Origin: a virus
Length of the DNA stretch: 38,651 nucleotides
IMG/VR virus record: IMGVR_UViG_3300044858_003573
Location: 1-38,651 of that record
Direction: 5' to 3' (one strand)
Shown piece after piece: positions 1-38,651 of the stretch. The position numbers and the translations under genes are program-made. The notes below the pieces were generated by a model. The model searched no databases and was not told the DNA's origin. It saw only the letters and a program-made list of their open reading frames with translations. Within the stretch, counting starts at the first letter, position 1. Every line of letters starts with the position of its first letter.

Positions 1-12
1 GGTCGAAACGAT
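1..12. repeat. 12-bp terminal direct repeat, left copy
   Basis: The bases GGTCGAAACGAT open the window and recur as its last 12 bases. This means the molecule is circular or carries filled-in cohesive ends. The position just upstream of the terminase small subunit is where lambda-type phages have cos, and lambda's own overhang is 12 nt. An assembler overlap of a circular contig would look the same, so the physical end type is not proven. Confidence 0.7.
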
Positions 13-67
13 CTCGAAATCGCACTAGTGAACAGGTTTCCAAATAGTTAACAGGCGCATTACGGAC
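13..67 (+). promoter_or_regulatory. cos-proximal leader upstream of terminase small subunit
   Basis: This 55-bp AT-richer leader separates the terminal repeat from the terS start. It contains CATTACGGA just before the ATG, a partial match to the ATCCGTAAT iterons of the origin candidate near 37.8 kb in inverse orientation. By analogy with lambda it could hold cosB-type sites bound by the small terminase. No clear sigma-70 promoter is visible. Confidence 0.35.
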
Positions 68-601
68 ATGGCAAAAGTTACCCTGATGACCCAGGCGGAG
101 TACGCGAAACACCGAGGTGTGTCGCGCGTGGCCGTGCACAAGGCCATCCAGGGGGAGCGCATCATGCTGATCGACGGCAAGATCGACCCGAAAGTCGCCG
201 ACATCCAGTGGGCGGCCAACACCCGCGCCCGCGTGCGCAACGCCGGCAGCGGCCCGGCTCCGATCGCGCCGCAGCCGGTCGGCATGATCGTGGCCGGTGA
301 CGCCGATCCCCAGATCAGCTACGAGGAGGCCCGGCGCCGGCGCGAGCTGGCTGAGGCGTCAATCGCCGAGATGAAGCAGGCCGAGCTGGCCGGCGAGTTG
401 ATCCGCACCCACGCCGTGCGCTCGGCCTGGGCCGGCAAGATCACCTCGACGCGCGACGCCTTGCTGCAGATCCCGGCCAGGTTGTCGCCGCAGCTGGCCG
501 CCGAGTCGGACCTGGCTGCCGTCACCGCGCTCCTCGAGGGAGAGATCCGCCAGGTGCTGTCGGACCTGAGCACCCCGCCAGCCGCCCAGGCTGCTCGCTG
601 A
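68..601 (+). CDS. terS: Terminase small subunit (Nu1-like)
   Basis: This 177-aa protein lies directly after the genome end and 1 nt before the large terminase gene. Residues about 6-32 form a helix-turn-helix (MTQAEYAKHRGVSRVAVHKA), as expected for the DNA-recognition domain of lambda gpNu1-type subunits. A proline/alanine linker follows, then a charged helical half (about residues 95-170) suited to oligomerisation and binding the large subunit. It would recognise the phage end region and load the ATPase/nuclease for packaging. The ATG at 68 is the first in frame; its ribosome-binding site is weak. Assignment rests on the HTH, size and position. Confidence 0.9.
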   Translation: MAKVTLMTQAEYAKHRGVSRVAVHKAIQGERIMLIDGKIDPKVADIQWAANTRARVRNAGSGPAPIAPQPVGMIVAGDADPQISYEEARRRRELAEASIAEMKQAELAGELIRTHAVRSAWAGKITSTRDALLQIPARLSPQLAAESDLAAVTALLEGEIRQVLSDLSTPPAAQAAR

Positions 602-602
602 C

Positions 603-2720
603 ATGGGCGCACGCGAACTCCCAGACGACGTCACCCGGGCCGAGGCCCTGGTGGACTTGCTGTTCGCTGAGTTCATGCGCCCGCCGGCGGACCTGACGGT
701 GAGCGAGTGGGCCGACCAGAACCGCATGCTGTCGGGCAAGGCATCCAGCGAGCCGGGCCCGTGGCGCACAGACCGCACGCCCTACCTGCGGAGAATCATG
801 GACGACCTCTCGGCCCGATCCACCGTCCAGGAGGTGGTGGTGATGTTCGCCGCGCAACTGGGCAAGAGCGAGACCGGCAACAACTGGTTGGGCTACATCA
901 TCGACAACGAGCCGGGCCCGGTCATGATCGTTCAGCCGACGACTGACATGGCCAAGCGCTTCAGCCGCCAGCGGATCACCCCGATGCTGGAAGAAACCCC
1001 TGCACTGCGGCGCAAGGTGCGCGACAACAGATCCCGGGACGACGCCAACACCACCCTGATGAAGGACTTTGCTGGTGGCGTCCTGGTCGTGAGCGGGGCC
1101 AATTCGGCCGCCAGTCTGCGCTCGATGCCGGTGCGCTACCTGTTCCTGGACGAGATCGACGCCTACCCGCTGGACGTGGACGGCGAGGGCGACCCGGTGG
1201 CCCTGGCCGAAAAGCGCACCAGCACCTTCGCTCGCAAGAAGGTGCTGAAGGTCAGCACGCCCACCACCCGGGACTTCTCCCGCATCGAGAGCGCTTTCGA
1301 CACCTCGGACGCTTGCCGCTACCAGGTGGCCTGCCCGCACTGCGGCGAGCGCCAGGTGCTGGAGTGGGGCACCGACAAACCCCACGGCCTGCGCTGGGAC
1401 AAGGACGACCAGGGCGCTCCGCTGCTGGCCACCGTGCGCTATGTCTGCGCCGCCCACGGCTGCGAGATCCTCGAGCACCACAAGCCCGCCATGCTGGCGG
1501 GTGGCGACTGGCAGCCGTCGCGCGACAGCGCGCGCCCGGGCAAGCTCACCGGCTACCACCTGAACGCCCTGTATGCGCCGCTTGGCTGGGTGAGCTGGGC
1601 CGACCTGGTGCAGCAGTTCACCGACGCCGCGCTGGCCGCCAAGCAGGGCGACATCAGCAAGCTCAAGACCTTCACCAACACGGTGCTGGCCGAGACCTGG
1701 GAAGAGCAGGGCGACAAGATCGCCACCCACGAACTGGCCCGCCGTGCGGAGGACTACGCGCTGACCACCATCCCCTGGGGCGGCCTGGTCGTTACCGCCG
1801 GCACCGACGTGCAGGGCGACCGCCTGGAAGCCTACGCCTGGGCGATCGGCCGCAACAACGAACGCTGGATGGTCGACCACCAGGTGTTTTACGGCGACCC
1901 GGCCACGCCGGAAGACCAGCCCAACAGCCCGTGGAAGCTGCTCACCGAGTGGCGCCGCCGCCCATTCACCCACGCCAGCGGGGCCCTGATCACCCTGAGC
2001 GCCTGCGCGGTGGACTCCGGCGGCCACCACACGCAGCAGGTCTACCACTACGCCCGCCGCCACCAGGCAGAGCACGTCCTGGCCGTCAAGGGCTCCAGCA
2101 TCGCCGCCAAGCCGGTGCTGGGCAAGCCCAGCGACGTGGAGGTCACCTACCGCGGCCAGCGCATCAAGCGCGGCGCCCGGGTGTGGCCGGTAGGCACCGA
2201 CACCGCCAAGGCCATGATCTACGCCGAGCTGCGCGTGCTCCAGGTGGGCCCGGGCTATGTGCACTTCAGCCGGCACACGCCAAGCTATGTGTACGACCAG
2301 CTGACCGCCGAGCGCCTGGTCACCCGTTACCACAAGGGCCGCCCCAAGCTCGAATGGCTCAAGCCCGCCGGCCGGCGCAACGAGGCGCTGGACTGCTGCG
2401 TCTACAGCCGCGCGGCCGAGTATTACCTGGGCGTGCCGAAGTACGCAGATCACCACTGGGCGCGCATCGAGGGCCGGCTGCGCCAGCGCGACATGCTCGA
2501 CGCAACGCCAAAAAATACCCCATTGCCACTTGACAAGGATGGTGCGACAATTGATGCCGTCGCGCTCGAAATACACCCCGATTCCAACACGCCGCAACCA
2601 GCGGCCACCACAGCCGACCAGACGCAGGCCCCCACGGCACAGCCGACTCCAAGAGAGCCGCCGAAGCCGCCCAGGGCACGCAACTACCCACGCCGATCCG
2701 GCTGGGTCAAACGGTGGTAA
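603..2720 (+). CDS. terL: Terminase large subunit (GpA family)
   Basis: The 705-aa ATP-driven packaging motor and nuclease. The N-terminal ATPase has a Walker-A-like loop AAQLGKSE (residues 83-90, GKS at 87-89) and Walker B LFLDEID (180-186, catalytic E184). The C-terminal nuclease half begins near GTDVQGDRLE, whose Asp fits the first metal ligand of the RNase H-like fold. Length and architecture match the GpA terminase family of lambda-type phages (about 640-700 aa). A cysteine/histidine-rich stretch in the middle (CPHCGERQVLEW) resembles the zinc-binding insert seen in this family. It ends in a proline-rich basic tail. The gene starts 1 nt after terS. Confidence 0.96.
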   Translation: MGARELPDDVTRAEALVDLLFAEFMRPPADLTVSEWADQNRMLSGKASSEPGPWRTDRTPYLRRIMDDLSARSTVQEVVVMFAAQLGKSETGNNWLGYIIDNEPGPVMIVQPTTDMAKRFSRQRITPMLEETPALRRKVRDNRSRDDANTTLMKDFAGGVLVVSGANSAASLRSMPVRYLFLDEIDAYPLDVDGEGDPVALAEKRTSTFARKKVLKVSTPTTRDFSRIESAFDTSDACRYQVACPHCGERQVLEWGTDKPHGLRWDKDDQGAPLLATVRYVCAAHGCEILEHHKPAMLAGGDWQPSRDSARPGKLTGYHLNALYAPLGWVSWADLVQQFTDAALAAKQGDISKLKTFTNTVLAETWEEQGDKIATHELARRAEDYALTTIPWGGLVVTAGTDVQGDRLEAYAWAIGRNNERWMVDHQVFYGDPATPEDQPNSPWKLLTEWRRRPFTHASGALITLSACAVDSGGHHTQQVYHYARRHQAEHVLAVKGSSIAAKPVLGKPSDVEVTYRGQRIKRGARVWPVGTDTAKAMIYAELRVLQVGPGYVHFSRHTPSYVYDQLTAERLVTRYHKGRPKLEWLKPAGRRNEALDCCVYSRAAEYYLGVPKYADHHWARIEGRLRQRDMLDATPKNTPLPLDKDGATIDAVALEIHPDSNTPQPAATTADQTQAPTAQPTPREPPKPPRARNYPRRSGWVKRW

Positions 2721-2729
2721 GGGGTATCC

Positions 2730-2990
2730 ATGGCAGACATCGTCGACGACTTTCTTCAGCGGCTGCGCACGATCGCGCCCGAGATCCCGGCTCAGAAAAT
2801 GCAGCAGCTCGAGGCCCAGACCCGCCAGGCGTGGGGAGGCACCGAGCCCTACGTCGCAAAGCGGCCGGCGCTGCAGCGCAGCGTGAGGATGGGAGAAGGG
2901 CTACGGTCCCAGAAATCACTGGGTCAAGTGTTTCAAGAGGCCGGGATTAGCCGCCGGCATGCCTACCGGCTCCTGAACACCAAGTTCTAG
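2730..2990 (+). CDS. Small helix-turn-helix protein downstream of terminase
   Basis: An 86-aa protein with AAGGGGT just ahead of its ATG. The C-terminal 25 residues, ending SLGQVFQEAGISRRHAYRLL, form a clear helix-turn-helix resembling the C-terminal HTH of Mor-like phage activators. The N-terminal half is an amphipathic helical segment. A DNA-binding role is likely. Because no other late regulator is visible, it could control late transcription, but this is inference. A head-related role, suggested by the lambda gpW position, is the alternative; the sequence does not look like gpW. Confidence 0.65.
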   Translation: MADIVDDFLQRLRTIAPEIPAQKMQQLEAQTRQAWGGTEPYVAKRPALQRSVRMGEGLRSQKSLGQVFQEAGISRRHAYRLLNTKF

Positions 2991-3095
2991 TGACGGAATT
3001 CCCCCTAAAGAATTTGTCGCACGCCGGGCAAGATCCGGTTATCTCAATGATCCCGCCAACACACTCGCGGTGATCGCCGCATAGGAGCCCACCAA
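2991..3095 (+). promoter_or_regulatory. Intergenic leader before the inserted fibre block
   Basis: A 105-bp non-coding gap in an otherwise packed late operon. It carries TTCCCCCTAAAGAATTT at 2999-3015, a degenerate relative of the CCCCCTGAACTTTT motif found before the genes at 9170 and 12919. AGGAG at 3083-3087 serves the gene at 3096. No terminator is visible. Confidence 0.35.
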
Positions 3096-3533
3096 ATGTC
3101 CAAATCCAACGCCTTCGAGACTGCCCTGCTGCAGTTGATCTTTGAGAACGTGGCCATCGCCAACGTCGGAGACGCCTCCGGCCTGCGAGCCACGACCACG
3201 GCGGGCAGTCTGTACTTCAGCCTGCACACAGCGTCCCCGGGCGAAGCTGGTGATCAGAGCACCAGTGAGGTCGCCTATACCAGTTACGCCCGTGTCGCAG
3301 TGGCCCGGTCCACGGCCGGGTGGACGGTGACCGGCAACGCCAGCGCCGCCGATGCGAACGTGACCTTTCCGGCAGGCACTGGCGGCAGCGGCACCGCGAC
3401 CCACTGGGGCCTTGGCACCTCGTCCACTGGCGCCGGGTTGCTGCTGTACTACGGCGCGATCAGCCCGAGCATCGTGTGCGGTTCTGGGGTGACGCCGCAG
3501 TTGACCGCTGGCAACGTGGTAACCGAGGACTGA
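3096..3533 (+). CDS. Virion structural protein, small tail-fibre/Gp80-like beta protein
   Basis: A 145-aa protein with the pattern of a widespread phage family. A short helix (ETALLQLIFEN) is followed by LYFSLHTASPGEAG, then a Tyr-Ala-Arg-Val strand, an FPAGTGG segment and the THWGLG...LLLYYGAI core. Such proteins are usually annotated as tail-fibre or Gp80-like structural proteins and sit near tail adhesins. Here it opens the gene block inserted between terminase and portal. Start ATG has AGGAG 8 nt upstream. The exact position in the particle is unknown. Confidence 0.65.
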   Translation: MSKSNAFETALLQLIFENVAIANVGDASGLRATTTAGSLYFSLHTASPGEAGDQSTSEVAYTSYARVAVARSTAGWTVTGNASAADANVTFPAGTGGSGTATHWGLGTSSTGAGLLLYYGAISPSIVCGSGVTPQLTAGNVVTED

Positions 3534-3535
3534 TC

Positions 3536-3823
3536 GTGAACCTCGCGCCGCGTGAGCTGCCTGGAGACGACTACCGCTGGAGCGTCCAGGTGCTCCTCGC
3601 GGTCGACTGTCTGCTGAACGCGTTGCTGCGGGGCTGGCACCACGAGACTCTGTCGTCCCGCGCATGGCGGGCGTGGGTCTGGGGAAAGCCGTTTGGCAGG
3701 ATCACCCGCCCGCTGATCGACCTGCTGTTCATCTGGCAGACATGGCGTTTGGACCACTGCCAGCGGCACTACACCGAGGAAGTGGAGCGGGCTGCACTTA
3801 TCGTGAAAGTGAGATCGCAATGA
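3536..3823 (+). CDS. Small conserved phage protein of unknown function
   Basis: A 95-aa protein started by GTG at 3536, 2 nt after the preceding stop. It has the features of a small family often found among phage structural genes: a hydrophobic N-terminal helix (VQVLLAVDCLLNALLRGW), then ETLSSRAWRAW, then a basic GKPFGRITRPLIDLLF segment. The hydrophobic segments could be membrane-associated, but no role is established. It overlaps the next gene by 4 nt (ATGA), showing translational coupling. An in-frame upstream extension exists but would run inside the previous gene. Confidence 0.6.
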   Translation: MNLAPRELPGDDYRWSVQVLLAVDCLLNALLRGWHHETLSSRAWRAWVWGKPFGRITRPLIDLLFIWQTWRLDHCQRHYTEEVERAALIVKVRSQ

Positions 3824-4254
3824 CACTGCAGGAAATCCGAGCCGCCATTGCGGCGTCCCCCGAGCTGCAGGCGCTCGCTGTCGCAGGTTCGTTCGGACCC
3901 ATTGCCACAGCTTTGAGCATTGGTCGCACCAAATTGGCAAGCCATTTTGCAAGTGAGCGCGGCGTGCTGGAGCGTTTCCCCGGTGGGCCTCTTGCTGCCG
4001 ATGCGCTGATCTCCAAGCTGGAGGCATTTGCCCTCACCACTCACCCCATGTCCAGCATCGTGCGCCGGGCGCTGAAATTCCTTGCGCAAGCCCAAGGCCT
4101 GGATATTGGATCGCCAGCGACGCAGGGCATGATCGACGCCCTGCTCTCAATTGATGTCATCACGCAGACTGAGCGCAACGGTCTGCGAGCCATGGCCACA
4201 GTCGCATACGAAATCACCGTCGCCGATGTCGAGCGTGCGGTCCGGGAGGTCTGA
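3820..4254 (+). CDS. Hypothetical phage protein
   Basis: A 144-aa, largely helical and soluble protein coupled by ATGA to the gene upstream and by 1 nt to the gene downstream. I do not recognise a named domain. Short helices are separated by GRTKLASHF and a polar stretch around ERGVLERFPGGPLAAD. Its position in the operon suggests a structural or assembly role alongside the adjacent beta-rich proteins. The start at 3820 is chosen because it overlaps the upstream TGA; the open frame upstream is antisense-like low-quality sequence. Confidence 0.6.
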   Translation: MTLQEIRAAIAASPELQALAVAGSFGPIATALSIGRTKLASHFASERGVLERFPGGPLAADALISKLEAFALTTHPMSSIVRRALKFLAQAQGLDIGSPATQGMIDALLSIDVITQTERNGLRAMATVAYEITVADVERAVREV

Positions 4255-4763
4255 TGGCAGTCGCAACGCCCAATTACAGCGCCAACACGGCGATCACCAT
4301 GGACCTGGCCAACCTGGCCACATCCAGCACGTTTCTGGCCGGTCGAGAGTCGAGCCAGATCGACAACACGACCAACAAGTACATGGACTGCATCGTGTCC
4401 GGGTTTGTGTCTGTTGGCACGACACCGACGGCGAACACCACGATCTCGGTCTACGTCTGGGGCGCAGATACGTCCTTGGCAACCACCCCCATCGATGTGC
4501 TGGACGGCACCGATTCGGCGGAAACCTTGGCGAACGCTGGCGTGTTGGGTGCGCTGCGGTTCGGCGCTGCCGTTGCGGTGCCGGTGGCAACGAGTGATTT
4601 TCAATACCCCGTGCTGCCTTTCAGCGTTGCGTCTCGTTTTGGCGGCGTGATGCCAAAATTCTGGGGGCTGTTTGTGAGCCATAACACTGGCGTGAACCTG
4701 CGAAACACGGCAGTCAACACCAACAGCTTTGAGTTCGTCGGCATCAAGTACGACATCGCGTAA
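4254..4763 (+). CDS. Predicted virion structural protein
   Basis: A 169-aa Ser/Thr/Ala-rich, beta-strand-dominated protein without cysteine-rich or catalytic motifs. Strands alternate with turns, as in small phage adhesin or fibre-adaptor proteins. Its frame overlaps the genes on both sides by one base, so it is translated as part of the fibre block. It ends in FEFVGIKYDIA. The likely role is as a virion surface component. Assignment relies on composition and position rather than on a recognised domain. Confidence 0.55.
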   Translation: MAVATPNYSANTAITMDLANLATSSTFLAGRESSQIDNTTNKYMDCIVSGFVSVGTTPTANTTISVYVWGADTSLATTPIDVLDGTDSAETLANAGVLGALRFGAAVAVPVATSDFQYPVLPFSVASRFGGVMPKFWGLFVSHNTGVNLRNTAVNTNSFEFVGIKYDIA

Positions 4764-5572
4764 TGCTGATACTGCGCAGACCTTGGACCGAGCAGCCGCA
4801 AGATGCGGTGGAGGTGGATTGGGGCAATCCGCTGGCGGTTGGTGTACGTGCGGCAGATATTCCAGCAATCGGCCCGTATCTAAGGATTGGCGCTCCCACG
4901 CTCAATCCAACGAGCAAAGGCATCGCGTTCAAGGGAGATGGTTCCAGCCAAGCGTTTTATCGGGATATTCCAGGTACGGTGGCGTCCTCAGACGGGCAAA
5001 CGGTGATCGCGCTAGTAATGGGGGCACAGTCAACAGACGCGCGATGCTACGGATTGGCTGACGCATCGAGCTATATCTTTTTCATTGGTTCGAGTGCTTC
5101 AACTGCGACAAAGATGCGGCTGTGGTATCGAGCGCCCAATACTGACATCGTCGGCTCAGACACATCTGCAACGGTTTTCGAAGATGGTGTGCCGCACCTT
5201 GCGGTAATGCGATTCCACAACGGTGTATTGGATAGTTTCGTTGATGGCATTCCTGATTCTTCCGTTTCTGGATCGCCCGCAGGCACATCGGCGGCTTTGC
5301 AGGTTGGTATATCAGGGCTTGTGCGAGCGAGTAGCGGTGCGGCTTACGCGGCGACCAATGTTGTGCTAGGGGTTTTTTGGGGGCGAGCCTTGACTGATGC
5401 CGAAATCAGGCAAGTGTCCGCAGACCCTTGGCAGCTATTCGCCCCCCGGCAAATCTGGATACCCGCAACTGCGGCAGCCAGTTTCAACCCGACCCTCTCG
5501 CTCCCCACTTACGTACCCGGCTCGCTGACATCCTCGGCGTTTCGTCCGCGAGTCACAGCAACCTGGAGCTAA
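4763..5572 (+). CDS. LamG/concanavalin-like lectin fold virion protein
   Basis: A 269-aa protein with the layout of a laminin-G/ConA-like beta sandwich: an IAFKGDGSSQAFYRDI strand region, RLWYRAPNTD, then PHLAVMRFHNGVLDSFVDG, and the characteristic closing VVLGVFWGRALTDAEIRQVS. The tail PWQLFAPRQIWIP is common in phage LamG-type fibre proteins. It probably binds glycans on the host surface or decorates a fibre. Its sequence looks less GC-rich than the flanking packaging and head genes, which suggests horizontal exchange. Start overlaps the previous stop (TAATG). Confidence 0.7.
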   Translation: MLILRRPWTEQPQDAVEVDWGNPLAVGVRAADIPAIGPYLRIGAPTLNPTSKGIAFKGDGSSQAFYRDIPGTVASSDGQTVIALVMGAQSTDARCYGLADASSYIFFIGSSASTATKMRLWYRAPNTDIVGSDTSATVFEDGVPHLAVMRFHNGVLDSFVDGIPDSSVSGSPAGTSAALQVGISGLVRASSGAAYAATNVVLGVFWGRALTDAEIRQVSADPWQLFAPRQIWIPATAAASFNPTLSLPTYVPGSLTSSAFRPRVTATWS

Positions 5573-5575
5573 CGC

Positions 5576-6013
5576 ATGGCAGATAACACAACCCTCAATC
5601 CCGGCACTGGCGGCGATGTAATCGCGTCCGACGACATCGGCGGCATCAAGTTCCAGCGGGTAAAACCGGCCTGGGGCGTGGACGGCTCCGCTGTCGATAC
5701 GAGCGAGGCCAACCCGCTGCCGGTGGCGGCCTATGGCGAGTTGATCGAGGCCATCGAGGCCATGCGGTTCGTCGTGCAGTCGCTCACCCGCTCAATTGGC
5801 CAAATGATGCCCGACACAGCGAACCGCATGCGGGTCAACGTCGAGGCGGGGACCCTGCCCACCGTCACGACAGTCGGCACTGTCAGCACCGTCACAACGA
5901 TGGCAACCTTGACCAATCAAACCCAGATCGGCGGCCTCGCGGCTACCGAGCAAATCCCGTCGCTCATGCGGCTTGGCGCGGACAGCCTGCGCCGCAACAT
6001 TTCGGTGACCTAA
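5576..6013 (+). CDS. Conserved phage tail-associated structural protein
   Basis: A 145-aa protein whose N-terminus (NPGTGGDVIASDDIGGIKFQ) matches a very common phage motif, followed by the VDTSEANPLPV strand. A helical middle (ELIEAIEAMRFVVQSLTRSI) could trimerise. A Val-Thr repeat stretch near residues 95-110 looks like a short beta-prism or fibrous segment. Proteins with this N-terminus usually lie beside fibre genes and are found in virions. It starts 3 nt after the lectin-like gene and ends directly against the next ATG. No enzymatic role is expected. Confidence 0.65.
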   Translation: MADNTTLNPGTGGDVIASDDIGGIKFQRVKPAWGVDGSAVDTSEANPLPVAAYGELIEAIEAMRFVVQSLTRSIGQMMPDTANRMRVNVEAGTLPTVTTVGTVSTVTTMATLTNQTQIGGLAATEQIPSLMRLGADSLRRNISVT

Positions 6014-7456
6014 ATGACAACTACCAACGGCAATCGTAAAATCCTCGACCTCAAGCGCTGGGAGTTCTGCACTCCCGTACCGACGGCAACCGTCGCCGGG
6101 GCGTTTATCGCATCGTCGCGCCACTATCGGCAGCAGCAGCTGTATGTCGCAAGCGCCACGGTGCACTATCTGTACAGCCCGATGGAAGATGCGGCGGTGC
6201 AAATCCCCTCTGGTGCGCTCGCTGGCACTTTTGCCGTCGGAGCATGTGGAGTGGCAACCGCTGTCGGCCCCTCGGGTACTGCGACGGCGGGCACGACCTC
6301 GACGATCACGACCAATTTGACGCTGGCCCGTGACCTACGCGGCTACAGCATCCACATCACCGGCGGCCCGAACGCTGGCGCGACACTGGCGATCTCGTCG
6401 AATACGGTCGGCACGAACTCGGTCATTACCGTCCCGGTACAGGCGTCGGCGTTCACGGCCTCGACCACCTACCGACTGCTGACGCCGAGGTGGTACGTGC
6501 TGAACGCCATCACGGCGGCGGGCACCACGACTGCGGCGGTGTTCCGCTTCTACGATTTTGCGCTCAATACCTGGACATCGGCCGAGACCGGCGCGACAGA
6601 CGGTATTGCTCCGGCGGCAGTGATCGGCACGGACTCCAAACTCATCGCCACGCCATCCTGGGTCGGCTCTGATTACAGGGCATTCGCCACCGGCACGGCC
6701 ACTGCGGGCGGCGCGTCGACGCTGACCAACTCAGCGAAGACTTGGACGACGAACCAGTGGGCGAACTATCAGGTCCGCATCGTGTCAGGCACGGGCGCAG
6801 GCCAGATCCGCACCATCAGCAGCAACACCGGCACCGTGCTGACGACCTCGGCGGCGTGGACAACGCAGCCCGACGCTACGAGCGTGTACAACATCGAGGG
6901 CAACGACGACTTCATCTACTACCTCGGCAGCAACGCCGTCACGCTGTATCGCTATTCAATCAGCGGCGGCACATGGACAACCTTGTCCCCGACCGCCGCC
7001 CGTGCCGCCGCCCCCGGCGTTGGAATGTCTGCGCACTGGGTTCATGAGGCGACGGACGCCGCGTGGACGAACGAGTCGGACATCCGCAACGGGCGGTTCA
7101 TCTACAGCTTTCGGGGAACCGCTGGTGCCGTGCTCGACCGCTACGACATCGCGCTCAATACGTGGGCCAGCGCACTCACCTACGCACCGTCAACAGAGGT
7201 TTTCGGCGCGGGAAGCAAATACGTCTACCGCAAAGACTGGATCTACTCGCAGAAGGATGCCACCGGCAGGTGGTTCCGGTACAACGTGGTGACCAATGAG
7301 CAGGATGGCTGGTCAACCATAACGTACACGCAGGGCGCGGCCATCGCTGGGGATACGGCGTTTGATGTCGTGTACACCGACGGCGCGACAGAAATCGATT
7401 ACGTGTACATGGTGCTGAACACCAGCACCGTGCTGCTGCGAGCACAGGTGGTGTGA
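6014..7456 (+). CDS. Large beta-rich tail/fibre protein
   Basis: A 480-aa protein of repeated beta units. Aromatic and polar strands such as WYVLNAITAAGTTTAAVFRF, DDFIYYLGSNAVTLYRYS and YVYRKDWIYSQKDATGRWFR recur at propeller-like intervals, compatible with a kelch-type beta propeller. Two similar inserts (residues about 85-150 and 220-290) carry an ITGGPNAG / IVSGTGAGQ motif followed by ISSNT, typical of phage fibre insert domains. It is probably a receptor- or glycan-binding virion protein. The start ATG follows the previous TAA directly. Confidence 0.6.
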   Translation: MTTTNGNRKILDLKRWEFCTPVPTATVAGAFIASSRHYRQQQLYVASATVHYLYSPMEDAAVQIPSGALAGTFAVGACGVATAVGPSGTATAGTTSTITTNLTLARDLRGYSIHITGGPNAGATLAISSNTVGTNSVITVPVQASAFTASTTYRLLTPRWYVLNAITAAGTTTAAVFRFYDFALNTWTSAETGATDGIAPAAVIGTDSKLIATPSWVGSDYRAFATGTATAGGASTLTNSAKTWTTNQWANYQVRIVSGTGAGQIRTISSNTGTVLTTSAAWTTQPDATSVYNIEGNDDFIYYLGSNAVTLYRYSISGGTWTTLSPTAARAAAPGVGMSAHWVHEATDAAWTNESDIRNGRFIYSFRGTAGAVLDRYDIALNTWASALTYAPSTEVFGAGSKYVYRKDWIYSQKDATGRWFRYNVVTNEQDGWSTITYTQGAAIAGDTAFDVVYTDGATEIDYVYMVLNTSTVLLRAQVV

Positions 7457-7457
7457 C

Positions 7458-7619
7458 ATGACTATCGCTCAAATCATCGAGATGCTCAAACGCCGGCTGG
7501 TCAATCTGAGCCAGCTTCGCACCAGTGCCGCCGACCTGGGCGACTTGGACCGGGTGTCCATCATCGACGCGGAAATCGCGGAAACGCAGAACACCCTTGC
7601 CGCGCTAGAAACGCTGTAA
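7458..7619 (+). CDS. 53-aa coiled-coil phage protein
   Basis: This short gene encodes MTIAQIIEMLKRRLVNLSQL and a further 33 residues, a continuous heptad-patterned helix with the DRVSIIDAEIAETQNTL core typical of small phage coiled-coil proteins. It starts at the ATG overlapping the previous stop context (GTGACATG) and ends 3 nt before the next gene. Such proteins may act as fibre-assembly spacers or chaperones, but this is not demonstrated. Perfect packing between neighbours supports it as a real gene despite its size. Confidence 0.7.
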   Translation: MTIAQIIEMLKRRLVNLSQLRTSAADLGDLDRVSIIDAEIAETQNTLAALETL

Positions 7620-7622
7620 GCC

Positions 7623-8798
7623 ATGCTGCTGACGCTACTGCAGCTCAACCTGCAGTCCTCCGCGCAATACCAGGCATACTGGATCGCGCACGCCGCCGCG
7701 AGTTGGCCGGGTGTGCCAACGGGCGCGCAGATTAAGGCTGGCAACCTCTCCAACTCATCGCCCGCGAGTTACAGCGGCAGCGAGCCTGTCACCGACAGCA
7801 GCACGGGCACGCGGACGATTGACGAAGCGACGGCGATCACCGGGCTGACAGCCAGCACTGCGTACACCCTGGCGTGGGTGGTCTGGGATAGCGTTGCAGA
7901 TACATACAGCAATGTTGTTGTCGGTGATGTCACGACAGATGCGGCTGGAAGCGTAATCACCCCGGCAGCGGGCACCTCGACTGCAGGCACCCTGGCCGGA
8001 TCGGCTACCGCCGCTGCTGCAATCACCGAGGCCACTGGCGCGGCCACGACCAACACTCTCGCCGCAGCCTCGACGGCTGCCGCCACGATCACCGCCGCCG
8101 CTGGTGTCGCCACCACCTCAACCATGGCGTCGGGGTCTGCCACTGCGGCGGCGATCACCCCAGCCGCTGGTGCTGCCACGGCCAGCACGTTGACTGCGGC
8201 GGCAACGGCAGCGGCATCCATCACCGCCGCCGCCGGGTCGACAACGGCCAGCACCATGGTCGGCACAGGCCTGACCGCAGGCGCATCGGCGATCACTCCG
8301 GCGGCTGGCTCTACGACGGCCAGCACGCTTGCCGCATCGGCGACGGCCTCTGCTGCAATCACCCCAGCCGCTGGCTCGACGGCAGCCAGCACTCTCGGCG
8401 CAGCATCAACGGCGTCGGCCTCCATTACCCCGGCGGCAGGCGCGGCTGCGGCATCGACGATGGCCAGCGGGTCGTCGACCATCGTCTCCGGGTCCATGAC
8501 GCCCGCAGCCGGGGCCACCACCGCCGCCACGTTCGCCGCCAGTGCCGTGGCCGCATCGGTGGCGATCGCGGCAGCTGGCGCATCGTCGGCGCAGACGATG
8601 GGGGCCAGCGCCACGGCCCGGGCCGCAATTGCAGCCGCGGCTGGCGTTGCAAGCTGCGCGGTACTCTATCCGCCTGCAGGCGAATTCGTGCCCAACCAGC
8701 GCACGCACCTGGTAACTCTACAAAACCGCATGGCCGCAATCCCCCGCGAACGCCGCGTGCTCACCGTCCCGCGCCAAAACCGCGCCCACACCGTATAG
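7623..8798 (+). CDS. Ala/Thr-rich tandem-repeat fibre protein
   Basis: A 391-aa protein in three parts. Residues 1-110 resemble an FN3-like fibre domain (YQAYWIAHAAASW; ITGLTASTAYTLAWVVWD). Residues about 111-345 are eleven imperfect repeats of about 22 residues with the core ITPAAGSTTASTLAASATA. A short basic tail follows, with alternating VTLQNR, VTVPRQNR and HTV motifs common at the ends of phage adhesin-block proteins. The repeat probably forms an extended shaft or solenoid at the virion surface. Only Ala, Thr, Ser, Gly, Ile and Pro dominate it. The repeat phase is preserved across all units, so it is selected rather than random low complexity. Confidence 0.7.
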   Translation: MLLTLLQLNLQSSAQYQAYWIAHAAASWPGVPTGAQIKAGNLSNSSPASYSGSEPVTDSSTGTRTIDEATAITGLTASTAYTLAWVVWDSVADTYSNVVVGDVTTDAAGSVITPAAGTSTAGTLAGSATAAAAITEATGAATTNTLAAASTAAATITAAAGVATTSTMASGSATAAAITPAAGAATASTLTAAATAAASITAAAGSTTASTMVGTGLTAGASAITPAAGSTTASTLAASATASAAITPAAGSTAASTLGAASTASASITPAAGAAAASTMASGSSTIVSGSMTPAAGATTAATFAASAVAASVAIAAAGASSAQTMGASATARAAIAAAAGVASCAVLYPPAGEFVPNQRTHLVTLQNRMAAIPRERRVLTVPRQNRAHTV

Positions 8799-8806
8799 AG
8801 GCAGAA

Positions 8807-9115
8807 ATGGCAGACACCTATTACACCGACACCGATGGCCTGCTCACGATCGACAAAGACCCCCAGGCCGTGCTGGACTATGCTTTCGACTGGTCTGCCT
8901 GGCTGTCCGCCATCAGCGACACGATCACCGGCACCCCGACCTGGACGCTCGGCACCGGCCTGACCAAGGACAGCCAGAGCAACACGACCACCGTGGCAAC
9001 CGCCTTTATTTCCGGCGGCCAGGTGGGATCAAAAGCGCCAGTGTCCTGCCGGATCACCACCGCAGGCGGGCGAACCGACGAACGCACCGTCTACCTGCAG
9101 ATCGTCAACCGGTAG
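8807..9115 (+). CDS. Fibre-tail adaptor-like (Gp77-type) structural protein
   Basis: A 102-aa protein with the sequence DKDPQAVLDYAFDWSAWL near its start, then ISDTITGTPTWTLGTG and an Ig-like strand set ending RTDERTVYLQIVNR. This pattern is common in phages next to fibre genes, where it is called a fibre-tail adaptor or Gp77-like protein. It closes the inserted surface-protein block. A 54-bp gap with a repeated motif separates it from the next gene. The Ig-like fold is inferred from pattern only. Confidence 0.65.
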   Translation: MADTYYTDTDGLLTIDKDPQAVLDYAFDWSAWLSAISDTITGTPTWTLGTGLTKDSQSNTTTVATAFISGGQVGSKAPVSCRITTAGGRTDERTVYLQIVNR

Positions 9116-9117
9116 CG

Positions 9118-9142
9118 GTGCCATTTTTCCCCCTGAACTTTT
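9118..9142 (+). repeat. 25-bp intergenic repeat, copy 1
   Basis: A 25-bp sequence, GTGCCATTTTTCCCCCTGAA plus five bases, recurs exactly at 12867-12891. In both places the repeat ends 27 nt before an ATG. No Shine-Dalgarno sequence is obvious before the gene at 9170. It may be a promoter or binding site, or a module-junction sequence. Confidence 0.75.
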
Positions 9143-9169
9143 GGCGCCGCCTGGTGCACCCTTGCCACC

Positions 9170-9736
9170 ATGACCGTAGCCATCCCCACCATCGAGCCGC
9201 AGTCCATCACCGCCGGTGACACTGCGGCGTGGAAAAAGTCTCTCGGCGACTACCCTGCCAATGACTCCTGGGTCCTGGCCTACACGCTGATCAACGCCAC
9301 CAGCAAGATCACCATCACCGCCACCGCCAGCGGCGCAGAGCACTCCGTCAGCGTCGCAGCCAGCACCACCGCCGCCTGGGCTCCAGGCACGTATACCTGG
9401 CAGTCGACAGTCACCAAGGGCGCGGAGCGCTACACCATCACCCAGGGCCGCATCACCATCCTGCAGAACCTGGCCGCCGCGACCCTGCTCGACACCCGCA
9501 GCGCTGCCCGCAAGGCCCTGGACGCTGCCGATCTTGCCCTGGCCACCTACGGCGCCAAAGCCTACCTGCAGGAGTACCAGATTGGCGACCGCCGCCAGCG
9601 CTTTGCCGACCCCTCCAGTTTCATGGCATGGCGCGACAAGCTCAGGGCCGAAGTCGCCCGCGAAGACAACGTCGCCCGCCTCAAGGCCGGCCTGGCGCCC
9701 AAAAACCTGCTATTCACAAGGTTCACCGCCCGATGA
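9170..9736 (+). CDS. Ig-like domain protein with gpW-like C-terminus, candidate head-completion protein
   Basis: A 188-aa protein. Residues 1-105 are a beta-sandwich-like domain (PTIEPQSITAGDTAAWKKSL... YTWQSTVTKG). Residues 106-188 are helical with YQIGDRRQRFADPSSFMAW, the same order of elements as lambda gpW (helix, DGRR-type beta hairpin, helix). Its location between terminase and portal is exactly that of gpW. It would plug the head after packaging and form the head-tail interface. The gpW comparison is my pattern-based inference. It overlaps the portal gene by 4 nt. Confidence 0.6.
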   Translation: MTVAIPTIEPQSITAGDTAAWKKSLGDYPANDSWVLAYTLINATSKITITATASGAEHSVSVAASTTAAWAPGTYTWQSTVTKGAERYTITQGRITILQNLAAATLLDTRSAARKALDAADLALATYGAKAYLQEYQIGDRRQRFADPSSFMAWRDKLRAEVAREDNVARLKAGLAPKNLLFTRFTAR

Positions 9737-11304
9737 TGCCAACCACCCAGCGCCCGGGCATCGTGTCGCGCATCATGCGCGCCCTGGTCGCCAAGCCAGC
9801 GCCGCGCCAGGTGCAGCAGCGCAACTACGCCGCCGCCCAAGTCAACAGGCTGACGCACGGCTGGTCTGTGCACAACTCCAGCGCCAACGCCGACATTTTC
9901 CGCAGCCTGGACAAACTGCGCGCCCGATCACGCCAGCTCGCGCAAAACGATGAGTACGTCAAACGCTGGCTCAGCATGGTCTGCACCAACGTCGTGGGCC
10001 CGGCCGGCTTTCGCTTCCAGGCCCGCGTGTACAACAGCCCAGGCCAGCCCGACCAGCTGGGCAATGACGCCATCGAGGCCGCCTGGCAGCGCTGGTCCAA
10101 GGTCTGCGACGTGGCAGGCCGAAACCGCCTGAACGACCTGCTGCAGATCAACATCAAGGCCGTCGCCCGTGACGGCGAATGCCTTATCCACCTGGTGCGC
10201 GGCGCGGAGGCTGGCAACCCCTTCGGCCTGGCCCTGCAGCTCCTGGACGTGAACCGGCTGGACACGCAGCTCCAGCGCCCCGAGGCGCCTGGCGTGAACG
10301 CCATCCGCATGGGCATCGAGGTCAACCGCTACAACCGCCCGCTGGCCTACTGGCTGCGCATCAAGAACCCGGGCGATGTCTATGGCGGCGTGGTCGCCGG
10401 CGCCAGCCTCTCCACCCATGAGCGCTTCGACGCGGCTGACATCATCCACGCCTTCATCAGCGACGACGCCGAGCAGGTGCGCGGCGTGCCATGGGCCCAT
10501 GCCGCCATGATGCGCCTGAACAACCGGGGCGGGTATGAGGAGGCCGCCATCATCGCTGCGCGCGTCGGCGCCAGCAAGATGGGCTTTTTCACCACACCAG
10601 ACGGCCAGGCCGAGGTGCTCAGCACCGGCAAGATCGACGACGGCACCGAGGGCGACGAACAGCCGCTGGCCATGGACGCAGACGCTGGCACCTTCCAAAG
10701 CCTGCCCGAGGGCGTCCAGTTCACGCCCTTCAACCCGGAATACCCCACGGCGATGTTCGCCGACTTCATCAAGGCCAACCTGCGCGGCACCGCGTCTGGC
10801 CTGGGGGTGGCCTACCACGCGCTGGCCAACGACCTGGAGGGCGTGAGCTTCTCCAGCATCCGCAGCGGCACGCTCGAGGAGCGCGACAGCTGGATGGTGA
10901 TCCAGGAATGGTTTGTAGGCGCGGTGATGGAGCGCATCCACACCGAGTTCATGGCCGCCGCGCTGAGCTTTGGCCAGATCACCATGCCCAACGGCAGCGC
11001 GCTGCCACTGGCCAAGCGTGAAAAGTTCATGGCCCACACCTTCCAGGGCCGCCGCTGGGAGTGGGTCGACCCCCGCGCCGACATCGAGGCAGACATCAAC
11101 GCCATCAACGCTGGCCTGAAGTCCCCGCAGTCCGTGGCTGCCAAGCTCGGCCTGGACTACGAAGATCTGCTGATCGAGATCAAAGCCGCCGCCGACATGC
11201 GCAAGCGCCTGGGCGTCGAGCTGGCCGGCACACCCAACCCCCAACAACTTGCCGCAGCAGCTGGAGCCGCTGCGGGCCAAGCCAACGCAACATCAAAAGA
11301 GTAG
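9733..11304 (+). CDS. Portal protein (lambda gpB family)
   Basis: This 523-aa protein is the dodecameric vertex through which DNA enters and leaves. N-terminal features typical of the lambda-family portal are present: LTHGWSVHNSSANADIF, DKLRARSRQLAQNDEYVKRW and NVVGPAGFRFQARV. The clip/stem region follows around GASKMGFFTTPDG, then the conserved FSSIRSGTLEERDSW. Length matches the family (about 500-530 aa). The start is one of two adjacent ATGs overlapping the upstream TGA. The C-terminus is Ala/Gln-rich and flexible. Confidence 0.95.
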   Translation: MMPTTQRPGIVSRIMRALVAKPAPRQVQQRNYAAAQVNRLTHGWSVHNSSANADIFRSLDKLRARSRQLAQNDEYVKRWLSMVCTNVVGPAGFRFQARVYNSPGQPDQLGNDAIEAAWQRWSKVCDVAGRNRLNDLLQINIKAVARDGECLIHLVRGAEAGNPFGLALQLLDVNRLDTQLQRPEAPGVNAIRMGIEVNRYNRPLAYWLRIKNPGDVYGGVVAGASLSTHERFDAADIIHAFISDDAEQVRGVPWAHAAMMRLNNRGGYEEAAIIAARVGASKMGFFTTPDGQAEVLSTGKIDDGTEGDEQPLAMDADAGTFQSLPEGVQFTPFNPEYPTAMFADFIKANLRGTASGLGVAYHALANDLEGVSFSSIRSGTLEERDSWMVIQEWFVGAVMERIHTEFMAAALSFGQITMPNGSALPLAKREKFMAHTFQGRRWEWVDPRADIEADINAINAGLKSPQSVAAKLGLDYEDLLIEIKAAADMRKRLGVELAGTPNPQQLAAAAGAAAGQANATSKE

Positions 11305-11306
11305 AC

Positions 11307-12812
11307 ATGACAATGCGTATCACGATGAACCAGGCCCGCATGGGCGAGTCTGGGAGCCTGCTGACGGCAGGCAGCACAAACACGGTCTCCGATGCGTTTG
11401 GCGCGGCCATGGTGGGCGCTGGGTATGCGACGGATACGGATGGCGCGCTGACGCCGCCGGACTCCGAGCCAGTGCGCCTATCAGCTGATGGCACATCCCT
11501 GGTGTCAGGGGATGGGAATCGCCTGTTCTTTTCCCCATCTGGCAGCGTGCTGATCGCGGGGTTTGGTGATTCGATCACCGATCAGAACTCGCTCGTCAAC
11601 TCGACGCAAAGCTATCTGTATGCAAACGGCTACATGACCTGGGCCAGCATTCTCAGCGGCGGGAAACTGACGTTCACGGATGCCATCAATTACGGCGTCG
11701 CAGGCGACACAACTACGCAGATGGTTGCCCGTCTGTCAACGACACTTGCTGCAATCTACGCATCGGGCGCAAAGTATTGCGTTGTGCTGGCTGGCACTAA
11801 CGATGTGTACGGCGGCGTGACCTACGCACAGACCATTGCAAACCTTGCGACGATCTATGGCGGCTTTCTTAGCCTAAATATTGTTCCGGTAATCGTGCCG
11901 ATATTGCCAAGGGCAAGAGATGCGGCGTCTGGCTCAATGCTTACCGCAGACCGGCAGAAGCTGCAGCGCATCAACAACTGGATTCGTGAATACGCACGCA
12001 CAACGCCTAACGTGGTGATTGCAGACCCGACTCTCAACATCGTGGATCAGGCTGTGACCAATGGCGACCCGATCGGCGCATTGTTGGCAAACACAACCGC
12101 GTACACCTACGATGGGCTGCACCCTGCGGCCCGTGGCGCGTACTGGATCGGCAAAGCAATTTGCGACGCTTTGCAATATCGTCTCTCTGGCATTTCTCAA
12201 GCCCTGTGGTCGCAGATCGACACCTACGACGCCACAAACAACCCGTCGGGCAACCTGCTGGCAAACGGCTACATGACGGGCACAGGCGGCACCAACGGCA
12301 CTGGGTCGAGCGGAAGCGTTGCGACTTCTTGGACGGCGCGAAGGCTCGTCGGAACCACTGGCGCTCTGGTGTGCAGCAAAACCACAGTCACCGCAGGAAA
12401 CGGAACGACCTACCCGCAGCAGACCATCGCGTTTACTGCCACTGCAGGGTCTGCCACGGAAGAGCTGCAGGTCTATCAACAAGTATTCCCAAGCGGAACT
12501 ACCTACGCAGTGGGCGACACGGTTTATGCGGAATGCGATGTCTCCGTATCCGGCATTACTGCGGCATCGTTCCGAAGCATTTACTTGAAGTGCGCCGATG
12601 ATGGTGTAGACAGTCGAATCGGGCAGCCAAGCGGGGCGGGCTACATGCCTGACAGCACCTGGAGCGGCACAATGCGCAGCCCTGCATTTGTCATTAAGGC
12701 TGGAACGACGGCGATCACAGTTTCAATGCACGCGCAGATTGATGGAACCGTCGCCAGCGCAGGCGTCACGGTAAATTTCAGCCGCGTGGCACTGCGCAAG
12801 GTTGGCGTGTAA
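11307..12812 (+). CDS. SGNH/GDSL-type hydrolase fused to phage attachment and carbohydrate-binding-like domains
   Basis: A 501-aa protein. Residues 1-60 (MNQARMGESGSLLTAGSTNTV) resemble short phage virion proteins and may be the attachment part. The SGNH hydrolase domain carries FGDSIT (nucleophile S89), NYGVAGDTT, GTNDV and DGLHP (D269, H272), covering the catalytic blocks. Residues about 310-501 form a beta-sandwich region like a carbohydrate-binding module. It would de-esterify surface polysaccharide, acting as a tail-spike-like enzyme or capsule/O-antigen deacetylase. Its location between portal and capsid is unusual, and its sequence looks less GC-rich. A terminator follows it. Confidence 0.8.
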   Translation: MTMRITMNQARMGESGSLLTAGSTNTVSDAFGAAMVGAGYATDTDGALTPPDSEPVRLSADGTSLVSGDGNRLFFSPSGSVLIAGFGDSITDQNSLVNSTQSYLYANGYMTWASILSGGKLTFTDAINYGVAGDTTTQMVARLSTTLAAIYASGAKYCVVLAGTNDVYGGVTYAQTIANLATIYGGFLSLNIVPVIVPILPRARDAASGSMLTADRQKLQRINNWIREYARTTPNVVIADPTLNIVDQAVTNGDPIGALLANTTAYTYDGLHPAARGAYWIGKAICDALQYRLSGISQALWSQIDTYDATNNPSGNLLANGYMTGTGGTNGTGSSGSVATSWTARRLVGTTGALVCSKTTVTAGNGTTYPQQTIAFTATAGSATEELQVYQQVFPSGTTYAVGDTVYAECDVSVSGITAASFRSIYLKCADDGVDSRIGQPSGAGYMPDSTWSGTMRSPAFVIKAGTTAITVSMHAQIDGTVASAGVTVNFSRVALRKVGV

Positions 12813-12843
12813 TCCCATCCCCTGCCGGTAGGCATCCAAATCA

Positions 12844-12866
12844 GCCACCCCCGGGGTGGCTTTTTT
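12844..12866 (+). terminator. Rho-independent terminator after the SGNH gene
   Basis: GCCACCC pairs with GGGTGGC across a three-base CCG loop and is followed by six T. It lies 31 nt after the esterase stop and immediately before the second copy of the 25-bp repeat. It would separate the esterase transcript from the capsid gene, so the capsid gene needs read-through or its own promoter. Confidence 0.9.
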
Positions 12867-12891
12867 GTGCCATTTTTCCCCCTGAACTTTT
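12867..12891 (+). repeat. 25-bp intergenic repeat, copy 2
   Basis: An exact copy of 9118-9142, placed directly after the terminator T-run and again ending 27 nt before a start codon. Its placement between a terminator and the capsid gene fits a late promoter or activator site. No sigma-70 hexamers are convincing within it. Confidence 0.75.
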
Positions 12892-12918
12892 CCCCCCACC
12901 AGGCCCAACATCAGGGCC

Positions 12919-14793
12919 ATGAAGACAGCCCCCCTCAAGACCATCAAGCCCGGCACCGTCGTGCAGCGCGGCATGCTGTTCGACCGTGCGGCCATCGACG
13001 CCGAGGCGCGCACCGTCCCCCTGGCCTTCGCGTCCGAAACCCCCTACGCGCGCTGGTGGGGCATCGAGGTGCTCGACTGCTCCCCCACCGCCATGCGCAT
13101 GGGTCGGCTCACCAGTGGTGGCCCGCTCCTGTGCGATCACGACACCCGCGACCAGATCGGAGTCATCGAATCAGTGTCACTCGGTGCGGACAAAGTAGCC
13201 CGCGCCGTCGTTCGCTTTGGAAAGAGCGAGCGCGCTGAGGAAGTGTTCCAGGACGTGTTGGACGGCATTCGGCGCAATGTCAGCGTCGGTTACCAGATCC
13301 ACAAGGCCCAGCTGGTCGAGGTCGAAGGCGACCCGGAAAAAGAAGGCGGCGAGGACACCTACCGCGTCACCGACTGGGAGCCGATGGAGATCAGCCTGGT
13401 CTCCGTTCCCGCCGATGCCTCCGTGGGTGTCGGCCGCAGCGCAGGCGAGTCCCCCGTCATCGAAGTTCAACCCGCAAAACCCCATTTTCTCAAGGAGTCC
13501 ACCGTGACCACAGCCGCCCCCGAAGCTGCCCCTGTTGCAGCACCCGCCGCCCCCGCCCTCTCCAGCCAGGATGTCCGCAACCAGGTCGCCCTGGAGCGCA
13601 AGAACATGACCGAGATGCTCGCCCTGGGCGACGTGCACGAGCGCTTCGGCGGCCGCAAGCTGGCCCAGGAAGCCATCGAGCGCGGTGACAGCATCGACGC
13701 CCTGCGCTCGCACATCATGAACGCCATGACGGCCGCGCAGAAGGGCACCACGCCCCCGACGAACCTGGACCTGTCCAAGAAGGACACCCAGCGCTTCAGC
13801 CTGTTCAAGGCCATCAATGCCCTCACGCAGAAGTCCTGGGCCGGTGCCGAGTTCGAGAAAGAGTGCCACGACACCATCCTGCAGCGCACCGGCCTGCGCG
13901 AGGCCGTGCACCAAGGCTTCTACCTGCCCACCGACATCCAGAAGCGCGACCTGACGGTCGGCACGCCCACGGCCGGCGGCAACCTGGTGGCCACCGACCT
14001 GCAGGCCCAGAGCTTCATCGACCTGCTGCGCGCCCGCAGCCGCGCCGCCCAGCTCGGCATGACGATGCTCTCCAACCTGGTGGGCAACGTGTCGATCCCC
14101 AAGCTCACCGGTGCGGCCACGGCCTACTGGCTGGCCAACGAAGCCACGCCCATCACCGAGAGCCAGCAGACGATCGGCCAGCTGGCCCTGGCGCCCAAGA
14201 CGCTGGGCGCCTACACCGAGCTCTCGCGCCTGCTGATGCTGCAAAGCACGCCGGCTGCCGAGGCGCTGGTCATGAACGACCTGGCCAAAGTGCTGGCCCT
14301 GGCGATCGACCTGGCGGTGTTTGAGGGCTCTGGCAGCTCTGGCCAGCCGACGGGCATCAGCCTGACGGCCGGCATCGGCTCGGTCACCGGCGCGTCGATC
14401 GACCTGGCCAAATGCATCGAGTTCCAGACCGATCTGGCAACCGGCAACGCCTTGGCCGATGGTTGTGCATACATCACCACGCCTGCAGTCGCCGGCCTGA
14501 TGAAAGGGCGGGTGCGTGTGTCGTCCACCGACAGCGTCATGCTGTGGTCCGGCTCAGTGCTTGACGGCCAGATCGAAGGCTTCCCGGCCACGACCTCCAC
14601 GCAGCTGACCGCCGCCTCGATGATCTTCGGCGACTTCAGCCAGGTCGTCCTGGCCGAGTGGGGCATGCTTGAGATTGCGCTCAACCCCTACGCCGCATTC
14701 GCCACAGCCATCACCGGCATCCGCGCCATCCAGACGGTCGACGTGGGCATCCGCCAGGCCGCGGCCTTCTCGCGCGCCACGTCCATCAGCTGA
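12919..14793 (+). CDS. Fused prohead protease-scaffold-major capsid protein (HK97 fold)
   Basis: The 624-aa gene product joins three functions. Residues 1 to about 185 are a caudoviral prohead protease of the HK97 gp4 type, with the LLCDHD histidine (H74) and the NVSVGY serine (S122) as catalytic residues. Residues about 195-290 are helical scaffold-like sequence. From about residue 300 the HK97-fold major capsid protein follows (GTPTAGGNLVATDL; FSRATSIS at the end). In most phages these are separate genes. A strong in-frame internal start at 13504 would also give a 429-aa scaffold-capsid product without protease. Self-cleavage is expected to release mature capsid subunits. Confidence 0.92.
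   Translation: MKTAPLKTIKPGTVVQRGMLFDRAAIDAEARTVPLAFASETPYARWWGIEVLDCSPTAMRMGRLTSGGPLLCDHDTRDQIGVIESVSLGADKVARAVVRFGKSERAEEVFQDVLDGIRRNVSVGYQIHKAQLVEVEGDPEKEGGEDTYRVTDWEPMEISLVSVPADASVGVGRSAGESPVIEVQPAKPHFLKESTVTTAAPEAAPVAAPAAPALSSQDVRNQVALERKNMTEMLALGDVHERFGGRKLAQEAIERGDSIDALRSHIMNAMTAAQKGTTPPTNLDLSKKDTQRFSLFKAINALTQKSWAGAEFEKECHDTILQRTGLREAVHQGFYLPTDIQKRDLTVGTPTAGGNLVATDLQAQSFIDLLRARSRAAQLGMTMLSNLVGNVSIPKLTGAATAYWLANEATPITESQQTIGQLALAPKTLGAYTELSRLLMLQSTPAAEALVMNDLAKVLALAIDLAVFEGSGSSGQPTGISLTAGIGSVTGASIDLAKCIEFQTDLATGNALADGCAYITTPAVAGLMKGRVRVSSTDSVMLWSGSVLDGQIEGFPATTSTQLTAASMIFGDFSQVVLAEWGMLEIALNPYAAFATAITGIRAIQTVDVGIRQAAAFSRATSIS
13492..13506 (+). promoter_or_regulatory. Internal ribosome-binding site and in-frame GTG start inside the protease-capsid gene
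   Basis: AAGGAG at 13492-13497 lies 6 nt ahead of GTG at 13504, which is in frame with the full gene (codon 196). Initiation here would make a 429-aa scaffold plus capsid precursor in excess over the protease fusion, analogous to the nested C/Nu3 genes of lambda. The signal is better than that of the full-length start at 12919. Confidence 0.75.
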
Positions 14794-14811
14794 TAGAGGC
14801 AGCAAAGTCTT

Positions 14812-14845
14812 CCCCGCGCGGCCCCATCTGGAGGGCTGCGCGGGG
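14812..14845 (+). other. Strong hairpin after the capsid gene
   Basis: CCCCGCGC at 14812-14819 pairs with GCGCGGGG at 14838-14845. The stem continues through a G-T pair and four more pairs to an 8-nt loop, a 13-bp stem in all. No T-run follows, so it is more likely an mRNA-stabilising or processing hairpin at the 3' side of the capsid message than a terminator. Confidence 0.75.
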
Positions 14846-14871
14846 CAGGCAACGCGCAGGAACAGATCACC

Positions 14872-15096
14872 ATGGTCCAAACCGTCAAACCCCTCAGCCC
14901 GGCCGGCGAAGCCGACTTTGAAGTCGTGCGCGCCATCTGCATCAACGGCGAGCGCGTCGAGCCCGGCACAGTCGTGCGCCTCTCGCGCGTCATCGCCACC
15001 GAGTGCATGGCCGCTGGCAAGGTCAAGCCCGCAGAACCCAAGCCCGCCAAGGCCGCCAAGGCCAAGCCGGCAGACACCCAGGAGCCCGCACCATGA
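14872..15096 (+). CDS. Small head-region protein of unknown function
   Basis: A 74-aa protein following the capsid gene, where lambda has FI. A compact domain contains ICINGERVEPGTVVRLSRVIATECMAAG, a small beta fold seen in short phage head-region proteins that set a G-x-V-E-P-G motif before a helix. The C-terminal 20 residues are Lys/Pro/Ala repeats, probably disordered. It overlaps the next gene by ATGA. A role as packaging accessory or head-tail joining factor is possible but not shown. Confidence 0.65.
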   Translation: MVQTVKPLSPAGEADFEVVRAICINGERVEPGTVVRLSRVIATECMAAGKVKPAEPKPAKAAKAKPADTQEPAP

Positions 15097-15464
15097 GCCA
15101 ATTCAACTTCCCCGGCAATGCCAACACCGTCAGCCTGCTGGCGGCAGTCTCGGCAGCCAACACCGCAGCCGCCACCGGCACCGGCGTCGACCTGATCGAG
15201 TACGAGGGCCCAATTCTTATCACGCAAAACCACGGAGTGAGCACCGGTTCGCTGGCCGGCAAGATCCAGGACAGCGCCGACAACTCCAGCTTCGCCGACA
15301 TCGTGCCGGCCGTCAACTTCGCCAGCGAGACCACCACCGTCGGCGTGCAGCAAGTCACGATCCAGAGCAAGCAAGTCCGCCGCTACATCCGCTACCTCGG
15401 CACCGTGACGACCGGCCCGCAGGTTGTGGCGGTCACCATGAGCGGCAACAAGAAAAGCGTCTAA
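15093..15464 (+). CDS. Head-associated structural protein, decoration-like
   Basis: A 123-aa beta-rich protein with the pattern LIEYEGPILITQNHG... LAGKIQDSADNSSFADI... RRYIRYLGTVTTGPQVVAV. This pattern is frequent immediately downstream of capsid genes in phages of proteobacteria. It may be a capsid decoration or stabilising protein. The start at 15093 overlaps the preceding stop. The longer open frame upstream lies within the preceding gene and is not used. No catalytic motif is visible. Confidence 0.6.
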   Translation: MSQFNFPGNANTVSLLAAVSAANTAAATGTGVDLIEYEGPILITQNHGVSTGSLAGKIQDSADNSSFADIVPAVNFASETTTVGVQQVTIQSKQVRRYIRYLGTVTTGPQVVAVTMSGNKKSV

Positions 15465-15482
15465 CAGCGCCCATTTGCAGCC

Positions 15483-15761
15483 ATGTTCGCCGAAGACCTC
15501 GCCCCTTTTTTCGATGCCGCCACCGGCTTCGCGCAGGCGTGCGTCTTCAGCAACGGCACCACGGCCAACTGCATCTTCGACAACGGCTACGGCGAGGCGC
15601 TGCAGGGCGCTGGCACCACGCCCACCCTCACCGCGGCCACGGCTGATGTGGCCACCATCGTGCGCGGGCACACCGTCACCATCAACACGGTGAGCTATGC
15701 CGTGGCCAATGTCGAGGCAGATGGCACCGGCGTCACCATCCTGGTGCTGGAGCGCGCGTAA
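15483..15761 (+). CDS. Head-tail joining protein (lambda FII-like)
   Basis: A 92-aa protein. Its start (AEDLAPFFDAATGFAQ), the central GIFD-type strand (CIFDNGYGEALQG), and the final RGHTVTINTVSYAVANVEADGTGV match the gpFII attachment fold: RGDTLTI-like strand, then an x-V-x-x-V-x-x-D-G turn. In lambda FII completes the head so that tails can attach. It lies between head and tail genes as expected. It ends 2 nt before the tail terminator gene. Confidence 0.75.
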   Translation: MFAEDLAPFFDAATGFAQACVFSNGTTANCIFDNGYGEALQGAGTTPTLTAATADVATIVRGHTVTINTVSYAVANVEADGTGVTILVLERA

Positions 15762-15763
15762 CC

Positions 15764-16207
15764 ATGGCGCACATCCGCACCCAGGTCCGCACCGCAGTGC
15801 TGGCAGCCATCACCGGGCTGGCCACCACCGGAGCGCGCGCCTACGTGGCGCACGACCGGCCCCTGATCGCCTCTGAACTGCCCTGCGTGCTGCTGACAGT
15901 GAGCGACACGGCCCAGGCAGAGAGCATCACCTCGGCGCTGCTGCTGCGCCGCACGGTGGCCATCGATGTGCAGGCCGTCGCCAAAGCCACCACCGGCCTG
16001 GCTGACACGCTCGACCAGATCGCCGAAGAGGTCGAGGAAGCCCTGGGCGTGGCGCTCACCGTCGACGGCGAGCAGCTGTTTCTGCGCTACACGGGCACCG
16101 CCCCGGCCGACATCAACTCCGAGACCGACCGCCCGGTGGGTGCCATCAGCATCAACTTCGAGGTCGACTTCTACACCCAAGCCACCAACGCTGGCGCAAT
16201 TTTCTGA
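15764..16207 (+). CDS. Tail terminator / minor tail protein U-like
   Basis: A 147-aa protein with an N-terminal helix (RTQVRTAVLAAITGL), a strand carrying ELPCVLLTVSD, a paired strand LLLRRTVAIDVQAVAK, a long helix (LADTLDQIAEEVEEAL), and a closing strand AISINFEVDFYTQ. This alpha/beta layout and size match gpU-type tail terminators, which cap the tail tube and bind the head connector. In lambda Z sits between FII and U; here FII is followed directly by U and the Z-like gene is at 37981. Confidence 0.8.
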   Translation: MAHIRTQVRTAVLAAITGLATTGARAYVAHDRPLIASELPCVLLTVSDTAQAESITSALLLRRTVAIDVQAVAKATTGLADTLDQIAEEVEEALGVALTVDGEQLFLRYTGTAPADINSETDRPVGAISINFEVDFYTQATNAGAIF

Positions 16208-16222
16208 ACCAGGAGCATCCCC

Positions 16223-16873
16223 ATGGCAATTACCCTTGCAACCGGCACCCAGGTCGCTGTCGCCTCCACCTACGGCACGGGCTTCACCATCACGGCCATC
16301 ACCAACGCCAACCCGGCGGTGGCAACGCTCAGCGCCTCGCACGGCGTGATCGTGGGCGATTTCATCGAGATCACGTCCGGCTGGGACCTGCTCAACAAGC
16401 GCGTCGTGCGCGTCTCGGTAGTTGCCACGAACGATGTGACGCTCGAGGGCATCAACACCAGCGACACCGGCCGCTACCCGGCCGGCAGCGGCACCGGCAC
16501 CGGCCGCGAGATCACCGCCTGGACCAGTATCACGCAGGTGCGCAGCGTCAGCACGTCGGGCGGCGACCTGAACTTTGCAGACATCACCACCATCACTGAC
16601 ACCACCCAGAAGCAGGTGCCAACGACGCGGAGCCCGCAGCAGATCGACTTCGAGTTTTTCGACGACCCCACGCTGTCCTGGTACGCCACCGCGCAAACCG
16701 CGAGCGACACCAACGCGATCACGGCCATCCGCATCATTTTCCCCAACGCCACACGGCTGCTGGGCAACGGCTATCTGAGCCTGCAGAAAAACCCCACGAT
16801 CGAGGTGAACGCACCGCTGACCGCGAGCCTGGGGTTCAGCTCCGTGGCTGACCTGGTCCGCTACGCCACCTGA
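16223..16873 (+). CDS. Major tail tube protein (gpV-like)
   Basis: A 216-aa protein whose copies stack into the tail tube. It has the features of the lambda gpV/Phage_tail_3 group: an N-terminal segment ending in VGDFIEITSGWDLLNKRVVRV, the EITAWTSITQVRSVSTSGGDLNF strand region, and TQKQVPTTRSPQQIDFEFFDD, a typical tube-domain loop plus strand. AGGAGC lies 8 nt upstream of the ATG. It sits between tail terminator and chaperone genes, as in all lambda-type phages. Confidence 0.92.
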   Translation: MAITLATGTQVAVASTYGTGFTITAITNANPAVATLSASHGVIVGDFIEITSGWDLLNKRVVRVSVVATNDVTLEGINTSDTGRYPAGSGTGTGREITAWTSITQVRSVSTSGGDLNFADITTITDTTQKQVPTTRSPQQIDFEFFDDPTLSWYATAQTASDTNAITAIRIIFPNATRLLGNGYLSLQKNPTIEVNAPLTASLGFSSVADLVRYAT

Positions 16874-16875
16874 GC

Positions 16876-17286
16876 ATGCACGCCGTCCAGATCGCAGACC
16901 TGCGCAAGGCGTTCGAGCAGTCCCGCGAGTTCACGCTCTATGTCGGCCCGGCCCAGGAACCCCGGCGCTCTGTCACCCTGCGGGTGCCCACCGAGCACCA
17001 GGTCAAGCTCGCCGGCTTGCGCTGCGGCATTGCTGGCCGGGAAGACCCCGCAGCTCTGGCCCTGCTCGAGCGCGCCTTGCTGCAGGGCGCCATCGTCGGC
17101 TGGAGCAACCTGCTGCAGTGCGACCTGGTGCCCAGCGCTAGCGCAGAGCCGATGCCCTGGGCGGAGGATCTTGTCCCTGTGCTGCTCGACGCCCAGCCCG
17201 ACTGGTGGCGCGAGCCGACCGAAGGCTTGTTCGAGCGCCTGGCCCAGCGCAATGCCCAGCGGGACGCAGCGGCAAAAAACTCATAG
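16876..17286 (+). CDS. Tail assembly chaperone G
   Basis: A 136-aa protein ending at TAG 17284, immediately downstream of a slippery heptamer. It has a beta-rich N-terminus (FTLYVGPAQEPRRSVTLRVPTEHQVKLAGL) and a helical C-terminus (LFERLAQRNAQRDAAAKNS). Its position between tail tube and tape measure is diagnostic for gpG. In lambda gpG coats the tape measure during tail assembly, with gpGT recruiting tube subunits. Stop is 2 nt after the heptamer window, leaving the shifted frame open. Confidence 0.9.
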   Translation: MHAVQIADLRKAFEQSREFTLYVGPAQEPRRSVTLRVPTEHQVKLAGLRCGIAGREDPAALALLERALLQGAIVGWSNLLQCDLVPSASAEPMPWAEDLVPVLLDAQPDWWREPTEGLFERLAQRNAQRDAAAKNS

Positions 17287-17525
17287 GCCGCATCCAGTGG
17301 GACAAGTCCCGCGCGGAGGCGGCCAAACTCGAAGCAGCAGGGTTTGCCGGGCTCGCTGGCGATCCACCCGCCCTGGGCCTGGTCGAGCAACAGGCGGCGC
17401 ACTGCTGGCAGTTTTGCGGCAGTGCATGGGCGCCGGACCTCTGGCCCCTGTACCACGCCCTGTACCCGGTGGACGACTGGCCCCTGCTGATTGAACTGAT
17501 GCAAGAGATCCGCGCACATGTCTGA
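16876..17525 (+). CDS. Tail assembly chaperone GT, made by -1 ribosomal frameshift
   Basis: A -1 slip on A AAA AAC joins 135 residues of G to 81 residues of the T frame, giving about 216 aa. The T part starts LIGRIQWDKSRAEAAKLEAA and includes HCWQFCGSAWAPDLWPLY and a WPLLIELMQEIRAHV end. The T frame has no start codon of its own near the junction with a plausible ribosome site. Its end overlaps the tape-measure start by 8 nt, as usual. The location of the shift matches the gpG/gpGT system. Confidence 0.88.
17274..17280 (+). other. -1 programmed frameshift site A AAA AAC
   Basis: In the G frame the codons are GCA AAA AAC TCA TAG. The heptamer A AAA AAC at 17274-17280 allows both tRNAs to re-pair one base upstream, after which the frame reads CTC ATA GGC and stays open to 17525. 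A GC-rich region follows and could form a stimulatory structure, but I did not resolve a specific hairpin. Confidence 0.88.
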
Positions 17526-19482
17526 CCCAACCATCGTCCTTACCGCCACCGACAACGCCAGCCGCGTGCTGGCCGGTGTGCGTGGCCAGATCGACAAGCT
17601 CAACCTGGTCGGGGCCAAGCTCGGCAACGTGCTGGGCTCCATTGGTGTCGGGTTGAGTGCTGGGGCGCTGGCCGGGCTGGTGAAGGGCATCAACGACGGA
17701 GTGGATGCGCTTAACGACCTGAAGGACGCCAGCGGCGCGAGCATCGAGAACATCTCCGCGCTGGAGGATGTGGCGGCGCGGACGGGCGCCAGTTTTGATA
17801 CGGTCGGCACTGCGCTGATCAAGTTTAATGGCATCCTGAAAGATGCCCGGCCTGGCTCGCAGGCCGAGGCCGCGCTGAACGCTTTGAACCTCAGCGTGAA
17901 GGAGCTGCAGCAGCTGGATCCGGCGGAAGCCTTGCGGCAGACAGCGGTGGCGCTGGCGGGCTTTGCGGACGACGCCAACAAGGCGAGACTCACGCAGGAG
18001 CTGTTTGGCAAGTCTCTGCGCGATGTCGCGCCGTTCCTGACGGATCTGGCCAAGCAGGGCCGCCTCGTGGGCACCGTTACCGCCGAACAGGCCGCAGAGG
18101 CGGAGAAATTCAATCTACAGCTCTTTGAGCTCCAGAAGAACGCGAAGGACCTAAGCCGCATTTTGACCAATGACCTGGTCACAGGCTTCAACAATGCCGC
18201 AGCGGCTCTCAGGGAAAGCGGCCTGATTGAAGGCCTGCGCACACTGCTGACTGGTGACGACCGCTACAAGAACAACAAGGCGCTCTTCGAGCAGACCGAG
18301 ATCCTGCTGAACCTGGAGAAGGCCCTCCAAGACCAGCGCGGCCAGGGGTTCGCTGAGGACTCGCGTGTAGTCAACAACACGAAGGCGCAGATCGCCGGCA
18401 TAAAGGAGCAGCTGCGCGTCACCCAAAACTATCGCAAGGTGCTGGACAGCTTCGCATCTGCGCCGGCGGTTGCAGGGCCGCTGCCGTCGGTGGGTGGTAT
18501 CGGCGGCGGGTCCAAAGCGAATCCTGGCGGCGAATCAAGCCTAGCGGTTGTCCGGTCGCAGGAAAACGCGATGGAGCGCTACATGGAGACCCTCAAGCGC
18601 ACGCTGGAAGCAGAACAAGACTTGACCGAGGTCCAAAAGGCCCGCATCCGCATCGCTGAAAACTTGGGGCGCACAACCAATGCCATCGCCAACCAGGCGA
18701 TATTGGGCATTGCGGAGGAGATCGACAAGCAGCGCGAGCTCAAGAAGGCGATACAGGAAGCGGTCAGAGAGGGCGCCGAGCTCGATGCCGGCCTGATCGC
18801 CGGCGAGGGAGCAGCGCAGGCGGAGGAGCGCCGAAGGGCACAGGAGCGCCAGGCGCAGCTCAAGGGCCTGCTGAGTAACACCGATGAGGAGCGCCTTGCG
18901 CGCATCCGCGAAAACGTCGAGCTTCTGGCCGAAGAGTTCTCCGCCGGCCGGCTGGCCGGCGGCGTGGAGCAGTACATCCAGGCCGTGCAGAACGCCGTCG
19001 GCCAGACCGGAGAAGCAGTCGAGAAAACCAAAAGCGCGGTGGACGAGCTCAACCTGTCCTTCGCCAGCGCCTTCGAGGACGCCATCGTCGGCGGCAAATC
19101 CTTCCAGGACGTTCTCAAGGGCATCGGCCAGGACATCCTTCGCCTCAGCATCAGGCGAGCCATCACCGAGCCGCTGGGCGGGTTCCTCACCAGCGCACTG
19201 GGCGGCCTGCTGAGCTTTGACGGTGGCGGCTACACCGGCAGCGGCGCGCGCGCCGGCGGCCTGGACGGCAAGGGCGGATTCCTGAGCCTGCTGCACCCGC
19301 GCGAAACCGTGATTGACCACACCAAGGGTGGCACCGCCGGCGGCACCGTGAACCTGTACCTGACGCAAAACAACGGCGCGCTGGTCACCCCGCAGGAGCT
19401 GGCCCGCAACAACGAGCAGCTGGTGCGCCAGATCCAGGGTGGCCTGCTGCGTAGCCAGCAATACGGGGGCGCACTGGCATGA
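17518..19482 (+). CDS. Tape measure protein (gpH-like)
   Basis: This 654-aa protein sets tail length and is ejected with DNA. It begins TIVLTATDNASRVLAGVRGQI, typical of tape measure N-termini, with a Gly/Ala hydrophobic stretch at about 35-60. Long helical coiled-coil regions fill residues 130-560. The C-terminal SFASAFEDAIVGGKSFQDVL and GGYTGSGARAGGL...HPRETVIDH segments match the lambda tape-measure C-terminal domain. Using roughly 0.15 nm per residue, tail length would be about 100 nm. It starts within the T frame end and overlaps the next gene by 4 nt. Confidence 0.95.
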   Translation: MSDPTIVLTATDNASRVLAGVRGQIDKLNLVGAKLGNVLGSIGVGLSAGALAGLVKGINDGVDALNDLKDASGASIENISALEDVAARTGASFDTVGTALIKFNGILKDARPGSQAEAALNALNLSVKELQQLDPAEALRQTAVALAGFADDANKARLTQELFGKSLRDVAPFLTDLAKQGRLVGTVTAEQAAEAEKFNLQLFELQKNAKDLSRILTNDLVTGFNNAAAALRESGLIEGLRTLLTGDDRYKNNKALFEQTEILLNLEKALQDQRGQGFAEDSRVVNNTKAQIAGIKEQLRVTQNYRKVLDSFASAPAVAGPLPSVGGIGGGSKANPGGESSLAVVRSQENAMERYMETLKRTLEAEQDLTEVQKARIRIAENLGRTTNAIANQAILGIAEEIDKQRELKKAIQEAVREGAELDAGLIAGEGAAQAEERRRAQERQAQLKGLLSNTDEERLARIRENVELLAEEFSAGRLAGGVEQYIQAVQNAVGQTGEAVEKTKSAVDELNLSFASAFEDAIVGGKSFQDVLKGIGQDILRLSIRRAITEPLGGFLTSALGGLLSFDGGGYTGSGARAGGLDGKGGFLSLLHPRETVIDHTKGGTAGGTVNLYLTQNNGALVTPQELARNNEQLVRQIQGGLLRSQQYGGALA

Positions 19483-20075
19483 GCACCATCACCCGCCCCG
19501 CCCAGTTCATCCCGCGCGCCTGCACCCTCATGCTGGCCACCAACCAGCGGGTGAGCGCTTCGCCCTTTGGCGGCAGCGAGCAGGCGGTGGACATGCTCAA
19601 CGACCGCTGGATGATGTCCGTGGACCTCCCGCCGTCCAGCCACGCCAACGCCGCATGGCTGGAGGCATTCATCGCCTCCATGCGCGGCCAGACCAATGTG
19701 GTGGCCCTGTACCACTTCGCCCGGTCGCAGCCGCGTGGCACGGCTCGAGGCACCATGCTGACGAACGGCTCGGTAGCCCAAGGCGCTTCCTCCATCGCCA
19801 TCGACGGTATCACCCCCAGCACCGGCACCTTATTGGCCGGCGACATGCTGGGCGTCAGCGGCCAGCTGTTCATGGTGGCGGCAGATGTCACGGCCGCCGG
19901 CGGCGCGGCCACGGTGTCCATCGTCAACCGGGTGCGGGTCGCAATCGGTGACAACGTGGCTGTCACCTGGGACCGGCCCACCGTTCTGTTCCGCCTGGTG
20001 TCTTCGCCGAGCGTCGCCTTTGCACCTGGCCTGGCCACGCCCACCGGCCTGGACTTTGCCGAGGCCATCGCGTGA
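19479..20075 (+). CDS. Tail tip / distal tail protein
   Basis: A 198-aa protein immediately downstream of the tape measure, with overlapping start (ATGA). Strands are arranged as FIPRACTLMLATNQRVSASPFGG, DRWMMSVDLPPSS and TVLFRLVSSPSVAFAP. The middle (GSVAQGASSIAIDGITPSTGTLLAGDMLGVSGQLF) is an inserted beta domain common in phage tail-tip proteins. Position equals that of lambda gpM/gpL. Probably part of the tail tip at the tube's distal end. No enzyme motif is seen. Confidence 0.7.
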   Translation: MSTITRPAQFIPRACTLMLATNQRVSASPFGGSEQAVDMLNDRWMMSVDLPPSSHANAAWLEAFIASMRGQTNVVALYHFARSQPRGTARGTMLTNGSVAQGASSIAIDGITPSTGTLLAGDMLGVSGQLFMVAADVTAAGGAATVSIVNRVRVAIGDNVAVTWDRPTVLFRLVSSPSVAFAPGLATPTGLDFAEAIA

Positions 20076-20647
20076 AAACCCTCTCCGCCCCGGTACTCAC
20101 AGCCCTGGCCAGCGACGCCGTGGCCATCGTGCAGCTGGTCGAGCTCGTCTTTTCCAGCGGCACGATCCGCCTGAACAGCTCCAACTGGAACCTGGCCTAC
20201 GGCGGCAACACCTACACCGGAGCGTATGGCCTGGGCAGTGTCAGCCCGGTCACCGACCAGCCAGGAGAGGTGCAGGGCATCACCCTGGTGCTGAGCGGCG
20301 GCGACCCGCTGCGCATCGCCCTGGCTCTGGACTCTGCAGACGAGGTGCAGGGCGCGACCGTGCGCATCCGCACCGCCGTCATCAGCACGACCGACTACAC
20401 CGTGCTGGACGCCCCGCTGGACTGGGTGGGCAAGTGCGACACCATGAGCATCGGCGAAGACGGCCTGCAGGCCGAGATCCGCGTCAGTGCCGAGTCCAAC
20501 GCCGTCGACCTGCTGCGCGGCACGCCGGTGACCCTGAGCGACGCCGACCAGCAAGCCCTGTTCCCTGGCGACCTAGCCTTCCAGTACGTCGTCAGCCAGA
20601 TCGACCAGCCGGTGATCTGGCCCAGCAGGGAGTTCTTCTTCAAATGA
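20072..20647 (+). CDS. Tail tip / baseplate hub-like protein
   Basis: A 191-aa protein with the pattern LVELVFSSGTIRLNSSNWNLAYGGNTYTG near its start, a recognisable opening of DUF2163-like/gpL-type tail hub proteins, followed by ITLVLSGGDPLRIALALD and RIRTAVIS strands. It lies between a distal tail protein and the K-like peptidase, mirroring the lambda M-L-K-I-J order. It overlaps both neighbours by 4 nt, so all tip proteins are co-translated. The family label is approximate. Confidence 0.7.
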   Translation: MKTLSAPVLTALASDAVAIVQLVELVFSSGTIRLNSSNWNLAYGGNTYTGAYGLGSVSPVTDQPGEVQGITLVLSGGDPLRIALALDSADEVQGATVRIRTAVISTTDYTVLDAPLDWVGKCDTMSIGEDGLQAEIRVSAESNAVDLLRGTPVTLSDADQQALFPGDLAFQYVVSQIDQPVIWPSREFFFK

Positions 20648-21048
20648 CCCGCCTGCCAGACTGGCGCCTGCATTTCGACTCCCTCATCTCCGAGCGCATG
20701 CACCAGCGCTTCCAGTGGGGCGTGAACGACTGCGCGCTGTTTGCCGCCGACGCCGTCAAGGCCATCACCGGCGTGGATCTCGCCACCGGGCTGCGCGGCC
20801 ACTGCACCGCCCGCCAGGCGCTGCGCACCATCCGCAAAAATGGCGATTTGTTCGGTATCGCCTGCAGGGCACTGGGCTCTGCCAGTGGCGTGCACAACGC
20901 CCGCGAGGGCGACGTGCTGCTCGTCAGCATGGGCAAGCGAACCGCTTTGGGCGTGCTGCTCGATGGTGGCATGCTGGTCGGCCCGGGCGCCGGCGGGCTG
21001 TGTTCCGCTCCGCTGTCTGATGCGCTTTGCGCCTGGAGGGTTGGCTGA
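20644..21048 (+). CDS. NlpC/P60-like tail protein (DUF6950-type, gpK position)
   Basis: A 134-aa protein with the signature FQWGVNDCALFAADAVKAITG near residue 20, containing the Cys of the NlpC-like DC motif, then LRGHCTARQALRTIRKNG. The second catalytic His segment is not clear, and the sequence resembles the small DUF6950 family found at the gpK position in tail operons. It may degrade cell-wall peptides during DNA entry or be a non-catalytic homologue. Start at 20644 overlaps the previous stop (ATGA). Confidence 0.75.
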   Translation: MTRLPDWRLHFDSLISERMHQRFQWGVNDCALFAADAVKAITGVDLATGLRGHCTARQALRTIRKNGDLFGIACRALGSASGVHNAREGDVLLVSMGKRTALGVLLDGGMLVGPGAGGLCSAPLSDALCAWRVG

Positions 21049-24000
21049 TGCCCACCTTCATCGGCACGGTAGTGGCCAACATCGCCCTGGGCCTTGGAGC
21101 CGGTGCCGGCACGGCACTGACCATTGCCAGCTTCGCGGCAAACTACGGGCTGATCCTGGGCGGCCTGGCGCTGTCGTCCAACGCCCAGAAAAACGCCAAA
21201 CGCAAGGCCCGCGAGCAGTACAACGCCGCGCAGGTGGAACGCATCGCCAACGTGTCGAGCACCGTCGCCCCGCGCGAGCTGGTGCTGGGGCGCGTGCGCA
21301 AGGGCGGCAGCGTGTTCTACCGCGCCAGCACCGGCAGCAACAAGGCCACCTTCGTGATGCTGGTGGCCCTGGCTGGCCACGAAATCGACGCGGTCGAGCA
21401 GATCTACCTGAACGACCAGGCCGTTACGCTGGACGGCAATGGCAACGTCCAGGAAGCGCCTTACCTGATCACCAGCAGCCTCACGGCCAGCGTGACGGCG
21501 AACAGCAGCGGCATTGCTACGCTCGGGCATACACCCGTTGCTGGCTCGGTCTACGCCTACACCGGCACCCAGTCCGGCCCGGATGGTGACATTGTGAATG
21601 TCAACGCTACCGTCTCTGGCGTGACCGTCACCACCTCGCCCAACGCCACGGTGGTGTATCAGTACGCGAACAACGGCAGCCACGCCAACATCCGCGCAGT
21701 GCTGGGCTCCGACAGCCAGGCCGCGGACTCTGCCCTCATCACCCTGCTGCCATCAGCTTGGACTGCGGCGCACCGGGCGCGCGGCGTGGCCTACCTGGTG
21801 TGCACCTTCCAATATTCGGAGACCGCATTCCCCAACGGCCTGCCGGTGGTGTCTGCGGTGATCCGTGGCGCCAAGGTCTACGACCCGCGCACGACCACCA
21901 CCGCCTGGAGCCAGAACCCCGCGCTGCTGCTGCGCCATGTGTACCAGCACCCCAGCTTCGGCAAGTCGGCGGTCAGCGCGGAGGAAGACGCCCGCATCAT
22001 CACCGCGGCCAACGCCTGCGAGACCTCCACCGGCTACGTGGTGGGCGGCGTGACCGACACGCAGCAGCTCTACCGCGCCGCCCTTGCCGTCCCCTTCGGC
22101 GCTGACGGCTGGGACGTGATGGACGACCTGGCCCAGGCCATGGGCGGGTCATGCGCGTTTGCCGGTGGCCAGCTGTACCTGCGCGCAGGCGTCTGGACGG
22201 CCCCGGTGCTGGCCCTGGCCGACGCCGATCTGGCCGTAGTCGAGCGCAACGGTGCCAGCGAAAGCCAGCGCCCCATCAGCATCAGCGTGCACAAGGAGCG
22301 GGCGCAGAAGTTCAACTCCGTCAACGTGACGATCTGGGACGCTGCGCAAGACTACAAGCAGGTCGCCCTCACGCCGCTGACCAGCTCCGCCCTGGTTACC
22401 CGCGACGGCGCCACGCTGGCCCAGGCCGTCACCTACAGCGCCATTGGCTACGCCCCCCAGGCCCTGCATGTTGCTGGGGTGATGATGCGAGATGCACGCG
22501 ACCCGCTCACCGTGGTGCTGCCTTTCAAAACCAAAGCCTACCCGGTCGAGGTGTTTGACAACATCACGCTGACGCTGTCGCGATACGGCTGGTCTGCGAA
22601 GCCCTTCCAGGTCATGTCCCGCGAGTGGACGCAGGACGGCCGGCTGCAGCTCACCCTGAAGGAGACCGCCGAGTCCATCTACACCCGGGACGCGGCGTTC
22701 TCAGCGCAGGGTGGGGCGCCCAACACCAGCATACCGTCGCCGTGGTACGTGCCGCCGGTGGGCCCGCTCACCATCTCCAGCGGCACCGCTGAGCTGGTGC
22801 GCCAGGCAGACGGGTCGGTCAAGAGCCGCATGCGCGTGAGCTGGGCCCCCATCAACGATGCCAGCGTAACCGATGGCGGCACGGTCGAGATCCAGTACCG
22901 TGACGCGCTGAGCGCCGGCGCCTGGGCATCGGTGCAGATCGCCGGCAACGAGTCGCAGGCCGTGATCACCGATGTACAGGACTCCGTCTACTACCTGGTG
23001 CGCGCCCGTGCCCGCAACCGGCTGGCCATCGGCGACTGGAGCGTGCAGGTGCAGCACCAGGTGCTGGGCAAGACCGAAGCGCCGCCCGATGTCGACAGCC
23101 TGGCCGTCAACGGGCTGGTTCTGACCTGGCCGCCGGTGGCCGCCATCGACCTGGCTGGCTACCGGCTGCGCGCCATTGCAGGCAGCACTGCCAACTGGGG
23201 CGGCGGCTTTGCGTTGCATGAAGGCATCATCACCGACCCGCCCTACACGCTCAGCGCTTCGCTCGGGGGCCTGTACACCTACATGGTCGTGGCGGTGGAC
23301 ACCTCCGGCAACGAGTCGGCCACGCCGGCCAGCATCTCTGCCAGCAGCACCTACACGCTGGCCGGCAACACGCTGGAGTCATGGCCACAGGCGCCGCTGT
23401 TTGAGGGCACGAAAGTCGCCGGCACCGTCTCCGGCGGCCTGCTCGTTGCCGATTCCACCGGCACGCTCTTCTGGGGTTCGGACAGCAACCTGCACTGGAG
23501 CGGCGACTCCAGCCTATACTGGGGTGCGACGAGCTACAGCGCGATGGTCTACACCTTTGGCATCGGGCCCAGCTCGCCTGGCCTGCTGGTGCTGCAGTCC
23601 GAGATCGCGGGCGACGTGGTCAGTGTCGACATGCGCCGGGGCAGTGTCGCTGCATTCTGGAGCAGTGACGCCGCCGCCTTCTGGACCAGCGACCCCGCCG
23701 CCTTCTGGTCGCCGATCACCGCAGCCTGGGCTCCTTGGCCTGGCGCTCTTGAGGTGGTGGCTGGCGAGTACATCGAGCTGCGGGTCACCACCAGCTCGGG
23801 CGCCACCCAGGGCGTGATCACCACGCTGACCGCTTATCTGGATGTGCCCACGGTGGAGGACTACGTCGACAACGCCGTGGTGTCTGCCATCGGCACCCGG
23901 CTGCCGCTGGGCAAAACCTTCCGCGTCATCAAAAACATCCAGCTCACCGTGCAGCAAGACGGCGGCAGCGCTGTCACGGCACGCTGGGTCGACAAGCTGG

Positions 24001-24083
24001 CCACTGGCCCGCTTGTGCAAGCCCTAGACACCTCCGGCAACCCTGTCGCGTCCACGGTGGACGCCTACATCAAAGGATACTGA
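21048..24083 (+). CDS. Central tail-tip host specificity protein (gpJ-like)
   Basis: A 1011-aa protein that forms the tail-tip hub and central fibre. ATG 21048 is preceded by GGAGGG at a 7-nt distance and overlaps the upstream TGA; an earlier in-frame ATG at 21027 lacks this. The N-terminus is hydrophobic (FIGTVVANIALGLGAGAGTALTI) as in many gpJ-like tip proteins. The hub domain follows (NVSSTVAPRELVLGRVRKGGSVFY), then FN3-like units (LRVSWAP-type and LAVNGLVLTWPPVAAIDLAGY). Near residues 800-905 are two clusters of W-S-D/W-G-S repeats (FWGSDSNLHWSGDSSLYWG; AAFWSSDAAAFWTSDPAAFW). Confidence 0.9.
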   Translation: MPTFIGTVVANIALGLGAGAGTALTIASFAANYGLILGGLALSSNAQKNAKRKAREQYNAAQVERIANVSSTVAPRELVLGRVRKGGSVFYRASTGSNKATFVMLVALAGHEIDAVEQIYLNDQAVTLDGNGNVQEAPYLITSSLTASVTANSSGIATLGHTPVAGSVYAYTGTQSGPDGDIVNVNATVSGVTVTTSPNATVVYQYANNGSHANIRAVLGSDSQAADSALITLLPSAWTAAHRARGVAYLVCTFQYSETAFPNGLPVVSAVIRGAKVYDPRTTTTAWSQNPALLLRHVYQHPSFGKSAVSAEEDARIITAANACETSTGYVVGGVTDTQQLYRAALAVPFGADGWDVMDDLAQAMGGSCAFAGGQLYLRAGVWTAPVLALADADLAVVERNGASESQRPISISVHKERAQKFNSVNVTIWDAAQDYKQVALTPLTSSALVTRDGATLAQAVTYSAIGYAPQALHVAGVMMRDARDPLTVVLPFKTKAYPVEVFDNITLTLSRYGWSAKPFQVMSREWTQDGRLQLTLKETAESIYTRDAAFSAQGGAPNTSIPSPWYVPPVGPLTISSGTAELVRQADGSVKSRMRVSWAPINDASVTDGGTVEIQYRDALSAGAWASVQIAGNESQAVITDVQDSVYYLVRARARNRLAIGDWSVQVQHQVLGKTEAPPDVDSLAVNGLVLTWPPVAAIDLAGYRLRAIAGSTANWGGGFALHEGIITDPPYTLSASLGGLYTYMVVAVDTSGNESATPASISASSTYTLAGNTLESWPQAPLFEGTKVAGTVSGGLLVADSTGTLFWGSDSNLHWSGDSSLYWGATSYSAMVYTFGIGPSSPGLLVLQSEIAGDVVSVDMRRGSVAAFWSSDAAAFWTSDPAAFWSPITAAWAPWPGALEVVAGEYIELRVTTSSGATQGVITTLTAYLDVPTVEDYVDNAVVSAIGTRLPLGKTFRVIKNIQLTVQQDGGSAVTARWVDKLATGPLVQALDTSGNPVASTVDAYIKGY

Positions 24084-24085
24084 CC

Positions 24086-25009
24086 ATGCCATTTACCCTG
24101 CCCTCGTCCACGGGTGCCGCATCGCTGACCGACGCCAGCACGACCGAGGCCCAGCAAAAAACCAACCTGACCAATTTGCGCGGCTTTATTGCTGAGATGC
24201 TGGGCACCGACAGCACGAGCCGCGATGTCGTCCGCAGCCTGCTGGGCATCGACCACCCGGCGCTGACCTTCTCGGTGGCGTCCAGCGCGCTCACCATTGC
24301 GCTCAAGACGCCAGCCGGAGCTGATGCGACATCCGCCGCTCCGCTGACTATCCCGTTCCGCTCCGCCACCTCCAGCAGCGGCGCTCTGGCCGTGCGCAAG
24401 GCCACCGCCGCCGTGAGCCTGGTGGTCAGCTCCGGCAGCACGCTGGGCACCAGCAGCGGTGCCGACGCCTGGCTATTCATTTACGCTTTGGACAACAGCG
24501 GCACGATCGAGTTGGCGGTCACCGGCACCTATTACGGCTCGCACTATATCGGCAACACAACAGCCGAAGGTGGCGCCGGCGGCGCTGACTCCGAAACCAC
24601 GATCTACAGCACCACCGGCCGCACCGGTGTGGCCATGCGCTTGCTGGCTGCTGTGCGCAGCAACCAGACCACTGCCGGGACTTGGGCTGCCGTTCCGCTG
24701 GAGACGCGCCTGGCGATGGACAACGACGACATCGAAAGCGGCACCCGGCGCCTGCGCGATGTGGCGGCCTCGCGGGCAACGGGCACCACCTACACCAACT
24801 CCACCGGTCGAGAGATCGATGTCTATGTGCGGATCACCGGCAGCGCGACAAACCCATTGCGGGCGTCGATTAACGCCACGGTGGTCTATGACCACACCAA
24901 CGTCAGCAGCTCGTACACGTACAGCTTCTCTTTGCGCGTGCCACCTGGTGCCACCTACGTCATCACTGCCGCCGCCGCCACCATCCAGTCCTGGCTCGAG
25001 GTGCGGTGA
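24086..25009 (+). CDS. Tail fibre / receptor-binding candidate
   Basis: A 307-aa Ser/Thr/Ala-rich beta protein directly after the gpJ-like gene. It starts with a helical segment (TTEAQQKTNLTNLRGFIAEML) suited to trimerisation or docking, followed by beta strands and a C-terminal domain with VYDHTNVSSSYTYSFSLRVPPGATYV. A following 110-aa gene could be its assembly chaperone. No homology to a specific adhesin is recognised. Its place at the end of the tail operon makes a role in host recognition likely. Confidence 0.65.
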   Translation: MPFTLPSSTGAASLTDASTTEAQQKTNLTNLRGFIAEMLGTDSTSRDVVRSLLGIDHPALTFSVASSALTIALKTPAGADATSAAPLTIPFRSATSSSGALAVRKATAAVSLVVSSGSTLGTSSGADAWLFIYALDNSGTIELAVTGTYYGSHYIGNTTAEGGAGGADSETTIYSTTGRTGVAMRLLAAVRSNQTTAGTWAAVPLETRLAMDNDDIESGTRRLRDVAASRATGTTYTNSTGREIDVYVRITGSATNPLRASINATVVYDHTNVSSSYTYSFSLRVPPGATYVITAAAATIQSWLEVR

Positions 25010-25341
25010 TGAAGTATTACCGCGCAGAAGACGGCACCGTCTTTGCTGCGGAGCCAGATGGCTCGCAGGACCGAATGATCCGCGCTGGCTGGGTAGCGAT
25101 CACCTCTGACCAGCTCGCCTCCGAGCGCGCCGCCCAGCAAGATCCCAAGGCGGTGGCGTTGGCTCGCATCCGCGCTTTGGAGCTGGCCCAGTTGCTGCCC
25201 AGAGCCGTGCGGGAATTCATGCTTAACGCAATGGAAAAGACCTCCACACCAGAGCAGCTAGCCCAGATGTCAGCCTACGTCAACCTGAAGGCCCTTGACA
25301 ACGAAATCGTCGGCCTTCGAGCCATAGCAATGGGAGAATAG
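25009..25341 (+). CDS. Small tail-fibre assembly-like protein
   Basis: A 110-aa protein that begins with MKYYRAEDGTVFAAEPDGSQ, a short beta hairpin opening often seen in fibre-chaperone-type proteins, and continues in long helices (ALARIRALELAQLLPRAVRE). The ATG at 25009 overlaps the fibre stop; GAGGTG lies 8 nt upstream, while a GTG at 25006 would be an alternative start. It might help fold the preceding fibre. The assignment comes from position and size only. Confidence 0.6.
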   Translation: MKYYRAEDGTVFAAEPDGSQDRMIRAGWVAITSDQLASERAAQQDPKAVALARIRALELAQLLPRAVREFMLNAMEKTSTPEQLAQMSAYVNLKALDNEIVGLRAIAMGE

Positions 25342-25343
25342 CC

Positions 25344-25727
25344 ATGGCTGAACCATCTGCCACCAGCTTGAGCATTACCGCCCTGGCCATTGCCGTCCTT
25401 GGCCCAATGGCTGGCCCCTATGCCTTGATTGTTTTTGCCGCACTTGCTGGCGCTCTGTGGCCGCTGTCCACCATGCCCACAGTCACCAGGGCGCAAGGTG
25501 CGGCATTCCTCCTGCGGGTGGTGGCGCTTGCCGTTGTCCTGACCGGGACTGCCGCCTACTGGATCGAGAGCACCTACCAGGTGCCAGCGGTCGAGTCTGT
25601 ATCGCTGGTGGCGTTCCTGATCGGCGCTGTCGGCAACGGCTGGCGGCCGGTGTTGCAGAGCCTGCGCGGTGCCCTGGTCAACTTGGTCAACCGTCTGGGC
25701 GACCCGCGCGGAGGGCCAAAGCCGTGA
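25344..25727 (+). CDS. Holin-like membrane protein
   Basis: A 127-aa protein with three predicted transmembrane segments: SLSITALAIAVLGPMAGPYA to WPL (about 7-42), FLLRVVALAVVLTGTAAYWI (about 56-76) and SLVAFLIGAVGNGW (about 85-100). The C-terminal tail is short and basic. Three TM helices, small size and location in front of an endolysin fit a class I holin, timing lysis by opening the inner membrane. The family could not be named with certainty. It overlaps the next gene by 4 nt (GTGA). Confidence 0.75.
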   Translation: MAEPSATSLSITALAIAVLGPMAGPYALIVFAALAGALWPLSTMPTVTRAQGAAFLLRVVALAVVLTGTAAYWIESTYQVPAVESVSLVAFLIGAVGNGWRPVLQSLRGALVNLVNRLGDPRGGPKP

Positions 25728-26011
25728 GCGGCGCGCTGATGGTGGTGCATGAGCTGCTGTGCATGGCGCTGCTGTGGTCCTGCTTTTGCAGGGCCACGCG
25801 CACCAGCCTGCAGACTGAATTTGCCATTCTGCTCACATTCTGGCTGCTCAACGTCGCCGCGCTTTTTGCCGCGTTTGCACCGCTGCTGATCGACTGGCAG
25901 CCAGACGCCGTCAGCCTGCTGCTGCTGGCCAGCATGACGCTGGTGCAGACCGTGACATCGAGGTACTGGCAGCGAAGTCCGCCTGCCGTGTTTCAACGCA
26001 AGGAGCGATGA
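25724..26011 (+). CDS. Second small lysis-module membrane protein
   Basis: A 95-aa protein initiated at GTG 25724 within the stop overlap of the previous gene. It has two or three hydrophobic segments (ALMVVHELLCMALLWSCFC, AILLTFWLLNVAALFAAFAPLL, VSLLLLASMTLVQTV) and a basic C-terminus. Its position between holin and endolysin fits a second holin or an antiholin. The pattern is like the phage holin_3_7 (DUF754)-type proteins in Burkholderiales phages. It overlaps the next gene by 1-4 nt. Confidence 0.65.
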   Translation: MSGALMVVHELLCMALLWSCFCRATRTSLQTEFAILLTFWLLNVAALFAAFAPLLIDWQPDAVSLLLLASMTLVQTVTSRYWQRSPPAVFQRKER

Positions 26012-26469
26012 TGCAACTGACCGAGCATTTCAGCCTGGCGGAGCTCACCCGCTCCAACCGCGCCATCGAGCTGGGCATCGACAACACCCCGCCGCCCGAG
26101 CTGATCCCGCGCTTTGTGCTGCTGGCCGAGATGCTGGAGCGCATCCGCAGCACCCTGAACGCGCCGATCATCGTAACCAGCGGCTACCGGTGCGAGAAAC
26201 TCAACGTCGCGGTGGGCGGCTCCAGCACCAGTGACCACCCGCGCGGACATGCGGCCGACATCGTCAGCCCGCGGTATGGCACCGCCACCGAGGTGGCCAA
26301 GGCCCTGGCGCCACTGGTGTCGGTCATCGGCATAGGGCAGATGATCCTCGAAGGTGTCAAGGGCAAACAGTGGGTGCATGTGAGCACCAGGTCGCCAGAG
26401 AAAGCCATCAACCGGGTGATCACCATCACCGACGCTGGCGTGCAGGCTGGCATCGTGGATCTGGCGTGA
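26011..26469 (+). CDS. Endolysin, peptidase M15 family
   Basis: A 152-aa D,D/L,D-carboxypeptidase-type lysin that cleaves peptidoglycan cross-links. Zinc ligands are visible in SDHPRGHAADI (H76 or H80, D83) and WVHVS (H123), with the conserved IIVTSGYRC before them. No signal peptide is seen, so it should need the holin. AAGGAG at 26000-26005 is spaced 5 nt from the second of two tandem ATGs, which I prefer over 26008. It lies between the holin-like genes and Rz. Confidence 0.9.
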   Translation: MQLTEHFSLAELTRSNRAIELGIDNTPPPELIPRFVLLAEMLERIRSTLNAPIIVTSGYRCEKLNVAVGGSSTSDHPRGHAADIVSPRYGTATEVAKALAPLVSVIGIGQMILEGVKGKQWVHVSTRSPEKAINRVITITDAGVQAGIVDLA

Positions 26470-26954
26470 GCGCGCTGCTCTCCATCATGTCGCCCCGGGT
26501 CTGGATCGCCGTCGCCCTGGCGATCGCGCTGGCTGCCAGCCACTGGAAAGCCTACACCGGCGGCAAGCAAGCCATACAGCTGGAGTGGGACGCCGCCACC
26601 GCCCAGGCCACCGCCGCCGCGCTGGCAGCCGAGCAAGCCGCACGCGCCAAGGAGCAAGCCCTGCAAACCCAAGTCCGAAAGGTCGCCCATGACTACCAGG
26701 TCGAGAAAACTCGCCGCGTTGCTGCTGATCAGCTTGCTGCTGACAGCCTGCGCCAGCTCAAGGCCGCCCTCGCCGGTGGTGGTCAGCCCGCCGCAAATTC
26801 CGCCGCCCCCTCCGGAGCTGATGACGACCCCAGAGACCGAATTATTGCCGAATGTGCCGGAGCTCTTATCCAAATGGACAAAGCAGCTCGAGGCCTGGCA
26901 GACCAGACGCGCGGTTTGCAAAGCTACGCCGCAGGCGTGTGTGTAGCGCCCTAG
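26466..26954 (+). CDS. Rz: Rz-like inner-membrane spanin
   Basis: A 162-aa i-spanin started at GTG 26466 in the endolysin stop overlap. A single N-terminal membrane anchor (WIAVALAIALAASHW) is followed by an alanine-rich coiled coil (AATAQATAAALAAEQAARAKEQ...). Rz pairs with the nested Rz1 lipoprotein to fuse inner and outer membranes at the last step of lysis. Its stop TAG lies in CTAG, shared with the integrase stop on the other strand. Confidence 0.9.
   Translation: MSALLSIMSPRVWIAVALAIALAASHWKAYTGGKQAIQLEWDAATAQATAAALAAEQAARAKEQALQTQVRKVAHDYQVEKTRRVAADQLAADSLRQLKAALAGGGQPAANSAAPSGADDDPRDRIIAECAGALIQMDKAARGLADQTRGLQSYAAGVCVAP
26689..26946 (+). CDS. Rz1: Rz1-like outer-membrane spanin lipoprotein, nested in Rz
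   Basis: An 85-aa o-spanin in the +1 frame entirely inside Rz. A basic N-terminus, hydrophobic stretch and lipobox LTAC place the lipidated cysteine at C21. The mature part is proline-rich (SPPQIPPPPPEL), as in lambda Rz1. It would sit in the outer membrane and contact the Rz C-terminus. Fully embedded Rz1 genes are known in lambda. Confidence 0.92.
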   Translation: MTTRSRKLAALLLISLLLTACASSRPPSPVVVSPPQIPPPPPELMTTPETELLPNVPELLSKWTKQLEAWQTRRAVCKATPQACV

Positions 26955-27919
26955 ATCCGCGCGGAGATCTCTGCGGCTGATTCGCGGTAATAGACCCGCT
27001 GCAGCATCCGCAAGTCCGAGTGCTGGCTGATGCGGGCCAGCGTCATCACATCGACCCGCCTGGCCAACCAGGTCAGCGCGGTGGCCCTGCCGTCGTGAAA
27101 CCGCAGATCCCCGGCCAGCGTGGCGTCTCGCGCGGCCCGAAAGCCCACATCGAGGTCGGCCGGCGTAATCGTGAAGTCCGCCAGCAGGCAGTGCCTGACG
27201 GCCCGGCGCGGCACCGGGATCTCCGAGCGTAGCTTGCCCTTGGCCTTCACCGCGATCACCCGCGTGGCCCGGTCGAAGGTGGTTGGGCCCACCCGCAGGC
27301 ACTCCGACGCCCGCAGGCTGGTGGACAGGGTGACCAGGAAGGCCAGCGCGATCTGCTGGTTGACCGTACTGGGCTTGCGGCCGGTCACATACCCCAGATG
27401 GCGCAGCACCCGGCGGATCGCCTGCCAGGTCCACCGCTGGTGGCGCGGCTCGGCATCCTCGGGCAGCCTGACCCCCTTGAACGGGTGATGGTCGGCCCAT
27501 TTCCATTCATGGCGGGCGACCGTGAACACATTGCGCAGCAGGTTCGACTCGCGCAGCACCGTCGAGCCGGCCACCGCCCGCCGACCATCCCCGCCCGCCA
27601 GCCGGGCATCCCGCCAGGCCGCGATCTGCGGCGCCTGAATGTCGGCCAGCCGCATCTCCCCGAAGTGCTGCACCATCGCAGCCAAGCGCAGCTGCTCCCA
27701 CTTGGCGCCGTCTTTCTTGGTGGACACCTCCAGGCTGTACTTTTCGGCCGCCTGGGCAAAGGTGCGCCCACCTGGTGCAGCCTGCGTGCGTAGTTCCTGC
27801 TGGCGGCGGGCTCCCCACTGCTGGGCCTCTCGTTTGGTCTGGAAGGTCTGGCTGTCGCGCTGGCCCTTGACGTACACCTGGCAGCGGTATCCGTCACCGT
27901 AAGGCGTGATCGATGGCAT
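26951..27919 (-). CDS. int: Tyrosine-recombinase integrase
   Basis: A 322-aa site-specific recombinase. Catalytic residues are recognisable: R203 (SLRASE), a lysine in AKGKL (K227/K229), H275 and R278 (HDGRAT), H300 (ISQHSD), and the nucleophile Y310 or Y311 (QRVYYRES). The N-terminal 60 residues form an arm-binding-type domain (PYGDGYRCQVYVKGQRD), and a SAM-like core-binding domain spans about 50-150. The start at 27919 has AGGGA upstream and excludes an open but unsupported extension to 28006. It integrates phage DNA at attP/attB, converges with Rz, and their stops overlap within CTAG. Confidence 0.95.
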   Translation of the reverse strand: MPSITPYGDGYRCQVYVKGQRDSQTFQTKREAQQWGARRQQELRTQAAPGGRTFAQAAEKYSLEVSTKKDGAKWEQLRLAAMVQHFGEMRLADIQAPQIAAWRDARLAGGDGRRAVAGSTVLRESNLLRNVFTVARHEWKWADHHPFKGVRLPEDAEPRHQRWTWQAIRRVLRHLGYVTGRKPSTVNQQIALAFLVTLSTSLRASECLRVGPTTFDRATRVIAVKAKGKLRSEIPVPRRAVRHCLLADFTITPADLDVGFRAARDATLAGDLRFHDGRATALTWLARRVDVMTLARISQHSDLRMLQRVYYRESAAEISARI

Positions 27920-28136
27920 GGGGAGATCCCTGCGGAGGTTTTGGGGAGTTCTGACGGCGGATTCCGGCGCTCCAGAGGGAAAAGCGCGGAACCATGATAC
28001 TGCCACCGTCCCCCTGAATTTCCGGGGTTTTCCCTCTGGCGGGGAAAATCTAGGCGTGTTTTGAGGGTGCCGACTGGTGCCCGGGGCCGGAATCTGGCCT
28101 ATAGCTACGGGCCACTTTTGGGGAATTTATGCGGAG
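27920..28136. other. Intergenic region between int and xis candidate, attP candidate
   Basis: 217 bp without a gene. It contains a 12-bp inverted repeat (CCAGAGGGAAAA at 27972-27983, TTTTCCCTCTGG at 28028-28039), a third GGGAAAA at 28042-28048, and two direct copies each of TTTTGGGGA (27939, 28116) and TGCGGAG (27931, 28130). It also holds a degenerate copy of the head-gene repeat motif (TGCCACCGTCCCCCTGAATT, 28001-28020). Because int's 3' end abuts Rz, this is the only space next to int that could hold arm-type and core att sites. Confidence 0.45.
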
Positions 28137-28358
28137 TTAGGCGGCCTGACGTGCTTCCCACTCGATTACCTCGGCCCTGTTCCAGCGGCCCTTGACGCGC
28201 CACGGGATGTCGCCCCGGCGCTCCATGGCGTTCAGGGTCTTCGGTGTGCAATCGTACCGCTTGCACATCTCCTGTGTCGAGATCCACGGCGACATCTGGC
28301 TGGCGAGATCCTGCACCGCGCGGGTGAGCTGGGCGATCTGGTGCTCGATGGTGCTCAT
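28137..28358 (-). CDS. Small HTH DNA-binding protein, excisionase candidate
   Basis: A 73-aa protein. A helix-turn-helix of the MerR/excisionase type is visible in ISTQEMCKRYDCTPKTLNAM, followed by a wing-like RRGDIPWRVKGRWNRAEVIEWEA. A short N-terminal helix precedes it. Its place directly upstream of int, co-directed, and its size fit a recombination directionality factor; regulation of the early operon is the alternative. Start at 28358 overlaps the upstream stop (ATGA); an earlier ATG at 28370 would lengthen it by 4 residues. Confidence 0.75.
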   Translation of the reverse strand: MSTIEHQIAQLTRAVQDLASQMSPWISTQEMCKRYDCTPKTLNAMERRGDIPWRVKGRWNRAEVIEWEARQAA

Positions 28359-28921
28359 GCCTCCCCCCATGCATCGTCAATGATTTTTGTTAGCCGCACA
28401 ACTTCCTCCCGCAGCTTCGCCAATCCATCCGTCAGCCCCGCCACCTGACTGGCTCGGACAGTCTCGGCCAGCGCCAGTTGCTCCCGCAGCCGCGCATTCT
28501 CGGCACTGAGGTCGGCGTCCGTCGGCTGCACCCTGCGGCGCATATACGCCAAATCCCATTCAGTCATCGCGCGATCCTTTCTGTGCAGTCCTGCCGGCTC
28601 CACCACCGTCCAACCCAGCGAGCGCAGCAACGTCGCCGCCTGCTCAGCCTTGATGCTGGCCGCCGACACTCCCGGCGACCATTCCCCACACATGAACCGC
28701 ACCCGCCCCGACTTGCGGTGCTGCTTCAGCAGTCCCCAAACCGCGCGGCTGTCCAAATCGGTCTCCAGGCACAGCCGCATGGTGGTGACGTGCCCCAGCT
28801 GGTCGATCGCATAGAGCAGCATCTGCGTCTTTGAGCTTTCCGCGGCCTCTGCAGTGGGCTGCGGCAGCCGACGCACGACCGAGCGGCGCATCAGGGCATC
28901 CCATGGCGACGCCGCATTCAT
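28355..28921 (-). CDS. Winged-helix protein with C-terminal coiled coil, unknown role
   Basis: A 188-aa protein. Residues about 30-90 form a winged-helix fold (TQMLLYAIDQLGHVTTMRLC... SRAVWGLLKQHRKSGRVRF). A basic linker follows, then a coiled coil with SAENARLREQLALAETVRAS from about 130 to the end. It may regulate DNA or act in an early host-takeover role; neither is shown. Start at 28921 overlaps the stop of the next upstream gene (ATGA) and its end overlaps the excisionase candidate. Confidence 0.65.
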   Translation of the reverse strand: MNAASPWDALMRRSVVRRLPQPTAEAAESSKTQMLLYAIDQLGHVTTMRLCLETDLDSRAVWGLLKQHRKSGRVRFMCGEWSPGVSAASIKAEQAATLLRSLGWTVVEPAGLHRKDRAMTEWDLAYMRRRVQPTDADLSAENARLREQLALAETVRASQVAGLTDGLAKLREEVVRLTKIIDDAWGEA

Positions 28922-29103
28922 GACGCCACCGCCTTCTGGTAGTAGTGCATCACCCGGGGCGCGGTCGTCAGCCCGCCCTTGGTGGCGTCGCTCATCTTGT
29001 TGAGCGCCTTGCGGGTCTCTTCGTCCAGATCCCACCGCCGCCAATCAAACGCATTGCCCTGGCTGCGCGGGGTGCCGTCGGGCCAGGTGGTGGTGTTACT
29101 CAT
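28918..29103 (-). CDS. Small early protein, unknown
   Basis: A 61-aa acidic/basic mixed protein beginning MSNTTTWPDGTPRSQGNAFD and carrying WRRWDLDEETRKALNKMSDA. No recognised domain. The ATG at 29103 overlaps the upstream stop, and its stop overlaps the next start, so it is translationally coupled in the early leftward operon. Such W-R-W-containing small phage proteins are often inhibitors of host enzymes, but nothing here shows this. Confidence 0.55.
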   Translation of the reverse strand: MSNTTTWPDGTPRSQGNAFDWRRWDLDEETRKALNKMSDATKGGLTTAPRVMHYYQKAVAS

Positions 29104-29357
29104 ACCGGAACTCCCGTGTGCGCCTCATGCCAGCCGCGCGTTATGTCCCAGCGATACAGCACCTCCTGCAGGCTGTCCGCGATCGCCACGCGCAGGGTAG
29201 GGTACCCCTTCGGGTTCTCGCTGTTGTGCAGCGTCTGCACCAGCCTCTCGGCTGCGTCCAGCACCAGAGATGTCTGCTCATCGTCTGCAGCATCAAAGCG
29301 CCCCAGCAGCTTCCAGGCGCCGCTGTTGTTCAGTTCCAGGGTCACAGGCTTTTGCAT
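29100..29357 (-). CDS. Hypothetical early protein
   Basis: An 85-aa protein, MQKPVTLELNNSGAWKLLGR onwards: a strand-turn-strand opening followed by two helices (EQTSLVLDAAERLVQTLHN; RVAIADSLQEVLYRWD). The ATG at 29357 has AAGGGG 8 nt upstream; the GTG at 29366, which overlaps the upstream TGA, is the alternative. I do not recognise the family. Coupled stops and starts put it in the leftward early operon. Confidence 0.6.
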   Translation of the reverse strand: MQKPVTLELNNSGAWKLLGRFDAADDEQTSLVLDAAERLVQTLHNSENPKGYPTLRVAIADSLQEVLYRWDITRGWHEAHTGVPV

Positions 29358-29362
29358 GACGA

Positions 29363-29641
29363 TCACCCCTTGAGCCTGTGCAGCACACCCGTGGGCGTGT
29401 TGGTGATGCGCGGGGTGTTGTCGTCCTGCTCGTCACCGGCCAGGAACCGGCTGCCCTCGCCGATCTGCTTTAGATAGTCCACTTCGACCTTGGCCGTGTC
29501 CACCAGCACGCTGGCCACATGGGCTACAGCGCGGGCGCGGTCGACGTCCATGGGCTGCTCGCGGTTTCGCAAGTCGGCCAGGGTTTGCATCAGGTGTTCG
29601 CGCACCTGGTCGATGTGGGGTGTTACTGATTTCTTCATCAT
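29363..29641 (-). CDS. Small helical phage protein downstream of HNH-like gene
   Basis: A 92-aa protein, MMKKSVTPHIDQVREHLMQT onward, with two long helices (QVREHLMQTLADLRNR; ARAVAHVASVLVDTAKVEVDYLKQ). Similar short proteins are common in Burkholderiales phages beside HNH-type genes, without known function. AGGA is spaced 6 nt upstream of the first ATG, which overlaps the upstream TGA (ATGATG). Residues after about 70 look disordered. Confidence 0.65.
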   Translation of the reverse strand: MMKKSVTPHIDQVREHLMQTLADLRNREQPMDVDRARAVAHVASVLVDTAKVEVDYLKQIGEGSRFLAGDEQDDNTPRITNTPTGVLHRLKG

Positions 29642-30327
29642 GTCTTTCCTGTAGGTTCCTCGTCTTCTCTGCAAATGCGGTTCACCTGGCGCTGGATCTG
29701 GCCGCGCAGGTGCACAAGGGGCGCGGTCTCCGGCTGGCTGTTCCAGGCGACATTGCGCCTGCCGTTTTCGCCGCGGCTGATGCACTCCAGGCGGTCTAGG
29801 GTGATCTCTTCGAGCACCGTCGTTTTGGTGCCGGGCTTGAACACGACCAGGTGGCCGGCCGGCGCGGGGCCGTTGGCTGCCTCCCACACCAGGCGGGCCA
29901 CCGGCGTCCAGCGCATGTGGTTCGCGCCCTTGCGCTCGCTGGTCTTGCGTTCGAGCTGCCCGCCGCTGATGCGCAAGGTGCCGATCGGCTTCCAGGTGTG
30001 CGGCTTCTGGCCAGGCTTGAATTGCGTCTCTTTTGACCGGCCCCCGGCGTCGAAACTCTCGCCCTTGTTCCATGGTTGGTGGCCTGGCTTGAAGCGGCTC
30101 AGCTTTGCTTTGACGTGCTGCATGCCCCGCAGGATGCGCCCGCTGGTCTCGCCGGTCAGGTAAGCCTCGGTCTTGTGCAGTTTCAGCCGGTTGGCCAACT
30201 GATACACACGCAACACTGTGGTCTGCAGCACCTGCGCCACATGCTCGGTGGGGTAGTGGGGATACAGCTCTCGCATAACCTCGGCGACTTGCGGGTCGCT
30301 GGGCTGCAATGGGTGGCGACGGGTCAC
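29638..30327 (-). CDS. HNH-endonuclease-like protein
   Basis: A 229-aa basic protein. Residues 1-60 carry a small HTH-like repeat (PTEHVAQVLQTTVLRVYQLANRL), residues 65-115 a Gly/Lys/Pro-rich stretch with repeated FKPGHQPWNKG and FKPGQKPHTWKPIG motifs. The C-terminal part has HMRWTPVARLVWEAANGPAP and GHLVVFKPGTKT, as in phage HNH_3-type proteins. The last histidine/asparagine motif is not clear, so nuclease activity is uncertain. Start is GTG 30327, translationally coupled to the 18-codon gene upstream (GTGA). Confidence 0.7.
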   Translation of the reverse strand: MTRRHPLQPSDPQVAEVMRELYPHYPTEHVAQVLQTTVLRVYQLANRLKLHKTEAYLTGETSGRILRGMQHVKAKLSRFKPGHQPWNKGESFDAGGRSKETQFKPGQKPHTWKPIGTLRISGGQLERKTSERKGANHMRWTPVARLVWEAANGPAPAGHLVVFKPGTKTTVLEEITLDRLECISRGENGRRNVAWNSQPETAPLVHLRGQIQRQVNRICREDEEPTGKT

Positions 30328-30380
30328 AGCGCCACCGCCTTGCGCGCCATGGTGCCCTTGCCGGGTCGGTAGTTCTTCAT
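30324..30380 (-). CDS. 18-residue minigene upstream of the HNH-like gene
   Basis: A tiny ORF encoding MKNYRPGKGTMARKAVAL on the minus strand. GAGG lies 8 nt upstream of its ATG, and its TGA overlaps the GTG of the HNH-like gene. It may be a leader peptide or translational coupler, or the residue of a longer gene. Too short for sequence comparison alone to prove. Confidence 0.4.
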   Translation of the reverse strand: MKNYRPGKGTMARKAVAL

Positions 30381-30395
30381 GGCGGTCTTCCTCAG

Positions 30396-30686
30396 TTAGT
30401 TGCTCTGCGGGGCATTCCCGATCATTAATTGACCAAGGTGCACCACCTGCCCAAGCTGTCCGCCTTTTTCGCGCAATTCAATGCTGGTTTTCGCCACCTT
30501 GATTTCGGCGTTAAGGCTGTTGCTAATCGATTCCAAGCCCTTCGCCATCGCTTCCACATCCGTAGCGCTTAGCTCCTTGCGAGCAAGCGCCAGCAAACTG
30601 TTCGCCACGATCCGGCGCAAGTCGCCCTGCGTTGCCACCTCGCCCATGTTGCCCAGCGATTCGGTCAATGTCTTTGCTGCTTTCAT
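30396..30686 (-). CDS. Small helical protein overlapping the zinc-finger gene
   Basis: A 96-aa helical protein, MKAAKTLTESLGNMGEVATQ at its start, then RIVANSLLALARKELSATDVEAM and LNAEIKVAKTSIEL. Coiled-coil or DNA-packaging-type helices are plausible. Its first 164 nt overlap the 3' end of the upstream gene in another frame, unlike the 1-4 nt overlaps elsewhere. Function unknown. It could be a structural accessory of the zinc-finger protein or a later regulator. Confidence 0.55.
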   Translation of the reverse strand: MKAAKTLTESLGNMGEVATQGDLRRIVANSLLALARKELSATDVEAMAKGLESISNSLNAEIKVAKTSIELREKGGQLGQVVHLGQLMIGNAPQSN

Positions 30687-31140
30687 GTAGTTTCTCCAGT
30701 GCTTTAGAAATAAGCTTTTTTGCTCGCTTAACCGTGAGGTGCTCGCGTTTCAGTGCTAAAAGCTCGGGGGTAACTTGTGCCTTGGTTAGGCCGCTCCAGG
30801 GGTGCGCTAAAATATTCTTCACGTAGCTGTCGGTAAGACGCTCTCGCTGCAGCCTGCTCGCCTCTTTGTGATACCCGGCCGCGAGCCTGCGCATGTAGGT
30901 TTCTGGCTGCCGCTGCCGTGTTTTTGCTAGCTGCTCGTCTCGGTTGCGTGCGTACCAATCGCGGTGTCGTGCCTTCGCTTTTTCGTAGTGCGGGTTTGCA
31001 GCCCCGCCCAGTTGGCTGCAGCAGCTTTTGCATCTGCTCTCCCAGCGCATCCCGCGTGCGCCGTTCTTTCGCCAGTAGAACCATTCCACTCTCAGCAGCG
31101 AGCGCTTGCAAAGCGGGCATGTCTTGAATTCAGAGACCAT
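30523..31140 (-). CDS. Zinc-finger protein with basic helical tail
   Basis: A 205-aa protein. Residues 1-45 form a treble-clef-like zinc site: C8, C11 (CPLC) and C37, C40 (CKSCC). Residues 55-145 are Arg-rich helices (ARHRDWYARNRDEQLAKTRQR). The last 55 residues are read through the start region of the next gene and lack obvious structure. Family members that I recall end earlier, near the LISKALEKL segment, so the tail may be a lost stop. DNA or RNA binding is likely. Start at 31140 overlaps the upstream gene by 11 nt. Confidence 0.65.
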   Translation of the reverse strand: MVSEFKTCPLCKRSLLRVEWFYWRKNGARGMRWESRCKSCCSQLGGAANPHYEKAKARHRDWYARNRDEQLAKTRQRQPETYMRRLAAGYHKEASRLQRERLTDSYVKNILAHPWSGLTKAQVTPELLALKREHLTVKRAKKLISKALEKLHESSKDIDRIAGQHGRGGNAGRLAPDRGEQFAGACSQGAKRYGCGSDGEGLGID

Positions 31141-31849
31141 CGCGCTCTCCGCCAAAATCAGTAAAGCCTTCACCGTTCGTGACGTTGATGACCATGCCGC
31201 CATGGCTGGCCTGCAGGGCGCGCAGCGTCGTGCGGATCAGGGCCGGGATGTCCAGGCCGTTGATCAGCACCCGCTCGGGGCGAAACCGCATGCCGTCGGT
31301 CTGGCTGGCGTGGCCGCCCTCCAGCGTCTGGTGGCCGGGGCGCTGCACTTGCCAGATCTCTCCGCCCAGCCGGCGCACGGCCTGGGCCTCGTTGTCGAAG
31401 CGGCAGTCGGTGATCACCCAGCGCGCGTCTTCGTCACTATTGGCGGCGATGTGCACCGCTGTTTTGGTCGACCAGTAGTTGGCCGACTCCGCCCTGCGGT
31501 ATTCCGTACCCCACCACTGCATGATCTGGCGCGGCGAGCGCGGCGCGTAGACCCATGCCTCCCAATCGAAGTCGGGCTGCTCTGCGCTGTGCAGGGCCAT
31601 CATGCGCTCGACGAACGGCTCATGGTGGCAGCGGCAGAAGGCCAGTGCGTCGGTCGCCACTTCCTTCGTGGCGCGGTCGCTCAGGATGTGCGCCCGGTCG
31701 CCCAGGTGGTAGCCGCCGGCCACCTCCAAGCGCAGCTGGTCGGCGAAGGCAATCTTGCGGAATCCGGCATGGGTGACCAGCGCGTCCGCCACTGTGTCCT
31801 TGCCTGCCCCGGCAAACCCGGTCAGGCCAATGATGATGTGCGCCGCCAT
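31130..31849 (-). CDS. Deoxynucleoside monophosphate kinase-like P-loop protein
   Basis: A 239-aa protein with the P-loop GFAGAGKDT (residues 11-19), then AFADQLRLEV and the LID-like RQIMQWWGTEYRR. The layout matches phage dNMP kinases of the T4 gp1 type, which phosphorylate dNMPs to feed replication. Conserved RWVITDCRFDNEAQAVRRLGG provides the following strand. ATG 31849 is adjacent to the previous stop (TGATG). In some phages a dNMP kinase accompanies modified bases, but no modification gene is seen here. Confidence 0.85.
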   Translation of the reverse strand: MAAHIIIGLTGFAGAGKDTVADALVTHAGFRKIAFADQLRLEVAGGYHLGDRAHILSDRATKEVATDALAFCRCHHEPFVERMMALHSAEQPDFDWEAWVYAPRSPRQIMQWWGTEYRRAESANYWSTKTAVHIAANSDEDARWVITDCRFDNEAQAVRRLGGEIWQVQRPGHQTLEGGHASQTDGMRFRPERVLINGLDIPALIRTTLRALQASHGGMVINVTNGEGFTDFGGERDGL

Positions 31850-32391
31850 CAGACGTTCGGTCCGTAGATCCGCTCCAGGAACCGGTGGACCTGGCGCGCC
31901 TGCAGGTCGGTCAGCGTGACGCTGTCCTGGTCCAGATTGACTGTGATGCCGGCGAGCACCACTTCGCCGTCGTCCCACAGCGAGGCGATTGCCGTAGGAG
32001 CATCCGGCGCGGCCGGCACGGCTTCGGCCTTCTTTGGCAAGGCATGGAAGGAATCCTTCTTCTCGGCAACCTGGCGCGTGTTTTTAGGCTTATCGATCCG
32101 CAGGCTGGCACCACTACTGCTGGCACCCAGCGTCAGCGCAGCACCAGGTGCCGGGGCCACAGTGTTTGGCGCCGCGCCCGGCAATCCATAGGCGCGCTTG
32201 CCATTCTCACGCTCGCCGCAATCGACAATCAGGCCGTTTTTGATAACGCCAGTGATCAGACCGTCGATGTTATTTCGCGGCTCTCCAAAGCCCTGGGACA
32301 TTTCCAGCATTGTCATGGTGCCGCCTGTGGCCGTAAGGTGTTCAAGCAGGCGGGCGCCGAAGCTGCCAGGCCTGGGGGTATACGTTTTCAT
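31849..32391 (-). CDS. Winged-helix-like early protein, unknown
   Basis: A 180-aa protein. The first 70 residues form a winged-helix-like fold (SFGARLLEHLTATGGTMTMLEMS, then GLITGVIKNGLIVDCGERENG). A long Pro/Ala/Ser linker of about 70 residues follows. A short C-terminal motif (VNLDQDSVTLTDLQARQVHRFLERIYG) closes the protein. No enzymatic signature. The ATG overlaps the upstream stop. It may bind DNA or act as a host-interaction adaptor. Confidence 0.6.
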   Translation of the reverse strand: MKTYTPRPGSFGARLLEHLTATGGTMTMLEMSQGFGEPRNNIDGLITGVIKNGLIVDCGERENGKRAYGLPGAAPNTVAPAPGAALTLGASSSGASLRIDKPKNTRQVAEKKDSFHALPKKAEAVPAAPDAPTAIASLWDDGEVVLAGITVNLDQDSVTLTDLQARQVHRFLERIYGPNV

Positions 32392-32699
32392 GCTGTTTGT
32401 GCCTCTCTGGTTTGAACGCGCACCGGCCACCGATCTGGCGCCAGCACGCAGGAAAGAATGATTCCGTGCAGCTCGTTGCGGTGCACGAAGACCCTGTCGA
32501 ATGTGATGTCCAGCGCCTTGCCAGGCTTCAGCTCGCCGCGGTACTGCGCCATGAAGCTGTCAGCCGCCGGCCCCAGCCAGATGCCCACCACGCTCATCAC
32601 GCCCATGCCGTCGCGCTGCACCATGGGCAGCACGTACTGCTGGCTGCCGCCGCTGGTCATCTGCTGATACACCGGTGCGGACAGAAACAGCGTGCCCAT
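32388..32699 (-). CDS. Hypothetical early protein
   Basis: A 103-aa protein with an alpha/beta pattern: MGTLFLSAPVYQQMTSGGSQ, then YVLPMVQRDGMGVMSVVGIW, DSFMAQYRGELKPGKALDIT and FDRVFVHRNELHGIILSCVLAPDRW. The repeated aromatic-hydrophobic strands suggest a small OB- or beta-barrel-like fold. Thirty-two nt separate it from the gene upstream, the widest gap in this operon. Unknown function. Confidence 0.55.
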   Translation of the reverse strand: MGTLFLSAPVYQQMTSGGSQQYVLPMVQRDGMGVMSVVGIWLGPAADSFMAQYRGELKPGKALDITFDRVFVHRNELHGIILSCVLAPDRWPVRVQTREAQTA

Positions 32700-32731
32700 G
32701 GCCGTCAACCTGCCGGATCTGTGCTGGCCAA

Positions 32732-32989
32732 TCATTGCCGCCGCCCCAAGGGGATGACGTTGCTGACCGGCTGGATGTGCACCTGGTGCGCTGGCTTCTC
32801 CAGTGCGGCCGGACGGGTGACGGCGCGGTGCTGATCGTCGTCGTCCTCCCACTGATGCAGCGGCAGCTCGGGGCGCGCCAGGCCCACGATGCACAGCGCA
32901 AGGCCGGTGCTGCAGAACAAGAACATCAGCACGATCAGCGCTGCCCACCATGGGTTTGCCAGGGCCATGTCCCACAGGGTGGCGATCAT
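32732..32989 (-). CDS. Single-pass membrane protein of the early operon
   Basis: An 85-aa protein with one clear transmembrane segment (ALIVLMFLFCSTGLALCIVGL, about residues 17-37) after a short Trp-rich N-terminus (WDMALANPWW). A charged, histidine-containing C-terminal tail follows (QWEDDDDQHRAV). It overlaps neighbours by 4 nt on both sides. It could alter host membranes or resist superinfection, but only the topology is visible. Confidence 0.6.
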   Translation of the reverse strand: MIATLWDMALANPWWAALIVLMFLFCSTGLALCIVGLARPELPLHQWEDDDDQHRAVTRPAALEKPAHQVHIQPVSNVIPLGRRQ

Positions 32990-33249
32990 GGCGACACCTG
33001 CACGGTTATGGTGGGCTTGCCGTGTTTGGTGCGGCACTGCACCGATCCGTCATTGAGCTGTGCCCAAGCTGCCTGTGGGCCGCACAAGGCCTGGGCGGCG
33101 ACGGCAAACTTTTCCTGAGCGATGGCGGCGTTGATGGCGTCCTGGAGGGTGACGGCCTGGTCCCACTCGGCGCTGTGGTCATCGAGGGAGGGGCCGAGCC
33201 AGCACAAAGCTCCGGCAAAGGCGACGGCGATCAGGGTGGTCTTGATCAT
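32986..33249 (-). CDS. Small exported protein
   Basis: An 87-aa protein with a signal-like N-terminus (MIKTTLIAVAFAGALCWLG). Mature part is helical and contains two cysteines (ALCGPQ, SVQCRT) that could form a disulphide. It would be periplasmic, or anchored by the hydrophobic N-terminus. It follows the membrane protein gene's operon partner and overlaps both flanking genes. No family recognised. Confidence 0.55.
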   Translation of the reverse strand: MIKTTLIAVAFAGALCWLGPSLDDHSAEWDQAVTLQDAINAAIAQEKFAVAAQALCGPQAAWAQLNDGSVQCRTKHGKPTITVQVSP

Positions 33250-33572
33250 GCCGCCTCCGCCATCATGGCTCGCAGCATGGCGCGGTCGGCCTGCGCCATC
33301 TCGAAGCGGCGCTGCAGCTCGATCTCGGAACGCAGGGCAAATTCGCGGACACGCTGCTCACACTCGCGGGCCATGGCTTCCAGGCGCCCCGGGCTGTGCA
33401 TGCTGTTACCGGCACGCTTGGATGCGCGCAACGTCCGTGCGTTGCGCGCCCATGCTACGGCCGCGTCAAATGCCTGCAGGTCAGCGTGCTGCTCGCGGTA
33501 ATGGCGGGTGATCTGCCCAGGCTGCATGGCCGCGAACCGGGCCTGCTGGGCTACGTCTCTGAGAAGCTGCAT
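33246..33572 (-). CDS. First gene of the leftward early operon
   Basis: A 108-aa highly basic helical protein (MQLLRDVAQQARFAAMQPGQ; coiled-coil EAMARECEQRVREFALRSEIELQRRF). AAGGAG lies 6 nt upstream of the ATG, the clearest early ribosome-binding site. It is the first gene transcribed from the promoter near 33635. In lambda this place is held by N, the antiterminator; size and basic character are compatible but no N-type motif is certain, so a function is not assigned. Confidence 0.65.
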   Translation of the reverse strand: MQLLRDVAQQARFAAMQPGQITRHYREQHADLQAFDAAVAWARNARTLRASKRAGNSMHSPGRLEAMARECEQRVREFALRSEIELQRRFEMAQADRAMLRAMMAEAA

Positions 33573-33610
33573 CCTTCACTCCTTGCCGCCGGGGTGGCGG
33601 GTTGGAGTGA

Positions 33611-33640
33611 ATTATTAAGCGGCTCGCTTTGCTATGTCAA
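33611..33640 (-). promoter_or_regulatory. Leftward early promoter (PL-like)
   Basis: On the minus strand, -35 TTGACA (plus-strand TGTCAA 33635-33640, a full match) is followed after 18 bp by -10 AATAAT (plus-strand ATTATT 33611-33616, 5 of 6). It faces the early operon starting at 33572. Both operators OL1 and OL2 lie over it, so repressor binding would block RNA polymerase. Confidence 0.85.
33617..33629. promoter_or_regulatory. Operator OL1
   Basis: AAGCGGCTCGCTT is a perfect dyad (AAGCG / CGCTT, 3-bp centre). It sits in the spacer and -10 side of the leftward promoter and shares its consensus with four other sites. Flanking TTAAGCG extends the half site. Confidence 0.75.
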
Positions 33641-33651
33641 GCGTATTGCTT
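33639..33651. promoter_or_regulatory. Operator OL2
   Basis: AAGCGTATTGCTT, a 4-of-5 half-site match to the palindrome, overlaps the -35 element of the leftward promoter and is 22 bp centre-to-centre from OL1. GCTTAA on its right extends the dyad. Confidence 0.75.
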
Positions 33652-33655
33652 AACT

Positions 33656-33901
33656 TTATTCGCGGGGCGTTGCTGGCCCCGTCCGTATGGCCTCGACAAC
33701 TTTCTCGGTGAGCTTGCTTGGCGAGTCCTCGTACATGATCTGGATGGACTTGGCCAGCACGTAGGGAACCACAGCGAACGCGCACGCCATGGCGTAGCCA
33801 GCTGCTTCCTGTGGAGCGCTGTTTGTCATGACGAGGGTGCCTAGGGTAATCAGAACGGCAATGATGGCGCCGATCAGCGGTAGTACGAAGACGAATCGCA
33901 T
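33656..33901 (-). CDS. Two-TM membrane protein in the rex position
   Basis: An 81-aa protein with an N-terminal transmembrane segment (FVFVLPLIGAIIAVLITLGTLV) and a second (GYAMACAFAVVPYVLAKSI), followed by a charged tail. AGGAG lies 7 nt before the ATG at 33901. An in-frame GTG/ATG at 33925 would make an 89-aa form. The gene follows the repressor gene on the same strand and would be expressed in the lysogen, where lambda carries rexA/rexB. Superinfection exclusion is the obvious hypothesis; sequence similarity to RexB was not assessed. Confidence 0.6.
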   Translation of the reverse strand: MRFVFVLPLIGAIIAVLITLGTLVMTNSAPQEAAGYAMACAFAVVPYVLAKSIQIMYEDSPSKLTEKVVEAIRTGPATPRE

Positions 33902-33962
33902 GGTGTGCTCCTGTTCGATGCGCAACTATTTGCGCGCCGTCGGAAAGGGTAGCACCTTAGCG

Positions 33963-34337
33963 CTAGGGCGCGCCGTTTCCCTGTCGTGGGTCTGGTTGCG
34001 CAATCGTATCAATGATTTTTACGGCTCGGTCGAGTTCGTAATCAGACATTGATTCCATCACCAGGTGGGCGTGTTCAATGCGCTTTTGCCTGTGTGTTAG
34101 GAGGGGATGTTCGTGGTCCATCCAGCCGCGTTCTTTGCCACAGGAGCTTTCCATCTTCCGTGCCAACGGGTCGCCGATCTGCCTGGGCTTTTTTGTTTTG
34201 CTGTCCGGCGCTCGGTTCTTGAGCTGGCTGATGTAGACGGCGGAGGAATTGACCTTGCTGGCCAAGGCTTCCGCGCTGCCAAGTTCCTCGATCAAAAGCA
34301 GCAGATTGTCCAGGCGGATCTCTGCAATAGTTTTCAT
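33963..34337 (-). CDS. Short repressor (cI-like HTH without S24 domain)
   Basis: A 124-aa protein. Residues about 20-42 form an XRE/lambda-repressor-type helix-turn-helix (SAEALASKVNSSAVYISQLK). The region after residue 80 is helical with no C-terminal S24 autocleavage domain (no Ala-Gly cleavage site or Ser/Lys dyad visible). It is the likely lysogenic repressor for the AAGCG operators beside it. ATG 34337 lies 13 bp from the first operator. Lack of a peptidase domain means RecA-type induction must work differently. Confidence 0.8.
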   Translation of the reverse strand: MKTIAEIRLDNLLLLIEELGSAEALASKVNSSAVYISQLKNRAPDSKTKKPRQIGDPLARKMESSCGKERGWMDHEHPLLTHRQKRIEHAHLVMESMSDYELDRAVKIIDTIAQPDPRQGNGAP

Positions 34338-34349
34338 GAGTGCAATTGG

Positions 34350-34362
34350 AAGCGAATTGCTT
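34350..34362. promoter_or_regulatory. Operator OR, repressor-proximal
   Basis: AAGCGAATTGCTT, consensus AAGCGNNNYGCTT, lies 12 bp upstream of the repressor ATG. Occupancy would affect repressor expression. GCTTAA flanks it. It is separated by 25 bp from the next site. Confidence 0.75.
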
Positions 34363-34374
34363 AACTCTTGGAAT

Positions 34375-34387
34375 GAGCGAAGCGCTT
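34375..34387. promoter_or_regulatory. Operator OR, middle
   Basis: GAGCGAAGCGCTT, with one mismatch in the left half site. It overlaps the candidate -35 (TTGCAT 34386-34391) of the rightward promoter. Spacing to the neighbouring sites is 25 and 23 bp centre to centre, as in lambda OR. Confidence 0.65.
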
Positions 34388-34421
34388 GCATTGTCTTAAG
34401 CGATGCGCTTATACTGTTTGC
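34386..34421 (+). promoter_or_regulatory. Rightward early promoter (PR-like), candidate leaderless
   Basis: -10 TATACT at 34410-34415 (5 of 6) with a weak -35 TTGCAT at 34386-34391, spacer 18 bp. The Cro-like ATG begins 7 nt after the -10, right where transcription should start, and no ribosome-binding site precedes it. This suggests a leaderless mRNA. The repressor's own promoter could not be identified with confidence. Confidence 0.65.
34398..34410. promoter_or_regulatory. Operator OR, Cro-proximal
   Basis: AAGCGATGCGCTT is a perfect half-site dyad and occupies the spacer of the rightward promoter, adjoining its -10 (TATACT). TTAAGCG...CGCTTAT flanks extend the match to about 17 bp. Confidence 0.8.
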
Positions 34422-34676
34422 ATGAAACTCGCCGACTACCTATCCGCACACGGCAGCCAGACCGAATTGGCGCGGGCCGTTGGGGCGCAGCCGCAGCTTG
34501 TCTGGCAGTGGTCTCGCGGCGTGCGCAAGATCCCCATCGAGCGCTGTATGCCCATCGAGCGCGCTACAAATGGTGTAGTCACCCGCAAAGACTTGCGCCC
34601 CGACGACTGGCAGGAGATCTGGCCCGAGCTGGCCCCCACCAACCCATCCACGGAGCCCGCTGCGGCGGGTGTGTGA
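34422..34676 (+). CDS. Cro/YdaS-like regulator
   Basis: An 84-aa protein with the YdaS/Cro-type fold: MKLADYLSAHGSQTELARAV, QPQLVWQWSRGVRKIPIERC, then TRKDLRPDDWQEIWPEL. The HTH spans about residues 12-32. It is the first gene rightward from the immunity region, so it would be a Cro analogue competing with the repressor at the AAGCG operators. An upstream in-frame ATG at 34386 would overlap operators and is not preferred. Confidence 0.85.
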   Translation: MKLADYLSAHGSQTELARAVGAQPQLVWQWSRGVRKIPIERCMPIERATNGVVTRKDLRPDDWQEIWPELAPTNPSTEPAAAGV

Positions 34677-34842
34677 TCCGTGAGCAGATTGCAGTTGCCG
34701 GCAGAGTTGACACGCGTGGCCGGCGGCTCTTTCCACCCCCCTGGCGTGCTGAGCGCTGGCGTGCCCCGAATGATTTGTCTCCTCTCGAAGGCTCGAAAGG
34801 CCTGGGGTCGCCGGGTGGGTTTTTTCTTTGGTGATGTATCGC
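34677..34842 (+). promoter_or_regulatory. Intergenic region with weak terminator
   Basis: 166 bp separate the Cro-like gene from the next regulator. CCTGG-GGTCG-CCGGG at 34801-34815 followed by TGGG and six T (34820-34825) is a plausible but weak intrinsic terminator (5-6 bp stem with a G-T pair), like lambda tR1 between cro and cII. The T-run is followed by TTTGGTGATG, the ribosome region for the next gene. Confidence 0.5.
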
Positions 34843-35271
34843 ATGCAAAAATTTTGCACCGCGATGCCTCACAACCGCTCTCAACAAAGTTGTGAGGCAG
34901 CCTTGAATCAGATTGCAATCCCGATCGAGATCAGCCCCGCCGAGGTGGCGCGCAAGCCGACGATGGGCTCGGCGATCGCACTGTGCGCCGAACTGGCCGG
35001 CCTGGAGCCCAAGCAGATCCAGGGCAAGCTGGCCATGGACAAGGGCCAGTGGAGCCGCTGGGAAAACGGCAGCGAGGGCGTGATCTGGCCCAAGCTGTCC
35101 GCACTGATGGACTTCTGCGGCAACGACGCGCCGGTGCACTGGATGCTGCACCAGCGTGGCTATGACCTGCACTCCATCCGCAAGCTGGAAAGCGAGACCG
35201 AGCGGGACAACCGCCGGTTGCGCGAAGAGAACGCGGCGCTTCGCCGGGTGCTGATGGCGGGAGCAAAATGA
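34843..35271 (+). CDS. Predicted DNA-binding regulator, replication/cII position
   Basis: A 142-aa protein. A core with EISPAEVARKPTMGSAIALC and then DKGQWSRWENGSEGVIWPKLSAL forms an HTH-like DNA-binding region. A C-terminal coiled coil (ESETERDNRRLREENAALRR) would mediate oligomerisation. Its place between Cro-like and primase genes fits lambda cII or O; a similar protein is common in Burkholderiales prophages. Several starts are open: TTG 34828, ATG 34834, ATG 34843 (GGTGA 8 nt upstream) and ATG 34864 (no ribosome site). I chose 34843. A 10-bp inverted repeat follows the start. Confidence 0.7.
   Translation: MQKFCTAMPHNRSQQSCEAALNQIAIPIEISPAEVARKPTMGSAIALCAELAGLEPKQIQGKLAMDKGQWSRWENGSEGVIWPKLSALMDFCGNDAPVHWMLHQRGYDLHSIRKLESETERDNRRLREENAALRRVLMAGAK
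34844..34858. repeat. 15-bp palindrome TGCAAAAATTTTGCA
   Basis: TGCAAAA-A-TTTTGCA is a perfect palindrome of 7-bp arms overlapping the candidate start of the regulator gene. It could be an operator for that regulator or for a host factor. It is AT-rich against the background. Confidence 0.65.
34866..34898 (+). repeat. 10-bp inverted repeat at the 5' end of the regulator gene
   Basis: GCCTCACAAC (34866-34875) and GTTGTGAGGC (34889-34898) are perfect 10-bp inverse complements around a 13-nt loop. It lies within the first codons of the regulator, so it could fold in mRNA and control translation, or bind a dimeric protein in DNA. Confidence 0.7.
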
Positions 35272-36347
35272 CACAGGCCACCCTCGACCGCCCGCCCATC
35301 GACATGCGCCAGGCCGAGGCCATGCTGCAGTTCATCGACGGTGCCGAGGACCGCGAGACCTGGGTGGCCGTGGGCATGGCGCTCAAGGCTGAGTTCGGCG
35401 ATGCCGCTTGGGGTGCCTGGGAGCAGTGGAGCCAGCAGGCGGCCAACTACAGCGCCCCGGCCTGCCGCAGCAGCTGGCGCGGTTTCAAGTCTCGCGCTGG
35501 CGGGTACACCATCGGCACCATCATCAAGCTGGCCAAGGACGGCGGCTACAGGTTCGAGCCCGGCGAGCGTCCGGCTGCTGCTGACCTGGCACGCCGCAGG
35601 GCCGAGCGTGAGTCCCGGGCCGCGGCGGATGCCAGGGCCCGTGCCGATCTGGCCGCCAATGCCGAGGAGCGCGCCCTGGCTGACTGGCGGTCCGCGCTGC
35701 GTGAGGGCGAGAGCGCCTACGCCAAGCGCAAGGGCATCGACAAGCCAGAGAGCTGCCGCTTTCTGCCCTCTCAGCAGGGCGGCGGCCTGGTGCTGCCGAT
35801 GTTGCGTTACGACCTGCCGCGCGAGCAGTCGCTCAAGGGCGTGCAGATCATCCGCGATGACGGCAGCAAGAAGTTTACCTACGGCATGCAAAAGCCCGGC
35901 ACGGCCTGCCGCCTGGGCCTGCCGGTGATCGGCGAGCCGGTGTTTGTGTGCGAGGGCTACGCCACGGGCATGAGTATCCGCATGGCGCTGGAGCGCCGAT
36001 ACCCGGTGTACGTGGCCTGGGACGCCTACAACCTGCCCGTAGTCGTCGAGTCGGTCTACAGCATGCTGCCAGGCTGCCCGATCGTGATCTGCGCTGATGA
36101 CGACTGGCGCACAGCCATCAAGGGCATTGCCAACAACGTGGGCCGCATCCAGGCCCAGGTGGCCATGGACGGCGTGATGGACGCTGGAGCCCGCCTGGTG
36201 GTGCGCTCCTTCCCCATTTTTGCCGCCCATCGTGGCGACAAGGACACCGATTTCAACGACCTGCACCGCCTGGAGGGCCTGCCCCAGGTCCGCGCCCAGC
36301 TCGATGTGGCGCTCGATGTGCTGCAACAGATCCAGAAATATGGCTGA
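35268..36347 (+). CDS. Replication primase with PriCT-2 and TOPRIM domains
   Basis: A 359-aa protein. Residues about 13-95 form a PriCT-2-type primase C-terminal domain (AEAMLQFIDGAEDRETWVAVGMAL; SWRGFKS). A charged helical linker (residues 100-145) follows. The TOPRIM part carries VFVCEGYATGMSI (E229), VICADDDW (D277-D279) and DTDFNDLHRL. The order matches P4-alpha-like primases without zinc ribbon. It makes primers with the helicase encoded next. Its ATG overlaps the previous stop and its end overlaps the helicase by 8 nt. Confidence 0.9.
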   Translation: MTQATLDRPPIDMRQAEAMLQFIDGAEDRETWVAVGMALKAEFGDAAWGAWEQWSQQAANYSAPACRSSWRGFKSRAGGYTIGTIIKLAKDGGYRFEPGERPAAADLARRRAERESRAAADARARADLAANAEERALADWRSALREGESAYAKRKGIDKPESCRFLPSQQGGGLVLPMLRYDLPREQSLKGVQIIRDDGSKKFTYGMQKPGTACRLGLPVIGEPVFVCEGYATGMSIRMALERRYPVYVAWDAYNLPVVVESVYSMLPGCPIVICADDDWRTAIKGIANNVGRIQAQVAMDGVMDAGARLVVRSFPIFAAHRGDKDTDFNDLHRLEGLPQVRAQLDVALDVLQQIQKYG

Positions 36348-37722
36348 TCAATCCAACAGCGCCAAGGTCTACCAGATGAGTCAACCCCCCGACATGGAAG
36401 ATGAGGACGCGCCCGCAGCACGCAAAGGGGAGGGGGGCGCACCTCGGGCACCTGTCAAGCGCGAGAAGCGCAAGAAGAAGGTCGACACCGGCAAGCTAAA
36501 CACGCTGTTCCGCAACTGGGCGCTGCAGTACTGTAGCCAGATCGCCTGGGACGTGGAGACACGCCAAGCCTACAGCGTGGCCGGCCTGCGCAACCAGTTC
36601 GGTAATGACGAGGTGCGCATGTGGATGACCAGCGACAAGCGCCGCGTGGTGCATGCCGACCAGGTCGTGTTCGATCCCAGCATGAAGTGCGGCCCGGCCT
36701 GCATCAATCTGTTCGGCGGCCTGGAGACAGTACCTGTGCCGGGCGACTGCGAGCCGATCCTGGACCTGTTGCGCCACCTCTGCGGCGACTCGGACATCGT
36801 CTACGAGTGGGTGCTGGACTGGATCGCCTATCCGCTGCAGAACCTGGGTGCCAAGATGCCCACCAGCATCATCATGCACGGCGATGAAGGGTCGGGCAAG
36901 AACCTGCTATGGGAGATCGTGCGCGACATCTACGGCTCCTACGGCTCCGTGGTGGGCCAGGACCAGCTGGAGGACAAGTTCAACGACTGGATCAGCCACC
37001 AGCTGTTCGTCATCGGCGACGAGGTGCTATCGCGCACTGAAATGCGCCACCTCAAGGGCAAGCTCAAGGCGATGATCTCCGGCCGCGAGATCAAGATCAA
37101 CACCAAGATGATGCCGGTGCGCTCTGAAGAAAACCACGTCAACCTGGTGTTTCTGTCCAACGAGCTGCAGCCCAATGCCCTGGACGCCTCGGACCGTCGC
37201 TATTGCGTGATCTGGACACCACCGAAGGCCGAGGCGGAGTTTTACCAGCGTGTGGTGCAGTGCAGGGACAACGGCGGCCGGGAAGCGTTCCTGCACTTCC
37301 TGATGAACCGAGGCTTGACGCTGTTCAAACCCTACGCCCCACCCCCGGCCACCAAAGCCAAGCACGACCTGATAGACCTTGGACGCCCCAACCCTGAGCG
37401 GTGGTGGCTCGCTTGGAGCAAGGAAGAGCTGCCGGTGACGTACAGCAGCTGTAGCGCCGACCAGGCCTACAGGCTATACCGACGATGGTGCGTGATCGAG
37501 GGCGAGAAGTTCCCCATGAGCAAGGCCGTGTTTGGCCGCATGGTAATGCGCTTGGCGGGCGACCAAGTGGCGGTGCGGGTGGTGACGCCAAAGAGCCTGC
37601 GCGTGTCTACCCGCATGTGGTGGGTGACCCCGCCCCCCGATCAGAGTGAAACCGGCCTTTATGCGCAGGACGCAATCGATTTGTTCGAGGCCAATCTGAA
37701 GGGCTACATCGGTGAAAACTGA
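36340..37722 (+). CDS. Superfamily 3-type replicative helicase (DUF5906 family)
   Basis: A 460-aa protein with Walker A GDEGSGKN (181-188), Walker B FVIGDEV (223-229) and a sensor/motif C segment with NLVFLSNE. A basic Lys/Arg N-terminus (VKREKRKKKVD, 39-49) precedes the ATPase. The C-terminal region (YRLYRRWCVIEGEKFPMSK) is the usual winged-helix-like DNA-binding tail of DUF5906 helicases. It would load at the iteron region immediately downstream and act with the upstream TOPRIM primase. Confidence 0.92.
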   Translation: MADQSNSAKVYQMSQPPDMEDEDAPAARKGEGGAPRAPVKREKRKKKVDTGKLNTLFRNWALQYCSQIAWDVETRQAYSVAGLRNQFGNDEVRMWMTSDKRRVVHADQVVFDPSMKCGPACINLFGGLETVPVPGDCEPILDLLRHLCGDSDIVYEWVLDWIAYPLQNLGAKMPTSIIMHGDEGSGKNLLWEIVRDIYGSYGSVVGQDQLEDKFNDWISHQLFVIGDEVLSRTEMRHLKGKLKAMISGREIKINTKMMPVRSEENHVNLVFLSNELQPNALDASDRRYCVIWTPPKAEAEFYQRVVQCRDNGGREAFLHFLMNRGLTLFKPYAPPPATKAKHDLIDLGRPNPERWWLAWSKEELPVTYSSCSADQAYRLYRRWCVIEGEKFPMSKAVFGRMVMRLAGDQVAVRVVTPKSLRVSTRMWWVTPPPDQSETGLYAQDAIDLFEANLKGYIGEN

Positions 37723-37980
37723 CACCTTCCCAGTTCTATCAATTACGGATGCATCCGTAATTTTTGGGGTATCCGTAAACAGCCGTAACCCGCATAAACA
37801 GGGCCTCTCTACGGCATTACGGATGAGACCCTCATTTGTCCCATGTGTGTGTGCGCGTGTGCGCGCACTCGCACGATCTACCCGTAAATGCCGTAATGCC
37901 GTAGAGAGCCTTATTCCATGCGGGTTTGGCAGTTACGGATGCGGGAATCTATCCGTAATCATCCGTAATGGGGGTGTCTG
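37723..37980. other. Candidate origin of replication with iterons and long dyad
   Basis: 258 bp with no gene. Seven exact copies of ATCCGTAA or its complement lie at 37743, 37753, 37771, 37817, 37933, 37951 and 37961, plus GCCGTAA-type variants at 37782, 37881, 37890 and 37897. 37741-37762 is a perfect 22-bp palindrome. CTCTCTACGGCATTACGG (37805-37822) is an 18-bp inverted repeat of 37891-37908, extended by AACCCGCAT/ATGCGGGTT. Its loop holds 27 nt of alternating purine-pyrimidine. Location after primase-helicase fits the origin. Confidence 0.75.
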
Positions 37981-38583
37981 ATGCAGATCAACGTCACAAC
38001 CAACTTTCCCGACATCGCCAAGCGCCTGGATACCCTGGCCGCCGATGTCCGCATCAAGGCCCTGACCTCGGCCATGAACAAGACCATGGCGCAGGCCAAA
38101 ACACGCATGGGCAGGGAGATCACCAAGGAGTTCAACGTCACGGCAGCGTATGTGCGCGAGCGTCTCCAGGTGCGCCGTGCATCGTTTCGCAATGGGCAAT
38201 TCAACCTGCAGGCTTCGCTGACTGGTGGCGATGGGCGCAAGCGCAGTGCCAACGTGATCCGCTTCCTTGAGCGATCCGTCAGCCTGGCCCAGGCTCGCAA
38301 GCGAGCCAGCACAGGTACGCTCAAGCAGCTGCGGTTCAAGATCCGCAGGACTGGCGGGCAGCGCACGATCCCTGGCGCCTTCATCGGCAACAAGGGGCGC
38401 ACAGTCTTCCGTCGCACCACCGACAAGCGTTTGCCTATCAAGGCGATCAGCACGGTGGACGTGGCGCAGATGTTCAACGCCAAGCGCATCAACGCCAAGG
38501 TCGTGGCCTCGATCCGTGAAAACTTCGCCCGGCTGTTCGAGTCCGAGGCGCGCTTCTTCGTCGCGAGGTTCAACCGTGCCTGA
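37981..38583 (+). CDS. Minor tail protein Z-like (gpZ family), displaced
   Basis: A 200-aa protein. It opens MQINVTTNFPDIAKRLDTLA and continues AADVRIKALTSAMNKTMAQAKTRMGREITKEFNV, the pattern of the prophage gpZ family. The middle carries YVRERLQVRRASFRNGQF and the C-terminus SIRENFARLFESEARFFVARF. In lambda gpZ lies between FII and U and completes the tail for joining. Here it lies next to the genome ends and after the replication genes. GGGGG precedes its ATG. Confidence 0.85.
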   Translation: MQINVTTNFPDIAKRLDTLAADVRIKALTSAMNKTMAQAKTRMGREITKEFNVTAAYVRERLQVRRASFRNGQFNLQASLTGGDGRKRSANVIRFLERSVSLAQARKRASTGTLKQLRFKIRRTGGQRTIPGAFIGNKGRTVFRRTTDKRLPIKAISTVDVAQMFNAKRINAKVVASIRENFARLFESEARFFVARFNRA

Positions 38584-38639
38584 CAGCTCCACCCCCCTCC
38601 CCCCCCCTCAAAGGTACTTCCAAAAACCTCCCCATTGCG
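38584..38639. promoter_or_regulatory. Pyrimidine-rich region next to the genome end
   Basis: A C-rich segment (38587-38609, including a run of nine C) is followed by AAAGGTACTTCC and AAAAACCTCCCC ahead of the terminal repeat. Between gpZ-like and terS on the circle this is the expected location of cos or pac. The specific nuclease site cannot be named from the sequence. Confidence 0.4.
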
Positions 38640-38651
38640 GGTCGAAACGAT
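38640..38651. repeat. 12-bp terminal direct repeat, right copy
   Basis: Copy of bases 1-12. Together they mark closure of the genome; the unique length would be 38639 bp if the repeat is an overlap. A circular assembly overlap or cohesive ends both explain it. Confidence 0.7.

What the first reader, a model, noticed from the sequence alone, without database searches (positions are those of the whole stretch)
11307..12866. SGNH esterase cargo gene between portal and capsid with its own terminator
Catalytic blocks GDS, GTND and DxxH are intact, it has a virion-like N-terminus and a carbohydrate-binding-like C-terminus. It interrupts the most conserved part of the head operon and ends in a strong terminator. 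Composition looks different from its neighbours. This is like a 'moron' encoding a polysaccharide esterase that could affect receptor modification or lysogen surface.
Basis: partly seen in the sequence, partly recalled or inferred. Interest (0 to 1): 0.65.

Follow-up and report, generated by a model that had tools for sequence, protein, structure and literature searches.

The report
Exchangeable enzyme cassette in phages
A phage gene whose front part probably fastens to the virus particle carries a swappable back part, here a sugar-coat esterase, bounded by two short DNA sequences that otherwise unrelated phages share, so phages seem to trade surface-acting enzymes as ready-made cassettes.

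Summary
The gene is real: 11307-12812, 501 aa, intact SGNH/GDSL esterase motifs, lower GC than its neighbours, a terminator behind it. The 'moron' reading is not supported. Near-identical phages keep the portal and the first ~65 residues, but the rest is replaced by other proteins, one deacetylase-like. The replaced part is a DNA cassette with two borders. L (CCYTGGTGTCAGGGGNTGGGA, 11497-11517) lies in frame in the linker; R (TCCCANCCCCTGCCGGT, 12813-12829) directly follows the stop. A scan with L alone found 51 viral stretches; in 50 L sits in one reading frame. All 25 distinct L sites with at least 2.6 kb downstream have R 1.2-2.4 kb on. Wobble bases in L are fixed, so the constraint is on DNA. 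L and R share a 12-bp inverted repeat. Clustering gave 28 anchor and 23 module families; one pair of contigs is 99.9% identical from L to R and unrelated outside. No recombinase is common to these phages, so the exchange mechanism is open. RBD-flanking exchange motifs are published for coliphages (PMC10408124), so this is a new, unusually sharp variant of a known kind.

The parts
11307..12812 (+). CDS, 501 aa: anchor + linker + SGNH esterase + beta-rich C-terminus
11307..11456 (+). N-terminal anchor domain (aa 1-50), shared with relatives that carry other C-terminal modules
   Evidence: AlphaFold2 pLDDT 90
11497..11517 (+). Left border L, CCYTGGTGTCAGGGGNTGGGA, in frame (encodes LVSGDG, aa 65-70), inside the disordered linker aa 52-78
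   Evidence: linker disorder
11506..11517 (+). left arm of the 12-bp inverted repeat CAGGGGATGGGA
11553..12164 (+). SGNH/GDSL hydrolase domain (aa 83-286)
   Evidence: PF13472/PF00657, Foldseek
11565..11573 (+). catalytic block GDS (aa 87-89)
11793..11804 (+). catalytic block GTND (aa 163-166)
12111..12122 (+). catalytic block DGLH (aa 269-272)
12174..12809 (+). beta-rich C-terminal part, function unknown (within phrog_6102 match)
12813..12829 (+). Right border R, TCCCANCCCCTGCCGGT, directly after the stop codon
12813..12824 (+). right arm of the 12-bp inverted repeat, TCCCATCCCCTG
12843..12866 (+). intrinsic terminator of the phage backbone, outside the cassette
   Evidence: same sequence behind another module in L005
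9628..11304 (+). portal (context)
   Evidence: PF05136
12919..14793 (+). fused head protease/major capsid (context)
   Evidence: PF04586 and PF05065

Best explanation
The gene encodes a virion-attached adsorption enzyme. Its N-terminal ~50-65 residues are a docking domain; a flexible linker joins it to an SGNH esterase, most likely a deacetylase of the host's capsule, O-antigen or exopolysaccharide. The enzyme part is an exchangeable DNA cassette that starts at border L inside the linker and ends at border R just after the last stop codon. Recombination that joins at L and R swaps in another enzyme in frame, whatever the anchor, and so changes which surface sugar the phage can process. Shown: the anatomy, the L-R pairing, the DNA-level constraint, the reassortment of anchors and modules, and the abrupt change of sequence at the borders. 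Inferred: virion attachment, deacetylation, and which enzymes make the exchange; my guess is general short-homology recombination (about 50%) before a dedicated sequence-specific recombinase or nuclease (about 30%).
For: Relatives share portal and anchor but not the C-terminus; the window's module is on another anchor in L002/L110. L alone: 50 of 51 stretches in one frame; 25 of 25 distinct L sites with >=2.6 kb downstream have R, controls 0 and 1 in 347,648 bases. R alone: 16 of 17 ORFs with their 5' part present carry L, two of them in a degenerate form. Fixed wobble bases, free codon position 2, sharp edges; serine codon TCA 15 of 15 against 10% background. 28 anchor x 23 module families; swap pairs unrelated outside L-R. 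39 modules: 12 GDSL_2, 5 polysaccharide deacetylase, 2 GH28, 2 LamG. Neighbours are portal, connector and capsid genes of several phage types. SGNH and deacetylase receptor-binding proteins are published (PMC13123978 passages; PMC9569702, PMC8471582 abstracts).
Against: No virion proteomics or enzyme assay. L/R are not universal: L107 has R without L; L123 and L125 have R behind short ORFs; L017, L018 and the Leaf274 prophage carry the anchor and an SGNH without exact L or R. All sequences but two loci are metagenomic contigs, and L003 and L012 may be chimeric assemblies. L (21 nt) and R (17 nt) are short for homologous recombination, and no recombinase is common to carriers. Why L and R are inverted copies of each other is unexplained by plain homology.
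Confidence: 0.7

Rival explanations
1. A dedicated recombination system moves the cassettes: L and R are recognition sites of one recombinase, transposase or homing-type nuclease, encoded by the host or a helper element, and the 12-bp inverted repeat CAGGGGNTGGGA is its binding site.
For: The same 12-mer is in both borders, inverted, with its one free base at the same position; L holds a dyad; constraint on DNA and not protein. Free bases of the L dyad are complementary in 25 of 42 against 14.4 expected. Carriers share almost no other genes.
Against: No common recombinase in 24 records: integrase 16, resolvase 2, ERF 2, RecT 1 below cut-off. The dyad covariation may be two linked haplotypes; L-R covariation is weak. 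No duplicated target sites, circles or inverted modules were seen or tested for.
Confidence: 0.25
2. A moron: an independently acquired and expressed esterase gene that alters the lysogen's surface.
For: Lower GC; terminator behind it; absent at this site in most capsid relatives; phrog_6102 is filed under 'moron, auxiliary metabolic gene and host takeover'.
Against: No promoter beyond chance; the terminator stays when the module changes; the N-terminus is conserved while the enzyme changes, which fits a virion anchor; neighbours of other cassette genes are head and connector genes.
Confidence: 0.06
3. L and R are conserved for expression (RNA structure, translation or transcript ends), not for exchange.
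For: R lies a few nt behind the last stop codon of the cassette in most loci; L could form a hairpin in RNA.
Against: L lies in coding sequence of genes unrelated on both sides, and what follows R differs from phage to phage; sequence identity between swap pairs stops exactly at the borders.
Confidence: 0.08

Closest known systems
Conserved DNA motifs flanking the receptor-binding domain of E. coli phage tailspikes (PMC10408124; passages, section 20 and part 1 of section 21 read)
   Same: [quoted passage not shown] shared across phage genera; proposed recombination hotspots.
   Different: There 44/95 nt and 20 nt at 63-81% mean identity in six lytic genera, the downstream motif a predicted terminator, absent from the prophage genera. 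Here 21 and 17 nt, nearly invariant, mutually inverted, in records with and without integrase genes, can bound two genes. The published motif sequences are in figures not held, so they could not be compared.
T-even tail-fibre adhesin swapping at conserved motifs (Tetart, Desplats and Krisch 1998; seen only as a reference-list title)
   Same: [quoted passage not shown]
   Different: From recall that concerns homologous adhesins of related phages; here unrelated enzymes on unrelated anchors.
Flexible GDSL-lipase/tail-fibre variants in cryoconite phages (PMC7468147; passages read)
   Same: GDSL-lipase regions switch between variants in otherwise stable phage genomes.
   Different: Passages read describe variants of homologous genes in one phage backbone, not short shared borders across unrelated phages.
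SGNH-domain receptor-binding proteins of Klebsiella temperate phages (PMC13123978; passages) and polysaccharide deacetylase fibres/tailspikes (PMC9569702, PMC8471582; abstracts)
   Same: SGNH or deacetylase domain in a virion receptor-binding protein; esterase or deacetylase activity measured.
   Different: Those lie in tail fibres or tailspikes; here the gene lies beside portal and capsid genes and its place in the virion is unknown.
Shufflon of IncI plasmids (from recall, no call)
   Same: Short inverted sites bound exchangeable C-terminal adhesin segments.
   Different: Here one cassette per genome, no neighbouring alternative segments seen, and no recombinase common to carriers.

Membership tests
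SGNH/GDSL hydrolase | sequence match and catalytic blocks GDS, GxND, DxxH (block names from recall) | tested here: met
   PF13472 59.3 bits against cut-off 32.9; motifs at aa 87-89, 163-166, 269-272
SGNH/GDSL hydrolase | SGNH fold | tested here: met
   Foldseek hits to SGNH esterases, E about 1e-7
SGNH/GDSL hydrolase | esterase activity | not testable with these tools
   none
Modular receptor-binding protein (anchor + exchangeable C-terminus) | conserved N-terminus with unrelated C-termini in close relatives, and one C-terminus on different anchors | tested here: met
Modular receptor-binding protein (anchor + exchangeable C-terminus) | attachment to the virion | not testable with these tools
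   position by portal/capsid genes only; anchor fold only weakly like gpFI C-terminal domain and DUF7210
[quoted passage not shown]
   L
RBD-flanking exchange motifs (coliphage type) | conserved noncoding DNA behind the gene | tested here: met
   R
RBD-flanking exchange motifs (coliphage type) | same motif sequences as in coliphages | not tested
   logos are in figures not held; L not found in 50,697 phage records
Moron | own promoter | tested here: not met
   no promoter-like site upstream; 1 inside the gene, shuffled mean 0.6; consensus scan only
Moron | own terminator | tested here: not met
   same terminator behind a different module in L005
Moron | expressed in the lysogen | not testable with these tools
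   none
Site-specific recombination cassette | common sites at both ends | tested here: met
   shared inverted 12-mer
Site-specific recombination cassette | cognate recombinase in the carriers | tested here: inconclusive
   none common among 24 records for four families nor in 18 by clustering; a host enzyme is not excluded
Site-specific recombination cassette | excised or inverted intermediates | not testable with these tools
   needs reads

The most novel reading that the evidence does not exclude
L and R are recognition sites of an undescribed, trans-acting recombination system that lets unrelated phages of Burkholderiales-like hosts draw surface-enzyme cassettes of one or two genes from a common pool and place them in frame behind any anchor: in effect an integron-like exchange standard for phage adsorption enzymes.
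Probability: 0.25. Interest if true: 0.9.

Novelty: new variant of a known kind. Interest (0 to 1): 0.66.

Why it matters
How phages change host specificity by trading receptor-binding domains is usually inferred from mosaicism. Here two short borders predict the cassette ends almost to the base, in phages that share almost no other genes. That makes the exchange directly testable, and gives a search key for surface-active enzymes of uncultivated phages.

Tried and rejected
Moron reading: not supported, as above. Protein-level conservation of the linker: rejected, because the free base of L is codon position 2 while wobble bases are fixed. L and R as direct repeats: not supported (20 of 39 equal against 17.6 by shuffling, p 0.2). 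L-R pairing by covariation: weak (16 of 39 against 11.3, p 0.02). A nuclease or recombinase inside the cassettes with a second ORF: none noticed; the second ORFs look by eye like glycosidases, a phosphatase or lectin-like proteins (not searched against families). A recombinase common to carriers: none. The anchor by sequence: no PHROG or Pfam match for the window's anchor beyond weak DUF7302 (E 0.05); by fold only weak hits, lambda gpFI C-terminal domain (2lsm, E 0.24) and DUF7210 proteins (E 0.03). Isolated phages (50,697 records): L none; R only partial matches of 16-21 nt, best E 2; first 48 residues of the anchor none. Bacterial genomes: L in 0 of 399 of the order of G001; R in 2 of 399 of its family, one a cassette with a 1-mismatch L (L175), one apparently chance (L176). 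Papers: eight searches showed no description of these L/R elements; of six papers I saw passages, abstracts or sections, none whole.

Rows dropped: 49 distinct cassettes were clustered; 42 (R: 40) entered the logos and covariation tests (39 with R); 39 modules entered the Pfam count, near-duplicates and truncated ones left out; 34 anchors were scanned; 69 neighbours were scanned, 11 loci left out beforehand as near-duplicate, truncated or doubtful. In one search, 32 of all 38 L sites have a downstream R hit; the L137 hit is a false one inside a module that runs off the contig, and it is not among the 25. L003, and L012 (same module as L105), may be chimeric assemblies; L003 is among the 49.

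Full report
WHAT IS THERE. The gene runs 11307-12812 (501 aa) between a lambda-family portal and a fused S78 protease/HK97 capsid gene. Residues 83-286 match SGNH/GDSL hydrolases (PF13472, E 9e-16; phrog_6102 over aa 83-499, E 1e-54) with GDS, GTND and DGLH in place. AlphaFold2 gives a compact N-terminal domain (aa 1-50, pLDDT about 90), a disordered stretch (aa 52-78), an SGNH domain and a beta-rich C-terminus of low confidence. Foldseek finds SGNH esterases at E about 1e-7. GC is 57-58% against 64-67% on both sides, though other parts of the window are as low. A terminator-like hairpin lies at 12843-12866.

THE GENE IS MODULAR. A scan of viral contigs with the protein found six relatives. 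Five (L003-L007) share residues 1-73 or more (71-100% identical) behind a portal 98-100% identical to the window's, but their C-termini are unrelated to the window's (L004 read). L005 has a weak polysaccharide-deacetylase match (PF01522, E 0.026, below cut-off). L003 has no Pfam match and resembles a deacetylase only by eye; L006 and L007 run off their contigs. The sixth (L002) has the same SGNH module (residues 56-501) on a different N-terminus, next to a podovirus connector (PF12236) and capsid. Of 80 contigs with a related capsid gene, 67 show both portal and capsid: 44 have under 300 nt between them, 19 have 300-999 nt, 4 have 1 kb or more. BLAST found the anchor behind the portal in 3 of the 80: fused to another SGNH in L017, alone in L021, alone with a separate SGNH ORF in L018.

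TWO DNA BORDERS. Right after the stop of these genes lies TCCCATCCCCTGCCGGT (R). Scanned with its stop codon, R hit 38 viral stretches, most of them ends of unrelated genes: SGNH, deacetylase-like, hydrolase-like, beta-helix-like (labels partly by eye); a few follow short ORFs. Inside the genes, at the anchor-module junction, lies CYTGGTGTCAGGGGNTGGGA (L). Scanned alone, L hit 51 stretches; in 50 it lies in one reading frame that is long or runs off the contig, the exception being L139. Of 38 distinct L sites, the window's included, 25 have at least 2.6 kb downstream, and all 25 have R (up to 2 mismatches) 1.2-2.4 kb on, same strand. Elsewhere in those 347,648 bases R occurs 0 times on the other strand and once upstream of L. 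Conversely, of 17 R-selected ORFs of 200 aa or more with the 5' part present, 16 carry L (L098 and L103 in degenerate form, L122 read; L107 lacks it).

THE CONSTRAINT IS ON DNA. In 42 non-redundant cassettes conservation stops abruptly inside L and on both sides of R; upstream of L it fades over a few bases. The free base of L is a second codon position while wobble positions are fixed (most L positions were fixed by the search pattern, so the R-selected set is the fairer test). In that R-selected set the serine of L is TCA in 15 of 15 genes with serine there, against 10% TCA among serines of the same ORFs. L and R share CAGGGGNTGGGA as an inverted repeat, with the free base at the same place in both. 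L also holds a dyad, ANCCYTG-GTGT-CAGGGGNT; its two free bases are complementary in 25 of 42 against 14.4 expected (p about 1e-4), but two linked L haplotypes could cause this. L-R complementarity at the free base is weak (16 of 39 against 11.3, p 0.02), and a direct-repeat relation is not supported (20 of 39 against 17.6, p 0.2).

REASSORTMENT. Clustering 49 cassettes gave 28 anchor and 23 module families. The window's SGNH family sits on nine anchor families, the main deacetylase family on eight. L173 and L142 are identical at 1378 of 1379 bases from L to R; outside, identity falls to random 2 nt before L and at once behind R. Window and L110 (the contig of L002) are 90.2% identical inside, with a 12-nt exact run before L and 1 nt behind R; L155 and L098 are 98.3% identical, with runs of 3 and 1 nt. 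In ten of the 49 (two share one module) R lies 267-2004 nt behind the module's stop; in five of these a second ORF of 112-665 aa ends 5-10 nt before R, so the unit is a stretch of DNA rather than one gene. Cassette GC is 61.0% against 64.6% in the flanks, lower in 37 of 44. L003 and L012 mix siphovirus- and podovirus-type flanks and may be chimeric assemblies; the swap pairs above do not depend on them.

WHO CARRIES THEM. Pieces of 17 carrier records plus the window share almost nothing: the most widespread gene family is in 7 of 18, the window's portal and terminase families in 4 of 18 (naive gene calls). Among 69 immediate neighbours of cassette genes, Pfam gives PF12236 5, PF05136 4, PF16510 2, PF04860 1, PF23899 1 (portal or connector families) and capsid 3, so a place beside portal and capsid genes recurs across phage types. 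A locus in a genome of the family of Pseudorhodoferax sp. Leaf274 (Comamonadaceae, Burkholderiales) carries R and a 1-mismatch L (L175). The anchor also occurs in the Leaf274 genome between portal and capsid genes, with a diverged R. This points to Burkholderiales hosts for at least some carriers.

HOW IT WORKS. Most likely the protein docks on the virion by its N-terminus, and its SGNH domain deacetylates a host surface polysaccharide. Esterase activity is reported for SGNH receptor-binding proteins (PMC13123978, passages), and deacetylation for a Pectobacterium phage fibre and an Acinetobacter phage tailspike (PMC9569702, PMC8471582, abstracts). Recombination at L and R swaps the enzyme while keeping frame and anchor. 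The machinery is open. No recombinase is common to carriers (of 24 records: integrase 16, resolvase 2, ERF 2, RecT 1 below cut-off), which favours general short-homology recombination. The shared 12-mer, the dyad and the DNA-level constraint leave room for a trans-acting, sequence-specific enzyme.

COMPARED WITH WHAT IS KNOWN. Conserved DNA motifs before and behind the receptor-binding domain, proposed as recombination hotspots, are published for six lytic coliphage genera (PMC10408124, section 20 and part 1 of section 21). The kind is therefore known. Not found in the eight paper searches (listed in Tried and rejected) is this pair of elements: nearly invariant, inverted relative to each other, in records with and without integrase genes, able to bound two genes, and not found in 50,697 isolated-phage records (L none, R partial matches only).

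Noticed in passing
window 6014-9115: A 480-aa kelch-like protein, a 391-aa protein and a 102-aa protein matching PF23148 (podophage GP4 fiber-tail adaptor gp77, E 2.5e-26) lie upstream of the portal in a lambda-type head operon; relatives of this block lie beside a podovirus connector in L002.
   Followed up: partly
L097:8737-10341 and L114:5606-7291: ORFs directly upstream of the anchor gene in these two loci are of the size of large serine recombinases; two of the 69 scanned neighbours match resolvase/recombinase families, and the only two records with PF00239 are those of L097 and L114.
   Followed up: partly
L123, L147: L123 has the anchor seen in L098 but a short tail and no L, then R; its last residues resemble the end of the L147 module. 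Possibly an enzyme-less version.
   Followed up: no
L106, L140, L154, L158 (second ORFs of cassettes): Second ORFs before R look by eye like a phosphatase (L106) and glycosidases (L140, L154, L158).
   Followed up: no
window 11307-11456: The anchor domain model is weakly similar to lambda gpFI C-terminal domain (2lsm, E 0.24) and to small DUF7210 phage proteins (E 0.03), a lead that the anchor may bind the head.
   Followed up: partly
L037:313 onward: An SGNH match (28% identity to the window module) lies upstream of the portal in a related head operon.
   Followed up: no
L092:4576-6663, L093:5001-7088: The window's anchor type carries a 695-aa C-terminus that looks by eye like a glycoside hydrolase, upstream of the portal.
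   Followed up: no

Follow-up and report, generated by a model that had tools for sequence, protein, structure and literature searches.

The window analysed here, a virus record of 38,651 bases taken at its full length, contains a gap of 258 bases (37723-37980) that lies directly 3' of an SF3/D5-type helicase gene and has a neck/minor-tail gene as its right-hand neighbour. The question raised by this locus is what function a short stretch of repeats and symmetrical elements at such a place could serve. An earlier note on this DNA had proposed a replication origin at which the SF3 helicase is loaded, and the comparison with relatives described below strongly supports this proposal, so far as sequence can indicate it. 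We consider it very likely that the gap is the origin of replication of the phage. The features of the gap and of the genes associated with it are listed in the table.

Table. Positions of the putative origin, its elements and the associated replication genes in the window
Feature	Position	Strand	Remarks
Putative replication origin	37723..37980	.	Whole gap, from helicase stop to next gene; 54 non-redundant relatives with alike architecture
Outer left iteron ATCCGTAA, first half of the 22-bp palindrome	37743..37750	-	Exact copy
Iteron ATCCGTAA, second palindrome half	37753..37760	+	Exact copy
Iteron ATCCGTAA	37771..37778	+	Exact copy
Iteron AGCCGTAA, one mismatch	37781..37788	+	
Inner left iteron	37817..37824	-	Degenerate neighbour CTACGGC at 37809-37815
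Inner right iteron ACCCGTAA, one mismatch	37880..37887	+	
Outer right iteron	37933..37940	-	Exact copy
Outer right iteron	37951..37958	+	Exact copy
Outer right iteron	37961..37968	+	Exact copy
Left arm of interrupted dyad	37787..37822	+	Element 2 (AACCCGCAT) and inner left iterons
Right arm of interrupted dyad	37891..37926	-	Inner right iterons and element 2 (CATGCGGGTT)
Alternating purine-pyrimidine, Z-prone tract	37842..37868	.	27 nt, at centre of symmetry
SF3/D5-type hexameric helicase (DUF5906), proposed initiator	36340..37722	+	Pfam PF19263, E 5.8e-19
PriCT_2 and Toprim primase	35268..36347	+	Separate gene just upstream of helicase; Pfam PF08707, PF13362
Helicase C-terminal winged-helix domain, proposed iteron reader	37381..37719	+	AlphaFold pLDDT 93.5; H-H-H-E-E-H

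The main sequence features that had been noticed previously were found again in the present analysis. Seven exact copies of ATCCGTAA are present, all inside 226 bases (37743-37968), compared with 0.16 copies expected from shuffling, and two further copies with one mismatch start at 37781 and 37880. Additional degenerate sites, CCGTAA at 37783, 37882 and 37891, were absent from the earlier note, and the degenerate copies TGCCGTAA and TGCCGTAG lie within 37889-37905, after the inner right iteron. The perfect palindrome at 37741-37762 is, with 22 bp, the longest in the window, the runners-up being of 14 bp. The 36-nt interrupted dyad was also confirmed, as the top-scoring inverted repeat of the window (within 250 bp), but its arms were counted here to pair at 29 of 36 positions (81%), rather than at 27 as given before. 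The alternating tract with Z-DNA potential, which has a GC content of 67%, is the longest in the 38.6 kb, where the next longest is 13 nt, and the longest tract in any of 30 whole-window shuffles was 21 nt. An Rfam scan of the gap region matched no RNA family, and the GC skew of the window had only a weak minimum near 32 kb, which counts against an origin at the gap.

For the comparison with relatives, homologous helicases were gathered from viral contigs, genomes and phage records, resulting in a set of 54 non-redundant gaps behind such helicases. In close relatives, the gap behind the helicase is nearly the same in length and layout, with a repeated word that is specific to the lineage: ATCCGTAA, ATCCGTTACC, GCCGTAAC, GCCGTCACC, GCCGCTACC, ATCGGAACA and ATCCGTGG were found in close lineages, and GCGTAACC, CCATCACA, ACCCTCAACA and ACCCAACACA, among others, in more distant relatives. 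The iteron copies within a genome thus appear to have changed in concert, as expected if one protein reads them. The gap comes after the helicase irrespective of the downstream gene, the neck gene being found in only 8 relatives, and a primase homologue was found in 46. The iterons nearest to the centre are in opposite orientation in 48 of 53 gaps, and in all 25 loci tested the left side of the gap recurs inverted on the right, with scores above every shuffle and arms of up to 71 nt and more. This left-right symmetry derives mainly from the iterons and a second recurrent element, AACCCGCATG. The latter, in the form AACCCGCATG(G/A)AT, is present in most relatives and, in the window, at 37787-37796 and 37917-37926; it lies about 50-65 nt left of the tract, is often mirrored on the right and occurs in either orientation, independently of the iteron type. 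A hairpin was considered as its explanation and set aside.

The central alternating tract exceeded all others in the remaining locus in 50 of the 54 cases, and was significant (p<=0.05) in 50 of 54; it was without significance in L036, L093 and L097. Its length is mostly 12-39 nt across relatives, and in distant relatives an A/T-rich stretch is additionally present between the tract and the right-hand iterons. Moraxella phage Mcat1 (2863-3190) has a similar layout of CCCTGCACA iterons with an A/T-rich spacer and without an alternating tract, and a small Roseomonas plasmid (3201-3775) has a DUF5906 helicase followed by ACCCTGGACA arrays, again without such a tract. The tract, therefore, characterizes a large group of these origins but is not essential to the architecture in general. 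Furthermore, in lytic phages with more distant DUF5906 helicases (L103-L105), the helicase gene is not followed by a large gap, and the signature is thus not universal in the family.

The mirrored layout had also led to the suggestion of a cruciform loading site, at which the helicase is loaded upon extrusion of either the dyad arms or the 22-bp palindrome. The dyad is real and is the best one in the window, and interrupted dyads recur in relatives. However, a loop of 68 nt would separate the two 36-nt arms, and a loop of this size makes their extrusion costly. The symmetry, moreover, belongs to binding sites, because the mirrored parts in relatives consist of the iterons and one other element, and masking the iterons drops the dyad mostly to background in relatives. 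Divergence of the arms without compensation, which the earlier note had named as refuting its proposal, was indeed observed: in the alignment, L006 pairs at 31 of 31 positions where its close relative L003 pairs at 28 of 31, leaving three unpaired arm changes and no compensating one. In addition, element 2 is inverted in L019, L047, L056 and L058, and only four close loci (the window, L015, L002 and L016) have the abutting perfect palindrome. The dyad is, as judged from these sequences, better explained as paired binding sites than as cruciform arms, and we regard a cruciform loading site as very improbable.

It was also considered that the gap could itself be a small gene, with the origin embedded in the coding sequence as in lambda gene O, since a frame at 37712-37981 has a GTG start that overlaps the helicase end and shares a TGATG with the following gene. 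All nine near-clade gaps have one forward frame open throughout, compared with 1.5 expected, the ends of this frame overlap the neighbouring genes or come close to them, and gp2 of phage S1 is annotated at this place. However, the differences between the window and L015 are distributed evenly over the codon positions (30/31/32), the frame relative to the tract varies between subclades, it is not open in most of the distant relatives, and it has no Pfam match. A small gene at this place is, in our estimation, unlikely, and the open frame likely does not encode a conserved protein but serves as a translational bridge, by which expression of the downstream genes is maintained past the origin.

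To characterize the candidate initiator, the start of the helicase was placed at MADQSNSAK on the basis of the alignment. The protein also matched phrog_2249 and others annotated as DNA primase, and its predicted fold was closest to that of the C-terminal region (CTR) of NrS-1 (Z 26.8), followed by the SaPI5 primase-helicase (Z 18.1) and by AAV Rep and papilloma E1 (Z about 13), with D5 also matched. The Walker A motif, G181-x-x-x-x-G186-K187, is invariant in 42 helicase sequences, in agreement with the assignment to the SF3/D5 type, and a primase-helicase fusion is present in some relatives. For the C-terminal domain, the closest solved folds were the RFX winged helix (Z 6.9) and the origin-binding domain of P4 (1ka8), the match to which, with a Z of 6.7 over 78 residues, is modest (under 8) and level with those to other winged helices. 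A Foldseek search with the C-terminal domain alone gave no significant match.

Iteron similarity was correlated with similarity of the C-terminal domain when the helicase core was controlled for (partial Mantel r 0.288, p 0.001), whereas it was not correlated with the helicase core when the C-terminal domain was controlled for (r -0.034). Within clades, a motif-free measure gave an r of 0.285 (p 0.001) for the helix-turn-helix residues 375-409, these p values being approximate, because pairwise tests on related sequences overstate significance, and their direction being consistent. In both analyses, the segment that scored highest for co-divergence with the iterons was residues 375-399, which in the model span helix 2, the turn and the first part of the putative recognition helix. 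It is thus the C-terminal winged helix of the helicase, and not the motor, that appears to track the divergence of the iterons, and we hold it to be highly probable that the origin is read by this domain.

These results also bear on the possibility that the gap is no origin and serves as an operator region for the helix-turn-helix (HTH) protein encoded at 34828, or for another phage regulator. The iterons are operator-like in size and the HTH gene lies 2.5 kb upstream, and the earlier note had named this regulator (there placed at 34843) as a candidate for binding the iterons. However, homologues of the HTH gene are present in only 2 loci, compared with 46 for the primase, although the gap is universal, which speaks against the regulator as the iteron binder. 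Furthermore, neither promoters nor terminators were found in the gap 37723-37980, so that a promoter-like site is missing, and the identity of the iterons tracks the C-terminal domain of the helicase. An operator without an origin is therefore given hardly any chance.

We then turn to the base composition of the central tract. The pyrimidine-purine steps in the tracts are 38.5% CG, 54.8% CA/TG and 6.7% TA, compared with 24.6%, 53.9% and 21.5%, respectively, outside the tract in the same gaps, and the tract is GC-richer than the remainder of its own gap in 46 of 51 cases, on average by 18 points. This CG-rich, TA-poor bias fits the pattern expected for Z-DNA and would be opposite to that expected for easy melting. 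Z formation was predicted by a simple single-site model with published dinucleotide energies (PMC3024258), in which the domain size, the stiffness constant and the junction twist were assumed values. In this model, the tract was the best predicted Z-forming segment of the window, with a critical superhelix density of about -0.041, and was the best of its locus in 41 of 52 cases. The tract of the window is thus an alternating sequence with CG/CA steps for which a flip at physiological supercoiling is predicted.

It may be possible, with a chance approaching even, that the origin is the same but the central tract provides flexibility or spacing, or keeps host proteins away, without ever adopting Z-DNA. 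The Z-form is a prediction, relatives without a tract exist, as described above for Mcat1 and the Roseomonas plasmid, and some tracts are just 12-14 nt long. On the other hand, flexibility or easy melting would favour TA steps, which are depleted threefold with CG enriched, and the tract is mostly GC-richer than the rest of its gap. That Z-DNA actually forms at the tract and matters for its function, as the model would suggest, is a possibility that we take seriously but to which we give somewhat less than an even chance. Similarly tentative is the wider proposal that these loci represent a widespread class of phage origins, in which a Z-forming tract between opposed helicase-loading arrays replaces the AT-rich unwinding element as the unwinding or topological trigger and the iteron code has been repeatedly rewritten together with the helix-turn-helix, giving many mutually orthogonal replicons. 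Literature searches on Z-DNA with iterons and origins found no paper, and the conserved Z-prone centre appears to be new to the literature, within the papers searchable.

The features computed here, which are the conserved position, the symmetry, the lineage-specific exchange of iterons, their co-divergence with the helix-turn-helix and the base-step bias of the Z-prone tract, suggest a mechanism for the origin, in which we infer binding, ring loading, bidirectionality and any actual Z-DNA. The SF3 helicase encoded upstream would recognize the iterons via the winged helix at its C-terminus. Since the inner iteron arrays face each other in inverted orientation across the central tract, a helicase ring would be loaded on either side of it, the two rings pointing in opposite directions, and the DNA between them could be opened to give two forks that proceed bidirectionally, with the neighbouring primase priming both. 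The central CG/CA/TG tract may act as a topological element, adopting the Z-form or B-Z junctions under negative supercoiling, and could take up or relieve supercoiling and thereby nucleate or stabilize melting.

With respect to the genome that would be replicated in this manner, a 12-nt sequence, GGTCGAAACGAT, was observed at both ends of the window (1-12 and 38640-38651), at the end of the identical contig L001 and once, internally, in L015 (5389). It looks like a cos overhang of 12 nt, as used in lambda-like packaging, and the left end carries packaging genes of the lambda-like kind. Such cos-like ends would indicate that the record is a complete linear genome, in which the origin lies under 1 kb from the right end. 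A tyrosine-type phage integrase (Pfam Phage_integrase) is encoded at 26951-28006 on the minus strand, and given this integrase, the phage is probably temperate.

This locus could be of use beyond the phage itself. A role of Z-DNA in replication initiation has hitherto been hard to pin down, and dozens of natural origins in which a Z-prone tract has stayed in position, with its surroundings rewritten, make it testable on a small plasmid. The pairs of iterons and helicases represent a natural series of matched codes, for studying DNA reading by winged helices and for orthogonal replicons, and the simple signature could help in locating origins in unannotated phages.

Regarding known systems, the best reading is that the phage pair may work, in principle, like an initiator-origin pair of the SaPI or P4 type. 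As in the Rep-ori pair of SaPI, the pathogenicity islands of Staphylococcus, a hexameric SF3-like helicase (fold match to 7ola/7om0) carries a C-terminal DNA-binding domain, which is here a winged helix predicted from the fold only, and the origin, in which numerous short iterons form two sets, immediately follows the helicase gene. SaPI origins have an AT-rich region between the iteron sets, whereas the phage centre is a GC-rich Z-prone tract. The Toprim primase is a separate gene in the phage but a fused primase domain in SaPI, and the phage origin resides in a tailed-phage genome, SaPI being a satellite. The alpha protein of satellite phage P4 may be similar in being a helicase with a C-terminal winged-helix origin-binding domain, the second-best fold for the domain studied here. 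P4 alpha is a single fused primase-helicase, whereas the phage has two separate genes, and the position of the origin differs from that in the ori-crr system of P4 as well. A lambda O-type origin differs in that the phage gap lies outside the initiator gene and that the bridging frame is without a coding signature.

For both SaPI Rep and SCCmec Cch2, binding via the C-terminal domain to iterons that immediately follow the respective gene has been reported, with SaPI Rep binding as two hexamers (PMC7581432). Cch2 is likewise a D5-family helicase whose direct repeats just downstream of the gene are bound via that domain (PMC7581432), but these are only three 5-nt repeats, and neither a symmetric two-array layout nor an alternating tract has been described for them. 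The nearest solved structure of the helicase, the C-terminal region of the NrS-1 primase-polymerase (6k9c), is different in being fused to PrimPol, and the 8-nt recognition sequence of NrS-1 PrimPol is present only twice in the NrS-1 genome (PMC7102993). In the RepA-ori module of PLE, satellites of Vibrio cholerae, the DNA-binding domain of the initiator and the iterons covary and have been exchanged as a module, for which an origin-directed nuclease has been held partly responsible (PMC8263062), although RepA is a RepA_N initiator without helicase activity. By analogy, we speculate that the iterons could have been rewritten repeatedly under a pressure such as an origin-directed nuclease, or through incompatibility of co-infecting phages. 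Since the phage pair has neither an AT-rich region at the centre nor a fused primase, we do not class it as SaPI-type or P4-type, and the conservation of its Z-prone centre, together with iterons that have been rewritten repeatedly along with the helix-turn-helix, leads us to regard it as a distinct variant.
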